From: Clostridia bacterium | GTDB taxonomy: Bacteria > Bacillota > Clostridia > Oscillospirales > QAKW01 | Length of the DNA stretch: 48,604 nucleotides | Reading direction: 5' to 3' | NCBI GenBank assembly: GCA_017560905.1 | Contig: JAFZEA010000005.1 | Coordinates: 1-48,604, forward strand | Shown here: in pieces, positions 1 to 48,604 of the stretch | Layout: each line of letters begins with the position of its first letter | Position numbering within the stretch: the stretch's first letter is position 1 | Position numbers and translations under genes: made by a program | Notes under the pieces: model-generated | Database searches by the model: none | Seen by the model: the letters and a program-made list of their open reading frames with translations, nothing else | Told to the model about the DNA's origin: nothing

Positions 1-409
1 AAAAGTTAAAAATAAGACAATTTCTGTGTATTTTTTTGGTAGGCTTGTCCGCTTTATCCGTTTTTTTAGTGTGGCCTGTACGTTTTTGCTTGTTTTTTGG
101 TGTGGTCTGTACGCTTTTGTCCGTTTTTTTTACGTAGCTGTTTTGCAGGTGTATGCGGCTGTTTTGCTTGTCAGCACATGGATTGCGCGTATGTGTCACG
201 CTTTTGTCACGCTTGTGTCACGCCATAGAAAAGAAGAGAAAAGAATAGAAGAGAGCAGAAGAGAGTGTGAGAGAAGAAAATCACCGATGCCCCCATTTTT
301 GAAAGACGTCCGTCTTGTCCGTTTTCGGATGTTATAATGTTATTGGGGGGTAAACTATGTCATTTTGTGAAGATCGGTGTCGTGAAGTGAGGATTCCTAT
401 AATTAGTAC
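1..409. other. T-rich gap upstream of gatC, no convincing gene
   Basis: This stretch is strongly T-rich on the plus strand and is built from loose short repeats: variants of GTCCGTTTT near 48, 118 and 318, and tandem TGTCACGC-type units at about 193-223. A GTG-initiated frame (26-337, 103 codons) gives a hydrophobic N-terminal half and a highly charged C-terminal half, but it has no ribosome binding site and its composition simply follows the T-rich then GA-rich DNA. I see no recognisable family and treat it as non-coding. Confidence 0.5.
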
Positions 410-438
410 TTGAAAAAAGCGATAATATATTATATAAT
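410..438 (+). promoter_or_regulatory. Sigma-A promoter of gatCA
   Basis: A -35 box TTGAAA (410-415) and a perfect -10 box TATAAT (433-438) are separated by exactly 17 nt in an AT-rich stretch. Transcription should start near 445, about 25 nt upstream of the gatC ATG. The gatC ribosome binding site AGGAG lies at about 459-463. Confidence 0.8.
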
Positions 439-470
439 AAATTAATAAAAATGTTTGTAGGAGAAACAAC

Positions 471-758
471 ATGGCAGATACAAAACTGATGGACTATCTT
501 TGCAAGCTGGCAAAGCTGTCCTTTGATGACGATAAAAAGCAGAAAGTGGCTTTGGAAATGGAGAGCATTCTCAACTTGATGGACAGTATCAAGGATGTGG
601 AGATCAAGGCGGAGGACTATCCTTTGGCATTTCCCGGACAGCAGCAAAATCTTCGTGCGGATGAGGTGGGTACCTCTTTGCCGATAGACGAGGCGCTGGC
701 GAATGTGCCCGACCGTAAGTTCCACTTTATTGCCGTGAAAAAGATCATAGGAGAGTAA
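471..758 (+). CDS. gatC: Aspartyl/glutamyl-tRNA amidotransferase subunit C
   Basis: This 95-residue protein matches the usual length of GatC, the small helical subunit that wraps around GatA and stabilises the GatCAB amidotransferase, which converts Glu-tRNA(Gln) and Asp-tRNA(Asn) to the amidated forms in the cytoplasm. It shows the family pattern of a conserved LRADEV segment in the middle and a C-terminal FIAVKKII motif. The ATG is preceded by AGGAG at good distance and by a consensus promoter. gatA follows after 4 nt, so the two are co-transcribed and probably translationally coupled. Confidence 0.93.
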   Translation: MADTKLMDYLCKLAKLSFDDDKKQKVALEMESILNLMDSIKDVEIKAEDYPLAFPGQQQNLRADEVGTSLPIDEALANVPDRKFHFIAVKKIIGE

Positions 759-762
759 GCAC

Positions 763-2223
763 ATGAATTTCCATCTCAAATCTTTTAAAGAACTGCGTTA
801 TCTGCTGGATAATCACGATATTACCGCCGTCGAGTTGACACAGCATTTTTTGGCACGTGCCAAAAAGGTAGAGGGGGAGATCAACTCCTATATCACCCTG
901 TGTGAAAAAGAGGCGCTCGAGCAGGCTGAGGCGGCGCAAAAGAGAATTGATGCGGGCGACATCGCCCCGATGACGGGTATTCCCGTTGCCATCAAGGACA
1001 ATATCTGTACCAAGGGGGTACGCACCTCCTGCGGCTCCAAGATGCTGGATACCTTCATTGCGCCCTATGATGCTACCGTTGTGGCGGCGCTTAAGGCGCA
1101 GGGCGCGGTTATTCTGGGCAAGAACAATATGGACGAGTTTGCCATGGGCGCCAGCACCACCACATCGTATTACGGTACCTGCCGTAATCCTTATGATATC
1201 AGCCGTGTACCCGGCGGTTCCTCCGGCGGCAGTGCGGCTTGCGTTTCGGCAGGTCTGGCACCGGCATCTCTTGGCAGTGATACCGGCGGCTCTATCCGTC
1301 AGCCTGCTTCTTTCTGCGGAGTGACGGGACTTAAGCCCACCTACGGACGGGTATCCCGTTACGGTCTGGTGGCCTTTGCCTCTTCGCTGGATCAGATCGG
1401 CCCGATTGCCAAGAGCGCCAGAGATTGCGCTTATCTCTTGGATGCCATCACCTATGATGACGGTCACGATATGACACTGGCCAAGGGTCTGGCTCCGCTG
1501 GGCGATATCTTTGATAAAGACATCAGCGGTAAAAAGATCGGTCTGCCCAAGGAATTTTTTGCCGAGGGCATTGCACCGCAAGTCAAAGAAGCGGTGATGA
1601 GCGCCGTTCTCAAATACAAAGAAATGGGTTGCGAGATCGTGGACGTATCTCTGCCGTCTTTGCCCTATGCCATTGCGGCCTATTATCTGATCGCCTCTGC
1701 TGAGGCTTCCAGCAATCTGGCCCGCTACGACGGCGTTAAGTACGGTCACAGAAGCGGAGAGGGTGACACCTTTGAAGAGGTACTCATCAACACTCGTAAC
1801 GAGGGCTTCGGTGACGAAGTCAAGCGCCGTATTCTGCTGGGCACCTATGCGCTGAGCAGCGGTTATTTTGATGCTTACTATAAAAAGGCAACGCTGCTGC
1901 GGGAAAAGATCCGCAAGGAGTATGAGGCTATATTTGAAGAGTGCGACGTCATTCTGACGCCCACCGCCCCCGACACCGCCTTTAAGATCGGGGAGAAAAG
2001 CGATGATCCGACACAGATGTATCTGGCGGATATCTGCACTGTTACCGTCAATATTGCAGGCTTGCCTGCCATTAGTGTACCCTGCGGCAACGATTCCGAG
2101 GGTATGCCGATCGGCTTCAGTCTGGTGGGTAAGGCCTTTGACGAGGCTGTCATTCTCAATATGGCAGACAAATACGAGCGTGTCAGCGAGCGTGTGCTCA
2201 GCGACTATATGCTCCAAGACTAA
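763..2223 (+). CDS. gatA: Aspartyl/glutamyl-tRNA amidotransferase subunit A
   Basis: The 486-residue protein is a full-length amidase-signature enzyme. GatA hydrolyses glutamine and delivers ammonia to GatB, which amidates mischarged tRNA. The amidase triad is visible: Lys78 in PVAIKDN, the cis-Ser region GGSSGGSAA at 151-159 and the nucleophile Ser177 in GSDTGGS. The start is the first ATG after gatC, with a GGAGAG-type site inside the end of gatC. The catalytic partner GatB is not in this window: the gene is followed directly by the SRP RNA. Related amidases share this fold, but pairing with gatC makes GatA nearly certain. Confidence 0.96.
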   Translation: MNFHLKSFKELRYLLDNHDITAVELTQHFLARAKKVEGEINSYITLCEKEALEQAEAAQKRIDAGDIAPMTGIPVAIKDNICTKGVRTSCGSKMLDTFIAPYDATVVAALKAQGAVILGKNNMDEFAMGASTTTSYYGTCRNPYDISRVPGGSSGGSAACVSAGLAPASLGSDTGGSIRQPASFCGVTGLKPTYGRVSRYGLVAFASSLDQIGPIAKSARDCAYLLDAITYDDGHDMTLAKGLAPLGDIFDKDISGKKIGLPKEFFAEGIAPQVKEAVMSAVLKYKEMGCEIVDVSLPSLPYAIAAYYLIASAEASSNLARYDGVKYGHRSGEGDTFEEVLINTRNEGFGDEVKRRILLGTYALSSGYFDAYYKKATLLREKIRKEYEAIFEECDVILTPTAPDTAFKIGEKSDDPTQMYLADICTVTVNIAGLPAISVPCGNDSEGMPIGFSLVGKAFDEAVILNMADKYERVSERVLSDYMLQD

Positions 2224-2232
2224 ATCAATGTG

Positions 2233-2530
2233 GATCGACGGGATCCACCACCGCACAACCGGGGAGGTAGCGGCACCCTGTACCGCAAATCCGCTATAGC
2301 GGGGCAATGCTCCTTATGCGACTGCGCTGACCGCAATCGGAAGCAAGGGTCGTTTGTTGAGAGATAGGTCCGTCGCAATATCATCCTGTGAACCATGTCA
2401 GGCGGGGAACCGAGCAGCATTAAGCAGGTCATGGTATGTGCCGACGGTACGCCTGTCTTGAGAACGGCTCTTGTGGAAGACCGGACAAAACGGGCCAGTA
2501 AGGGGTGTGCGGTGGTGAATTCCGTCGATC
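2233..2530 (+). ncRNA. ffs: Signal recognition particle RNA, long Gram-positive type
   Basis: The ends form a long helix: 2233-2260 (through CCACCACCGCACAACC) pairs with about 2503-2530 with only a few mismatches or wobbles. Near the middle-to-3' part, ATGTCAGGCGGGGAACCGAGCAG (split here for length: ATGTCAGGCGGGG then AACCGAGCAG, about 2394-2417) resembles the conserved Ffh-binding domain IV with its GGAA-type loop and AGCAG side. Length and position directly upstream of dnaX fit the Bacillus/Clostridium large SRP RNA (scRNA) with an Alu domain. The extended terminal stem beyond the likely mature ends (about 2245-2518) could be an RNase III processing stem, as known for the Bacillus precursor. 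Confidence 0.88.
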
Positions 2531-2551
2531 ATTTATTACAAAAAATGGGAC

Positions 2552-2637
2552 ATTTTGGTATAGAGCATCAGAGCATCAGCGGTTGATGCTTGGTGACAAA
2601 CCTTTGAGTCGATGAGGAAATGGTTTGTTGCCAAGAT
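2552..2637 (+). ncRNA. Structured RNA repeat, copy 1 (short form)
   Basis: First of three related elements. An outer pair ATTTTGG (2552-2558) with CCAAGAT (2631-2637) encloses a hairpin GCATCAG (2565-2571) with TTGATGC (2583-2589) and a second helix ACAAACC (2596-2602) with GGTTTGT (2622-2628). Compared with the two copies downstream of recR, paired positions change together (for example G-C to G-U at the base of the first hairpin, and a perfect instead of imperfect second helix), which suggests a selected fold. It lies between the SRP RNA and the dnaX start. TTACAA (2535-2540) and TATAGA (2558-2563) form a promoter-like pair with 17-nt spacing, but the -10 overlaps the element. Confidence 0.5.
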
Positions 2638-2699
2638 CCCGTATCTTTCGCCGGGCCGCTTGTCTTTTCCAAACAACGTAAAAGGGGAGTGCTTACACC

Positions 2700-4259
2700 G
2701 TGTATCAAGCTTTATATAGAAAATACAGACCGCTTCAGTTCAGCGACGTGGTGGGACAGCAAGCCGTGACACGCACACTGGTCGGACAGATCACCGCCGG
2801 TAAAGTGGGGCATGCTTATCTGTTCACCGGTACCCGTGGCACGGGTAAGACCACCTGCGCCAAAATATTCGCCCGCGCGGTCAACTGCGAACACCCGCAA
2901 AACGGCAATCCCTGCAACGAATGTGCCGCATGCAGGGGCATTCTGGAGGGATCGGTCACCGACGTTTTTGAGATCGATGCCGCCTCCAACAACTCTGTTG
3001 ACAATGTTCGAGAGCTTCGTGAGGACGTAATTTATACGCCCGCACTGGTAAAATATAAGGTGTATATCATCGACGAGGTACACCGTATGAGCGGCCCTGC
3101 ATTTGATGCCTTACTCAAAACCATTGAGGAGCCACCCTCTCACGTTATCTTTATTCTGGCCACCACCGAACTGCACAAGGTGCCGGCCACCATTCTGTCA
3201 CGCTGTCAGCGCTTTGATTTCCGCCGTATTGACGCGCCGGACATTGCCGATCGTCTGCAGTACGTGGCCGCTTGTGAAAACATCGATCTGACCGAAGAGG
3301 CTGCCGCAATGTTGGCTCGCATGGGTCAGGGCTCTATGCGAGATGCACTGTCCCTGTTGGAGAGAGCCACTGCTCTGGAGGGCAGAGTGGATGCCGCCGC
3401 TGTGGGCGATCTGCTGGGGCTTTGCGATCCGCACGGAATGCTTGGCGCACTGAAGGCGATGGCGGCAGGCGATACCGCTTCGGTACTGCGCTTTTTGAAT
3501 GATATGTGGCGTGCGTCCAAGGACATCAGTCGCCTGCTCAGTGAAATGGCAGTGCTGCTCAGAGATGCGGCGTTGGTTGACGTGGCACCCGATCTGGTAG
3601 CGGCTTCCCGTTCTGCCGAAGAAACCGCCGCACTCAAAGACATTATGCAAACGATGGGAAAGGGCAGATTGCTCTATTCTCTGGAAACCCTGCAAAAGGG
3701 TATGCGTGACATTGCGCTCACGGCCGACAGCCGTGTGATGACCGAGATCACGCTGATGCGGATGTGCGATCCCAAGCTGACCACTGCGCCTGCCTCATTG
3801 GTGGCCCGTGTGGAGGCACTGGAAAAAGGGGCACCCCCCACACTCGTTCAAAAAGAGGCGCCGCCCGTGACAGAGAGCGTTCCGTTGCCCGAGCCGCCTC
3901 CCATTGAGCCGCCGGCTCCCAAGAAAACGCCTGCCCCTGCAGCGACACCCGTTGATCAAAAAAATTGGCAAGTGGCGCTGGATGTTTTGCGGCAGGGAGG
4001 ACGGCAGGACGTGCTGGCTATGTTGATGGAGCATACACCGACCATCGAGGGAGATCGTCTGGTGTTTGCGGTCGAGAGCGGCTTTACCCGTATGCGTCTG
4101 GAGCAGGAAGCCGTTCGGAATGCCATTCTCGACGCTATGAAAAAAGCGGACGGCAAAACGTATACAATGCGCTTTGTCGATCCCGGAAAACCGAAAATGA
4201 AAGCGGCTGACCCGATGGACGATCTGTTGGCGATGCCCGATATTACTGTAGAGGAGTAA
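2700..4259 (+). CDS. dnaX: DNA polymerase III subunit gamma/tau
   Basis: Clamp-loader ATPase of the replisome. The 519-residue protein starts at a GTG preceded by AAAGGGGAG (about 2680-2689). It has the Walker A motif GTRGTGKT at 44-51, a zinc-binding Cys set (Cys63, 72, 75, 78), Walker B DEVH at 125-128 and the sensor/SRC motif at 167-169. A Pro/Ala-rich linker (about 385-418) leads to a short C-terminal domain, so this is a tau-like form shorter than the enterobacterial one. A run of seven A (3958-3964) sits in frame as A AAA AAT directly after the linker and could allow frameshifting. It is followed by ybaB and recR, the standard Gram-positive neighbourhood. Confidence 0.96.
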   Translation: MYQALYRKYRPLQFSDVVGQQAVTRTLVGQITAGKVGHAYLFTGTRGTGKTTCAKIFARAVNCEHPQNGNPCNECAACRGILEGSVTDVFEIDAASNNSVDNVRELREDVIYTPALVKYKVYIIDEVHRMSGPAFDALLKTIEEPPSHVIFILATTELHKVPATILSRCQRFDFRRIDAPDIADRLQYVAACENIDLTEEAAAMLARMGQGSMRDALSLLERATALEGRVDAAAVGDLLGLCDPHGMLGALKAMAAGDTASVLRFLNDMWRASKDISRLLSEMAVLLRDAALVDVAPDLVAASRSAEETAALKDIMQTMGKGRLLYSLETLQKGMRDIALTADSRVMTEITLMRMCDPKLTTAPASLVARVEALEKGAPPTLVQKEAPPVTESVPLPEPPPIEPPAPKKTPAPAATPVDQKNWQVALDVLRQGGRQDVLAMLMEHTPTIEGDRLVFAVESGFTRMRLEQEAVRNAILDAMKKADGKTYTMRFVDPGKPKMKAADPMDDLLAMPDITVEE

Positions 4260-4265
4260 AAATAT

Positions 4266-4604
4266 ATGAAAGCAAGACTTCCCGAAGGCGTTCAGATGAA
4301 ACGAGGAGATATGATGCGTCAGCTGCAGCAGATGCAGGCGCAGATGGAAACCACCCAGACCGAGGTAGAGGAAACCGTCTTTACGGCAACGGCCGGCGGC
4401 GGTATGGTTACAGCCGAAGTTAACGGTAAAAAAGAACTTATCAGCATTAAGATCGATCCCGAAGCCGTCGACCCCGACGATGTGGAGATGCTGGAGGATC
4501 TGGTGACGGCCGCAGTGCGCGATGCGCTGTCCAAAGCCAGCAAGACCATGGAAGAAAAAATGGGCGCCATTACCGGAGGCCTGAACATTCCGGGTATGTT
4601 TTAA
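4266..4604 (+). CDS. ybaB: YbaB/EbfC-family nucleoid-associated protein
   Basis: The 112-residue product matches the YbaB/EbfC family of small dimeric DNA-binding proteins. It has a Met/Gln-rich N-terminal helix (around residues 17-32), then the family core with a Gly-rich strand TATAGGGMV and the VNGKKEL and IDPEAVDPDD segments. The start lies 6 nt after the dnaX stop, with GAGGAG inside the dnaX end as ribosome binding site; an internal ATG (MKRGDMM, codon 12) is a possible alternative. The dnaX-ybaB-recR order is conserved in many bacteria. Confidence 0.93.
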   Translation: MKARLPEGVQMKRGDMMRQLQQMQAQMETTQTEVEETVFTATAGGGMVTAEVNGKKELISIKIDPEAVDPDDVEMLEDLVTAAVRDALSKASKTMEEKMGAITGGLNIPGMF

Positions 4605-4611
4605 ATGAAAT

Positions 4612-4753
4612 TTTTGCGCACGGCGCAAAAGTGAAATATTGCCTGCGGCAATATGAAATATGGCTTTTTACCTATCGACAAAAAGCTATATGATATGATC
4701 GCGCCAACCCTGCGGCGCGATCGTTAAGGAAACCATTTTGCCTGCGGCAAAAT
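4612..4753. repeat. Array of five back-to-back hairpins
   Basis: The ybaB-recR gap consists of five near-perfect inverted repeats with short AT-rich linkers: TTTTGCGC/GCGCAAAA (4612-4630), ATATTGCC/GGCAATAT (4636-4654), ATATGGCTTTTT/AAAAAGCTATAT (4658-4691, one wobble), GATCGCGCC/GGCGCGATC (4697-4722) and ATTTTGCC/GGCAAAAT (4735-4753). Three have the loop TGC or ACG. None is followed by a clear U-tract, so they are not simple terminators. A similar array lies downstream of rplQ. Confidence 0.8.
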
Positions 4754-4782
4754 GCTGATTTGAAAAAGAAAGGTCAGTGCGA

Positions 4783-5379
4783 GTGAAGAATATTCCGTTA
4801 CTCAATCAACTCATCGCGCAGTTTGAGCGACTGCCCGGCATCGGTGCCAAGAGCGCACAGAAAATGGCATACTTTGTTCTTTCGGGGGACAAGAGCCGCT
4901 GTGAGGAATTTGCCAAGGTGTTGCTGGCCGCCAAAGAGGGCATTCACTACTGTGAAAAATGCCACGGGCTGACAGACCGTGAGGTATGCGACATCTGCGC
5001 GGATAAGACCAGAGATGCCGCCACCATCTGCGTGGTGGAGCAACCCGGTGATATCGAAGCGGTGGAAAAAATGAAAGAGTATCACGGACAGTACCACGTA
5101 TTGCACGGACTGATCTCACCGCTCAGCGGTGTGGGTCCCGACGAGCTGACGGTGCGTTCTCTGTTGGAACGGGTGGCAAACGAGGACATCAAAGAGATCA
5201 TCATGGCCACCAACCCCAGTGTGGAGGGGCAGACCACCGCACTCTATATTGCCAAACTTCTCAAGCCCTTCGGAGTCCGTGTGACGGCGCTGGCGCTGGG
5301 CATTCCCGTGGGCGGCTCGCTGGAGTACACCGATGCGGCCACCCTTTCAAGCAGTATAGAGAACAGAAAAGAACTCTAA
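4783..5379 (+). CDS. recR: Recombination mediator protein RecR
   Basis: RecR forms a clamp-like ring that, with RecO, loads RecA at gaps during recombinational repair. The protein (198 residues from this start) has the N-terminal helix-hairpin-helix LPGIGAKSAQ, a Cys4 zinc finger (Cys57, 60, 69, 72) and a Toprim domain from about residue 82 with VVEQPGD and the TNPSVEGQ motif. I chose GTG at 4783 over GTG at 4777 because the ribosome binding site AAAGG(T) at about 4769-4773 is only 3 nt from the earlier codon and 9 nt from the later one. The length fits the family. Confidence 0.94.
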   Translation: MKNIPLLNQLIAQFERLPGIGAKSAQKMAYFVLSGDKSRCEEFAKVLLAAKEGIHYCEKCHGLTDREVCDICADKTRDAATICVVEQPGDIEAVEKMKEYHGQYHVLHGLISPLSGVGPDELTVRSLLERVANEDIKEIIMATNPSVEGQTTALYIAKLLKPFGVRVTALALGIPVGGSLEYTDAATLSSSIENRKEL

Positions 5380-5383
5380 AAAC

Positions 5384-5478
5384 TTTTGCAGAGCATCAGA
5401 GCGCAAGCGGCTGATGCTTGGTGGACATACCGTTGAGATGGAGGCAAAGGCCGACAGCGAGATGGTTTGTACCCAAAA
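5384..5478 (+). ncRNA. Structured RNA repeat, copy 2
   Basis: This element begins 4 nt after the recR stop and is probably co-transcribed with it. The outer helix is TTTTG (5384-5388) with CAAAA (5474-5478). The first hairpin is GCATCAG (5393-5399) with CTGATGC (5411-5417), capped by GC-GCAA-GC, a GNRA-type loop. The second arm, GACATACC with GGTTTGT, holds an inner hairpin GGC-AAAG-GCC closed by GTTG/CAGC. From GCATCAG to CCCAAAA it is nearly identical to copy 3, which starts 162 nt further on. Confidence 0.5.
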
Positions 5479-5542
5479 TTCAATGAAAAAACATTTGTAG
5501 AAACGAAACTAACACAAATTGTGCGGCTCCACGCACAGACTG

Positions 5543-5640
5543 TTTTGGTATAGTGCATCAGAGCGCAAGCGGCTGATGCTTGGCGGACATACCGTTGAGA
5601 TGGAGGCAAAGGCCGACAGCGAGATGGTTTGTACCCAAAA
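5543..5640 (+). ncRNA. Structured RNA repeat, copy 3
   Basis: Nearly identical to copy 2 over about 86 nt (one clear C/T change at the second arm). The outer pair is TTTTGG (5543-5548) with CCAAAA (5634-5639 region); the first hairpin is GCATCAG (5555-5561) with CTGATGC (5573-5579). TGGTATAGT at 5546-5554 resembles an extended -10 box, but transcription from it would begin inside the first hairpin, so it may simply be part of the element. A terminator-like hairpin follows 20 nt downstream. It precedes the TSCPD gene. Confidence 0.5.
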
Positions 5641-5660
5641 ATCCACGATAAATCTTGGCG

Positions 5661-5702
5661 GTAAAATCAAGCAAGAGATCATTTATTCTTGCTTGATTTT
5701 AC
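5661..5702. terminator. Long perfect hairpin, probable terminator
   Basis: GTAAAATCAAGCAAGA (5661-5676) pairs perfectly with TCTTGCTTGATTTTAC (5687-5702) across a 10-nt AT-rich loop. The 3' arm carries the T-rich stretch itself (TTGATTTTA). It closes the recR and structured-RNA unit before the TSCPD gene, whose ribosome binding site starts 16 nt later. Confidence 0.65.
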
Positions 5703-5732
5703 CAAAGATATCATAAAAAGAGGTGAATGCGA

Positions 5733-5975
5733 ATGCAATACAAAACCAAAGGCGTTTGTTCCCAGAAAATTGATTTTGACGTGAAGGATCACAAGGTATA
5801 TAATGTCACCTTTCTCGGCGGTTGCAACGGCAATCTGCAAGGCATCGGTGCTTTGATCGAGGGCATGGATATTGACGAAGCGATCTCCCGTTTGTCGGGC
5901 ATTCGTTGCGGATTCAAGAACACGTCTTGTCCCGATCAGTTGGCGCAGGCACTTAAGAGTTATAAAGAAAACTAA
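5733..5975 (+). CDS. Small TSCPD-domain protein (TIGR03905-like)
   Basis: An 80-residue protein with the motif TSCPDQLAQAL near its C-terminus, the signature of the TSCPD domain also seen at the end of some vitamin-B12-dependent ribonucleotide reductases. Stand-alone TSCPD proteins are common in Clostridia, with no established function. Two Cys residues (CNGN and CGF) and the TSCPD Cys may bind metal; that is inference. ATG at 5733 is preferred to ATG at 5727 because AGAGGTG (5719-5725) nearly touches the latter. Confidence 0.85.
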   Translation: MQYKTKGVCSQKIDFDVKDHKVYNVTFLGGCNGNLQGIGALIEGMDIDEAISRLSGIRCGFKNTSCPDQLAQALKSYKEN

Positions 5976-6001
5976 ACATTTAGATACAAGGAGGCTATCC
6001 T

Positions 6002-7717
6002 ATGAATTGCAAAGATGAATGTAAAAGATGGGTTATCAGCCACTCGGTAGATGAAATGACCAAGGCACAGGCCATATTGATGCTGGACGATGAAAACCAG
6101 CTGGAGAGCTGCTTTGGTTCCTCGCTGGCCTTCGGTACAGCGGGCTTGCGCGGTATTATGGGTCCCGGTACCAATCGTATGAATATCAATACCGTCAGCC
6201 GTGCGACCAAGGGCATTGCTAACTATATCGTTTCTCTCGGCAAGGAATATATGGAGCGCGGCGTAGTGATTGCCCATGACAGCCGTAACAACGGCGTGGC
6301 CTATGCCGAAGCCACCGCACTGACACTGTGCGCTATGGGCATTAAGACATATGTGTTCGACGAACTTCGCCCCACGCCTGAGCTGAGCTTTGCGGTGCGC
6401 AAGCTGGGCACCATTATGGGTATCAACATCACCGCTTCTCACAACCCCAAGGAATATAATGGCTACAAGGTCTACTACGAGGACGGCGCACAGATCGCAG
6501 GCGATCTGGCAGAACTGTTGCAAAAGAAAATTGCAGAGGTAGATCCTCTGGATATTGAGCGTATGGATAAAGAAAAAGCCGTAGAGGCAGGTCTGTACAA
6601 CGTCATCGGCGAGGAGATCGACGAGGCGTATCTGGCCGCCGTTATGGCAGAGCAGTTGGATATGAGCGCGCTGAGCGAAGAGGCCAGACAGCTTAAGGTG
6701 GTCTATACTCCGTTCCACGGTACCGGTTACCGTTTGGTGCCTATGATGATGCGCCGCTTGGGCATCAACGTCAGCACCGTTGATGAACAGATGATCCCCG
6801 ACGGCGAATTCCCCACCCTCAAATCGCCCAACCCCGAAGAAAAAGACGGCTTTACACTTGGCATTGCCAAGGCAAAAGAGGTGGGTGCTGACCTGATCAT
6901 CGCCACCGATCCCGATGCTGACCGTGTGGGCGTGGGTTGTCTGGATGACAAGGGAGAGATCACGCTGCTCAGCGGCAATCAGATCGGCGTACTGCTCATC
7001 GACTTTATCGCCAAACAGCTCAAAGCTACCGGCAAACTGCCCGAAAAGCCTGCGGTGGTGACCTCTATCGTTTCCACCCGTATGGCGCAGAAGATTTGTC
7101 AGAAGTTGGGACTGCACTACGTTGAGTGTCTGACCGGCTTTAAATATATCGGTGAGAATATCGCTGAGTTTGAAAAAACGGGCGAATATACCTTTATGCT
7201 TGGCTTTGAGGAAAGCTACGGTTACCTTAAGGGCACCTATGCCCGTGATAAGGACAGCGTGGTGGCCACTATGCTGATCGCCCAGATGGCGATGTATTAC
7301 AAAGACAAGGGTATGACGTTGCCTCAGGGTCTTGCTGCACTGTATGAGGAGTACGGCTACTATCAGGAGCAGATCGTATCTCTCACCATCGGCGGCACCA
7401 ACCCCACCGAGAATATGAACAAGATTATGAGTTCTCTGCGTGCCGAGCTTCCCACCCAAGTGGGCGGTCGCAAGGCACTGCGTGTGGGCGACTTTATGAG
7501 AGGGGAGTACATCGAGGGGGACAACGTAATTCCCACGGGCCTGCCTAAGAGTGATGTACTGCACTTTACTATGGACGACGGCTGTACCGTCATCGTCCGT
7601 CCCTCCGGCACTGAGCCTAAGGTTAAGCTTTATATTTTGTCCTCCGGCAAAGATGCGCCAGAATGTCAGGCTAAGATTGATATATATAAAAAAGAATTTG
7701 GAGAACTACTGAAGTGA
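6002..7717 (+). CDS. pgcA: Phosphoglucomutase/phosphomannomutase family enzyme
   Basis: A 571-residue alpha-D-phosphohexomutase, most like the Gram-positive PgcA group that interconverts glucose-1-phosphate and glucose-6-phosphate for cell-wall and glycolipid precursors. All four family signatures are present: the phosphoserine loop TASHNP with Ser146, the metal loop DPDADR at 303-308, the sugar-binding loop GFEESYGY at 401-408 and the phosphate loop RPSGTEPK near residue 545. GTAGLRG at 45-51 is the N-terminal signature. The start has AAGGAGG upstream. The next gene overlaps by 4 nt. Specificity (gluco versus manno) cannot be settled from sequence alone, so the symbol is tentative. Confidence 0.9.
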   Translation: MNCKDECKRWVISHSVDEMTKAQAILMLDDENQLESCFGSSLAFGTAGLRGIMGPGTNRMNINTVSRATKGIANYIVSLGKEYMERGVVIAHDSRNNGVAYAEATALTLCAMGIKTYVFDELRPTPELSFAVRKLGTIMGINITASHNPKEYNGYKVYYEDGAQIAGDLAELLQKKIAEVDPLDIERMDKEKAVEAGLYNVIGEEIDEAYLAAVMAEQLDMSALSEEARQLKVVYTPFHGTGYRLVPMMMRRLGINVSTVDEQMIPDGEFPTLKSPNPEEKDGFTLGIAKAKEVGADLIIATDPDADRVGVGCLDDKGEITLLSGNQIGVLLIDFIAKQLKATGKLPEKPAVVTSIVSTRMAQKICQKLGLHYVECLTGFKYIGENIAEFEKTGEYTFMLGFEESYGYLKGTYARDKDSVVATMLIAQMAMYYKDKGMTLPQGLAALYEEYGYYQEQIVSLTIGGTNPTENMNKIMSSLRAELPTQVGGRKALRVGDFMRGEYIEGDNVIPTGLPKSDVLHFTMDDGCTVIVRPSGTEPKVKLYILSSGKDAPECQAKIDIYKKEFGELLK

Positions 7718-8004
7718 TAAGACATATTGTAATGTTTAAATTCAAAGAGGAAAACAAGGCAGAAAACGTAGCTCATACCAAGGCAATGCTGGATGCACTG
7801 CCTGCCAAGATTCCGCAGATCCTGTCTTCCCAGACCTATACCGATTGCGCTGTCAAGGCAGATAATTTTGATCTCATTCTTATTTCCGATTTTGCCTCTC
7901 ACGAGGATCTGGAAGCCTATATCGTTCATCCCGATCACAAGGCGGTGGGTGCTTTTATGACCCCCGTCAGAGAGAGCAGAGCTTGCGTGGATATCGAACT
8001 TTAA
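7714..8004 (+). CDS. Dabb-domain (stress-responsive alpha/beta barrel) protein
   Basis: A 96-residue single-domain protein beginning MIRHIVMFKFKEE, the typical start of the Dabb dimeric alpha/beta-barrel family, with the conserved segment HEDLEAYIVHPDHKAV. Its GTG overlaps the mutase stop (GTGA), so translation is coupled. Members occur in many bacteria without a settled function; a few are enzymes or stress proteins. The operon suggests a link to sugar-phosphate metabolism, but this is only inference. Confidence 0.88.
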   Translation: MIRHIVMFKFKEENKAENVAHTKAMLDALPAKIPQILSSQTYTDCAVKADNFDLILISDFASHEDLEAYIVHPDHKAVGAFMTPVRESRACVDIEL

Positions 8005-8028
8005 AAACAGAAAACGAGGTAAAAACTC

Positions 8029-8922
8029 ATGACACTGGTAATTATGGCAGCGGGAATGGGCAGCCGATATGGCGGCCTTAAGCAGATTGATCCCATTGGT
8101 CCGCACGGCGAATTTATTATAGATTATTCTATTTACGATGCCGTGCAGGCAGGTTTTGATAAGGTTGTATTTATCATCAAAGAGGAAAATCTGGAACTGT
8201 TTCGTGAAACCGTCGGTAAGCGAGTGGAAAATAAGGTTAAGGTAGAATACGCTTTTCAGTCTGTTTCCGACTTGCCCGAAGGCTTTAGCTTCCCCGAGGG
8301 TCGCACCAAGCCGCTCGGTACGGGTCACGCCGTATGGTGCGCTAGAAAAGCGGTCGAAGATAACTTCGCGGTCATCAATTCCGATGACTTTTACGGCAGA
8401 GATGCCTTTGTGCAAGTGGCAAAGTTTCTCAGAAATGCCGAGCGTGGCAACTTCTGTATGGCGGGTTACATTCTTAAAAATACCGTCACCGAAAACGGTT
8501 ACGTCAGCCGAGGCGTTTGTCTGACTGAGGGCGACAAGTTGACGCAGGTTGTGGAACGCACGCACATTGAGCAAACGGAAGATGGTATTGCCTATCTTGA
8601 AAAGAACGTGTGGACCGCACTGCCCGAATACAGTCTGGTCAGCATGAACTGCTGGGGCTTTACTCCCACGATTTTTGATTCGCTGGAGAAGGGACTTAAA
8701 AAATTCCTGCAAGATGAACTGCCGCAGAACCCCGAAAAAGCAGAGTTTTTCCTGCCGTTTTTGGTGCAGGATGAGATCGATGCAGGCAACTGTACGGTAG
8801 ACGTACTGGAAACCACGGCCAAGTGGTACGGCGTCACCTACGCCGCTGACCGCCCCGTGATGGCAGACTTTTTAAAGCAAGCCACCGAGGAGGGCATTTA
8901 TCCGTCGGGATTATTTGAATAA
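8029..8922 (+). CDS. Sugar nucleotidyltransferase family protein
   Basis: A 297-residue protein with an N-terminal nucleotide-binding motif AAGMGSRYGGLKQ (residues 7-19), typical of NTP-transferases that join a sugar or alcohol phosphate to a nucleotide. NSDDFYGRDA (about residues 120-129) is the expected metal-binding Asp region and PLGTGHAVW (about residues 97-105) is a substrate-loop motif seen in glucose-1-phosphate uridylyltransferases. It follows the mutase and Dabb genes in one operon, so a role in making an activated sugar from hexose-1-phosphate is likely. The exact substrate is not identifiable. An AACGAGGTAAAAACTC-type site precedes the ATG. Confidence 0.85.
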   Translation: MTLVIMAAGMGSRYGGLKQIDPIGPHGEFIIDYSIYDAVQAGFDKVVFIIKEENLELFRETVGKRVENKVKVEYAFQSVSDLPEGFSFPEGRTKPLGTGHAVWCARKAVEDNFAVINSDDFYGRDAFVQVAKFLRNAERGNFCMAGYILKNTVTENGYVSRGVCLTEGDKLTQVVERTHIEQTEDGIAYLEKNVWTALPEYSLVSMNCWGFTPTIFDSLEKGLKKFLQDELPQNPEKAEFFLPFLVQDEIDAGNCTVDVLETTAKWYGVTYAADRPVMADFLKQATEEGIYPSGLFE

Positions 8923-8926
8923 TTTT

Positions 8927-8952
8927 AAAAAAGGGGTCAGACCCCTTTTTTA
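8927..8952 (+). terminator. Terminator built on the GGGGTCAGACCCC palindrome
   Basis: A-rich arm plus GGGGTC pairs with GACCCC plus a T-run (AAAAAAGGGGTCAGACCCC followed by seven T), just 5 nt after the nucleotidyltransferase stop. It is a textbook intrinsic terminator and also the first of three copies of this palindrome near mfd. Confidence 0.85.
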
Positions 8953-8966
8953 AATTTAAAATTTGC

Positions 8967-9009
8967 GGACCGCCGGGGACGGACCGCCGGGGACGCCGGT
9001 CCCTACGCG
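8967..9009. repeat. GC-rich tandem repeat (GGACCGCCGGGGAC x2)
   Basis: GGACCGCCGGGGAC occurs twice in direct tandem (8967-8980 and 8981-8994), followed by a degenerate third piece GCCGGTCCC that can pair back with GGGAC...GGC. It is far more GC-rich than its surroundings and looks like a copy of an intergenic palindromic repeat family. Confidence 0.6.
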
Positions 9010-9087
9010 GCGATGCAAACACTTAAATTTTTTTATTTATTATTTTTCTGTGGCGCAATGACTTTTTGGCACCGGGAGGTGATCTTT

Positions 9088-12000
9088 TTGTCTGATATTC
9101 TTCTGTCCTCGCTGGTCGGACTTGATAGTGTTGGTCGACTGTGCGAGAGTAAGCGCGCGGCACCTTACCCTTCTGTACTGCACGGGCTGCCCTTGTCGGT
9201 GCAGGGACTGATTGGCGCCGCCATTGCACATCAACTGAATCAAACGGCGATATTTGTAGCACCCGGAGAGGGGGAGGCGGAAAAGATCGCCGATTCTTTG
9301 CGTGGTGTATTTTCTGAAAATGAGGTGGCGGTACTGCCTGCCAAAGATCTGGTGTTTGATGCGATGGATGCGGCCGCCGCCGATGCCGCTTTTGCAAGGC
9401 TCAGGGTTCTGGGCGGATGCCTCAGCGGCGAGATTCGTATGGTGGTGACCACCGCTGACGGTTACGCCACACTCTGCCCCGATCCGCAAGAGCTGCTAAG
9501 GCAAAAGAGTTCTTTTCGTGTGGGCCAAACGGTCGAGATGGGCGATCTGATCGCCTTTTTGGAGGACAACGGCTACAACCGACAGGATATGGTAGAGGGT
9601 GCAGGCAGTTATGCGGTGCGTGGTTCTATCGTGGATGTTTATCCGCCGGAACAACCCTCGCCCATTCGAATTGATTTTTTTGACAACGAGATCGACGGCA
9701 TTGGCCGTTTTGACGTGGTCAGCCAGAGAAGAAGCGAACAGCTGCAGGAAGTTTCAATCGGTGCGGCAGGAGCCAACTTTGACAGACACCGTCGGGACAA
9801 GGCGCTGGCCGAAATGATAGAAAAAAGACTCGCCCACATCAAAGACCCGATGGCCAAAGAAAAGGCTGAAAAAGATGTGGATATGCTGCGCAGCGGTCTT
9901 GGCATCAGCGGCCGCGATCGCTATCTGCCGATGGAAATGGGCGAGCATCGAATTACCGACTTTTTGCCGCAGAGCTTGCTGTTTGTATGTGAGTGGGGCG
10001 GTATGCGGGAGCGCTTTGAATTTTTGAAGTGGCAGTTTGAGGAAGACAGCAAGCGTATGGTCGAACAGCGGCTGCCCTTTTTCCCGAAAGAGAGATATTA
10101 TTTTTCTTTTGAAGATTTCGTGCAGATCATCGGCGAGCAAAAGGCAATCTTTCTGAGCCAGTTGCCGCTGTCGGGATATTTCGGTAAACTGTCCTTTCTG
10201 GAAGAAATTTCTGTGCGACAGGATGCCGTCGCCCGTAACGATCACGATATGATGCGTGAGGAGATCGCTCAGGCACTCAAGGATCGCAGTGTCTTTTTCT
10301 GTACCGGAGGCGGTGACAGCGCCGCCAAGATGATGAATTTTCTGGAACTGCCCTTTGGCACACAGGTGCAAAAGGGGACGGTTTGTCTGGTACCTGATTC
10401 GCTGATGCTGGACTGTGAGATCGGTCATCAGATATTATTGTTGGGAGATAAGGTGCTCAAAAAGAGCGCTCCCCGCCGTGTGCGCCACCGCTTGGGCGAA
10501 AAGATACGCTCTTTTGCGGATATTGCACCGGGTGATCTGGTGGTGCACGTGCATCACGGTATCGGCGTGTATCGTGGTATCCGACAGGTGGATAACCACG
10601 GCGTGGTCAAGGATTACCTGACCATTGGTTACGATAAGGGGGATACCCTTTACGTCCCCACCAATCAGCTGGATCTCATTGCCAAATATATGGGGACCGC
10701 CGAGGACACCAAGGTCAAGCTTTCCCGTCTGGGCTCGGGCGCGTGGGAAAAGACCAAGGCCAAGGCGCGCAATCAGACCAAGATTCTTGCCAAAGAACTC
10801 ATTGAACTGTATGCCCGTCGACAAAAGGCACCGGGCTTTGCTTTTTCAAAGGACAGTGATTGGCAACGGCAGTTTGAGGACAACTTTGCCTATGCCGAAA
10901 CCGATGACCAGATTCGCTGTATTGATGAAATCAAGGCGGATATGGAAAAGCCCTGCCCGATGGATCGCTTGCTTTGCGGTGACGTGGGCTTTGGTAAAAC
11001 TGAGGTGGCACTTCGCGCTATCTTTAAAGCCGTCAACGATTCTAAGCAAGCGGCGGTGCTGGTACCCACCACCATTTTGTCCGAGCAACATCTTAAAACC
11101 ATCGCTGCCCGTCTGCGGGGCTTTCCCATTAAAGTGCAGGTGATCAACCGCTTTAAAAAAACGAAACAACAGCAGGAAATCCTGCGACAACTTCGGCGAG
11201 GCGAGATCGATATTATTGTGGGCACGCACCGCTTGCTTCAAAAAGACGTGGTCTTTAAAGATCTGGGACTGCTGGTGGTGGACGAGGAGCAACGATTCGG
11301 CGTTAAGCACAAGGAAGCCATCAAGCAAATGTCCATCGGCGTGGACGTGCTGACACTGTCGGCCACACCCATTCCCCGTACCCTTAATATGGCGTTGTCG
11401 GGCATACGGGATATGTCCATTATCGAGGAAGCACCTGCCGACCGCTATCCCGTGGCAACCTATGTGCTGGAATATGACGAGGGTGTGGTGATGGGCGCCA
11501 TTCGCAGAGAAATGCGCCGTCACGGATGCGTGTATTACCTCAAAAACGATATTGAAAGTCTGGATCATATTGCTGCGCACATCAGTGAGGAAATCCCTGC
11601 CGCCCGTGTGGCGGTGGCGCACGGTCAGATGAAGGGCGAGGAACTGGAGAGTATATGGCAGCAGGTGCTGGATAGAGAGATCGACGTACTGCTCTGTACC
11701 ACGATTATTGAAACAGGTGTGGACGTGTCCTTTGCCAACACGCTGATCATTGAGGATGCCGACCATATGGGATTGGCGCAGCTGCACCAGATCCGAGGCC
11801 GTATCGGCAGAAGCAACATTCGTGCCTATGCCTATCTGACCTATCGCATCGGCAAACAGCCCAGTGAGATCGCCACCAAACGCCTGATGACCATTAAGGA
11901 GTTTACCGCATTCGGCTCAGGACTCAAGATCGCCATGCGGGATTTGGAGATTCGAGGCGCAGGAAGTGTGTTGGGCGAGCGGCAGCACGGACACCTCAAT

Positions 12001-12507
12001 ACGGTGGGCTACGATCTGTATATGCGCCTGCTCAGTGAAGCGGTGGCAGAGGAGCAGGGTAGCGAAGTGCCGTCCAAGAGTGACTGTCAGATGGATATTG
12101 CCGTATCTGCCTTTCTGTCGTCTGATTATGTTGAACGGGAGGAATCCCGTATCGATCTTTATAAAAAGATCGCCGCTATCGAAAATCGTGAGGATCTGGC
12201 GGATATTACAGATGAGTTGTGTGATCGTTTCGGTGACCCGCCGAAGGAAGCTGTTGATCTTATGCGCATCGCACTGCTGCGTGGCACTGCCCGTGTGTGC
12301 GGTGTCAGCGAGATCAAGCAAAAGGGAACTACGGTGCTGATCTTTTTGGAGAGAGGGGACCCCGAGCGTTTGTTTGCCGCTGTCAATGATTTCAAGGGTA
12401 GACTGCGTTTGTCCAATGCGGCCCGTCCCTATCTCACGCTTTACCTCACCGACGGCGATATCATTGACCAGATGCAGGCGGTTATAGATTATATAGGAAA
12501 AAAATAG
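9088..12507 (+). CDS. mfd: Transcription-repair coupling factor Mfd
   Basis: Mfd removes RNA polymerase stalled at DNA lesions and recruits UvrA. From this start it has 1139 residues, a normal length: an N-terminal UvrB-like module, a CarD-like RNA polymerase interaction domain (VHVHHGIGVYRGI, around nt 10540-10580), a RecG-like helicase with GDVGFGKTEVA (around 10978-11010), DEEQRFGV (around 11281) and SATPIPRTL, and a C-terminal TRCF domain. The frame stays open upstream to 9013, but I chose TTG at 9088 because GGGAGGTGAT (9074-9083) sits just ahead of it, and the upstream 75 nt belong to a repeat-like segment also found near 28770. Confidence 0.95.
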   Translation: MSDILLSSLVGLDSVGRLCESKRAAPYPSVLHGLPLSVQGLIGAAIAHQLNQTAIFVAPGEGEAEKIADSLRGVFSENEVAVLPAKDLVFDAMDAAAADAAFARLRVLGGCLSGEIRMVVTTADGYATLCPDPQELLRQKSSFRVGQTVEMGDLIAFLEDNGYNRQDMVEGAGSYAVRGSIVDVYPPEQPSPIRIDFFDNEIDGIGRFDVVSQRRSEQLQEVSIGAAGANFDRHRRDKALAEMIEKRLAHIKDPMAKEKAEKDVDMLRSGLGISGRDRYLPMEMGEHRITDFLPQSLLFVCEWGGMRERFEFLKWQFEEDSKRMVEQRLPFFPKERYYFSFEDFVQIIGEQKAIFLSQLPLSGYFGKLSFLEEISVRQDAVARNDHDMMREEIAQALKDRSVFFCTGGGDSAAKMMNFLELPFGTQVQKGTVCLVPDSLMLDCEIGHQILLLGDKVLKKSAPRRVRHRLGEKIRSFADIAPGDLVVHVHHGIGVYRGIRQVDNHGVVKDYLTIGYDKGDTLYVPTNQLDLIAKYMGTAEDTKVKLSRLGSGAWEKTKAKARNQTKILAKELIELYARRQKAPGFAFSKDSDWQRQFEDNFAYAETDDQIRCIDEIKADMEKPCPMDRLLCGDVGFGKTEVALRAIFKAVNDSKQAAVLVPTTILSEQHLKTIAARLRGFPIKVQVINRFKKTKQQQEILRQLRRGEIDIIVGTHRLLQKDVVFKDLGLLVVDEEQRFGVKHKEAIKQMSIGVDVLTLSATPIPRTLNMALSGIRDMSIIEEAPADRYPVATYVLEYDEGVVMGAIRREMRRHGCVYYLKNDIESLDHIAAHISEEIPAARVAVAHGQMKGEELESIWQQVLDREIDVLLCTTIIETGVDVSFANTLIIEDADHMGLAQLHQIRGRIGRSNIRAYAYLTYRIGKQPSEIATKRLMTIKEFTAFGSGLKIAMRDLEIRGAGSVLGERQHGHLNTVGYDLYMRLLSEAVAEEQGSEVPSKSDCQMDIAVSAFLSSDYVEREESRIDLYKKIAAIENREDLADITDELCDRFGDPPKEAVDLMRIALLRGTARVCGVSEIKQKGTTVLIFLERGDPERLFAAVNDFKGRLRLSNAARPYLTLYLTDGDIIDQMQAVIDYIGKK

Positions 12508-12519
12508 AATTTTTTCTTT

Positions 12520-12562
12520 AAATTTAACTTTTGGGGTCAGACCCCAAAAGTTAAATTTTTTA
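12520..12562 (+). terminator. Long palindromic terminator of mfd
   Basis: A 19-bp perfect inverted repeat, AAATTTAACTTTTGGGGTC (12520-12538) with its complement (12540-12558), is followed by more T. It begins 13 nt after the mfd stop and centres on GGGGTCAGACCCC, the second copy of that palindrome. Confidence 0.85.
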
Positions 12563-12566
12563 ATCT

Positions 12567-12586
12567 TAGGGGTCAGACCCCCTTTC
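12567..12586. repeat. Third GGGGTCAGACCCC palindrome
   Basis: AGGGGTCAGACCCCCTTTCTT lies 10 nt after the mfd terminator and repeats its core palindrome. It could act as a back-up terminator, as T residues follow. The region from here to 12725 is otherwise AT-rich and without a gene. Confidence 0.6.
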
Positions 12587-12725
12587 TTAAATTCTCCCCT
12601 CTAAAGAAGGGAGCCTATTTGAACTCTATATATTGTATAAGATCATACAAAAACCACCATCTGTATTGCACAAAAATCGATCAAAAATTTCGTTAAAAAT
12701 AAACAATAAATATTTCAAAAAAATG

Positions 12726-12754
12726 TTGACAAAGCAGGTCTTTTATAGTATTAT
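12726..12754 (+). promoter_or_regulatory. Main promoter of the S10-spc-alpha operon
   Basis: A perfect -35 box TTGACA (12726-12731) and -10 box TATTAT (12749-12754) with 17-nt spacing. The 60 nt upstream are A/T-tract rich, which fits an UP element for a strong growth-related promoter. The start site should be near 12761, leaving a leader of about 385 nt before rpsJ. Confidence 0.88.
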
Positions 12755-12760
12755 TATAAG

Positions 12761-13130
12761 GCATGAGTTTGGGCTGCGTTGAAGCAGGAGGTGGCTGTCC
12801 ACCCCGCAAACCATTGGGTTGCAACGGTTTGGGGCTATGAGGCAGGGAATTTCTGCGGAGTATGTCCGATTGTGACAATGGGGGCGAAGAGTTGTGTTTC
12901 GCTCTGTCGTCACCGCAAAGTCGCACCGCTGCGGCGGTAGAAATCGGGCGAAAACGAAAAAGTCTTACTGAGTGCCGAGAACTGTCGGGCGTGCTCGATA
13001 AGCTCACAAAAAGCTCTCTTGACCCGGATATTTATCCGGCTTTTTATTCGGAGGGGTGTGAAACACCCGGCCGAGTGTGAAGAAAATTTTCGTCCCATCG
13101 TTATCCCTCACACCGTGCGTAATTAAATAA
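12761..13130 (+). promoter_or_regulatory. Long structured leader of the ribosomal superoperon
   Basis: About 370 nt of GC-rich, non-coding leader with several visible hairpins: GGTGG/CCACC near 12790, GCAAACC paired with GGTTTG near 12807-12833, and CCGGAT/ATCCGG at 13024-13039 followed by CTTTTTATT, which looks like an intrinsic terminator and so a possible attenuator. GGGTGTGAAACACCC follows at about 13053-13068, then GAGTGTGA that can pair with TCACAC near 13110. In other bacteria S10 operons are controlled by L4 or another ribosomal protein binding the leader; whether that applies here is inference. Confidence 0.6.
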
Positions 13131-13145
13131 GGAGGAAAAAACGAG

Positions 13146-13457
13146 ATGCAACAGAGAAACAAAATCAGAATCAGAATCAAGGGCTATGAGGCCGGTCTGG
13201 TAGATCAGGCTGCCGCTAAGATTCTTGACACTGCCAAGAGAACCGGTGCTACCGTAAGCGGTCCCATCCCGCTGCCCACCGACAAAGAGATCATCACCAT
13301 TCTGCGTGCTGTCCATAAGTATAAAGATTCTCGAGAGCAGTTCGAAAGAAGAACTCATAAGCGCCTGATCGACATTCTCAAGCCTACTGCCAAGACTGCA
13401 GAAGCTATCGGTAACCTCGAGCTTCCCGCCGGCGTAGACATCGAGATCAAGCTGTAA
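13146..13457 (+). CDS. rpsJ: Ribosomal protein S10 (uS10)
   Basis: Small-subunit protein of 103 residues; also known in other bacteria as a NusB partner in antitermination. It has the conserved [13 protein letters not shown] start and the THKRLIDI motif on its rRNA-binding loop. AAGGAGG lies 7-13 nt before the ATG. It is the first gene after the long leader, as in the classic S10 operon. Confidence 0.97.
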
Positions 13458-13552
13458 GTCAGCACTACTAAATCAGTCAATACCTTTTGCGGGAAGGTCC
13501 CGCGAAATAGGCAAGTTGAGTTACTCAACCAATACCAAAGGAGGAAACGTAA
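13458..13552 (+). promoter_or_regulatory. Hairpin-containing rpsJ-rplC spacer
   Basis: This 95-nt gap is unusually long for this operon. It holds GCGGGA-AGG-TCCCGC (about 13489-13503) and GTTGAGTTACTCAAC (about 13515-13529), with AATACC occurring on both sides. A U-tract is absent, so it is not an evident terminator. It may affect rplC translation or mRNA processing; I see no reading frame in it. Confidence 0.4.
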
Positions 13553-14188
13553 ATGAAAAAAGGTATTATCGGTAAGAAGATCGGTATGACCCAGGTTTTT
13601 GACGATCAGGGTCGAGTTATTCCGGTCACTGTCATCCAGGCCGGTCCCTGTGTGGTAGTTCAGAAGAAGACCGAAGAGAAAGACGGCTACAACAGTGTTC
13701 AGCTGGGCTATGGCGATGCTAAAGAAAAGCACACCACCAAGCCTCTGCAGGGTCACTTCAAGGCCGCAGGTGTAGAACTGAAGAAAGTTCTCAGAGAGTT
13801 CCGCTTGGAGAACGAGAGCGAGCTCAACGTAGGTGACATCGTTGATGTTGATACTTTCGCCGCAGGCGACAGCGTAGACGTCACCGGTACCTCTAAGGGT
13901 AAAGGCTATGCCGGTACCATTAAGAGATACGGCGGTCACCGCACTCCCATGACCCACGGCGGCGGCCCTGTTCATCGCCATGCCGGTTCTATGGGCGCTT
14001 GTTCTTCTCCCTCCAGAATCTACAAGGGCAAGAAGATGCCCGGTCACATGGGCGCTGTCCGTGTTACCGTTCAGAATCTGGATGTTGTGAAGGTCGACAC
14101 TGAGAATCATCTGCTCGTTATTAAGGGTGCCATCCCCGGTCCTAAGGGAAGCGTTGTCACCGTTAAGAACACAGTAAAAGTTGGATAA
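13553..14188 (+). CDS. rplC: Ribosomal protein L3 (uL3)
   Basis: Large-subunit protein of 211 residues placed near the peptidyl-transferase centre. It begins MKKGIIGKKIGMTQVF, the standard L3 start, and contains the long extension with THGGGPVHRHAGSMG that carries the Gln/Asn-methylated loop region in other bacteria. AAGGAGG precedes the ATG. rplD follows after 14 nt. Confidence 0.97.
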   Translation: MKKGIIGKKIGMTQVFDDQGRVIPVTVIQAGPCVVVQKKTEEKDGYNSVQLGYGDAKEKHTTKPLQGHFKAAGVELKKVLREFRLENESELNVGDIVDVDTFAAGDSVDVTGTSKGKGYAGTIKRYGGHRTPMTHGGGPVHRHAGSMGACSSPSRIYKGKKMPGHMGAVRVTVQNLDVVKVDTENHLLVIKGAIPGPKGSVVTVKNTVKVG

Positions 14189-14202
14189 GGAGGTAAAGAG
14201 CA

Positions 14203-14823
14203 ATGGCTGAAATTAAAGTACGCAATATGTCCGGTGCTGAGGTATCGGATCTGACTTTGTCCGATGCAGTATTTGCTGTAGAGGTCAATGAAGCTGCTCT
14301 GCATATGGCTGTCGTGAATTACCTCGCAGCACAGCGCCAGGGCACACAGAGTGCTCTGACCAGAGCCGAAGTTTCCGGCGGCGGCATCAAGCCCTGGAGA
14401 CAGAAGGGTACAGGTCGCGCAAGACAGGGTTCCATCCGTGCTCCCCAGTGGACACACGGCGGTATCGTGTTCGCTCCCAAGCCCAGAGATTATCGCTTCC
14501 ATATGAACCGCAAGGTTAAGAAGCTGGCTGTTAAGTCCGCTCTGTCCGCCAAGCTCGCCGAGGGCAAGCTGATCGTGCTGGACGCTCTGACCATGGAAGA
14601 ATACAAGACCAAGACAGTTGTCACCATGATGAACGCTCTTGAGATCAGCAACGCTTTGTTTGTAAGCGCTGAGGTCAACAAGTTCTTTGTTAAGAGCGCT
14701 GCCAACATCCCCGGTGTAAAGACTGCTCCTGTTTGCAGCATGAATGTCTACGACGTACTCAAGGCTGATACCTTGGTGCTGACCGTTGATGCTGTTAAAA
14801 AGCTCGAGGAGGTTTATGCATAA
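14203..14823 (+). CDS. rplD: Ribosomal protein L4 (uL4)
   Basis: A 206-residue large-subunit protein that helps form the exit-tunnel constriction; in some bacteria it also represses its own operon. The tunnel-loop motif KPWRQKGTGRARQGSIRAP is intact (around residues 64-82). AAGGAGG precedes the ATG. The stop codon overlaps the rplW start by one base (TAATG), so translation is coupled. Confidence 0.97.
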   Translation: MAEIKVRNMSGAEVSDLTLSDAVFAVEVNEAALHMAVVNYLAAQRQGTQSALTRAEVSGGGIKPWRQKGTGRARQGSIRAPQWTHGGIVFAPKPRDYRFHMNRKVKKLAVKSALSAKLAEGKLIVLDALTMEEYKTKTVVTMMNALEISNALFVSAEVNKFFVKSAANIPGVKTAPVCSMNVYDVLKADTLVLTVDAVKKLEEVYA

Positions 14824-15119
14824 TGAGAACTCCCTATGATGTAATTAAGAAGCCTGTCATTTCTGAGAAATCCATGATGAAGATGCAGAATGACAAAACC
14901 TATGTTTTCGAAGTTGCTACCGACAGCAACAAGACCGAAGTTAAGAGTGCCGTTGAGGCCATCTTCGACGTTAAGGTTGCCAAGGTCACCATCGTAAACG
15001 TTTCCGGTAAGGAAAAGAGAATGGGCGTTCACAAGGGTTATCGTCCCGACACCAAGAAGGCCTATGTTAAACTGACCGAAGACTCCAAGACCATTGAGTT
15101 CTTCGACGGTATGATGTAA
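14823..15119 (+). CDS. rplW: Ribosomal protein L23 (uL23)
   Basis: A 98-residue protein at the tunnel exit, where it forms the docking site for trigger factor and SRP. It shows the usual VIKKPVISEKSM start and the TKKAYVKL C-terminal strand. It overlaps rplD by one base; the ribosome binding site GAGGAGG lies inside the end of rplD. Confidence 0.97.
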   Translation: MRTPYDVIKKPVISEKSMMKMQNDKTYVFEVATDSNKTEVKSAVEAIFDVKVAKVTIVNVSGKEKRMGVHKGYRPDTKKAYVKLTEDSKTIEFFDGMM

Positions 15120-15136
15120 GAAGGAGGAAGTAGACA

Positions 15137-15970
15137 ATGGCTGTAAAAACTTATAAACCTACAACTCCTGCAAGAAGACAGATGAGCAACGTTGATTACT
15201 CCTGTCTGTCCAAGGTTGCTCCCGAGCGTTCCTTGCTCGCCGGCAAGAAAAAGAACTCCGGCAGAAACAGCTACGGCAGAATCACCGTCCGTCATCAGGG
15301 CGGCGGCAACAAGCAGAAGTACAGAATCATCGATTTCAAGCGTAACAAGCTGGATATGCCTGCTACCGTTAAGACCATCGAGTATGATCCTAACCGCACC
15401 GTATTCATCGCTTTGATCGAGTATACCGATGGCGAGAAGAGCTACATTCTGGCTCCCGCCGACATCCACGTGGGTGACACCGTTATCAGCAGCAAGGATG
15501 CCGACATCAAGCCCGGCAACTGCCTGCCTCTGGAAGCCATCCCCGTTGGTACCATCGTCAACAGCGTTGAGCTGTATCCCGGTAAGGGCGCCCAGTTGGT
15601 TCGTTCCGCCGGTGCTTACGCTCAGCTGATGGCTAAGGAAAACGGTTATGCTCAGGTTCGCCTCCCCTCCGGTGAGGTAAGAATGGTTCGTCTGAATTGT
15701 AAGGCCACCATCGGTGTGCTTTCCAACGGCGATCACTCCAACGTTTCTATCGGCAAGGCCGGCAGAAAGCGCCATATGGGTATTCGTCCTACCGTCCGCG
15801 GTTCTGTAATGAACCCCTGCGATCACCCCCACGGTGGTGGTGAGGGTAGAGCTCCTATCGGTCGTAGCGGTCCTATGACTCCCTGGGGCAAGCCCACACT
15901 CGGTTACAAGACTCGTTCTAAGAAGAACAAGTCCAACAAGTTCATCGTAAGACGCAGAAACGGTAAATAA
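15137..15970 (+). CDS. rplB: Ribosomal protein L2 (uL2)
   Basis: A 277-residue large-subunit core protein needed for subunit association and peptidyl transfer. The conserved C-terminal stretch with [14 protein letters not shown] (the catalytic-centre His region) and [17 protein letters not shown] is complete. AAGGAGG precedes the ATG by 8 nt. Confidence 0.97.
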
Positions 15971-15991
15971 TAACGGAAGGAGAATACAATC

Positions 15992-16264
15992 ATGGGCAGA
16001 AGCGTGAAAAAGGGACCTTATGTCGATCCCAAGTTATACGCAAGAATTCAAAGCATGAACGAGTCCGGTGAAAAGAGAGTGCTTAAGACCTGGTCCAGAG
16101 CATCCACCATCTTTCCGGAGTTCGTTGGTCATACGATCGCCGTTCATGACGGCAGAAAACACGTTCCGGTATATGTTACTGAGGATATGGTAGGTTACAA
16201 GCTCGGTGAGTTTGCTCCCACCCGTACCTTCAGAGGTCATGCCGGTTCCAAAACCAGCAAGTAA
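15992..16264 (+). CDS. rpsS: Ribosomal protein S19 (uS19)
   Basis: A 90-residue protein of the 30S head. It has the family start [11 protein letters not shown] and the ending [21 protein letters not shown] lies ahead of the ATG. Spacing to rplB is 21 nt and to rplV 17 nt, consistent with one transcript. Confidence 0.97.
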
Positions 16265-16281
16265 GAGGGAGGATAAAGATA

Positions 16282-16620
16282 ATGCAAGCTAAAGCAGAAC
16301 TCAAACATTTAAGAATCTCTCCTCGCAAAGTCGGTGTTGTACTGGATCTGATCCGCAATAAGCCTGCTACCTATGCAATGGCTATTCTGAACAATACCCC
16401 CAAGGCTGCTTCCACTCCTCTGGCCAAGCTGCTCAAGAGCGCCATGGCCAATGCCGAGAACAACTTCGGTATGGACGTCAGCAAGCTGTATGTTAAGGAA
16501 GCCCTCTGCGGTGCCGGCCCGATTCTCAAGAGAATCCAGCCCAGAGCACAGGGAAGAGCTTTCAGAATCTACAAGAGAACTTCTCACGTTACCATCGTAC
16601 TTGAGGAGAAGGAGGGTTAA
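16282..16620 (+). CDS. rplV: Ribosomal protein L22 (uL22)
   Basis: A 112-residue protein whose long beta-hairpin lines the exit tunnel. The signature region GPILKRIQPRAQGRAFRI near the C-terminus is intact, as are the start LKHLRISPRKVG and the KLLKSAMANAENN helix. The ribosome binding site is GAGGGAGGA. rpsC follows after 3 nt. Confidence 0.97.
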   Translation: MQAKAELKHLRISPRKVGVVLDLIRNKPATYAMAILNNTPKAASTPLAKLLKSAMANAENNFGMDVSKLYVKEALCGAGPILKRIQPRAQGRAFRIYKRTSHVTIVLEEKEG

Positions 16621-16623
16621 GTA

Positions 16624-17298
16624 ATGGGACAGAAAGTAAATCCGCACGGACTTCGCGTCGGTGTTATCAAAAACTGGGACTCCCGTTGGATCGTCAATGA
16701 CTCTCTGACCGGAGATCTGATCAAGGAAGATCATGACATCAGAGTCTTCCTGAAGAAAAAATTGTACAGTGCCGGTGTACCGAAGATTGAGATCGAGAGA
16801 GACAACTCCGGTAACAACGTTCGCATTCATCTCTATTGTGCCAAGCCCGGTCTGGTTATCGGCCGCGGTGGCGCTGAGATCGAAAAGCTCAAGGCTGAAC
16901 TGTGCAAAATGACCGCCAAGAAGGTCAACATCAATATCGTCGAGGTCAAGAACATTGACACCGACAGCCAGCTGGTTGCTGAGAGCATTGCACAGCAGCT
17001 CGAGAAGAGAATCGCTTTCCGCCGTGCTACCAAGCAGGCCATCGGCAGAACCATGAAGACCGGTGCCAAGGGTATCAAGGTTATGGTTGCAGGTCGTCTT
17101 AACGGTGCTGAAATCGCCAGAAGCGAGAGCTATCATGAGGGTACCATTCCGCTGCAGACCCTGCGCGCTGACATCGACTACGGCTTCGCTGAGGCTAACA
17201 CCACCTACGGTAAGATCGGTGTCAAGGTATGGATCTACAAGGGTGAGGTCCTGAATGTGACCAAGAAGGCTTCCAAAAAGGAAGGAGGCAACAAGTAA
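16624..17298 (+). CDS. rpsC: Ribosomal protein S3 (uS3)
   Basis: A 224-residue 30S head protein that helps form the mRNA entry channel. It starts [13 protein letters not shown] and has a KH domain with the [12 protein letters not shown] loop (about residues 79-90). The C-terminal domain ends in a Lys-rich tail. The start is 3 nt after rplV and the end overlaps rplP by one base. Confidence 0.97.
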
Positions 17299-17720
17299 TG
17301 TTAATTCCCAAGAGAACAAAATACAGAAAGGTGCAGAGAGGTCGTATGACCGGTAAGGCCAGCCGTGGTAACAAGGTTGCTTACGGCGATTTCGGTCTGG
17401 TAGCTACCGAGCCCTGTTGGATTACCAACAATCAGATCGAGGCTGCTCGTATCGCTCTGACCCGTTATCTTAAGAGAGGCGGTCGTGTTTGGATCAAAGT
17501 ATTCCCCGACAAGCCTGTCACCAAAAAGCCTGCCGAAGTCCGCATGGGTTCCGGTAAGGGTGCTACCGAGTACTGGGTAGCAGTTGTGAAGCCCGGCAGA
17601 GTCCTCTTTGAGGTTGCTGACGTTTCCGAAGAAATGGCAAGAGAGGCTATGAGACTTGCTGCTCACAAGCTTCCCATCAAGTGCAAGTTTATCAAGAAAG
17701 AGCAAGGCGGTGAACAATAA
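17298..17720 (+). CDS. rplP: Ribosomal protein L16 (uL16)
   Basis: A 140-residue protein contacting the A-site tRNA elbow. It begins [16 protein letters not shown] and carries the [18 protein letters not shown] motif. It overlaps rpsC and rpmC by one base at each end (TAATG), so the three are translationally coupled. Confidence 0.97.
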
Positions 17721-17920
17721 TGAAGGCTATTGAAGTAAGAGATATGAGCATTGAAGAGCTGACTCGTAAGCTCACCGATCTGAAAGAGGAGCTTTTTCAT
17801 TTGAAGTTCCGTCACAGCACCAATCAGTTGGAGAATCCCCAGCAGATCGTTGCTGTTAAGAAAGATATTGCCAGAGTAAACACCATTCTTCGTGAAAAGG
17901 AACTCAAGGAAAGTAAATAA
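17720..17920 (+). CDS. rpmC: Ribosomal protein L29 (uL29)
   Basis: A 66-residue two-helix protein at the tunnel exit next to L23. It has the typical EELFHLKFRHSTNQLENP segment (split over residues 26-43) and a Lys/Glu-rich end. It starts on the last base of the rplP stop. Confidence 0.96.
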   Translation: MKAIEVRDMSIEELTRKLTDLKEELFHLKFRHSTNQLENPQQIVAVKKDIARVNTILREKELKESK

Positions 17921-17946
17921 CTTTTTTGAGAAAGGAGTAAATTACA

Positions 17947-18201
17947 ATGGAAAGAGCATTAAGAAAAAAGCGTGTTGGTAAGGTAGTCAGCGATAAAATG
18001 GATAAAACCATCGTTGTTGCGATTGCTGACAATGTAAAGCATCCTTTATATAAAAAGGTTATTAAAACAACCTTAAAGTTGAAGGCCCACGATGAGAACA
18101 ACGAGTGTGGCGTAGGCGATACCGTAGAGATCATGGAAACCAGACCTCTGTCCAAGGACAAGAATTGGAGACTGGTTCGCATCATCGAGAAGGCTAAGTA
18201 A
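17947..18201 (+). CDS. rpsQ: Ribosomal protein S17 (uS17)
   Basis: An 84-residue OB-fold protein binding 16S rRNA helix 11. It shows the family segments [14 protein letters not shown] and HPLYKKVIK, and the conserved [16 protein letters not shown] ending. GAAAGGAG precedes the ATG at 17947. Confidence 0.97.
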
Positions 18202-18222
18202 TATTTATAGGAGGACAAAGTC

Positions 18223-18591
18223 GTGATTCAACAACAGACTTTTCTGAAAGTTGCTGACAACACCGGTGCCAAAGAATTGATGTGCATCCGTGTTCTGGGC
18301 GGCACCAGAAGAAAATACGCAAATATCGGCGATGTCATCGTTTGCTCTGTCAAGAAAGCAGCTCCCGGCGGCTCCGTTAAGAAGGGCGACGTCGTTAAGG
18401 CTGTTATCGTTCGTTCCGTAAAGGGCGTTAAGAGAGCAGACGGCACCTGCGTTCGTTTTGATGAGAATGCAGCTGTCATCGTTGGTGAAGATAAAAACCC
18501 GAAGGGCACCCGTATCTTTGGGCCGGTTGCCAGAGAGCTGAGAGAAAAGGAATTCCTCAAGATCCTGTCTCTTGCTCCCGAGGTACTGTAA
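18223..18591 (+). CDS. rplN: Ribosomal protein L14 (uL14)
   Basis: A 122-residue protein at the subunit interface. It begins [21 protein letters not shown] from a GTG codon, with AGGAGG 8 nt upstream, and contains [18 protein letters not shown]. Its end is followed after 13 nt by the true rplX ATG. Confidence 0.96.
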
Positions 18592-18604
18592 GGGGGACGC
18601 TACT

Positions 18605-18928
18605 ATGAGTAAACTGAACATTAAAAAAGGCGACACTGTAATGGTTATCTCCGGCAAGTCCAAGGGCAAGACCGGTAAAGTCCTGGAGGTTTCTCCCAAA
18701 GAGGGCAAGGTAATCGTTGAGAAAGCCAACATCGTAACCAAGCACGTTAAGCCTCGCCGTCAGGGCGAGACCGGCGGCAGAATCGAAGCAGAGGGTCCTC
18801 TGTATGCCTGCAAAGTTCAGGTCATCTGCCCCAAGTGCAAGCAGCCCACCAGAATCGGTTATAAGGTTCTGGAGGACGGTAGCAAAGTCCGTGTCTGCAA
18901 GAACAAAGACTGCGGCGAGACTTTTTAA
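18605..18928 (+). CDS. rplX: Ribosomal protein L24 (uL24)
   Basis: A 107-residue assembly-initiator protein with an N-terminal KOW motif (KGDTVMVISGKSKGKTG). The frame is open upstream to 18572 inside rplN, but ATG at 18605 has AAGGGGG at the right distance and gives the normal N-terminus. The C-terminal part has CPKC and CKNKDC pairs, resembling the small zinc ribbon found in many Firmicute L24 proteins. Confidence 0.96.
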   Translation: MSKLNIKKGDTVMVISGKSKGKTGKVLEVSPKEGKVIVEKANIVTKHVKPRRQGETGGRIEAEGPLYACKVQVICPKCKQPTRIGYKVLEDGSKVRVCKNKDCGETF

Positions 18929-18947
18929 GAGGGAGGAGTAATTGAAA

Positions 18948-19487
18948 ATGGCTAGACTTAAAGAATACTATACCAAAGAAGTTGCTCCTGCACTCCTTAA
19001 GAAATTTGAGTACAAGAGCACTATGCAGATTCCTAAGTTCACCAAGATCGTTGTAAACGTCGGTTGCGGTGATGCTAAGGACAACTCCAAGGTTATCGAT
19101 TCCGTTAAGAACGATCTGTCTATTATTACCGGTCAGAAGCCTGTGGATTGTAAGGCCAGAAAGAGCGTTGCTAACTTTAAGCTGCGTGAAGGCCAGGTCA
19201 TCGGTGAGAAGGTTACCCTGAGAGGCAAGAGAATGTATGAGTTTATGGATAGACTCTTCAACATCGCGCTTCCCCGTGTCCGCGACTTCCGCGGCATCAA
19301 CCCCAACGGTTTTGACGGACGAGGCAACTATGCTTTCGGCGTTACCGAGCAGTTGATCTTCCCCGAAATCGACTACGATAAGATCGACAAGATCCGTGGT
19401 ATGGAGATTTGCTTCGTTACCACTGCTACCACTGACGAAGAAGCAAAAGAGCTGCTCACTCTGATGGGCGCTCCCTTTGCAAAGTAA
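18948..19487 (+). CDS. rplE: Ribosomal protein L5 (uL5)
   Basis: A 179-residue 5S-rRNA-binding protein of the central protuberance. It starts [21 protein letters not shown] chose ATG at 18948 over the in-frame TTG at 18942 because GGGAGGAG (18931-18938) is too close to the TTG. The signature [20 protein letters not shown] is present around residue 110. Confidence 0.96.
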
Positions 19488-19501
19488 GGAGGGAATTTTA
19501 A

Positions 19502-19687
19502 ATGGCTAAAAAATCTATGATTTTAAAACAACAGAAAGCTCAAAAATTCTCTACACGTGAGTACAACAGATGCAAGATCTGCGGTAGACCCCATGCCTAT
19601 CTCAGAGATTTTGGTATCTGCAGAATCTGCTTCCGTGAACTGGCTTACAAGGGCCAGATCCCGGGTGTAAAGAAAGCAAGCTGGTAA
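19502..19687 (+). CDS. rpsZ: Ribosomal protein S14, zinc-binding type Z (uS14)
   Basis: A 61-residue short S14 with a complete Cys4 zinc site, CKIC and CRIC pairs around the [10 protein letters not shown] loop, ending GVKKASW. This is the zinc-containing (C+) form typical of Firmicutes, in its standard spc-operon place between L5 and S8. AAGGAGG precedes the ATG. Confidence 0.96.
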
Positions 19688-19700
19688 GGAGGAAAACATC

Positions 19701-20099
19701 ATGCAAATCACTGATCCTATTGCAGACCTGCTGACTCGTGTGAGAAACGCTAACAACGCTAAGCACGAAACAGTTGAAGTTCCTGCTTCCAAAATGAAGA
19801 AGGCCATCTGCCAGATCCTTCTGGACGAGGGCTATGTCAAAGACGTGCAGGTCGTTGAAGACGGCGTGCAGGGCAAGATCGTTATCACTCTGAAGTACGG
19901 TGCCGGTAAGAGCCGCATCCTTCAGGGACTCAAGAGAATTTCCAAGCCGGGCCTTAGAATCTACTCCTCTTGCGAGGATATGCCTCAGGTTATGAAGGGT
20001 CTGGGTACCGTAATCGTATCCACCTCCAAGGGCGTTATGACCGGTAAAGCTGCTCGTAAGCTGAAAATCGGCGGCGAAGTTCTTGCGTTTATTTGGTAA
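19701..20099 (+). CDS. rpsH: Ribosomal protein S8 (uS8)
   Basis: A 132-residue central-domain assembly protein; in other bacteria it represses the spc operon. It begins [18 protein letters not shown] and ends with the conserved [14 protein letters not shown] segment and [16 protein letters not shown] lies upstream. I did not find an evident S8-binding mimic in the short spacers nearby. Confidence 0.97.
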
Positions 20100-20114
20100 G
20101 AGAGGTATAAAAAT

Positions 20115-20660
20115 ATGTCGAGAATTGGAAGAAAACCGATTGCCATTCCCGCCGGTGTTACCGTGACCGTGGATGAGCAGAATTTTGTCACCGTTAAAGG
20201 TGGCAAGGGCACTCTGACCGCTACCATGCATCCCGATATGAGCATTAAGGTAGAGGGTACTGAGGTTCTCGTAACCCGTCCTTCCGATGTTAAAGAGCAT
20301 CGTTCTCTGCACGGCCTGACTCGTACTCTGATCGCTAACATGATCGAGGGTGTGACCAACGGCTACAAGAAAGAGCTCAAGATCAGCGGCGTTGGTTACA
20401 GAGCACAGATGCAGGGTACCAAGCTGGTAATGAACCTGGGCTATTCCCACCCCGTAGAAGTTGACGCGGTGCCGGGCATTACTATTGAAGTCACTGATCC
20501 CAATACCGTTGTTATCAGCGGTACTGACAAACAGCTGGTCGGCCAGTTTGCTGCCAATGTCCGTGGTAAGAGAGCTCCCGAGCCCTACAAGGGTGCAGGT
20601 ATCCGCTACTCTGACGAGGTCATCAAGCGCAAAGAAGGCAAGGCCGGTAAGGGTAAATAA
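20115..20660 (+). CDS. rplF: Ribosomal protein L6 (uL6)
   Basis: A 181-residue protein near the factor-binding site. It begins MSRIGRKPIAIPAGV and carries the C-terminal signature RGKRAPEPYKGAGIRY. The ribosome binding site (AGAGAGGTATAAAAAT) is weaker than that of neighbours. Confidence 0.97.
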   Translation: MSRIGRKPIAIPAGVTVTVDEQNFVTVKGGKGTLTATMHPDMSIKVEGTEVLVTRPSDVKEHRSLHGLTRTLIANMIEGVTNGYKKELKISGVGYRAQMQGTKLVMNLGYSHPVEVDAVPGITIEVTDPNTVVISGTDKQLVGQFAANVRGKRAPEPYKGAGIRYSDEVIKRKEGKAGKGK

Positions 20661-20684
20661 GGATAAGAAAGGAAGGAAAGATTC

Positions 20685-21029
20685 ATGCTTAAGAAGACTA
20701 GACTTAAAAAACATAGAAGAGTTCGTGGTAAAATTTCCGGTACTCCCTCTTGTCCGAGACTGTCTGTGTATCGTTCCACCAAGCACATTTATGCACAGAT
20801 TATTGATGATGTAAACGCCGTTACTCTGGCTGCTGCTTCCACCGCTGAGAAGGACTTCGGTATGACCGGCGGTAACAAAGAGGCTGCTAAGAAGGTTGGT
20901 ACTATGATCGCCGAGCGCGCACTTGCCAAGGGCATCAAGACCATCGTTTTCGATAGAGGCGGTTATCAGTATCATGGCCGTGTCGCCGAGCTTGCTGCCG
21001 GTGCCCGTGAAGCCGGACTTGAGTTTTAA
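20685..21029 (+). CDS. rplR: Ribosomal protein L18 (uL18)
   Basis: A 114-residue 5S-rRNA-binding protein. It has [15 protein letters not shown] near the N-terminus, [19 protein letters not shown], and the C-terminal [26 protein letters not shown] precedes the ATG; rpsE follows after 17 nt. Confidence 0.97.
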
Positions 21030-21046
21030 GTTAAGGAGAAAGAGTT

Positions 21047-21547
21047 ATGACTAAATTTGATGCAAGTGCAGTCGAGATGCAAGAAAAAGTTGTTTCCCTT
21101 AACCGTGTATCCAAGACCGTAAAGGGCGGTAGAATTATGAAGTTCTCCGCTTTGATCGTTGTTGGTGATGGCAATGGCCATGTCGGCGTAGGTTTGGGCA
21201 AGGCCGCTGAGGTCCCCGAAGCAATCCGTAAGGGCATCGAGGATGCAAAGAAAAACATCGTTTCCGTTTCTCTGAACGGAACCACCATTCCCCACGATAT
21301 CGTCGGCAAGTTCGGCGCTTCCATGGTTATCATGAAGCCCGCCGCCGAAGGTACCGGTGTTATCGCAGGCGGTGCTGTTCGTGCCGTTCTGGAGATGGCC
21401 GGTATCAAGGATATCCGTACTAAGGCATTGCGCTCCAGAAATCAGCGTAACGTCGTAAATGCTACTATCAACGGCTTGTCCGCACTCAAGAGCGCTGAAG
21501 AAGTTGCAGCTCTGCGCGGTAAGTCTGTTGCTGAAATCAAGGGTTAA
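21047..21547 (+). CDS. rpsE: Ribosomal protein S5 (uS5)
   Basis: A 166-residue protein of the mRNA entry channel and decoding fidelity region. It has the [20 protein letters not shown] double-stranded-RNA-binding-like start, [14 protein letters not shown] and the [15 protein letters not shown] segment. AAGGAG precedes the ATG. Confidence 0.97.
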
Positions 21548-21560
21548 GGAGGAGCCGGAC

Positions 21561-21731
21561 ATGAAAATTACTTTGGTAAAGAGCCTGATCGGCGCTCTCA
21601 AGGATCAGCAGGCCACTGCATACGCTCTCGGTCTGCGCAAGATCGGTGATACCACCGTTCAGCCCGACAACGCAGCAACAAAAGGAAAAATCAAGAAAAT
21701 CTCTCACCTGATCAAGGTGGAGGCCGAATAA
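21561..21731 (+). CDS. rpmD: Ribosomal protein L30 (uL30)
   Basis: A 56-residue protein beginning [20 protein letters not shown] with the family motif [20 protein letters not shown]. The frame is open upstream inside rpsE, but ATG at 21561 follows AAGGAGG and gives the normal length. Confidence 0.95.
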
Positions 21732-21748
21732 TAAGGAGGTGTCTTAGA

Positions 21749-22189
21749 ATGAAACTGCATGAACTCACTCCCGTAGCCGGTGCTACTCACAGCTCCAATC
21801 GTGTTGGTCGCGGTCCCGGTTCCGGTAATGGTAAGACCTCCGGTAAAGGTCACAAGGGTCAGAAGGCTCGCTCCGGCGGTTCCATCCGTCCCGGCTTTGA
21901 AGGCGGCCAGATGCCCCTGCAGAGAAGAATCCCCAAGAGAGGCTTTAACAACATCTTCGCTAAGACTTATGTTGTTCTCAACCTCAATGACCTGAGCAAA
22001 TTTGATGCTAACAGCGTCGTAGACATTGCTGCAGTTCGTGAAGCCGGCTTCGGTCCTCGTGAAAACGATGGTCTGAAGATCATCGGCAGCGGCAGCATTG
22101 ACAAAGCCCTGACTGTCAAGGTCACCAAAATTACAAGTGGCGCAAAAGAAAAGATCGAAGCTGCCGGAGGAAAGGTAGAGGTGATCTAA
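21749..22189 (+). CDS. rplO: Ribosomal protein L15 (uL15)
   Basis: A 146-residue protein beginning MKLHELTPVAGAT, with the Gly/Lys-rich extension GPGSGNGKTSGKGHKGQKAR and the GGQMPLQRRIPKRGF segment. AAGGAGG precedes the ATG. The secY GTG begins immediately after its stop codon. Confidence 0.97.
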   Translation: MKLHELTPVAGATHSSNRVGRGPGSGNGKTSGKGHKGQKARSGGSIRPGFEGGQMPLQRRIPKRGFNNIFAKTYVVLNLNDLSKFDANSVVDIAAVREAGFGPRENDGLKIIGSGSIDKALTVKVTKITSGAKEKIEAAGGKVEVI

Positions 22190-23497
22190 GTGTTTAAAGT
22201 ATTGGCAAATGCATGGAAAATTGCAGATCTTCGTAAAAAGATGCTTTTTACACTGTTCATTCTCGTACTGTTCCGTCTGGGTTGTGCTATTCCGGTTCCT
22301 TTTCTGGATAACAAAGCCCTGGCAGATATGTTCTCTCAGTACACCGCCAATGGCCACATCTTCGGCTATCTGAACGTTCTGGCCGGTGGTGCGCTCCAGA
22401 GTGCAACTATTTTTTCTCTGTCCATTTCGCCCTACATTAACGCTTCCATCATCATGCAATTGCTTATGATTGCGATTCCTGCTTTCGAGCGCAAGATGAA
22501 AGAGGATCCTCAGGCCGGTCAGAAGATTATGACCCGCGGTACCAGATATCTGACACTGCTGTTCTCTCTTTTGCTTGGTTTCGGTTACTACACCATTCTG
22601 AGAAACTCTATGGACGTAGTTGCTTTCAAGGGCGAGAGCAGTGAAGTGTTTGCTGCTATTGTTATCATTCTGGCTTTTGCAGCCGGTGCTTCCGTCATCA
22701 TGTGGATGGGTGAGAAGATCAACGAAAAGGGTATCGGCAACGGTATCTCCATGATCCTGTTCGCAGGTATCGTTTCTCAGGCCCCTCAGATGATTATGAC
22801 CGGTTATGCTTACGTTGCCGGTAACAATTACAAGTGGACCAACTGCGTAGTACTGCTCGGCATTGTTGCGGCAATGATCGTAATGATTGCATTCGTAGTC
22901 TTCATCACCCACGGTGAGAGAAGAATTCCCGTTCAGTACGCCAAAAAGGTGGTCGGCCGTAAGATGTACGGCGGCCAGAACACACACATTCCGCTGAAAG
23001 TCAACATGACCGGCGTTATGCCCATCATCTTCGCCCAGTCCTTTGTTATGTTGCCTTCCACCATCGTTTCTTTCTTCCCCGGCTTGGAGAAGACCTGGTT
23101 TGGCAGCATCACAGCGGTCAGCGGCGGTTGGCTGTATGCTCTGTGTATGTTCCTGTTGATCATCGGCTTTAGCTACTTCTATACGATGATCACCTTCAGC
23201 CCCATCGAAGTAGCCAATAACCTCAAGAAAAACGGCGGCTTTATCATGGGCATCCGTCCCGGCCGTCCGACTTCTGAATTCATTTCAAAAACACTGAATC
23301 GCATTACCCTGTTGGGTGCCATCTTCCTCGGTTTGATCGCCGCTATTCCTGCGATCGCCTCTGCCGTGATTCCCACGCTGTCTGCGCTGGCCGTTGGCGG
23401 TACCTCTGTCATCATCGTAGTCGGTGTTGCACTGGAGTTTGTACAGCAACTGGAGAGCCAGATGGTTATGCGTCACTACAAGGGCTTCCTTGAATAA
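22190..23497 (+). CDS. secY: Protein translocase subunit SecY
   Basis: The central channel of the Sec translocon, 435 residues and ten expected membrane spans. It starts at GTG directly after rplO, with GGAGG inside the rplO end. Recognisable features include RLGCAIPVPFLD after the first span, the plug region, the conserved THGERRIPVQYAKK loop before span 6-7, and the last cytosolic loop IRPGRPTSEFI. As in other bacteria it is embedded in the spc operon and followed by adk. Confidence 0.97.
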   Translation: MFKVLANAWKIADLRKKMLFTLFILVLFRLGCAIPVPFLDNKALADMFSQYTANGHIFGYLNVLAGGALQSATIFSLSISPYINASIIMQLLMIAIPAFERKMKEDPQAGQKIMTRGTRYLTLLFSLLLGFGYYTILRNSMDVVAFKGESSEVFAAIVIILAFAAGASVIMWMGEKINEKGIGNGISMILFAGIVSQAPQMIMTGYAYVAGNNYKWTNCVVLLGIVAAMIVMIAFVVFITHGERRIPVQYAKKVVGRKMYGGQNTHIPLKVNMTGVMPIIFAQSFVMLPSTIVSFFPGLEKTWFGSITAVSGGWLYALCMFLLIIGFSYFYTMITFSPIEVANNLKKNGGFIMGIRPGRPTSEFISKTLNRITLLGAIFLGLIAAIPAIASAVIPTLSALAVGGTSVIIVVGVALEFVQQLESQMVMRHYKGFLE

Positions 23498-23506
23498 GGT
23501 GATACT

Positions 23507-24139
23507 ATGAAACTGATATTATTAGGTGCGCCCGGTGCCGGCAAAGGCACACAGGCAAAGGTTATCAGTGAAACCTATCATATCCCCGCTATCTCTACCG
23601 GCGACATGATTCGTGCCGCCGTCAGAGAGCAGACGGAGCTTGGCAAACGTGTGCAGTCACTTATCGAAGCCGGTGCGCTGGTTGACGATGAGACCGTCGT
23701 TGCTCTTGTAAAAGAGCGCGTGGCTGCCGACGATTGCAAAAACGGCTATATTCTGGACGGTTTTCCCCGTACCATTCCGCAGGCCGAAGCCTACAGAGAT
23801 GCAGGACTGGGCCTTGACAAGTGTCTGGAGATCCACGTGGATGATGAAGTTATCATCAAGCGTATGAGCGGCAGACGCGTTTGTCCCAAGTGCGGAGCTA
23901 CGTTCCACATCGATTCCCTGCCCAGTGCAGCGGGCGATCAGTGCGACAAGTGCGGAGAAGATCTCATCATCCGTAAGGATGATCGTCCCGAGACCGTCCT
24001 CGAACGGTTGGACGTATACCATCAACAGACCGAACCTCTTAAGGCTTTTTACGAGGCTGAGGGTCTGCTGGTCACCGTTGATGGTCAGCAGGGCGTAGAG
24101 GAAACCACTAAACTGGTTCTCGCAGCGCTGGAGGCATAA
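23507..24139 (+). CDS. adk: Adenylate kinase
   Basis: Converts AMP and ATP to two ADP. The 210-residue protein begins MKLILLGAPGAGKGTQAK with the P-loop GAPGAGKGT at 7-15, then the NMP-binding ISTGDMIRAAV and DGFPRT motifs. The LID carries a Cys4 zinc site, CPKCG and CDKCG, typical of Gram-positive enzymes. It starts 9 nt after secY with AAGGTGAT as binding site. Confidence 0.97.
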   Translation: MKLILLGAPGAGKGTQAKVISETYHIPAISTGDMIRAAVREQTELGKRVQSLIEAGALVDDETVVALVKERVAADDCKNGYILDGFPRTIPQAEAYRDAGLGLDKCLEIHVDDEVIIKRMSGRRVCPKCGATFHIDSLPSAAGDQCDKCGEDLIIRKDDRPETVLERLDVYHQQTEPLKAFYEAEGLLVTVDGQQGVEETTKLVLAALEA

Positions 24140-24141
24140 TA

Positions 24142-24903
24142 ATGCTGATTTTAAAAACCGATACCGATGTGCGTAAAATGCGCCTCGCCGGTAAGATTGC
24201 CGGCGGAGCCCTTATGGCCGCCAAAGCGGCCATCGCACCGGGTGTGTCCACTTGGGAACTGGACAAGATCATCGAATCTTACATCCGTTCCCATGGTGCG
24301 ATCCCTTCTTTTAAGGGATACGGCGGATTCCCCGGCAGCGCGTGTATCTCTATCAACAACGTAGTTATTCACGGTATCCCTTCCAAAAAGATTTTATTGC
24401 AGGAGGGTGACATCGTCAGCGTAGATGTGGGCGCTTATATCGACGGATTTCACGGCGATACGGCCAAGACATTTGCAGTCGGCGACATTTCCGCGGAGGC
24501 TGCCAGATTGATGGAAGTCACCGAAAACTCTCTGGGCGAAGTGATGAAGCTTCTCAGAGAAGGTGTGCGGTTGGGTGACATCGGAAATGCGGTAGACAGT
24601 TATGTGACCGGCTTCGGTTACACCACCGTCAAAGATTTTGTCGGACACGGCGTGGGCCGAGCCCTTCATGAAGACCCCAGTATTCCCAATTACGGAACGC
24701 CGGGGCGCGGTTTGCGGCTGATGAAGGGAACGACCGTTGCCATTGAGCCGATGGTCAATGCCGGTGTGGAAGATGTCATTGTGGACAATCACGACGGCTG
24801 GACGGTCCGCACAGCGGACGGCAAACTGTCTGCCCACTTTGAACACACTTTTTATATCGACAAAGAGGGATTTGTCATTCTGACAGACCCGGAGGATAAC
24901 TGA
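24142..24903 (+). CDS. map: Methionine aminopeptidase, type I
   Basis: Removes the initiator methionine from new proteins. The 253-residue enzyme has the pita-bread-fold metal ligands: Asp in SVDVGAYIDGF and HGDTAKTF, His in HGVGRALHEDP, and Glu in AIEPMVNAG and the final FEHTFYI. It begins 2 nt after adk (TAATAATG), so the pair is coupled. Confidence 0.96.
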   Translation: MLILKTDTDVRKMRLAGKIAGGALMAAKAAIAPGVSTWELDKIIESYIRSHGAIPSFKGYGGFPGSACISINNVVIHGIPSKKILLQEGDIVSVDVGAYIDGFHGDTAKTFAVGDISAEAARLMEVTENSLGEVMKLLREGVRLGDIGNAVDSYVTGFGYTTVKDFVGHGVGRALHEDPSIPNYGTPGRGLRLMKGTTVAIEPMVNAGVEDVIVDNHDGWTVRTADGKLSAHFEHTFYIDKEGFVILTDPEDN

Positions 24904-24974
24904 TCTGCCGACGAATAAAGTGATTTTAAAATTGCTACAGCCTTATACAAACATTTCAGAGGGAGGAAAGCTAA

Positions 24975-25193
24975 GTGTCCAAATCGGATATGATCGAGTT
25001 GGAGGGTGTTGTTCTGGAAGCGATGCCCGGCGCTACCTTCAAGGTACAGCTGGACAACGGCTATCAGATCCAGGCCCACATCAGCGGTAAGCTGAGAATG
25101 AATTATATTAAGATTTTGCCCGGTGACAAGGTGACCGTAGAGATGAGTCCCTACGACCTGACCAAGGGTAGAATTATATGGAGAGCGAAATAA
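24975..25193 (+). CDS. infA: Translation initiation factor IF-1
   Basis: A 72-residue OB-fold factor that blocks the A site during initiation. It begins from GTG as [21 protein letters not shown] and ends [17 protein letters not shown] lies 8 nt upstream. The KOW-type protein that some Gram-positives carry between map and infA is not present; the 71-nt gap holds no frame. Confidence 0.96.
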
Positions 25194-25223
25194 ACGCTTT
25201 ACACCTGAAGGAGGTAATTGACA

Positions 25224-25337
25224 ATGAAGGTAAGACCTTCCGTTAAACCCATTTGCGAAAAGTGCAAAGTTATTAAAAGACATGGCAAGATCATGGTGAT
25301 CTGCCCCAACCCCAAACATAAACAAAGACAAGGATAA
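25224..25337 (+). CDS. rpmJ: Ribosomal protein L36 (bL36)
   Basis: A 37-codon gene. The product begins [17 protein letters not shown] and ends HKQRQG, with zinc ligands Cys11, Cys14, Cys27 and His32, so it is the zinc-containing (C+) form. GAAGGAGG lies 9 nt before the ATG. Position between infA and rpsM is standard. Confidence 0.96.
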
Positions 25338-25352
25338 GTGAGGTGCAAATAA

Positions 25353-25721
25353 ATGGCTAGAATTGCTGGTGTAGACTTACCAAATGATAAAAGAGTGGAA
25401 ATCGGTCTGACCTATATCTACGGCATTGGCAGAAAATCTTCTAACGATATTCTGGCAGCCGCCGGTATCAATCCCGATACCAGAGTTAAGGACTTGACCG
25501 AGGATGAAGTTGCTAAGATCAGAGATGCCATTGAAGCCGGTTATACCGTAGAGGGTGACCTGAGAAGAAATGTAGCGATGGATATCAAGCATCTGATCGA
25601 GATCGGATGTTACAGAGGCGCTCGTCACAAGAAGAGCCTGCCCGTTCGCGGTCAGCGTTCCAAGACCAACGCCAGAACAAGAAAAGGCCCCAGAAAAACC
25701 ATGGCCAATAAGAAGAAGTAA
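25353..25721 (+). CDS. rpsM: Ribosomal protein S13 (uS13)
   Basis: A 122-residue 30S head protein that contacts the P-site tRNA. It begins [21 protein letters not shown] and carries [20 protein letters not shown] near a basic tail. Its ribosome binding site GTGAGGTG is moderate. rpsK follows after 14 nt. Confidence 0.97.
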
Positions 25722-25735
25722 GGAGGGATTGCGTT

Positions 25736-26134
25736 ATGGCTAAAGCTACTGCTAAGAAAACGACCGGTAAGCGTCGTGTTAAGAAGAATATTGAGCGTGG
25801 AGCAGCTCATATCCGTTCCACCTTTAACAACACTTTGGTGACCATTTCCGATGTAAACGGAAATGCAATCAGCTGGGCAAGCGCCGGCGAAATGGGCTTT
25901 AAGGGTTCTCGTAAGAGCACTCCTTATGCTGCTCAGATGGCCGCTGAAAAGGCTGCCAAGGCTGCTATGGAACACGGTATGAAAACTGTCGAAGTATATG
26001 TCAAGGGACCCGGTGCCGGCCGTGAGGCTGCTATCCGTGCTCTGCAGACCGCAGGTCTGGAGATCAGCCTGATCAAGGATGTTACTCCCATTCCTCATAA
26101 CGGCTGCAGACCCCCCAAGAGAAGAAGAGTATAA
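25736..26134 (+). CDS. rpsK: Ribosomal protein S11 (uS11)
   Basis: A 132-residue platform protein. After a Lys-rich N-terminal tail it shows [15 protein letters not shown], the [10 protein letters not shown] segment and the conserved end [19 protein letters not shown] precedes the ATG. Confidence 0.97.
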
Positions 26135-26148
26135 GGAGGATTACCGAA

Positions 26149-26769
26149 ATGGCAAGATATACAGGATCTGTTTGCCGCCTGTGCAGAAGAGAGGGTCACA
26201 AGCTCTTTCTGAAGGGCGAGAGATGCTATTCTGACAAGTGTGCTATCAGCCGTCGTGCTCAGGCCCCCGGCCAGCACGGTCAGAGCAGAAAGAAGTTCTC
26301 CGAGTACGGTCTTCAGCTCAGAGAAAAACAAAAGGTTAAGAGATACTACGGCGTTCTGGAGAGCCAGTTCGCTAAGTACTTTGAAATGGCCGAAAAGAAG
26401 AGCGGTGTTACCGGTGAAAACCTGCTGCAGATCGTTGAGCGCAGACTGGACAACGTCGTATACCGTGCAGGTTACGCTATGTCCCGTCCCGAAGCCAGAC
26501 AGCTGGTTCGTCACGGTCACTTTACCATCAACGGTAAGAAAGTCAATATCCCGTCCTATCTCGTAGAAGTAGGCGATGAGATTGCCATCAAGGCAGACAG
26601 CATGAGCTCCGAAAAGATCAAGGCAATTCTGGCCGCCAATGAGAAGAAAGCCATCGTTAAGTGGCTGGAAGTCAACGGCACCGCTGCCAAGGTTGTAGCT
26701 CTTGCTCAGAAGGAAGACATTGACCTGCCGATCGAAGAGCATTTGATCGTCGAGTTGTACTCCAAATAA
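26149..26769 (+). CDS. rpsD: Ribosomal protein S4 (uS4)
   Basis: A 206-residue 16S assembly-initiating protein; in Bacillus it represses its own gene. The N-terminus has a Cys4 zinc site (Cys9, Cys12, Cys26, Cys31), so this is a C+ form. The S4 RNA-binding domain ([20 protein letters not shown] region, about residues 98-117) is intact. AAGGAGG precedes the ATG. Here rpsD sits in the alpha operon, between rpsK and rpoA. Confidence 0.97.
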
Positions 26770-26772
26770 GCA

Positions 26773-26796
26773 AAACCATTTGGTTTGGTTTTTTGG
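26773..26796 (+). terminator. Weak terminator or attenuator between rpsD and rpoA
   Basis: AAACCA (26773-26778) can pair with TGGTTT (26781-26786), followed by GG and six T. The stem is short, so partial termination or pausing is more likely than a full stop, because rpoA and rplQ downstream have no strong promoter of their own that I can see. Confidence 0.4.
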
Positions 26797-26840
26797 ATTT
26801 ATGTCGAGACTAATTTTAAATGCTTTAAGGAGGGTATGTC

Positions 26841-27791
26841 ATGATCGAAATTGAAAAGCCGAATATTTCCGCTGAAGTTTCCGGTGACAAGGGTCAGTAC
26901 GGTAAGTTCATCGTAGAGCCCTTGGAAAGAGGCTATGGCACCACGCTGGGCAACTCCCTGCGTCGGATACTGCTTTCCTCCCTGCCGGGCTGCGCGGTTG
27001 TCGCTGCGAGAATCAATAATGTGCCGCATGAGTTCACCACACTCGAGGGTGTTAAGGAAGACGTCACCGAGATCGTTCTCAATATCAAGGGTATTATCCC
27101 TAAGCTGTATTGCGACGGCCCCAAGACTGCATATCTGGATGCCGTAGGCCCCTGCGTTGTCACCGCCGGTGATATCAAGATGGACAGCGATGTCGAGATT
27201 CTCAATCCCGATCATATGATCGCAACTCTGGGTGAGGGCGCTGTCCTCAATCTGGAACTGATCATGGATCACGGCCGTGGCTATGTAGTCAGCGAGCATA
27301 ACAAGGAATATGTTGCCGGTCAGCTGAATCTGTTGGCTGTAGACAGCAGTTATTCCCCGGTGACCAAGGTTAACTATACGATCACCAACACCCGTGTTGG
27401 TCAGATTACTGACTTTGATAAGCTGACACTGGAAGTCTGGACCAACGGCGTTATCGACGCCAGTGAGTCCGTCTCCCTGGCTGCCAAGATCATGGATGAG
27501 CATCTGGGACTGTTTATCAACTTGTCCGAGTGTGCACGTAATGCCGAGATCATGGTAGAAAAAGATGAGACCAAGAAGGAAAAGGTTCTGGAAATGACCA
27601 TCGAGGAACTCGATCTTTCCGTTCGTTCCTTCAACTGTCTCAAGCGTGCCGGCATCAATACGGTAGAAGATCTGATCAACCGTACCGAGGACGATATGAT
27701 GAAGGTCAGAAATCTGGGACGCAAGTCGCTTGACGAGGTTATCGGCAAGCTTGCCTCTCTCGGACTGGCACTTAAGAAAGAAGAAGACTAA
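26841..27791 (+). CDS. rpoA: DNA-directed RNA polymerase subunit alpha
   Basis: The 316-residue alpha subunit nucleates RNA polymerase assembly. The N-terminal domain has the dimer motif [20 protein letters not shown] (about residues 33-52). The C-terminal domain binds UP elements and activators and contains the helix-hairpin-helix segments [12 protein letters not shown] and [19 protein letters not shown] precedes the ATG by 7 nt. It is followed by rplQ, the normal end of the alpha operon. Confidence 0.97.
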
Positions 27792-27805
27792 AGGAGGGGA
27801 TACTC

Positions 27806-28147
27806 ATGGCAACTTACAGAAAGTTGGGCAGACCTACTGCACATAGAAAAGCTATGATGAGAGGTCTGGTTACCTACCTGCTGGAGAATGGTTCTATTGA
27901 GACCACTGTATACAGAGCGAAGGACGTTCGCCGCGTAGCAGAAAAGATGATTACCTTGGGCAAAAAGAATACTCTGCACTCCAAGAGACAGGCTCTTAGC
28001 TACATCACCAAAGAGGATGTTGTTAACAAGCTGTTCAACGAGATCGCACCCAAATATGCCGACCGCAACGGCGGTTATACACGTATTCTGAAGAAAGGCC
28101 CCCGTGTCGGCGATGCCGCCGAGATGGCAATCATTCAGCTGGTATAA
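27806..28147 (+). CDS. rplQ: Ribosomal protein L17 (bL17)
   Basis: The last gene of the superoperon, 113 residues. It begins [20 protein letters not shown] and ends [24 protein letters not shown] with no extra tail. AAGGAGGGG precedes the ATG. A hairpin follows 8 nt after the stop. Confidence 0.97.
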
Positions 28148-28154
28148 TTTATTT

Positions 28155-28190
28155 GAGGCACACTTCGTAAAGAAGTGTGCCTCAGTTATA
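28155..28190 (+). terminator. Hairpin closing the ribosomal superoperon
   Basis: GAGGCACACTTC (28155-28166) pairs perfectly with GAAGTGTGCCTC (28172-28183) over a 5-nt loop. The sequence after it (AGTTATATT) is only modestly T-rich, so termination may depend on the array behind it. The words GAGGCACACT recur at 46989-46998 beyond rpsT. Confidence 0.6.
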
Positions 28191-28350
28191 TTCGCCTTTC
28201 GGCGAGTGATATTACTACGCAGTGATATGATGCACTGCATCGTGATATTGCCTTCGGACAGCTTTCAGGAAAATATAATACCACTGAAACCGCAAGGTTT
28301 CAATATCACTTTTGCTATGCGGCAAAAATTTCTGCAAACGATAGTTTGCA
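28191..28350. repeat. Second hairpin array, downstream of rplQ
   Basis: A chain of short hairpins with ATAT-containing linkers: TTCGCC/GGCGA (28191-28205), GATGC/GCATC (about 28229-28241), TGAAACC-GCAA-GGTTTCA (about 28285-28302), TTTTGC/GCAAAA (about 28310-28326) and TGCAAAC-GATA-GTTTGCA (28333-28350). Linkers repeat GTGATATT, its complement AATATCAC, or ATATAAC. It resembles the ybaB-recR array in design and in the words ATATTGCC. Confidence 0.7.
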
Positions 28351-28377
28351 ATATAACTCTACCGCTATTTAAAATTG

Positions 28378-28542
28378 GGCGGCGTTCCATAGAGAGCAAC
28401 CGGTTTTTATCTGCAAATTTTCCATGCCATCTCGAGGGAAGCCTCGGAATACGCCAGTATTCCTACGTTGCCCACTTCGCCGCAAGAAAAATTTTCTATC
28501 TAAAAACTGCCAGATGGCACTTAAAACGAGATGTTTTTGTCA
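28378..28542 (+). repeat. Dispersed composite element, copy A
   Basis: It starts with GGCGGCGTTCCATAGAG (28378-28394), shared exactly with 36855-36871 in the same orientation. It ends with a segment of about 60 bp (28483-28542, including ATCTAAAAACTGCC and GGCACTTAAAA) found again, with a few changes, at 36964-37022 in the opposite orientation. The middle holds small inverted repeats such as GGAATACGCCAGTATTCC. No coding potential is evident. Confidence 0.65.
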
Positions 28543-28811
28543 CCGTCCTATAGATCTATAATTTTTACAATAGGACATTGACTATCTTATTAAGAAAAGG
28601 GGATATAAGAAAATGAAAAGATTTGTTACATTTCGTCGATGCGGTCTCGTCGGCGGAATACAGAGAAAAGCCTTGCGGCGCAAGGCTTCCTAAAACGATA
28701 CTTTTGTTTTAAATTGATTTTGGTAAGAATTGCAAGTTTGTATTTAGTACAAACTTGTTTTCTTTTATTTTATTATTTCTCTGTGGTGAAACGACTTTTT
28801 TGACACTCTAA
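28543..28811. other. Non-coding remainder of the rplQ-proS gap
   Basis: This AT-rich stretch contains hairpin AAGCCTTGC/GCAAGGCTT (28668-28688) and AAGTTTG-N9-CAAACTT (about 28731-28754). A 26-codon frame at 28613-28693 has a weak AGGGG site and overlaps the first hairpin; I do not call it a gene. The segment about 28765-28805 (TTTATTATTT then CTGTGG and GACTTTTT) resembles 9031-9072 upstream of mfd. Confidence 0.5.
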
Positions 28812-28847
28812 CAGAGCGTTTGGAAATTTCCAAACGCTCTGCTTTTT
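28812..28847. terminator. Perfect 30-nt palindrome, likely terminator
   Basis: CAGAGCGTTTGGAAA and its complement form a perfect 15-bp inverted repeat (28812-28841) followed on the plus strand by CTTTTTAAA. It lies 33 bp beyond the stop codon of the minus-strand proS gene. The T-run favours plus-strand termination; A residues on the other side make a bidirectional role possible. Confidence 0.7.
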
Positions 28848-28880
28848 AAATTTAATTAATATGCTTTTTTAAAAATCTGA

Positions 28881-30317
28881 TTAATATGCTTTGCCCCAGC
28901 AAACCATGGTTTTGGCGGGCTTACCGCAGCAGACACAAGTGTCTGACAGGTTTTCCTGCTCAAAGGGAATGCAACGGCTGCCGACTCCGGTCATCTCCTT
29001 GACCTTGTCTTCGCAAGCCTCGTCGCCGCACCACATAGCACGGACAAAACCGTCACCCTTGGTGGCCAGTTCATCAATGATCTGCTGAACAGAGGTACAA
29101 TCGTAGGTGCGCTTTTTGCGGTTTTCCAGTGCGCGGGCAAAGATGCCGTCGTGTACCTCCTGCAGTTTGGCAGGAATGGCGCTCTCCAACTCGTCCAGCG
29201 AAACTACGCTTTTTTCACCGTTGTGACGGGTGACCAGAACACACTGATTGTTTTCAATATCTCTGGGGCCGACCTCCAGTCGGAGCGGTACACCCTTCAT
29301 TTCGTATTCGGCAAACTTCCAGCCGGGGGAGTTGTCGGAATCGTCCACCTTAACACGGCAGTAAGAAGAAAGCTTTTCTTTGAGCTCGGCGGCTTTTTCC
29401 AGTACGCCGGCCTTGTGCTGAGCGATGGGTACGATGATGACCTGAATGGGCGCAACCTTGGGCGGCAGAACCAGACCGCTGTCATCGCCGTGGGTCATAA
29501 TAATGGCGCCGATCAGTCGGGTGGTGACACCCCAAGAGGTCTGGAAGGGGTGGACCAGCTGGTTTTCTTTGTTGGAATAGGTAATATCAAACGCTTTGGC
29601 AAAACCGTCACCGAAATAGTGAGAGGTACCGGCCTGCAGCGCTTTACCATCATGCATCAGTGCTTCAATGGCATAGGTGGCCTCGGCACCTGCGAACTTG
29701 TCGCTTTCTGTTTTTCTGCCCTTGATAACGGGCATTGCCAGCGTATTTTCGCAAAAATCTGCATAAATGTTGAGCATTCTCTCCGTTTCGGCAATAGCCT
29801 CTTGGGCGGTGGCGTGGATGGTGTGACCCTCCTGCCAGAGGAATTCACGGCTTCTGAGGAAAGGACGGGTGGTCTTTTCCCAGCGCACGACATTTACCCA
29901 CTGATTGTAGAGCTTGGGCAGATCTCTCCAAGACTGGATAATGTTGGCGTAGTGCTCGCAAAACAGAGTTTCCGAGGTAGGACGTACACACAGACGCTCC
30001 TCCAGCTTCTGGCTACCGCCGTGGGTGATCCAGGCAACCTCGGGCGCAAAACCTGCTACGTGCTCCTTTTCTTTATTGAGCAGGCTCTCAGGAATGAACA
30101 TGGGCATACATACATTCTCGTGTCCCGTCGCCTTGAACATACCGTCCAGAATGTGCTGAATGTTTTCCCAGATGGCGTATCCGTAAGGACGAATGGCCAT
30201 ACAGCCCTTGACACTGGTGTACTCGATCAGCTCTGCTTTCTTAACAACGTCGGTGTACCATTGCGCAAAATCTACCTCCATAGAGGTGATCTGCTCCACC
30301 TTTTTCTTATTATCCAC
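28881..30317 (-). CDS. proS: Prolyl-tRNA synthetase, archaeal/eukaryotic type
   Basis: A class II synthetase of 478 residues charging tRNA(Pro). It lacks the editing insertion of the long bacterial form and has the short archaeal-type architecture: catalytic motifs [25 protein letters not shown] and [14 protein letters not shown], the [12 protein letters not shown] motif 3, an anticodon-binding domain, and a C-terminal zinc-like domain with CGDEAC and CVCCGK, ending in the typical Tyr (GKAY). It stands alone on the minus strand, after the ribosomal superoperon. AAAGGAG lies 9 nt ahead of the start. Confidence 0.96.
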
Positions 30318-30362
30318 TTTGTTTTCTCCTTTAAAGTGTAGTCAAATCTTTGTAATACATAT

Positions 30363-30391
30363 ATATTAGCACACTCTTTGCAAAAATTAAA
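30363..30391 (-). promoter_or_regulatory. Possible proS promoter
   Basis: On the minus strand, TTTAAT (30391-30386) and TAATAT (30368-30363) are 17 nt apart, with TGC just before the -10 box (extended -10). The leader to proS would be about 40 nt, too short for a T-box riboswitch. Confidence 0.4.
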
Positions 30392-30422
30392 CAGTTATTT
30401 TGATTTTTTTTAAAAATACCCC

Positions 30423-30451
30423 TTTATTTTATTGGTACGATATGTTATTAT
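30423..30451 (+). promoter_or_regulatory. Possible promoter of the solute-binding lipoprotein gene
   Basis: TTTATT (30423-30428) and TATTAT (30446-30451) with 17-nt spacing and an extended TG two bases ahead. The segment resembles the promoter region of the foldase gene at 35245-35280 closely. Confidence 0.45.
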
Positions 30452-30491
30452 AAAATAAATGTAATGAAAGTCCATAAGGAGGAGTTGCGAT

Positions 30492-31829
30492 ATGAAAAAA
30501 ATGATGAAGCTCACTGCAATGCTGTTGGTACTGGTTATCGTATTCAGTATGACCGGTTGCACACTGAGCACACAGGACGTCGATGAAGAGGTCGTGTATG
30601 CCAAATTTACCATTGGTCTGCCCTATGATGCTGAGGATGCCAACTGGGAAGGCATAATGAACATGCTCAAAGACGAAGAGAATGGATTTGAATTTTGGAA
30701 CGATGCCATCGTTACCGTAGTCAGCGTACCCGAGGTAGGCACCGAGGAATATGCAGACTTTATCGACGATGTTTATTCCGGTAAAGTAGATATGTTTTTG
30801 TCTCCCCCCAGCCCCGAACTTGAAAAGCTGATTGAGGAAGACAAGATTTCCACCAACACCACTATGGTCAAGCAGGATGAGCGTCTGGGCGAGGATATGA
30901 TTCCTTTCTACAAGGATCTTTGTGTTGAGAGCGGCCGTCTGAGTTATGCAATTCCCTTTATGGGCAGCTATCAGGGCCTGTTCTTTAACACCGACGTTTT
31001 CGCAAGAGCAGAGGTAGAGGTTCCCACCGATTGGGCTTCTTTGAACACTGTGATTGCTCAGTTGAAGGAAAAGGGTATCACTCCCATAGCCGCCGGCTTT
31101 GCTGACGGTGCAAGATATTGGTTGGATGAGATGATCTTCTCTGAGGGTGGCGTTGCAGAGCATTCTGCCGTTCCTGCCAAGGGTATCATCAACAGCTGGG
31201 CCAGAGCGGTCAACAAAATCAAGAACCTTTACGATGCAGGCGCTTTCGGCGCATCTTCCGCTACCGATACTCACGACGTAGCCGTTGCTCAGTTTGTTAA
31301 CGAAGAGGCTGCTATGATCGTGTGCTCCTCTGCCGATCTTGCCGGCAAGGTCAGCACCGAGGCGGTTAAGGTTATGAGCTTCCCCGTTACCGATACCGGT
31401 ATCAAGGATAAGGATTCTTACATCGGTAAATCCGAGTACAATTTCTATATCAATTACAATTCTTTGAAGGAGGAGGTTGACGCCTCCACCAACCTGAGCG
31501 GTGTTATGACTGAGCTGATTACGGCCTTTATGATGGAAGAAACTTTCTATGTTGAGCTGTTTGAGCAAGAGGGAACCTTCCCCTTCAGAGCCTCCGCTTC
31601 CGCCAGTATGGATACACCTCTGGAGGAATCCGCCTGGGAGATCATCAACAATGCTAATGAAGCAGATATGCCTATGTCTACCTATATGCTTACCTTTGAT
31701 AATATGGAGAACGGTCTGGCCGATGTATTGCTCGGCACTGCTACTGTAGAGGACTATCTCAGCGATGTTACCGAAACGGAACTTGGCGCACAGGCTGCCA
31801 AAAAAGAGGAAGCTCTGAAAAAGAAATAA
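30492..31829 (+). CDS. Extracellular solute-binding lipoprotein (type 1, sugar-like)
   Basis: A 445-residue exported lipoprotein. The signal peptide (Lys-rich start, hydrophobic 8-20) ends in a lipobox with Cys23 (SMTGC). The remainder resembles family 1 solute-binding proteins of ABC importers, with GSYQGLFFNTDVFARA and PTDWASLNTVIAQLKEKGITPIA segments typical of sugar or oligosaccharide binders. No permease or ATPase gene lies nearby; instead a small membrane protein follows after 3 nt. It may serve a transporter encoded elsewhere or have a non-transport role. AAGGAGGAG precedes the ATG. The ligand is unknown. Confidence 0.82.
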   Translation: MKKMMKLTAMLLVLVIVFSMTGCTLSTQDVDEEVVYAKFTIGLPYDAEDANWEGIMNMLKDEENGFEFWNDAIVTVVSVPEVGTEEYADFIDDVYSGKVDMFLSPPSPELEKLIEEDKISTNTTMVKQDERLGEDMIPFYKDLCVESGRLSYAIPFMGSYQGLFFNTDVFARAEVEVPTDWASLNTVIAQLKEKGITPIAAGFADGARYWLDEMIFSEGGVAEHSAVPAKGIINSWARAVNKIKNLYDAGAFGASSATDTHDVAVAQFVNEEAAMIVCSSADLAGKVSTEAVKVMSFPVTDTGIKDKDSYIGKSEYNFYINYNSLKEEVDASTNLSGVMTELITAFMMEETFYVELFEQEGTFPFRASASASMDTPLEESAWEIINNANEADMPMSTYMLTFDNMENGLADVLLGTATVEDYLSDVTETELGAQAAKKEEALKKK

Positions 31830-31832
31830 TCT

Positions 31833-32228
31833 ATGAGTAAGAAAGCTGCATTTATATTTATCGGCGGCATATTACTGGCCATCGCTGTGATCAGTATAGT
31901 CAGCATTATTGTCTGGGGACCCAAGCCCGAGGTGGCATATGTTTACGTGACCACAGAGGGATTTGGCGAGGACAAGGATGTAGAGCAAAAGCTCTTGACC
32001 ATCACGCCGGGCGATCCTATTTCCGACGTATTCAGTTTAAAGTATAAGGAGTATTACGAATTCTTTGAAAAGCCGTTGGTCAGTGCCAATGAGTTTATAG
32101 ACTTTTTGGGAAAAAAGAAAACCGCAAGTGCAAAGATCCGCGTATATATTGACGGTGTACTGACGCTGGATATCGAGCAGGCATATCTCGGCACAGGCAG
32201 TAATATCAAGATCGTATATCAGGAATAA
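31833..32228 (+). CDS. Small membrane-anchored protein of unknown function
   Basis: A 131-residue protein with one N-terminal membrane span (about residues 6-28, very hydrophobic) and an outside domain of about 100 residues. I recognise no family. The domain has alternating hydrophobic and charged stretches, ending TGSNIKIVYQE, which suggests a small beta-rich fold. It begins 3 nt after the solute-binding lipoprotein and is followed by a terminator, so the two form a two-gene operon and may work together. No ribosome binding site of consensus type is present; translation is probably coupled. Confidence 0.75.
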   Translation: MSKKAAFIFIGGILLAIAVISIVSIIVWGPKPEVAYVYVTTEGFGEDKDVEQKLLTITPGDPISDVFSLKYKEYYEFFEKPLVSANEFIDFLGKKKTASAKIRVYIDGVLTLDIEQAYLGTGSNIKIVYQE

Positions 32229-32238
32229 CAAAATAAAG

Positions 32239-32266
32239 AAGGAGCCTGCAAGCAGGCTCCTTTTCT
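32239..32266 (+). terminator. Intrinsic terminator after the two-gene lipoprotein operon
   Basis: AAGGAGCCTGC pairs with GCAGGCTCCTT (32239-32262), followed by TTCTTG. It starts 10 nt after the stop codon. The ribosome binding site AAGGAG of the next gene follows at once at 32270-32275. Confidence 0.85.
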
Positions 32267-32279
32267 TGTAAGGAGAAAT

Positions 32280-33983
32280 ATGAAAAAAATAACAACCATA
32301 TGTTTAGTGGCAATACTGTGTCTTAGTATGCCGATCTGTCTGGCCGCCGAAGGGCAAGCGGCCACATCCAAGCTGGTGGCCATCACCTTTGATGACGGTC
32401 CCAGCGGCTATACGCCCGCATTGCTGGATGGTCTGAAGGCAAGAGGTGCCAAGGCGACCTTTTTTGTGGTAGGCAATCGTGTTAACAGCTACTCTTCTAC
32501 TATGTATCGCATTGTAAACGAGGGACATCAGCTGGGCAACCATACCACCACACATCCCAATCTGAATACGCTGTCGTTGGCAGGGGTGAGGAGTGAACTC
32601 AATACCTGCGAGAGCCGACTTGCGGCATACGGAGGCAATCAGACCTATTGTATTCGCCCTCCTTACGGCAATCATAATGCAAACGTCCGCTCGGCGGCCA
32701 ACGGCGCTTTGATCTTGTGGAGTGTAGATACTCTGGATTGGCAAAGCTGCAATGCCGATGCCGTTTATAACAAAATTATCAGCAATACCACTGATGGCAG
32801 TATCGTGCTGTTGCACGACTTGTATCCTACCAGTGTGCAGGGTGCGCTGCGTGCCATTGATACCCTTAAGGCACGGGGGTATGAATTTGTGACGGTCAAC
32901 GAATTGTTCCGCCGTCGAGGCATTACCTTGCAAAAGGGCGGGACTTACAGCGCAGCTTACAATCAAGGCTTTACCCTCCCTGCAATCGGAACACCCGAAA
33001 CACCGACCGCCACGGTTACCAACGTAAAGGGCGGCAAAAAAGTGACCCTCAGCTGTGATACTGAGGACACGGTGATCTATTATACTACGGACGGCACCGC
33101 CCCCACAGAAAAAAGTAAAAAATATAGCGGTAGCATTAAGCTGACCGCCGCCGCCGAAATTCGCGCCGTGGCGTATAACGGCTTGTGGAGTGACGTGCTG
33201 ATCAAAAAGATTGAGGTGGCGTCCACACCTGCGCCTGAGATACAGTTTGAAAACGGTGTGCTGACGTTAACGGCGGCAAAGGGTGTGACACTCTACGGCA
33301 CCCAAGACGGCAGTAAGCCCACAACAAGCAGTCCCAAATACACGGCGGCGGTCACACCTGATCCGACCTACCGTGTGTTGGCACGTTCGTCGGGAAAAAG
33401 TGATCGGTATATCACGTATACCGTGACCAAGCACGGCAAGCTGTATACCGACGTTGTCGATACCGCCTGGTACTACAAGGCGGTGGGCGAGGCGGAAGCA
33501 AGAGGCATTATGCGAGGAACGGAAGAATATGCGTTTTCTCCCGAAGCTTCTGTCAGCCGTGCGATGTTTGTAACGGCACTTTACCGTATGTCGCCCGATG
33601 CAAACAATGATTTTGCCGATACGGATTTTACCGACTGTGAGCAAAACAAGTGGTATAGTGACGCTGTCAACTGGGCGACACAGATCGGTATTGTCAAAGG
33701 TATGGGTGACGGGCGGTTTGCACCGAATGACGGCATGAGCCGACAGGAGATGTGCTGTATGTTAAACCGCTATCTGAAATATTATCGGATATCTCTTACC
33801 AAAGTGAACAGAGAGGCGTTTGCCGATGCATCCGAGATCGCCATTTGGGCGGTCAAAGATGTCACTGCACTGTACGAGATGAAGCTGATCAACGGCGTGG
33901 GTGACGGTTGCTTTGCGCCGAAATTGGTCGCTTCTCGAGCTGAGTGCGCTAAAATATTGGTAGAGCTGGACACAAAAATCTAA
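32280..33983 (+). CDS. Exported polysaccharide deacetylase with SLH repeats
   Basis: A 567-residue modular surface enzyme. After a signal peptide (about 1-23) comes a NodB domain with TFDDGP at 36-41 (Asp38/Asp39), the metal ligands His88 and His92, RPPYG at 126-130, TLDW at 151-154 and LLHD at 177-180, the full set for a metal-dependent carbohydrate-ester or amide hydrolase. Then come two repeats like the chitobiase/beta-hexosaminidase C-terminal domain (YYTTDGTAPT near 266 and LYGTQDGSKPT near 340) and three SLH repeats from about 390 to the end, which should bind it to the cell wall. Likely substrates are peptidoglycan or secondary wall polymers; this is inference. Confidence 0.9.
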   Translation: MKKITTICLVAILCLSMPICLAAEGQAATSKLVAITFDDGPSGYTPALLDGLKARGAKATFFVVGNRVNSYSSTMYRIVNEGHQLGNHTTTHPNLNTLSLAGVRSELNTCESRLAAYGGNQTYCIRPPYGNHNANVRSAANGALILWSVDTLDWQSCNADAVYNKIISNTTDGSIVLLHDLYPTSVQGALRAIDTLKARGYEFVTVNELFRRRGITLQKGGTYSAAYNQGFTLPAIGTPETPTATVTNVKGGKKVTLSCDTEDTVIYYTTDGTAPTEKSKKYSGSIKLTAAAEIRAVAYNGLWSDVLIKKIEVASTPAPEIQFENGVLTLTAAKGVTLYGTQDGSKPTTSSPKYTAAVTPDPTYRVLARSSGKSDRYITYTVTKHGKLYTDVVDTAWYYKAVGEAEARGIMRGTEEYAFSPEASVSRAMFVTALYRMSPDANNDFADTDFTDCEQNKWYSDAVNWATQIGIVKGMGDGRFAPNDGMSRQEMCCMLNRYLKYYRISLTKVNREAFADASEIAIWAVKDVTALYEMKLINGVGDGCFAPKLVASRAECAKILVELDTKI

Positions 33984-33998
33984 AATAGGAGGTAAAAA

Positions 33999-34261
33999 GT
34001 GAGACCGATCATTGATATGCACAATCATACCAATCTGTCTGTCTGCCTGCTGCGGCGACAAAACCGCAACTGGTGCAACCTTTGTGGATAAGGCGGCGGA
34101 AGTCGGTATTCAGGTGCTGGGTATTTCCAACCATTGTTGGATTTCCGCATGCCGGGTGCATCTTCCTGGTATGCGCCGCAGTCAGAAGTGCTGAAATTTT
34201 TGAAAAATCGGGACTGGAGATAGAAGATCTCCATACTTTATACAGAGAATTTGTGAGGTAA
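33999..34261 (+). pseudogene. Decayed tandem copy of the downstream PHP-domain gene
   Basis: It starts from GTG with AGGAGG upstream and reads RPIIDMHNHTNLSVC, close to the start of the next gene. After that Cys the frame shifts: the next frame reads DKAAEVGIQVLGISNHCW, again matching the neighbour. A one-base loss (TGTTGG-ATT versus TGTTGGGATT) shifts it a second time to FRMPGASSWYA. A large internal deletion then joins this to a C-terminal piece, EDLHTLYREFVR, matching EDLHPLCRDFVK. About 235 codons are missing. It retains both ends of the gene, in order, so it is a dead paralogue and not a fragment of the intact copy. Confidence 0.88.
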
Positions 34262-34266
34262 GAAAA

Positions 34267-35226
34267 ATGAAACCTATTGTTGATATGCACACCCATACGT
34301 TTATTTCCGTTTGTTCCCATGATGAAACCGCCAACGTGCAGAATTTTATTGATAAAGCTGCAGAAGTAGGCATTCAGGTGTTGGGCATCACCAACCACTG
34401 TTGGGATTCCAGAATGCCCGGCGCCTCTCCCTGGTATGCCAAGCAGGATATTGCTTGGGTCAAGCAGATCGAAAAAGAGCTGCCCGTAGATACCAAGGGC
34501 ATTAAGCTGTATATCGGTATTGAGAGCGAGTACTGCGGTATGAGCGACACGCTGGGCATTTCTGCCGAGGGCGCGGCACAGTTTGACTACGTGCTTATTC
34601 CTCACACCCACACCCATATGAAAAACTTTGTTATGCCCCGTGATCCGATCTACAACCAGACTGCGGGTGTGGTGGAGGAGCGTATGCGTGCGGCTTTTCC
34701 CGAGGTCAGTGACCGACAGATCGAAAAATGGATGAGCATGAACCGTGCGGCTGATCTTGAGGTCATTATGGGCGGCAAGCCTGAGCCTGACTATCCCTTC
34801 TTGGCTGACTTTTTGTGCAAGAGCTTTGTGGGTCTGCTCAATAATGAAGAATTTCAAAAGGTGCTTCAGACCGTGCCTGCCATCGTGGCCCACCCCTTCA
34901 ATGCGGTCGGATATACGCTGGAGCAAAAGGGCAAAATGCTGGAACTCATTTCCGATGAAAAATTCATCGAAATGTTTACCTTGATGGCTGAAAAGGGCGT
35001 GGGATACGATATCAGTGTCACCAACTTTAAGATCGAGGACCCTGAAAATTGCCAGATGTTCCGCATAATCAAGCTGGCCAAAAAGTGCGGTGTTAAGTTT
35101 ATCTTCGGCACCGATACACACTCTGTGGCGGGACTCAAAAACGCCTCTCGTTCTACACAGATATTTGAACTGGCGGGCTTTGATAAAGAGGATCTGCACC
35201 CCCTGTGCCGCGATTTTGTAAAATAA
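34267..35226 (+). CDS. PHP-domain metal-dependent phosphoesterase
   Basis: A 319-residue protein starting KPIVDMHTHTFIS with the HxH metal motif (His8, His10), further ligands in GITNHCW, GIESEY, HTHTHMKNF and a final FGTDTHS. This is the Polymerase and Histidinol Phosphatase fold, used by histidinol phosphatases and other phosphoesterases. No his genes are nearby, so the substrate is open. Its ribosome binding site (GAGGT) lies in the last codons of the decayed copy 5 nt upstream, so it probably shares that transcript. Confidence 0.88.
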   Translation: MKPIVDMHTHTFISVCSHDETANVQNFIDKAAEVGIQVLGITNHCWDSRMPGASPWYAKQDIAWVKQIEKELPVDTKGIKLYIGIESEYCGMSDTLGISAEGAAQFDYVLIPHTHTHMKNFVMPRDPIYNQTAGVVEERMRAAFPEVSDRQIEKWMSMNRAADLEVIMGGKPEPDYPFLADFLCKSFVGLLNNEEFQKVLQTVPAIVAHPFNAVGYTLEQKGKMLELISDEKFIEMFTLMAEKGVGYDISVTNFKIEDPENCQMFRIIKLAKKCGVKFIFGTDTHSVAGLKNASRSTQIFELAGFDKEDLHPLCRDFVK

Positions 35227-35246
35227 AAAAATTTACAAAAAAGTCC

Positions 35247-35275
35247 TTTATTTTTATAGGCTGTTATGATAAAAT
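35247..35275 (+). promoter_or_regulatory. Possible promoter of the foldase gene
   Basis: TTTATT (35247-35252) and TAAAAT (35270-35275) are 17 nt apart, with TGA just before the -10 box (extended -10). The leader before the ATG at 35312 would be about 30 nt. Confidence 0.5.
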
Positions 35276-35311
35276 GTATGTATTATCGTAAACAAGAAAG
35301 GATGTTTTCCC

Positions 35312-36835
35312 ATGGGAAAAGGACAACGTTCTCGTCTGGCAAGAGCTGACGAGATGGCTGCCAAAAAAGTAGCCGCAAAAAAGAAAGCCAAGCAGGAAAA
35401 AATCACTCGTGTGATTTCCATTGTGGCAGCGATCGTTTTGGTTGTGGCTGTGGCAGGTATGATCACCTACACCACCATTGAATCCACCAACCGTCAAAGC
35501 GGTACATATCTTAAAAATGATATTGCCCTGGAGAGTGCAAACTACACCGTTACCAATGCACAGCAGATGTATTTCTTCCAGAATTACTATTCCAGCTTTG
35601 TATCAAGTAATAGCGATTCCTTGAGCTATTTTGGTTTGGATACTTCCAAATCTCTTAAGGAGCAGACCTGTCCTTACACTACCGAGGACGGCAAGTCTAT
35701 GACTTGGTATGAATACTTTATGGATGCCACTGTTGCACAGGTTGAGCAGACTATGGTTCTGGCCGAGGCCGCTCGGGAAGCCGGCGTTACTCTGAGCGAG
35801 GATGATCAGAAGAATATTGAGAGCACACTCTCTCAGGTCACCCCTGAAAACTTTGCTCCCGGTCTGACTTCTGACGATGTCAAGGCTTGCCTTGAAATGG
35901 CAATGCTGGCCGCCAACTATCAGACACAGGTGACCGACGCTATCGAGTATACCGATGCGGATATCGAAAAGTATTACACCGATAACAAGAATAACTATGA
36001 TATGGTAGATTACCGTATGTATTCCTTCAACTATGCCGACGAAGAGGATAAGGAAGATGACGGCAAGACTATGACCAAGGCACAGGCCAAGGCTATGGCT
36101 GAGGAGCTGGCCGCCACCGGAACAGAAGAAGCCTTTGTGGCATGGCTTTCCGATTACTTTACCAACACCTTGAAGATCGAGGCAGATAGACTGGAAGGTG
36201 AGCTCAACAATACCAAGACCGTAGACTTTGCCTACACCGAGAGCTATAAGGGCATTGATTTCCTGTTCGGCAGTGATACCGCCGCCGGTGATATCAAGGT
36301 CATCGATGATGAGAGCAGCTCTTGCTACAAGGTATTTATGCTGCTGACTCCCAGACACAGAGATGAATCGACCACCAAGTCCGTTCGTCACATTCTCATC
36401 AGCGTTGACAATGCCGAGGACAAGGATGCTAAGGCCGCAGCCAAGGCAAAAGCTGAAAAGCTGCTGGCAGACTGGAAGGCCGGTGAGGCTACAGAGGATT
36501 CTTTTGCCGCTCTGGTTCACGACAACACAGATGACACCGGCTCCAAGGAGAACGGCGGTCTGTACGAAAACTTCCCCCGCGGACAGATGGTTGCAACCTT
36601 TGAGGACTGGGCATATGATCCGGCCAGAGTGACCGGCGATACCGGCATTGTTGAAACCGAGTATGGTTATCACATTATGTACTTTATCGGTGACGGAAAC
36701 ATTGTCTGGAAGGGCAATGCTGAGGCCGATTACGTCAATGCAGAGTATTCTGAAAAGTATACCGAATTTGCCGAGAAGTACACCATTACCGTCAACCAAG
36801 ATAAAATCGAAAAGATTGCTTCTTACGTTGCCTAA
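35312..36835 (+). CDS. Membrane-anchored parvulin-type peptidyl-prolyl isomerase (PrsA/SurA-like)
   Basis: A 507-residue protein with a very basic cytoplasmic N-terminus (about 1-31, many Lys/Arg/Ala), one membrane span (about 32-52) and a large outside part. A SurA_N-like helical region is followed by a rotamase domain with VRHILIS (about residues 366-372), GGLYENFPRGQMV and TEYGYHIMYF, the parvulin signature. Such proteins help exported proteins fold at the membrane-wall interface. Unlike PrsA it has no lipobox Cys, so a transmembrane anchor replaces the lipid. GAAAGGATG precedes the ATG. Confidence 0.88.
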   Translation: MGKGQRSRLARADEMAAKKVAAKKKAKQEKITRVISIVAAIVLVVAVAGMITYTTIESTNRQSGTYLKNDIALESANYTVTNAQQMYFFQNYYSSFVSSNSDSLSYFGLDTSKSLKEQTCPYTTEDGKSMTWYEYFMDATVAQVEQTMVLAEAAREAGVTLSEDDQKNIESTLSQVTPENFAPGLTSDDVKACLEMAMLAANYQTQVTDAIEYTDADIEKYYTDNKNNYDMVDYRMYSFNYADEEDKEDDGKTMTKAQAKAMAEELAATGTEEAFVAWLSDYFTNTLKIEADRLEGELNNTKTVDFAYTESYKGIDFLFGSDTAAGDIKVIDDESSSCYKVFMLLTPRHRDESTTKSVRHILISVDNAEDKDAKAAAKAKAEKLLADWKAGEATEDSFAALVHDNTDDTGSKENGGLYENFPRGQMVATFEDWAYDPARVTGDTGIVETEYGYHIMYFIGDGNIVWKGNAEADYVNAEYSEKYTEFAEKYTITVNQDKIEKIASYVA

Positions 36836-36854
36836 TCAAATCAAAGCCAACTAA

Positions 36855-37022
36855 GGCGGCGTTCCATAGAGATGAATCCGCTTAAAAACGGCTATATTCG
36901 CCCTATACTACGGCAAAACTCCGCAATACGCATTAGCGTTATTGCGGAGTTTTTTCTTGTCTATGACAAAAATGTCTCGTTTTTAAGTGCCACTTGGCAG
37001 TTTTTAGATAGATTTTTTCTTG
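36855..37022 (+). repeat. Dispersed composite element, copy B
   Basis: GGCGGCGTTCCATAGAG (36855-36871) repeats the left border of copy A at 28378 in the same orientation. The segment 36964-37022 is the reverse complement of 28483-28542 with few differences. Between them lies the foldase-gene terminator. The whole piece is intergenic. Confidence 0.65.
36917..36957 (+). terminator. Intrinsic terminator after the foldase gene
   Basis: AACTCCGCAATACG pairs with CGTTATTGCGGAGTT (36917-36951; one bulged T) and is followed by TTTTTCTT. Strong stem and T-run. It sits inside dispersed element copy B. Confidence 0.85.
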
Positions 37023-37066
37023 TGGCGCAGATTCAAAAGAAGCGCGGAGGAGTAATTTATAAAGTG

Positions 37067-37127
37067 AAAAGCAGGACCTTATGGCATACTTCGTAAGAAG
37101 ATTTGCCCTAAGGTCTTGCTTTTTTTG
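37067..37127. terminator. Large bidirectional terminator hairpin
   Basis: AAAAGCAGGACCTTA (37067-37081) pairs with TAAGGTCTTGCTTTT (37109-37123), one wobble. Inside it, GGCA/TGCC and CTTC-GTAA-GAAG extend the stem. A run of eight T follows on the plus strand, and TGCTTTTC on the minus strand. It ends 1 nt beyond the minus-strand deacetylase stop, so it should serve that gene. Confidence 0.75.
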
Positions 37128-37128
37128 T

Positions 37129-38274
37129 TTAATTTAGGTTGTCTGCAAAGGTATAGATGTCCGTGGCGCGTGAGATGTAAAAGCGGGGAATCTTGTATTC
37201 ACTGTGTACCCCTGTGGTGTACATACCACCATTCATCAACAAACCGAAAGAGAAGTGCTCGGCTGTTTTTTGCAGGGAGAGTTCAGAGAACTTACCCGTG
37301 GGGTAGCAGAGAACAAAAGGCTCTTTGCCGGTGATTTGCTCAATGCGCGCTTTGGAAGAAACCATTTCGGTTTCAAGCTCTGCTTCGCCTAGATCCGAGA
37401 GATAACGGTGGGTGACCGTGTGACTCTGAATGGAAACCAGACCGGAGTCGGACATTTCCTTGATCTGCGCCTCGGTCAGATAATGCTCGGTACCGATCAA
37501 CTCGGTGATAATAAATATCGTGGCCTTGATGTTATACTGCTTCAATAAGGGGAAGAGCAGGGTATAGTTGTCGTCGTATCCGTCATCAAAGGTCAGCATA
37601 ACCGGTTTTTGAATATTGTTGAGATTGCCCATATCCTCAAAGGTGATGGGGGTGTAGCCGTTATTTTGCAGATACTGCAGCTGCGCTTCCATATCTGCAG
37701 GGCGGACAAATAATTCGGTAATGCTGCTCCAGGGCTCTTCGCCCAAAGCGTGATACATCAGTACGGGAATACGAACGTTTGCGGCTACGTCTGCGGCCGT
37801 GGGGTTGACAACGGGCTCGCTTGCGGAATAGGAAAGACTATTCTCGCTCTCTTCAATCAGATACAGTCCCATAAGTGACATAATGGGTGTTAACGGCATA
37901 TACCAATCATGACCGTCATACAGTGGCTCGAAGACCAACGGATGGGCTTGCTCGCCCTCGTTGAGCGTAGGCTCGTCATTTGAGAATGTAAAGGCACGTC
38001 CTTTGATAGTAGCGGTAGCGCTGTAGGGCGGTTGCAAACGGCCCTCCGTGCTGATCCTGCCACCCAGTACAGAACAAAGCTGATCATAATTAATGTAGTA
38101 GGTTTGTTCGGATCGATATACACTCTTTACCTGCTGACCGTCTACAAAAACCGTAAGCTCTGCTTTGGGCGGCAGATCGTCGAACGTGGGGGTGATGACA
38201 TCCGTCGACTCACTGCAGGCAGATACGCTCAGTAAAAGACTAAGTACAAGTAATAACCCGATCAGTTTTTTCAT
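37129..38274 (-). CDS. Polysaccharide deacetylase lipoprotein
   Basis: A 381-residue exported lipoprotein: hydrophobic signal and lipobox SVSAC with Cys20. Residues about 41-155 resemble the copper-amine-oxidase N-terminal-like domain (VFVDGQQVK, PLYDGHDWYMPLTPIMSLMG), common on Firmicute surface proteins. A NodB-type deacetylase follows, with PVLMYHAL (170-177), TFDDGYDDN (228-236) and metal ligands in SHTVTHR (His285, His289), like PgaB/YadE-type enzymes. It may deacetylate wall or exopolysaccharide sugars. It is monocistronic as far as visible and is the second deacetylase in 5 kb. Confidence 0.88.
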   Translation of the reverse strand: MKKLIGLLLVLSLLLSVSACSESTDVITPTFDDLPPKAELTVFVDGQQVKSVYRSEQTYYINYDQLCSVLGGRISTEGRLQPPYSATATIKGRAFTFSNDEPTLNEGEQAHPLVFEPLYDGHDWYMPLTPIMSLMGLYLIEESENSLSYSASEPVVNPTAADVAANVRIPVLMYHALGEEPWSSITELFVRPADMEAQLQYLQNNGYTPITFEDMGNLNNIQKPVMLTFDDGYDDNYTLLFPLLKQYNIKATIFIITELIGTEHYLTEAQIKEMSDSGLVSIQSHTVTHRYLSDLGEAELETEMVSSKARIEQITGKEPFVLCYPTGKFSELSLQKTAEHFSFGLLMNGGMYTTGVHSEYKIPRFYISRATDIYTFADNLN

Positions 38275-38289
38275 AGCGATCTTAACCCT

Positions 38290-39630
38290 TTATTTCAAGA
38301 AAGCGCGCATAGCACGGTAGGTTTCGTATACGTCGGCTTTGGAGGAGATCTCAAAGGGAGCGTGCATGGACAGCAGACCCACACCGATATCAACGGTGTC
38401 GATGTCACGGTTGGCCATATACATAGCTACGGTACCGCCGCCGCCTGCATCTACTTTGCCCAGCTCACCGGTTTGGAAAAGTACGTTGTCTTTTCTCATA
38501 ATTTCGCTGAAAAAGCGCATTACTTCGGCGCTGGCATCGCTGGTACCGCTCTTGCCGCGGGCACCGGTGTACTTTGTGATGCAGGGACCGTAACCCAACA
38601 GACAGGTGTTCTGCTTTTCGCTGACAGAGGGGTAGAGGGGATCGAGCGCGGCATTGACGTCGGCGCTCAGACATTTGCTGTTGGCGCAGATCTCCAGAAT
38701 GTCACCGCCGCCGGAGATGAGAGAGAGCATTCTCTCAAAGAAACGGCTTTGCATACCGCTGACGCCGTCAGAGCCAATCTCTTCTTTGTCTGCCAAAAAT
38801 ACAATAGCGGTCTTGTCGGGAATCTCGACGTCCAGCAGACCCTCAAAGGCGGTAAAGGCACAAATACGGTCATCCTGACCGTAAGCGCCGATCAAACTCT
38901 TGTCAAAACCAACCTCGGCAGGCTCCAGCTTGGGAACCATGGTCAGCTCTGCGCACTGCAGATCGACTTCTTCGATGCCGTATTTCTCGTGGATCAGATC
39001 CAGAATGGCGCTCTTGACCTTGTCACTCTGTTCTTCAAGATCGGGAATACTGCCGGCCAGTACGCGCAGATCTTCGCCCTCAATGGCCTTGTCCAGTGTT
39101 TTTTCGCATTGGGCGCTTGCCAGATGGGGCAGCAGGTCGGAAATGCAGAAGGTCAGCGCATCGTCGTGTACGTCCACGGCAGTGCCGTCCTTTTTAATGA
39201 TAACACCCTCCAGTGACAGCGGAATGGCGGTCCACTGGTACTTTTTGATGCCGCCGTAATAATGTGTCTTGAGAAGCACCAATTCTTCCTGCTCGGCTAC
39301 GGGGTTGGGCTTGAGGTCCAGACGGGGGGAATCGATATGGGCGGCGGCAATATGCACACCTGCCTCAACGGGCTGACGACCAAAGGTGACAAAAGCAACG
39401 GCTTTGCCACGGTTGATGAGATACACTCTGTCACCGGCTTTGTACTGCTTGCCCTTTTCAAAGGCGGTAAAGCCGTTTTGCTCCGCCAGTGCCACCAGAT
39501 AGTCAACACAGCGGCGCTCAGTGGTACCGTTTTTTAAGAATTTAAGATATTTTTCGGCAAATTTATTGCCAAGGTCGGGTGTATACTCGGTTTGGTAAAC
39601 ACTCTTTTTTTCGTAGGCGTACTTGCTCAT
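38290..39630 (-). CDS. M18-family aminopeptidase
   Basis: A 446-residue zinc aminopeptidase of the M18 (aspartyl aminopeptidase-like) family. Metal-site motifs are visible: AAHIDSPRLDLKP (about 94-106), YGQDDRICAF (about 249-258), the catalytic DKEEIGSDGVSGMQS region (about 281-295) and the C-terminal SMHAPFEISSKAD with the last His ligand. It is the last gene of a minus-strand operon, starting 1 nt after the coaE stop. Bacterial M18 enzymes remove N-terminal residues from cytosolic peptides; the preferred residue here is not known. Confidence 0.92.
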   Translation of the reverse strand: MSKYAYEKKSVYQTEYTPDLGNKFAEKYLKFLKNGTTERRCVDYLVALAEQNGFTAFEKGKQYKAGDRVYLINRGKAVAFVTFGRQPVEAGVHIAAAHIDSPRLDLKPNPVAEQEELVLLKTHYYGGIKKYQWTAIPLSLEGVIIKKDGTAVDVHDDALTFCISDLLPHLASAQCEKTLDKAIEGEDLRVLAGSIPDLEEQSDKVKSAILDLIHEKYGIEEVDLQCAELTMVPKLEPAEVGFDKSLIGAYGQDDRICAFTAFEGLLDVEIPDKTAIVFLADKEEIGSDGVSGMQSRFFERMLSLISGGGDILEICANSKCLSADVNAALDPLYPSVSEKQNTCLLGYGPCITKYTGARGKSGTSDASAEVMRFFSEIMRKDNVLFQTGELGKVDAGGGGTVAMYMANRDIDTVDIGVGLLSMHAPFEISSKADVYETYRAMRAFLK

Positions 39631-39631
39631 G

Positions 39632-40222
39632 TTATTTCGTCTCCTTTTTTATTTGTTCTGCGAGCTGCAGGGCCTTTTTTGTCAGCCCTACGATATTGCC
39701 GTCATTGACTAACACATAACGACAGTGTTTCCGCAAAAAATCTTCGTCCTTTTGACGGGACAGGCGCAGTATGGCAGCCTCGCGGCTGATGCCGTCACGG
39801 TTCATTATACGCTCTATACAGGTGTTGTAGGGAGCGATCAGGGCGATCACCACTTTGCATTTTTTGTCCATACCCGCTTCAAAAAGAGTGGGGGCATCGA
39901 GCAGGATGTATTCCGAATTGCTTTCCTTTGCCACTGCCAGCGCCTCTTCGGTGATGGCCTCACGTAATATATCGTTGAGCTCGTCCAGCTTTTGACTGTC
40001 AGCGAATACGATGGCACCTAACCGTTTGCGGTCTACGCCCTCCTCGGTGAGAATATCTTCGCCGAAATGTGCGGCAACCGCCGCCCGAACATCGGGACGT
40101 TTATATACTCTGCTGTGTACCAGTTTGTCGCAGTCGATGTGGATAAAACCCTCCATAGCAAACAGACTGCCCACCAGGGTTTTGCCGCTGCCGCTGGGAC
40201 CGCACAAGCCTATTAGCGTCAT
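39632..40222 (-). CDS. coaE: Dephospho-CoA kinase
   Basis: A 196-residue P-loop kinase that carries out the last step of coenzyme A synthesis. It begins TLIGLCGPSGSGKTLVGSLF with the Walker A GPSGSGKT at 8-15, then IDCDKLVH (the CoA-site Asp, about 29-36) and the adenine-side motif RDGISREAAILRLSRQ. It overlaps sua5 by 4 nt and the aminopeptidase follows directly, so all are co-transcribed. Confidence 0.94.
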   Translation of the reverse strand: MTLIGLCGPSGSGKTLVGSLFAMEGFIHIDCDKLVHSRVYKRPDVRAAVAAHFGEDILTEEGVDRKRLGAIVFADSQKLDELNDILREAITEEALAVAKESNSEYILLDAPTLFEAGMDKKCKVVIALIAPYNTCIERIMNRDGISREAAILRLSRQKDEDFLRKHCRYVLVNDGNIVGLTKKALQLAEQIKKETK

Positions 40223-41241
40223 TGTTTAACCTCCATAATGTTGAATTCAGCAGCCCGAAGTAAGCGATTGTAGACCGCCAGACCCACGCCCATGGGATTG
40301 GGTTGACGGGCATAGATTTCGTTTACGGGCAAATGGTCAAATTGCCGCAGGGCGGCAAACAGGTTTTGGGACTGGGAGTCGGCATCGTCCTCTTGGCCGT
40401 AGCAGCGGACAAAGTCGCCCTCCATCTCTCCTTCAAAGCACAGTATGCCTGCACCCTGCTGCTGCTTTTGGCGCAAGAAATCAAGTACCGCCTGCTTTTC
40501 ACCTTTGACAATGGTGAGAGGCGCCTTGGGCGCATAGTGACGGTGCTTCATACCGGGGGATAACACCGGTTTTGAGTGGTCAAGCGGAGAGAGAATATTG
40601 GGGTCAAGCTCTACCGTGAAGCCTGCGTCACTCAGCATCTCGGGCGTAATGGCACCGGGACGGAGGATGCGCAGGAGGTTATCGTCTTGAGGGAGGACAA
40701 CCGTGCTTTCCACACCGACACTGCACTTGCCGCCGTCGATGATGGCGGGTACCAGACCGCTCAGATCTTCCAGTGTGGTTTCAAAATCGGTGGGGGAGGG
40801 CTTGCCGCTTAAGTTAGCGCTGGGGGCTACCACGGGCACACCTGCCGCTCGGATGAGTTCTCTTGCCACGGGGTGCAAAGGACAGCGCACGGCGACGGTA
40901 TTTCCCCCTGCGGTCACAAGGGGACTGATGGTATCCGTTTTGGGTAGGATAACGGTCAGCGGTCCCGGCCAATAGAGACTAAACAACCGCTTTGCCACAG
41001 GAGAAACCTCCTTGGCAACAATGGGGAGCATACCTTCGTCACAGATATGAGCGATCAGCGGATTGTCGCAGGGACGGCTTTTGACGGCAAAGACCGTGGC
41101 TACCGCCTCGTCACACAATGCGCTGGCGCCCAGACCGTATACCGTTTCGGTGGGAAAGGCAACGACCTTACCCTCACGAAGCATTTGTCCGCAACGGTTT
41201 AAGCCCTCTGTATCTATATTTTTAAAAATCTCGGTTTGCAT
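40219..41241 (-). CDS. sua5: L-threonylcarbamoyladenylate synthase (Sua5 form)
   Basis: Makes threonylcarbamoyl-AMP for the t6A modification of ANN-decoding tRNAs. The 340-residue protein has the YrdC domain (VVAFPTETVYGLGASA, KSRPCDNPLIAHI, VAPSANLSGKPSPT, ILRPGAIT) and a C-terminal Sua5 domain after the linker SPGMKHRHYAPKAP. Hence it is the longer Sua5 type and not the single-domain TsaC. In Firmicutes it commonly lies downstream of prfA, as here. Confidence 0.95.
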   Translation of the reverse strand: MQTEIFKNIDTEGLNRCGQMLREGKVVAFPTETVYGLGASALCDEAVATVFAVKSRPCDNPLIAHICDEGMLPIVAKEVSPVAKRLFSLYWPGPLTVILPKTDTISPLVTAGGNTVAVRCPLHPVARELIRAAGVPVVAPSANLSGKPSPTDFETTLEDLSGLVPAIIDGGKCSVGVESTVVLPQDDNLLRILRPGAITPEMLSDAGFTVELDPNILSPLDHSKPVLSPGMKHRHYAPKAPLTIVKGEKQAVLDFLRQKQQQGAGILCFEGEMEGDFVRCYGQEDDADSQSQNLFAALRQFDHLPVNEIYARQPNPMGVGLAVYNRLLRAAEFNIMEVKQ

Positions 41242-41250
41242 TTTTATATC

Positions 41251-41814
41251 TCACAATAACAATATTAAAAGTCCTGCCAACAGCCCCACTGACCCTCGGG
41301 CATAAAATTCTTTGAGGGAAAGCAGTGCGCTTTGCAGCGCCAGCCCGCACAGTGCCCACAGCAGTATGCCGCACAGTGATGAACTCGGTATACAAAACAG
41401 TGCTGCTGCTGCGCCCAAACAAAAGGGCAACACGGTTAACGGCAGGGAAAGAAACAACTTTTTGTCAGGCAAGGAGAGTCCCAGTAAAGTAAAGCAAAAC
41501 AGTAAACTCGGCTCCCATATGCCGTCAATGGTCAACATGCCCATACCGCCGCTCAAAAGAATACTGCGCCACAGATAAGCGTGGCGCCCTTCTTTAAAAA
41601 ATACGGCAATGATCATGCCTAACGCCCAGGCAGGCAACAGCGCTGCTGTAGAGCAGAGTGCGGCGCCTTTCGGGATGCCGTACACCAGCGCAATGGGAAG
41701 CCAGGCGCACAGCGCCAGACTGTCTGCCGCCCGAAAGCGGCGAAAGCAAGCGCCCAGACTTGCACCTGCCAGAGCGCTCAGTGCGGCCGGCAAGATTTGG
41801 ATCCCCACGGGCAT
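41251..41814 (-). CDS. Integral membrane protein of unknown function
   Basis: A protein of about 187 residues rich in Leu, Ala, Gly and Cys, with about five to six predicted spans (hydrophobic stretches near 10-24, 32-48, 54-72, 85-110, 118-140, 145-165). No family recognised. It occupies the position between prfA and sua5 where the RF1 methyltransferase gene prmC often lies. The start is uncertain: GAGGTGAT (41822-41815) overlaps GTG 41817 and ATG 41814, and would suit GTG 41808 best. A short basic loop with KEGRHAYLWR is the main charged part. Confidence 0.7.
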   Translation of the reverse strand: MPVGIQILPAALSALAGASLGACFRRFRAADSLALCAWLPIALVYGIPKGAALCSTAALLPAWALGMIIAVFFKEGRHAYLWRSILLSGGMGMLTIDGIWEPSLLFCFTLLGLSLPDKKLFLSLPLTVLPFCLGAAAALFCIPSSSLCGILLWALCGLALQSALLSLKEFYARGSVGLLAGLLILLL

Positions 41815-41846
41815 CACCTCTATAGTATATATGAGGTGGTGTGATT

Positions 41847-42911
41847 TTATAGACCGGCCTTGAGCTTTTCGGTCTGGTCGGCGGTGATCAGAGCATCAAC
41901 CAGCTCGTCCAGATCGCCTGCCAGTGTTTGTTCCAGCTTGTACAGCGTCAGACCGATGCGGTGATCGGTAACACGACCCTGCGGATAATTGTAGGTACGG
42001 ATGCGCTCACTGCGGTCACCTGTGCCGACCTGACTTTTTCTCTGGTCAGCGATCTCCGCCTGCTGCTTGGCCATTTCCATATCCAGCAGTCGGGAACGAA
42101 GTACCTTCATAGCCTTGTCACGGTTTTTGTGCTGGCTGCGCTCGTCCTGACATTCTACCACCAGACCCGTGGGTAAGTGGGTGATGCGGATGGCACTTTC
42201 GGTTTTGTTGACGTGCTGACCGCCCGCGCCGCTGGCACGATAGGTATCTACCTGCAGATCAGCGGGATTGATCTCAAAGTCGACTTCTTCCGCTTCGGGC
42301 AGTACCGCCACGGTAACGGTGGAGGTGTGGATGCGGCCGCCGCTCTCGGTTTCGGGAACACGCTGTACGCGGTGTACGCCGCTTTCGAATTTATAGCGAG
42401 AATCGGCGCCGTCTCCTGTGATGTTAAAGGCAATTTCCTTAATGCCTCCAAGTCCCGTTTCGTTGAGGGAAAGGACCTCGTATTTAAAGCCCTTGGTTTC
42501 GGCGTACATGGTATACATTCTGAACAAAGCGGCGGCAAACAACGCAGCCTCTTCGCCGCCGGCACCGCCGCGGATCTCGACGATGACGTTTCTGTCATCG
42601 TTGGGGTCACGGGGGAGCAGCAGAATCTTGAGCGCCTCGGCGCTGGCTTCCATGCCTTCCTTGCTCTCTTTGTATTCGGCTTCCGCCAGCTCTTTGAGTT
42701 CGCTGTCACCCATATCGAGCAGTTCCTTGGCCTCCTCAAAGGCGGTGGCAAAGCTCTTGTATCTGGCAAACTCATCCATAATGGGAGTCAAATGCTTGTG
42801 CTCTCGCATCAGCTTGGTGTAGTTGGCCTGATCGGAGATGATGGCGGGATCGGCGATCATTTCACCGATCTCATTAAATCTTTTTTCAATTTCACTGAGT
42901 TTTTCAATCAT
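41847..42911 (-). CDS. prfA: Peptide chain release factor 1
   Basis: RF1 ends translation at UAA and UAG. The 354-residue protein has the PxT recognition motif in [13 protein letters not shown], the catalytic GGQ in [18 protein letters not shown] and the usual end [20 protein letters not shown]. PxT instead of SPF separates it from RF2. Its ATG overlaps the DUF951 stop by 8 nt with AAAGGTG upstream, so translation is coupled. prmC, whose product methylates the GGQ Gln, is not beside it. Confidence 0.96.
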
Positions 42912-43089
42912 AGTGCACCTTTATCTGCTTGATATTTTTTTCCACCTTGCTGCGTGGCAGCAACATTTCTCTGCCGCAACCGCCGCACACGATTTTGAAG
43001 TCTGCGCCGATGCGGGTGACGGTAAATTCGTTACTGCCGCAGGGATGAGGTTTTTTCATCAGGATGATATCGCCCACCGAAATATTCAT
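42904..43089 (-). CDS. DUF951 family protein
   Basis: A 61-residue protein matching the small DUF951 family of Firmicutes: [18 protein letters not shown], then [19 protein letters not shown]. Cys residues (CGS and CGGCG) suggest metal binding. Its function is not established. GGAGGATC-type site and a consensus promoter lie upstream, making it the first gene of the prfA operon. Confidence 0.9.
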
Positions 43090-43119
43090 GGCGGATCCTC
43101 CTTATAGTTATTATTATAT

Positions 43120-43148
43120 AGTATAGCATAAACTTAATATATAAGCAA
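43120..43148 (-). promoter_or_regulatory. Promoter of the DUF951-prfA-sua5-coaE operon
   Basis: On the minus strand, TTGCTT (43148-43143) and TATACT (43125-43120) are 17 nt apart. Transcription should start near 43113, about 24 nt before the DUF951 ATG. It is divergent from the S1-domain gene. Confidence 0.7.
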
Positions 43149-43178
43149 TCCAAAAAACAAAAAAAGTTGGGGTATAGT

Positions 43179-43206
43179 TTGCCCTGAAAATTCATAGACA
43201 TATAAC
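43179..43206 (+). promoter_or_regulatory. Possible promoter of the S1-domain gene
   Basis: TTGCCC (43179-43184) and TATAAC (43201-43206) with 16-nt spacing. The start site would fall near 43213, close to the ribosome binding site TTGGAGGG, giving a very short leader. Confidence 0.4.
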
Positions 43207-43228
43207 AAAACATTTGGAGGGAACAAAT

Positions 43229-44167
43229 ATGAAGGAAATTTCATACCGTAGTGAAGGTGTACCCAATCAAGGGGAGAGTATGTATCTTGCTTCGTTCAAC
43301 GGGCTCAAGTTGGCTATGCGACCGGGCAAGATTTTGCAGGCAAGGTGTGTGATGTGCGATTCAGATCACAATCTGTACGTGGATCTCGGATGCGCCAGGG
43401 GTATCATCCCGAGAGAGGAATGCGCCATAGGTATACGGGAGGGTACGGTACGGGACGTAGCGATCATTACCCGTGTCAATAAACAGATTTCTTTTAAGGT
43501 GATGGAAGCGGACGAGGAGAGCGGCAAGGTGATCTTGTCCCGCGCCGCCGCTCAACGGGAGTGTCGGGAGGCGCTGTTTGGTTCCTTGCAGGTGGGAGAT
43601 ATCATTCCTGCAAGGATTACACACCTTGAGCCGTTTGGTGCTTTCGCTGATGTGGGGTGCGGAATCGTCAGTATGATCTCGATAGATAATATTTCTGTCA
43701 GCCGTATCCGTCATCCGTCCGACCGTTTTACGGTGGGAATGGAGATATTGGCAGTGGTACGGGAGCTGGACAAAGATAATTACCGCATCACCCTTTCACA
43801 CAAGGAATTGCTCGGCACCTGGCAACAAAATGCCTGTCGCTTTGAAGCAGGACAGACGGTCAGCGGTATCGTGCGCAGTGTGGAGAGCTACGGTATTTTC
43901 GTGGAGCTTGCGCCAAATCTGGCAGGCTTGGCGGAATATTCCGAGGGCATTCAGGCGGGACAACTGGCAGGGGTCTACATTAAAAGTATTTTGCCCGAAA
44001 AAATGAAAATAAAGCTTGCTATTGTAGATACAGGGGAAATGGCAGGCCCTCCCGCGCCTCCCGAATACTGCCTGAAAGCAGGTCATCTGGACAGATGGTG
44101 CTATTCTCCCGAAGGGTGCGCCCGTCGCATTGAAACTGTGTTTGACGGTGTGCTAAGCGAAACTTGA
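43229..44167 (+). CDS. S1 RNA-binding-domain protein
   Basis: A 312-residue protein with three S1-like segments. The clearest is VGDIIPARITHLEPFGAFADV (about residues 119-139), followed by another starting GQTVSGIVRSVESYGIFVEL (about 209-228) and a divergent one near the start (PGKILQARCVMCDSDHNLYVDL). The tail has the Cys residues of EYCLKAGHLDRWCYSPEGC. S1-domain proteins bind RNA and may act in translation or RNA decay. The ATG follows TTGGAGGG; an upstream TTG (43214) lies within that site and is rejected. It runs divergently from the prfA operon. Confidence 0.82.
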   Translation: MKEISYRSEGVPNQGESMYLASFNGLKLAMRPGKILQARCVMCDSDHNLYVDLGCARGIIPREECAIGIREGTVRDVAIITRVNKQISFKVMEADEESGKVILSRAAAQRECREALFGSLQVGDIIPARITHLEPFGAFADVGCGIVSMISIDNISVSRIRHPSDRFTVGMEILAVVRELDKDNYRITLSHKELLGTWQQNACRFEAGQTVSGIVRSVESYGIFVELAPNLAGLAEYSEGIQAGQLAGVYIKSILPEKMKIKLAIVDTGEMAGPPAPPEYCLKAGHLDRWCYSPEGCARRIETVFDGVLSET

Positions 44168-44192
44168 CAAAACAGTGCTGACGTGCTAGGAT
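44164..44192 (+). promoter_or_regulatory. Promoter of the CE2-like esterase gene
   Basis: TTGACA (44164-44169) and TAGGAT (44187-44192) have 17-nt spacing and TGC before the -10 box. The -35 box contains the TGA stop codon of the S1-domain gene. The leader to the ATG at 44213 would be about 14 nt, containing AAAGGAGG. Confidence 0.6.
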
Positions 44193-44212
44193 ATGAAAAA
44201 GGAGGTTGAAAG

Positions 44213-45502
44213 ATGAAATACAAGAGTTGTGCGGCAATTTTATTGATTTTAATTGTACTGCTTACAGCCTGCGCTCCCAAAGAGGAGGAAGTGTTTGACA
44301 ATCCCGGCGGTGCTTTTGTGCAGGGGGATGCTGATTTGACCGAACCCTCTGACGCCGAAACTCAGCCCGAAACGGAAACTGAAACCGAGTCCAGCCCTAC
44401 AGATACTCCTCAAACTGAGCAAGAGGAAAAACCCTCACAGCCCTCCGACGAGCCGATCACCGACGACACGGAAGCGGAAGACCCCGACAGCAGTGTCAGC
44501 TCTCCGCCGCTCAAGGATAACACCATCGTGGATATAGAAACCGATCTCAGATGGTTCGGGCGCACCTATGCGACAAGCGGAACGCATTATTTCAACTGGA
44601 CGGAGTCCGGTTTTGTATTCACCTTTAACGGTACGGGCGCCGAGGCGACCTTTGAATCCAACGCCCCCGGCGGCAAGAATACGCCTTATATTAAGATCTA
44701 TGTAGACGGTCGTGCAGGTAAGAGCGTGGCTATTACTGATAGTATGCAGACGGTGACACTGTGCGAAAAACTCAAAAAGGGAACGCATACCGTGCGTGTC
44801 GTCAAGCGTACCAATGCCCGTTCTTCCTCTGTGGGATTGATGGAAATTACCCTGTACAAAAACGGTACGATTGAAGCACCGCCTGCCCCCAAGGAGCGCC
44901 GTATAGAATTTGTGGGCGACTCCATTACGGTGGGATACGGTGTGCTTGGCAATTCCTCTACCACTGAGTGGAGTACCGAAACCGAGGATGGTTCGTTGAC
45001 CTATGCCGCGCTGACAGGTAAGGCGCTGAATGCGGAGTATAACGTAATCGCCATCAGCGGCAGAGGTCTGGCGCACAACACGGGCGGTGACACCGACCAG
45101 TTGATGCCCTATCTGTATACCCGTCTGGATGATTATAACAAAAAGGATGCGTCTTGGGACTTTTCCAAATTTGCGCCGGACGTTGTCGTTATCAATTTGG
45201 CGACCAATGACCATAAGACCAGCTCGCCCCAGGAAGTGACCGCTGCCACCATGTCTTTTCTGCAAACGGTACGTAAGCAGAACAAAAATGCTTACATCAT
45301 CGTGGCCTACGGATTGATGGGTACAACTATGGAAAGTGCGCTCAAGAATGCGATTTCCGGTGCGGGCGACAGTAAGATCAGTTTTCTGAGCCTGCCCATG
45401 GCTACGGACAAGGTGCTGGGTCACCCTGCCAAGAGCGCTCATGAAAAAGCGGCCAAGCTTCTGGAAGCGGAAATCCGCAGACTGACCGGTTGGACCGACT
45501 AA
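44213..45502 (+). CDS. SGNH/CE2-like carbohydrate esterase lipoprotein
   Basis: A 429-residue exported lipoprotein with lipobox LLTAC (Cys20), a long Glu/Thr/Ser/Pro-rich linker (about 25-100), a jelly-roll domain (about 108-220) and an SGNH esterase domain: GDSIT with nucleophile Ser237, GRG, NLATND as block III-like motif and GHPAKSAH with the catalytic His near the end. This two-domain order is that of CE2 acetyl esterases, which remove acetyl groups from plant or wall polysaccharides. AAAGGAGG precedes the ATG and two terminators follow. Confidence 0.88.
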   Translation: MKYKSCAAILLILIVLLTACAPKEEEVFDNPGGAFVQGDADLTEPSDAETQPETETETESSPTDTPQTEQEEKPSQPSDEPITDDTEAEDPDSSVSSPPLKDNTIVDIETDLRWFGRTYATSGTHYFNWTESGFVFTFNGTGAEATFESNAPGGKNTPYIKIYVDGRAGKSVAITDSMQTVTLCEKLKKGTHTVRVVKRTNARSSSVGLMEITLYKNGTIEAPPAPKERRIEFVGDSITVGYGVLGNSSTTEWSTETEDGSLTYAALTGKALNAEYNVIAISGRGLAHNTGGDTDQLMPYLYTRLDDYNKKDASWDFSKFAPDVVVINLATNDHKTSSPQEVTAATMSFLQTVRKQNKNAYIIVAYGLMGTTMESALKNAISGAGDSKISFLSLPMATDKVLGHPAKSAHEKAAKLLEAEIRRLTGWTD

Positions 45503-45509
45503 ATACAAA

Positions 45510-45545
45510 AAATGCGGTGATTGTTACAATCACCGCATTTCTTTC
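45510..45545 (+). terminator. Strong terminator after the esterase gene
   Basis: AAATGCGGTGATTGT pairs perfectly with ACAATCACCGCATTT (45510-45540), closed by a minimal loop, followed by CTTTC. It may work in both directions because A residues flank the left side. Confidence 0.85.
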
Positions 45546-45553
45546 GGACAGTC

Positions 45554-45592
45554 AAAGGCGGCAACCCGTAAAGGTTGCCGCCTTTATTTAAT
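45554..45592. terminator. Second terminator, shared with the zinc-ribbon gene
   Basis: AAAGGCGGCAACC (45554-45566) pairs with GGTTGCCGCCTTT (45573-45585) and is followed by ATTTA. It lies between convergent genes and should end transcription of the minus-strand zinc-ribbon gene. Confidence 0.8.
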
Positions 45593-45602
45593 GTAAAAAA
45601 GC

Positions 45603-45884
45603 TTATGCTTGCTCCTCTTTCATCTTAGCGAAGCATTCGCTGCAATAAACAGGTCTGTCTTCGGTGGGTTTAAAGGGGACTTTGCACTCGGCACCGCAAG
45701 CAGCGCAAACTGCATCATACATAACGCGAGCGCTCTTGGCAGCAGCCTTTCTGGCATCTCTGCAATCTTTACATCTCTGGGGCTCGTTCTGGAAGCCCTT
45801 CTCGGCATAGAACTCCTGCTCACCGGCAGTGAAAATGAACTCTTTGCCACACTCTTTGCAAGTTAATGTCTTGTCTTCGTACAT
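45603..45884 (-). CDS. Small zinc-ribbon protein
   Basis: A 93-residue protein with two Cys-pair modules: CKEC with CKDC (about residues 9-42) and CAAC with CSEC (about 60-84), consistent with two small zinc sites. This resembles the zinc-ribbon-domain proteins common in Clostridia, whose function is unknown. GGAAGAGG lies upstream of the ATG. It follows the sigma-H-like gene on the same strand, separated by the tRNA-like element. Confidence 0.82.
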   Translation of the reverse strand: MYEDKTLTCKECGKEFIFTAGEQEFYAEKGFQNEPQRCKDCRDARKAAAKSARVMYDAVCAACGAECKVPFKPTEDRPVYCSECFAKMKEEQA

Positions 45885-45923
45885 TGGTTTACCTCTTCCT
45901 TTTCCTGGGAAAAAAATATTATT

Positions 45924-45976
45924 TACCCGATTGCGGAGTCGAACCGCACATTTCTGCTCACCGTGAGTTAACGGGC
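45924..45976 (-). ncRNA. tRNA-like element lacking an anticodon arm
   Basis: Read on the minus strand, 6 nt after the sigma gene stop: a 7-nt acceptor-like arm GCCCGTT; AA; a D-arm-like hairpin CTC-ACGGT-GAG with GG in its loop; 8 nt CAGAAATG; a perfect T-arm TGCGG-TTCGACT-CCGCA with a canonical 7-nt T-loop; the second acceptor arm ATCGGGT (6 of 7 positions pair, one G-U); and a discriminator-like A. No anticodon arm and no encoded CCA. A U-run follows after 9 nt. It could be a decayed tRNA or a functional tRNA mimic in the 3' untranslated region. Confidence 0.5.
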
Positions 45977-45982
45977 GTATGA

Positions 45983-46531
45983 CTATTGTAGCTTGCCGCG
46001 GATGCGTGTCAGCGCATTGTCAACGGCTTTGGCGTTGATGCCGAGCTTTTCGGCGATCTCCTTGTAGGAGTTTCCGTCTACAAAGAGGGAGAGAACACGA
46101 TGCTCTCTGTCGGTCAGTTTGTCCTCGATCTTCTCATATACTTCCACCAGACGCTCACGTCCCAATACAATATCCTCTGCGCTCATTTCCTTAAGCTCTG
46201 GCGCATCGGAAAGGGGAATGGAGGTGTTGAGGCTGGCGTTTTTTAAACGGCTGTCACGTTTGACGGCAGACAGCAGGGCGCGATGTATACAGATCTTGGC
46301 GTATTTAATGAAGTTGTCATTCTTCTCGGCCTCGTAGCTGCAGACAGCACCATAAAGACCGAGGCACCCTTCTTGAAACAGATCCTCACGGTCACCGCCG
46401 ATGAGAAAATAAGAAGAGGTGATCATGCGCAACAAGGGTGTGAAAAATTCGAGGATCTCGACGTATGCCGTCTGGTCTCCTGCTTTTGCACGAATCAGTA
46501 AATTTTGATCCAAAGAAACAGATTTTTCCAA
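45983..46531 (-). CDS. sigH: RNA polymerase sigma factor, SigH/Spo0H-like
   Basis: A 182-residue sigma-70-family factor. Region 2 is clear (GDREDLFQEGCLGLYGAV and NFIKYAKICIHRALLSAV), and region 4 is a helix-turn-helix with LTDREHRVLSLFVDGNSYKEIAEKLG and KAVDNALTRIRGKL. The pattern is that of Bacillus SigH, which directs early sporulation and stationary genes; whether this strain sporulates cannot be told. I start at TTG 46531 (AAAGG 8 nt ahead): the longer ATG frame from 46576 would begin inside the promoter. Confidence 0.87.
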   Translation of the reverse strand: MEKSVSLDQNLLIRAKAGDQTAYVEILEFFTPLLRMITSSYFLIGGDREDLFQEGCLGLYGAVCSYEAEKNDNFIKYAKICIHRALLSAVKRDSRLKNASLNTSIPLSDAPELKEMSAEDIVLGRERLVEVYEKIEDKLTDREHRVLSLFVDGNSYKEIAEKLGINAKAVDNALTRIRGKLQ

Positions 46532-46574
46532 ATTGCATACCTTTCTGTCCACAAACTCGACTTCATATGTATAC

Positions 46575-46603
46575 ATTGTACAATACTCTTTTCTTTAAGT
46601 CAA
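46575..46603 (-). promoter_or_regulatory. Promoter of the sigma-H-like gene
   Basis: On the minus strand, TTGACT (46603-46598) and TACAAT (46580-46575) are exactly 17 nt apart. The start site would be near 46568, about 37 nt upstream of the chosen TTG. It is divergent from the rpsT promoter. Confidence 0.8.
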
Positions 46604-46634
46604 GAAAAAAAGCATAATTTTTAATAAAAAAGTA

Positions 46635-46663
46635 TTGATTTTACGGTAAATTAATGATAAAAT
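46635..46663 (+). promoter_or_regulatory. Promoter of rpsT
   Basis: TTGATT (46635-46640) and TAAAAT (46658-46663) with 17-nt spacing. The words AATTAATGATAAAATAT occur twice in tandem here (about 46650-46665 and 46667-46682). The leader before the GTG is about 35 nt. Confidence 0.75.
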
Positions 46664-46704
46664 ATCAATTAATGATAAAATATTTACGAGGGAGGTGCAC
46701 TATC

Positions 46705-46968
46705 GTGCCGAATATCAAATCTGCTAAGAAGAGAGTTATCGTTACTGAGACCAAGACCATGATCAACAAAATGGCCAAGTCCGATTTGAGAACTATTCTT
46801 AAGAAATTCGATGCTGCTGTTGCAGCCGGTGATAAGGAAGCTGCTGCTGCCGCATACGCAGAGGCGGTTCATAAGATTGACAAAGCTGCCAGCAACAACC
46901 TGCTTCACAAAAATAACGCTGCTCGCAAGAAGAGCCAGCTGACCAAGAAGCTCAACGCTCTTGCCTAA
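46705..46968 (+). CDS. rpsT: Ribosomal protein S20 (bS20)
   Basis: An 87-residue basic protein binding 16S rRNA helix bundles. It starts from GTG as PNIKSAKKRVIVTETK and contains KAASNNLLHKNNAARKKSQL. GGGAGGTG (46690-46697) fits GTG 46705; the frame is open further upstream but those starts lie in the promoter. S20 genes with a weak start codon are often autoregulated in other bacteria, which is a possibility only. Confidence 0.95.
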   Translation: MPNIKSAKKRVIVTETKTMINKMAKSDLRTILKKFDAAVAAGDKEAAAAAYAEAVHKIDKAASNNLLHKNNAARKKSQLTKKLNALA

Positions 46969-47010
46969 CAAAATCAAAGACACACGACGAGGCACACTCC
47001 GTAATGATAT

Positions 47011-47046
47011 AATCCCCTTAGGGTAGACACTTGAAAAAACAAAAAG
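47011..47046 (+). repeat. Left terminal inverted repeat of the IS
   Basis: Contains CCCC, GTAGACA (47023-47029) and AAAAAACAAAAAG (47034-47046), each matched in order and spacing by the right end. It overlaps a composite hairpin: CCCCTTAG (47014-47021) pairs with CTAAGGGG (47061-47068) and CTTGAAAA with TTTTCAAG inside, which may hold back outside transcription from orfA. Confidence 0.7.
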
Positions 47047-47076
47047 TTTTCAAGACTACACTAAGGGGGTTATTTT

Positions 47077-47598
47077 ATGCAACGAAGGAAACAGAAACGA
47101 CATAGTACTGAGACAAAAATTCAAGCAGTACAAGAATATCTTGAAGGCAAAGGAAGTTTACAAACGATCAGCCAAAAATATGACATTGCAAGCAAAAGTC
47201 ATTTCAGAAGGATGGTGTTGTGGTATAATAGTCATAGATATTTTAAAGATTGCCCAGTAGGCAGAGGAGAAATATATATGGCTAAAGGAAGAAAAACCAC
47301 GCAGGAAGAACGAGCAGAAATAGTAGCATTTTGTATTGAACACAACAAGAATTATGGATTGGTAGTAGAGACATACAAAGTTTCATACCAACAAATCTAC
47401 AATTGGGTGCGTAAATACGAGGAAGGCGGAGTAGACAAACTCAAGGACAACCGAGGAAGAACGAAACCGGTTGAGGAAATGACCGAGGTTGAAAAACTCA
47501 AAGCTGAAATGAAAATACTTGAAGCGAAAAACAGACAGCTCGAAATTGAGAATGCCTTCATAAAAAAACTACAGGAGCTGAAAGGTGGTGGTCGCTGA
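47077..47598 (+). CDS. IS3-family transposase OrfA
   Basis: A 173-residue DNA-binding component, the same length as the IS150 OrfA. It has two helix-turn-helix units (about residues 12-50 and 68-115, the second with YKVSYQQIYNWVRKYEEGG) and a C-terminal coiled coil with Leu heptads (KLKAEMKILEAKNRQLEIE, about 144-162). In frame at 47562-47568 is A AAA AAA, a slippery site that would carry ribosomes into the orfB frame. The left hairpin ends 8 nt before the ATG, and a CTAAGGGGG stretch serves as ribosome binding site. Confidence 0.92.
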   Translation: MQRRKQKRHSTETKIQAVQEYLEGKGSLQTISQKYDIASKSHFRRMVLWYNSHRYFKDCPVGRGEIYMAKGRKTTQEERAEIVAFCIEHNKNYGLVVETYKVSYQQIYNWVRKYEEGGVDKLKDNRGRTKPVEEMTEVEKLKAEMKILEAKNRQLEIENAFIKKLQELKGGGR

Positions 47599-47651
47599 CC
47601 GGAGTACGACAAGAGCATATTTATATAGCGATTGAATTTCTTAACGTACAC

Positions 47652-48500
47652 ATGGGTTATTCCGTAAAAGAAATGTGTATTGCATTAAAATTAAACAGAT
47701 CTTCCTACTATAAATGGAAAAAGAGGAAACAAAGCAAAAGCGAGCTTTTAAACCTGCAAATAACGGAATATGTGAAAGATCTCTATGAAGAAAGCAACGG
47801 AGTTCTCGGATACAGACAGATGAGTATCGTAATTAACCGAGAGAAGATCGATGAGCTTCCTCACAGAGTTAACGTTAAGAGAGTTCGCCGTATTATGCGT
47901 ATTCTCGGACTCAAATCCGTCATTCGCAGAAAACGCCCGGACTATGTGAAATCCACGCCTGAAATTACCGCTGAGAACGTACTTAACAGAGATTTCAAGG
48001 CAACTGTTCCGTTTGAGAAGTGGCTTACCGATGTTACGGAGTTTAAGTATTATGTTGGACCTGAGGTGAAGAAACTGTATCTCTCTGCAATCCTCGACCT
48101 TTACGACAGGCGTATCATTGCATACAAGATCGGTGACAGCAACAACAACGAATTGGTTTTCACAACATTCGATGAAGCGACGAGTCTTTATCCTAATGCA
48201 AGACCAATCTTCCACAGCGACAGAGGATTTCAGTACACGAACAAACAATTTCATCAAAAACTCGTGGATGCCGGTATGATCCAAAGCATGTCCCGTGTCG
48301 GCAGGTGCCTTGACAATGCTCCGATGGAGGGCTGGTGGGGTATCTTAAAGTCCGAAATGTACTATCTTAAAAAGTTCACGAGCCGTGAAGCTCTTGTTTC
48401 CGCTATTGAGAATTACATACACTTTTACAACACTCGCCGCTACCAGAAACGTTTGAATTGCATGACTCCTTGCGAGTATTACTTCGCCAATGCCGCGTGA
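47652..48500 (+). CDS. IS3-family transposase OrfB (DDE integrase)
   Basis: The 282-residue catalytic part, again the IS150 length. An N-terminal HTH_21-like region (MGYSVKEMCIALKLNRSSYYKWKK, residues 1-24) precedes the rve core with the DDE triad: Asp in KWLTDVTEF, Asp in FHSDRGFQYT and Glu in GILKSEMYYL. The frame is open upstream without a stop to the slippery site at 47562, so the active product is most likely an OrfAB fusion made by -1 frameshifting; the ATG at 47652 is nominal. All catalytic residues are intact. Confidence 0.92.
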   Translation: MGYSVKEMCIALKLNRSSYYKWKKRKQSKSELLNLQITEYVKDLYEESNGVLGYRQMSIVINREKIDELPHRVNVKRVRRIMRILGLKSVIRRKRPDYVKSTPEITAENVLNRDFKATVPFEKWLTDVTEFKYYVGPEVKKLYLSAILDLYDRRIIAYKIGDSNNNELVFTTFDEATSLYPNARPIFHSDRGFQYTNKQFHQKLVDAGMIQSMSRVGRCLDNAPMEGWWGILKSEMYYLKKFTSREALVSAIENYIHFYNTRRYQKRLNCMTPCEYYFANAA

Positions 48501-48506
48501 CGAAAA

Positions 48507-48536
48507 ATCTCCCCCTGCTGCGTAGCAGGGGGAGAT
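48507..48536. terminator. Strong hairpin behind orfB
   Basis: ATCTCCCCCTGCT (48507-48519) pairs perfectly with AGCAGGGGGAGAT (48524-48536) over the loop GCGT, 7 nt after the orfB stop. No T-run follows. It may shield the mRNA end or block transcription entering from the right. Confidence 0.7.
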
Positions 48537-48562
48537 GCAGGAATCCACTCAATTAACATATT

Positions 48563-48601
48563 CTTTTTGTTTTTTAGTCTGTCTACTTGACAGGGGGCAC
48601 A
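48563..48601 (-). repeat. Right terminal inverted repeat of the IS
   Basis: Reading inward on the minus strand: a C-rich tip, GTAGACA (48586-48580), four bases, then AAAAAACAAAAAG (48575-48563). This mirrors the left end with the same spacing. Outside it only three bases of the window remain. Confidence 0.7.
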
Positions 48602-48604
48602 TTA

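What the first reader, a model, noticed from the sequence alone, without database searches (positions are those of the whole stretch)
45924..45976. A 53-nt tRNA-like element without an anticodon arm in the 3' region of a sigma-H-like gene
Seen in the sequence (minus strand): acceptor-like arms (6 of 7 pairs), two-base linker, a D-arm-like hairpin with GG in its loop, an 8-nt connector where the anticodon arm would be, a perfect 5-bp T-arm with TTCGACT loop, and a discriminator-like A. The invariant GG and T-loop needed for the tRNA elbow are kept, which a random relic need not do. The position 6 nt after a sigma-factor stop and before a U-run suggests a processing signal for RNase P or RNase Z, an mRNA stability element, or a sensor linked to tRNA enzymes. 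It could also be a tRNA that lost its middle.
Basis: partly seen in the sequence, partly recalled or inferred. Interest (0 to 1): 0.75.

Follow-up and report, generated by a model that had tools for sequence, protein, structure and literature searches.

The report
A tRNA gene turned mRNA leader
Just upstream of a small zinc-finger gene, a whole order of gut bacteria keeps the remains of a threonine tRNA gene that can no longer decode but has been preserved as a folded piece of that gene's messenger RNA, probably as a place where the tRNA-processing enzyme RNase P cuts the message.

Summary
The 53-nt tRNA-like element is real and not a chance fold. It lies between a sigH-type gene and a two-treble-clef zinc-finger gene ("zf"). 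A covariance model built from relatives finds it at that place, once per genome, in 45 of 99 order-mates (17 of 26 families), with strong compensatory change. The model also matches true tRNAs, best tRNA-Thr(GGU). Elsewhere in the class the syntenic place holds a real tRNA-Gly(CCC)-tRNA-Thr(GGU) pair, and one other family shows intermediates (sigH, tRNA-Gly, degenerate tRNA-Thr, zf). So it is an exapted tRNA-Thr gene. Its anticodon arm is stunted or gone and its CCA is gone (0/87 elements, against 70/70 true tRNAs in two of these genomes). The T-arm invariants, an 11-12-nt T+acceptor strand, G1 and the leader A-4 U-3 A-2 U-1 are kept; that leader is also the consensus of true pre-tRNAs there. 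It belongs to zf, not sigH: spacing to the zf start is tight, and it persists where sigH is absent. RNase Z was not found in most of these genomes. Best mechanism, inferred and untested: RNase P cuts at G1 and makes the 5' end of zf mRNA, much like a plant-mitochondrial t-element.

The parts
45983..46576 (-). sigH-type sigma factor gene (197 aa), upstream neighbour
   Evidence: Sigma70_r2/r4_2; best NCBIfam models are SigH but below their cut-offs. Syntenic with sigH of the class.
45977..45980 (-). Leader A-4 U-3 A-2 C-1 of the element; family consensus AUAU, the same as the leader consensus of true tRNAs in two order genomes
45924..45976 (-). tRNA-like element, reduced form (acceptor + mini D-hairpin + T-arm + A73, no CCA), descended from tRNA-Thr(GGU)
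45970..45976 (-). 5' acceptor strand GCCCGTT (G1 = 45976)
45957..45967 (-). D-arm remnant CTCA-CGG-TGAG
45932..45948 (-). T-arm TGCGG-TTCGACT-CCGCA, canonical T-loop
45925..45931 (-). 3' acceptor strand ATCGGGT; 12 nt from C61 to the partner of nt 1, as in a tRNA
45924..45924 (-). Discriminator-like A73; followed by AAT, no CCA
45892..45899 (-). Shine-Dalgarno-like GGAAGAGG of the zf gene
   Evidence: read from the sequence
45603..45884 (-). zf gene (93 aa): PF13451 zf_Tbcl + PF23477 zf_Tbcl_2, the gene whose leader carries the element

Best explanation
The element is an exapted tRNA-Thr(GGU) gene (shown by synteny, intermediates and sequence). It lost decoding (anticodon arm) and CCA, and was kept as a tRNA-like structure in the 5' leader of the zf mRNA (shown by association, spacing and covariation). 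Most likely mechanism, inferred: RNase P recognises the T-arm/acceptor stack and the AUAU leader and cuts before G1. This separates zf from the sigH transcript, or trims the leader of zf's own transcript, and leaves zf mRNA with a 5' end closed inside the acceptor stem, shielded from 5'-exonucleases. Loss of CCA, together with the lack of detectable RNase Z, keeps the 3' side uncut, so the tRNA-like structure stays on the message as a cap-like 5' structure.
For: Covariation on 87 elements: 13 of 19 pairs changed on both sides, 143 cells against 54.5 in shuffles, score 0.283 against at most 0.102 for slid structures. The highest-scoring hits sit between sigH and zf, one per genome, in 45 of 99 genomes; the lower hits sampled are true tRNAs. 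Outside the order, tRNA-Gly(CCC)-tRNA-Thr(GGU) follows sigH; intermediates in family f47. Closest tRNA is Thr(GGU) for 70 of 87 elements. Features RNase P reads are kept: G1 86/87, U54 and A58 86/87, U60 83/87; T+acceptor strand 12 nt in 50/86 and 11 nt in 28/86; leader A-4 68, U-3 69, A-2 80, U-1 80 of 87, where 69 true pre-tRNAs give 37, 37, 49, 54 and no signal further upstream. RNase P measures the T-stem/acceptor stack (PMC4919913); leader N-1 to N-4 carry the strongest preferences (PMC4919922). CCA 0/87 against 70/70. RNase Z not detected in 49 of 59 genomes. A73-to-AUG spacing 31.4 +/- 4.2 nt.
Against: No RNA ends, cleavage assay or expression data. CCA, an RNase P contact, is lost. Acceptor pairs 5 and 6 are unpaired in 55 and 42 of 86 sequences. 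The D-loop GG and TTC T-loop needed for the elbow are both present in only 10 of 87. Several families have only a short GC hairpin at this place, so the tRNA shape is dispensable there. In some genomes zf has no sigH upstream, so 'punctuation' cannot be the only role. The AUAU leader may be partly inherited; nothing shows it is still used. The 3' protection step is pure inference.
Confidence: 0.5

Rival explanations
1. Autogenous or protein-mediated control: the zf protein, or another tRNA-binding protein, binds the tRNA-like leader and represses or stabilises its own message, as ThrRS does with its operator (known from general knowledge).
For: The element follows zf, not sigH, at a fixed distance from its start. 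A conserved treble-clef protein of unknown function could bind RNA. Much of the tRNA core (U8, A9, A14, D-stem, T-loop) is kept beyond a mere hairpin.
Against: No evidence that zf binds RNA; no informative solved relative. A protein site would not need the pre-tRNA leader consensus. No coevolution of element and SD region (own duplexes no stronger than swapped).
Confidence: 0.2
2. Passive 5' structure: any stable stem at this place insulates or protects zf mRNA; the tRNA shape is inherited and only the GCCC/GGGC stem matters.
For: Several families have plain hairpins there, e.g. GCCCG-TATT-CGGGTA in L136 and GCCCCCAAAGCGGGGC in L078.
Against: T-loop, D-stem, U8/A9, strand lengths and leader are kept in 17 families, far more than a stem needs. 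Acceptor pairs are weaker than one would expect for a protective stem.
Confidence: 0.2
3. Neutral relic: a dead tRNA gene slowly decaying.
For: The window and its sister have lost the anticodon arm; several families have lost the shape.
Against: Compensatory changes in acceptor, anticodon and T stems across families, 0/500 shuffles; the last common holder predates the order, since another family of the class has it.
Confidence: 0.04
4. RNase Z (with or without RNase P) releases it as a small stable RNA, as for mascRNA from MALAT1.
For: CCA-less 3' end, as RNase Z prefers (general knowledge).
Against: RNase Z model without a match in 49 of 59 order genomes, including complete element-bearing ones (G003, G019, G041).
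Confidence: 0.06

Closest known systems
Plant mitochondrial t-elements (tRNA-like structures at mRNA ends, cut by RNase P; PMC4919922)
   Same: tRNA-derived or tRNA-like fold next to an mRNA, predicted to define its end by RNase P
   Different: Bacterial, single locus, 5' leader of one gene, conserved through an order, 3' side probably not cut; cleavage not shown
tRNA-Thr(GGU) of the class sigH locus
   Same: Homologous: same place, acceptor GCCC..GGGC, U8A9GC, AGAGCG, T-arm
   Different: No usable anticodon arm, no CCA, many without D-loop GG
MALAT1 mascRNA / MEN-beta menRNA tRNA-like structures
   Same: tRNA-like fold used for RNA end formation by RNase P
   Different: Eukaryotic, 3' ends of lncRNAs, also cut by RNase Z
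Bacillus cereus pseudo-tRNA tRNA(Other) (PMC3399842)
   Same: Bacterial tRNA-like element with a role outside translation, part of a longer RNA
   Different: Keeps a Trp anticodon, few species, next to an island, not a gene leader
RNase P sites in bacterial operons and riboswitches (cited in PMC4919922)
   Same: RNase P cutting non-tRNA transcripts
   Different: Those are not described there as tRNA-derived conserved families

Membership tests
tRNA (Rfam RF00005, decoding) | Cloverleaf homologous to tRNA | tested here: met
   L021 copy 38.9 bits, above the gathering score of 29; model R1 matches true tRNAs. The window copy itself gives no RF00005 match.
tRNA (Rfam RF00005, decoding) | 5-bp anticodon stem with 7-nt loop and anticodon | tested here: not met
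   Absent in the window; 2-4 bp with variable loop in most others; ARAGORN finds none
tRNA (Rfam RF00005, decoding) | Encoded CCA, the rule in these genomes | tested here: not met
   0/87 elements against 70/70 true tRNAs in G070 and G003
RNase P tRNA-like substrate / t-element | T-arm stacked on acceptor, tRNA length | tested here: met
   12 or 11 nt in 78 of 86; window 12
RNase P tRNA-like substrate / t-element | Leader context as in pre-tRNAs of the same organisms | tested here: met
   AUAU at -4..-1 in elements and in true tRNAs of two order genomes
RNase P tRNA-like substrate / t-element | Cut by RNase P | not testable with these tools
   Needs RNA ends or an in vitro assay
RNase P tRNA-like substrate / t-element | 3' end cut by RNase Z | tested here: inconclusive
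   Enzyme model without a match in 49 of 59 genomes
Known Rfam regulatory RNA | Match to any cis-regulatory family | tested here: not met
Intrinsic terminator | GC hairpin immediately followed by U-run | tested here: not met
   No terminator-like site on the minus strand at the element

The most novel reading that the evidence does not exclude
The first conserved bacterial family of exapted tRNA genes acting in cis: a tRNA-Thr gene of the sigH locus became an RNase P-processed, tRNA-shaped 5' cap of the mRNA for a conserved zinc-finger protein, and has been kept, and repeatedly reduced or replaced, across an order of gut Clostridia.
Probability: 0.42. Interest if true: 0.82.

Novelty: new variant of a known kind. 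Interest (0 to 1): 0.68.

Why it matters
It documents, with intermediates, how a tRNA gene becomes a cis-acting mRNA element in bacteria, and offers many natural variants (full, elbow-less, anticodon-less, minihelix) for asking what RNase P needs in vivo. It also gives a handle on a highly conserved zinc-finger protein of unknown function. Rfam has no family for it and tRNA finders miss it. A few targeted full-text searches of the open-access library found no earlier description, which is not proof that none exists.

Tried and rejected
Thermodynamics alone: no signal. SD sequestration by the element: duplexes with the genome's own SD region no stronger than swapped ones. uORF reading 'AUG CCC NNG UAG' seen in several copies: not conserved (read; L104, L138 and L141 lack the AUG). 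Conserved promoter just upstream: promoter scores about as in shuffles overall, though some sigH-less loci have good consensus boxes. Intrinsic terminator: no. RNase Z release: enzyme mostly not found. PDB relatives of zf: only weak LIM-like hits. In the hand-cut seed alignment A1 one leader base of row L072 was mistyped (T for A at -3); all later counts use sequences taken from the loci.

Full report
What is in the window. The minus strand carries a sigH-type sigma gene (45983-46576), 6 nt, the 53-nt element (45976 to 45924), 39 nt with a Shine-Dalgarno sequence, and a 93-aa zinc-finger gene with two probable treble-clef domains (zf, 45603-45884). The described fold is present and is the minimum-energy fold, but its energy is ordinary (z -0.29). 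ARAGORN and Rfam report nothing. On the window alone the observation would be weak.

It is conserved. I took the 300 nt upstream of 130 zf orthologues from the order. A common cloverleaf appears: (A)UAU-GCCC...-UA-GCUU...AGAGC-G-UUG..CAA-AGGU-..CGG-U..AA.U-CCG..-GGGC-AAA. A covariance model (R1), built from 24 of these without the window, finds the window element as the best hit in 48.6 kb (20.8 bits, E 1.3e-4) and the sister genome's copy (19.0 bits). In 99 relatives its hits above 46.1 bits all lie between sigH and zf, one per genome, and 45 genomes from 17 of 26 families carry a hit there (42-81 bits). Lower hits that I checked are true tRNAs.

It is selected as a structure. On 87 copies, 13 of 19 pairs have changes on both sides; 143 such cells against 54.5 in shuffles; covariation score 0.283 against 0.037-0.102 for slid structures. 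Examples from different families: acceptor GCCC/GGGC, GACC/GGTC, ATCC/GGAT, GTCCC/GGGAC; anticodon stem UUG/CAA, CUG/CAG, CCG/CGG, CAA/UUG, CGU/ACG. The alignment is fitted to the model, but the slide control is clear. Window and sister differ by compensatory changes in acceptor and T stem.

Where it comes from. Because R1 was built from elements yet hits true tRNAs at 35-51 bits, the element is tRNA-derived. The best true tRNAs are mostly tRNA-Thr(GGU), and in other families of the class these sit right after tRNA-Gly(CCC); in L201 the pair directly follows sigH. In family f47, outside the order, the row is sigH, intact tRNA-Gly(CCC) with CCA, then a degenerate tRNA-Thr-like element that ARAGORN does not read as a normal tRNA, then zf (L200, L203, L212), or sigH, element, zf (L197, L198). 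Elements align best with tRNA-Thr(GGU) (70 of 87; the tRNA set is enriched in these, so this only supports the synteny). Two order genomes checked have other tRNA-Thr(GGU) genes, so this one was free to change. Hence: exapted tRNA-Thr, with further loss of the anticodon arm in the window's genus.

What it belongs to. Element end to zf start is tight (31.4 +/- 4.2 nt from the discriminator); sigH stop to element start varies widely (calculated crudely). In L259, L266, L316, L317 and L330 no sigH is found within the upstream stretch held (about 1.7-2.5 kb), yet element and zf are there. So it is a leader of zf. I saw no case of the element without zf.

What is kept and what is lost. Kept: G1 86/87, U54 86, A58 86, U60 83 of 87; T+acceptor 3' strand of 12 nt (50/86) or 11 nt (28/86), window 12; U8, A9 and the D stem; the leader A-4 U-3 A-2 U-1 (68, 69, 80, 80 of 87), which is also the leader consensus of 69 true tRNAs of two order genomes; in those tRNAs there is no signal upstream of -4, and in the elements only a mild A/T bias there. 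Lost: anticodon loop, CCA (0/87 against 70/70), often the D-loop GG together with the TTC T-loop (association p = 9e-6, not corrected for relatedness), and pairing in the middle of the acceptor. RNase Z, the enzyme that would cut a CCA-less 3' side, gave no match in 49 of 59 genomes while the same search found it in 13 of 14 controls.

Mechanism. RNase P reads the T-stem/acceptor stack as a ruler (PMC4919913), has its strongest leader preferences at N-1 to N-4, and tolerates substrates that mimic only acceptor and T stems, though with more miscleavage (PMC4919922). What the element keeps matches this better than it matches a protein site or a plain hairpin. I therefore infer RNase P cleavage before G1, giving zf mRNA a 5' end closed in the acceptor stem. 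The cut, its effect and the protection are not shown. Rivals: protein-mediated (possibly autogenous) control, and a passive stem, the latter supported by lineages with only a minihelix or other hairpins at the same place.

Known or new. It works like plant-mitochondrial t-elements or the MALAT1 tRNA-like end, and resembles bacterial pseudo-tRNAs, but fails the defining features of a decoding tRNA. Rfam has no family for it. I rate it a new variant of a known kind: existence and origin are well supported (about 0.93 by my judgement), the RNase P mechanism about 0.5.

Noticed in passing
L126, L164, L106, L086, L091 and similar loci, just after the sigH stop: A second, separate hairpin (e.g. CAGG..CCUGUGCGCAAUAUAUU) follows sigH in families f3, f7, f13, f14, f16, sometimes together with the tRNA-like element; it may protect the sigH 3' end or mark an RNase site.
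   Followed up: no
L136, L119, L078, L092, L152: In several lineages the whole element is a minihelix (GCCC..GGGC/U-A..) at the same place; f14 copies such as L113 and L129 keep acceptor plus T-arm only. Looks like stepwise reduction or replacement.
   Followed up: partly
L200, L203, L212 (family f47): Degenerate tRNA-Thr directly after an intact tRNA-Gly(CCC), between sigH and zf: evolutionary intermediates that annotation would miss.
   Followed up: yes
order genomes G000-G058: RNase Z (TIGR02651) gave no match in 49 of 59 genomes, and all 70 tRNAs checked in two of the order's genomes encode CCA.
   Followed up: partly
L184 / L323 (G200): A copy with a long insertion in the anticodon-arm position (about 119 nt in all), still scoring 48 bits.
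   Followed up: no
window 28183-28253 +: Gut-1 RNA (RF01706), an sRNA family of unknown function.
   Followed up: no
window 12771-12887 +: S10-Clostridia ribosomal protein leader (RF03136).
   Followed up: no
window 46654-46968 + and 47077-48500 +: A ribosomal protein S20-like gene divergent from the sigma gene, then a two-ORF insertion sequence (transposase orfA/orfB type) at the contig end, so sigH has moved from its usual neighbours here.
   Followed up: no
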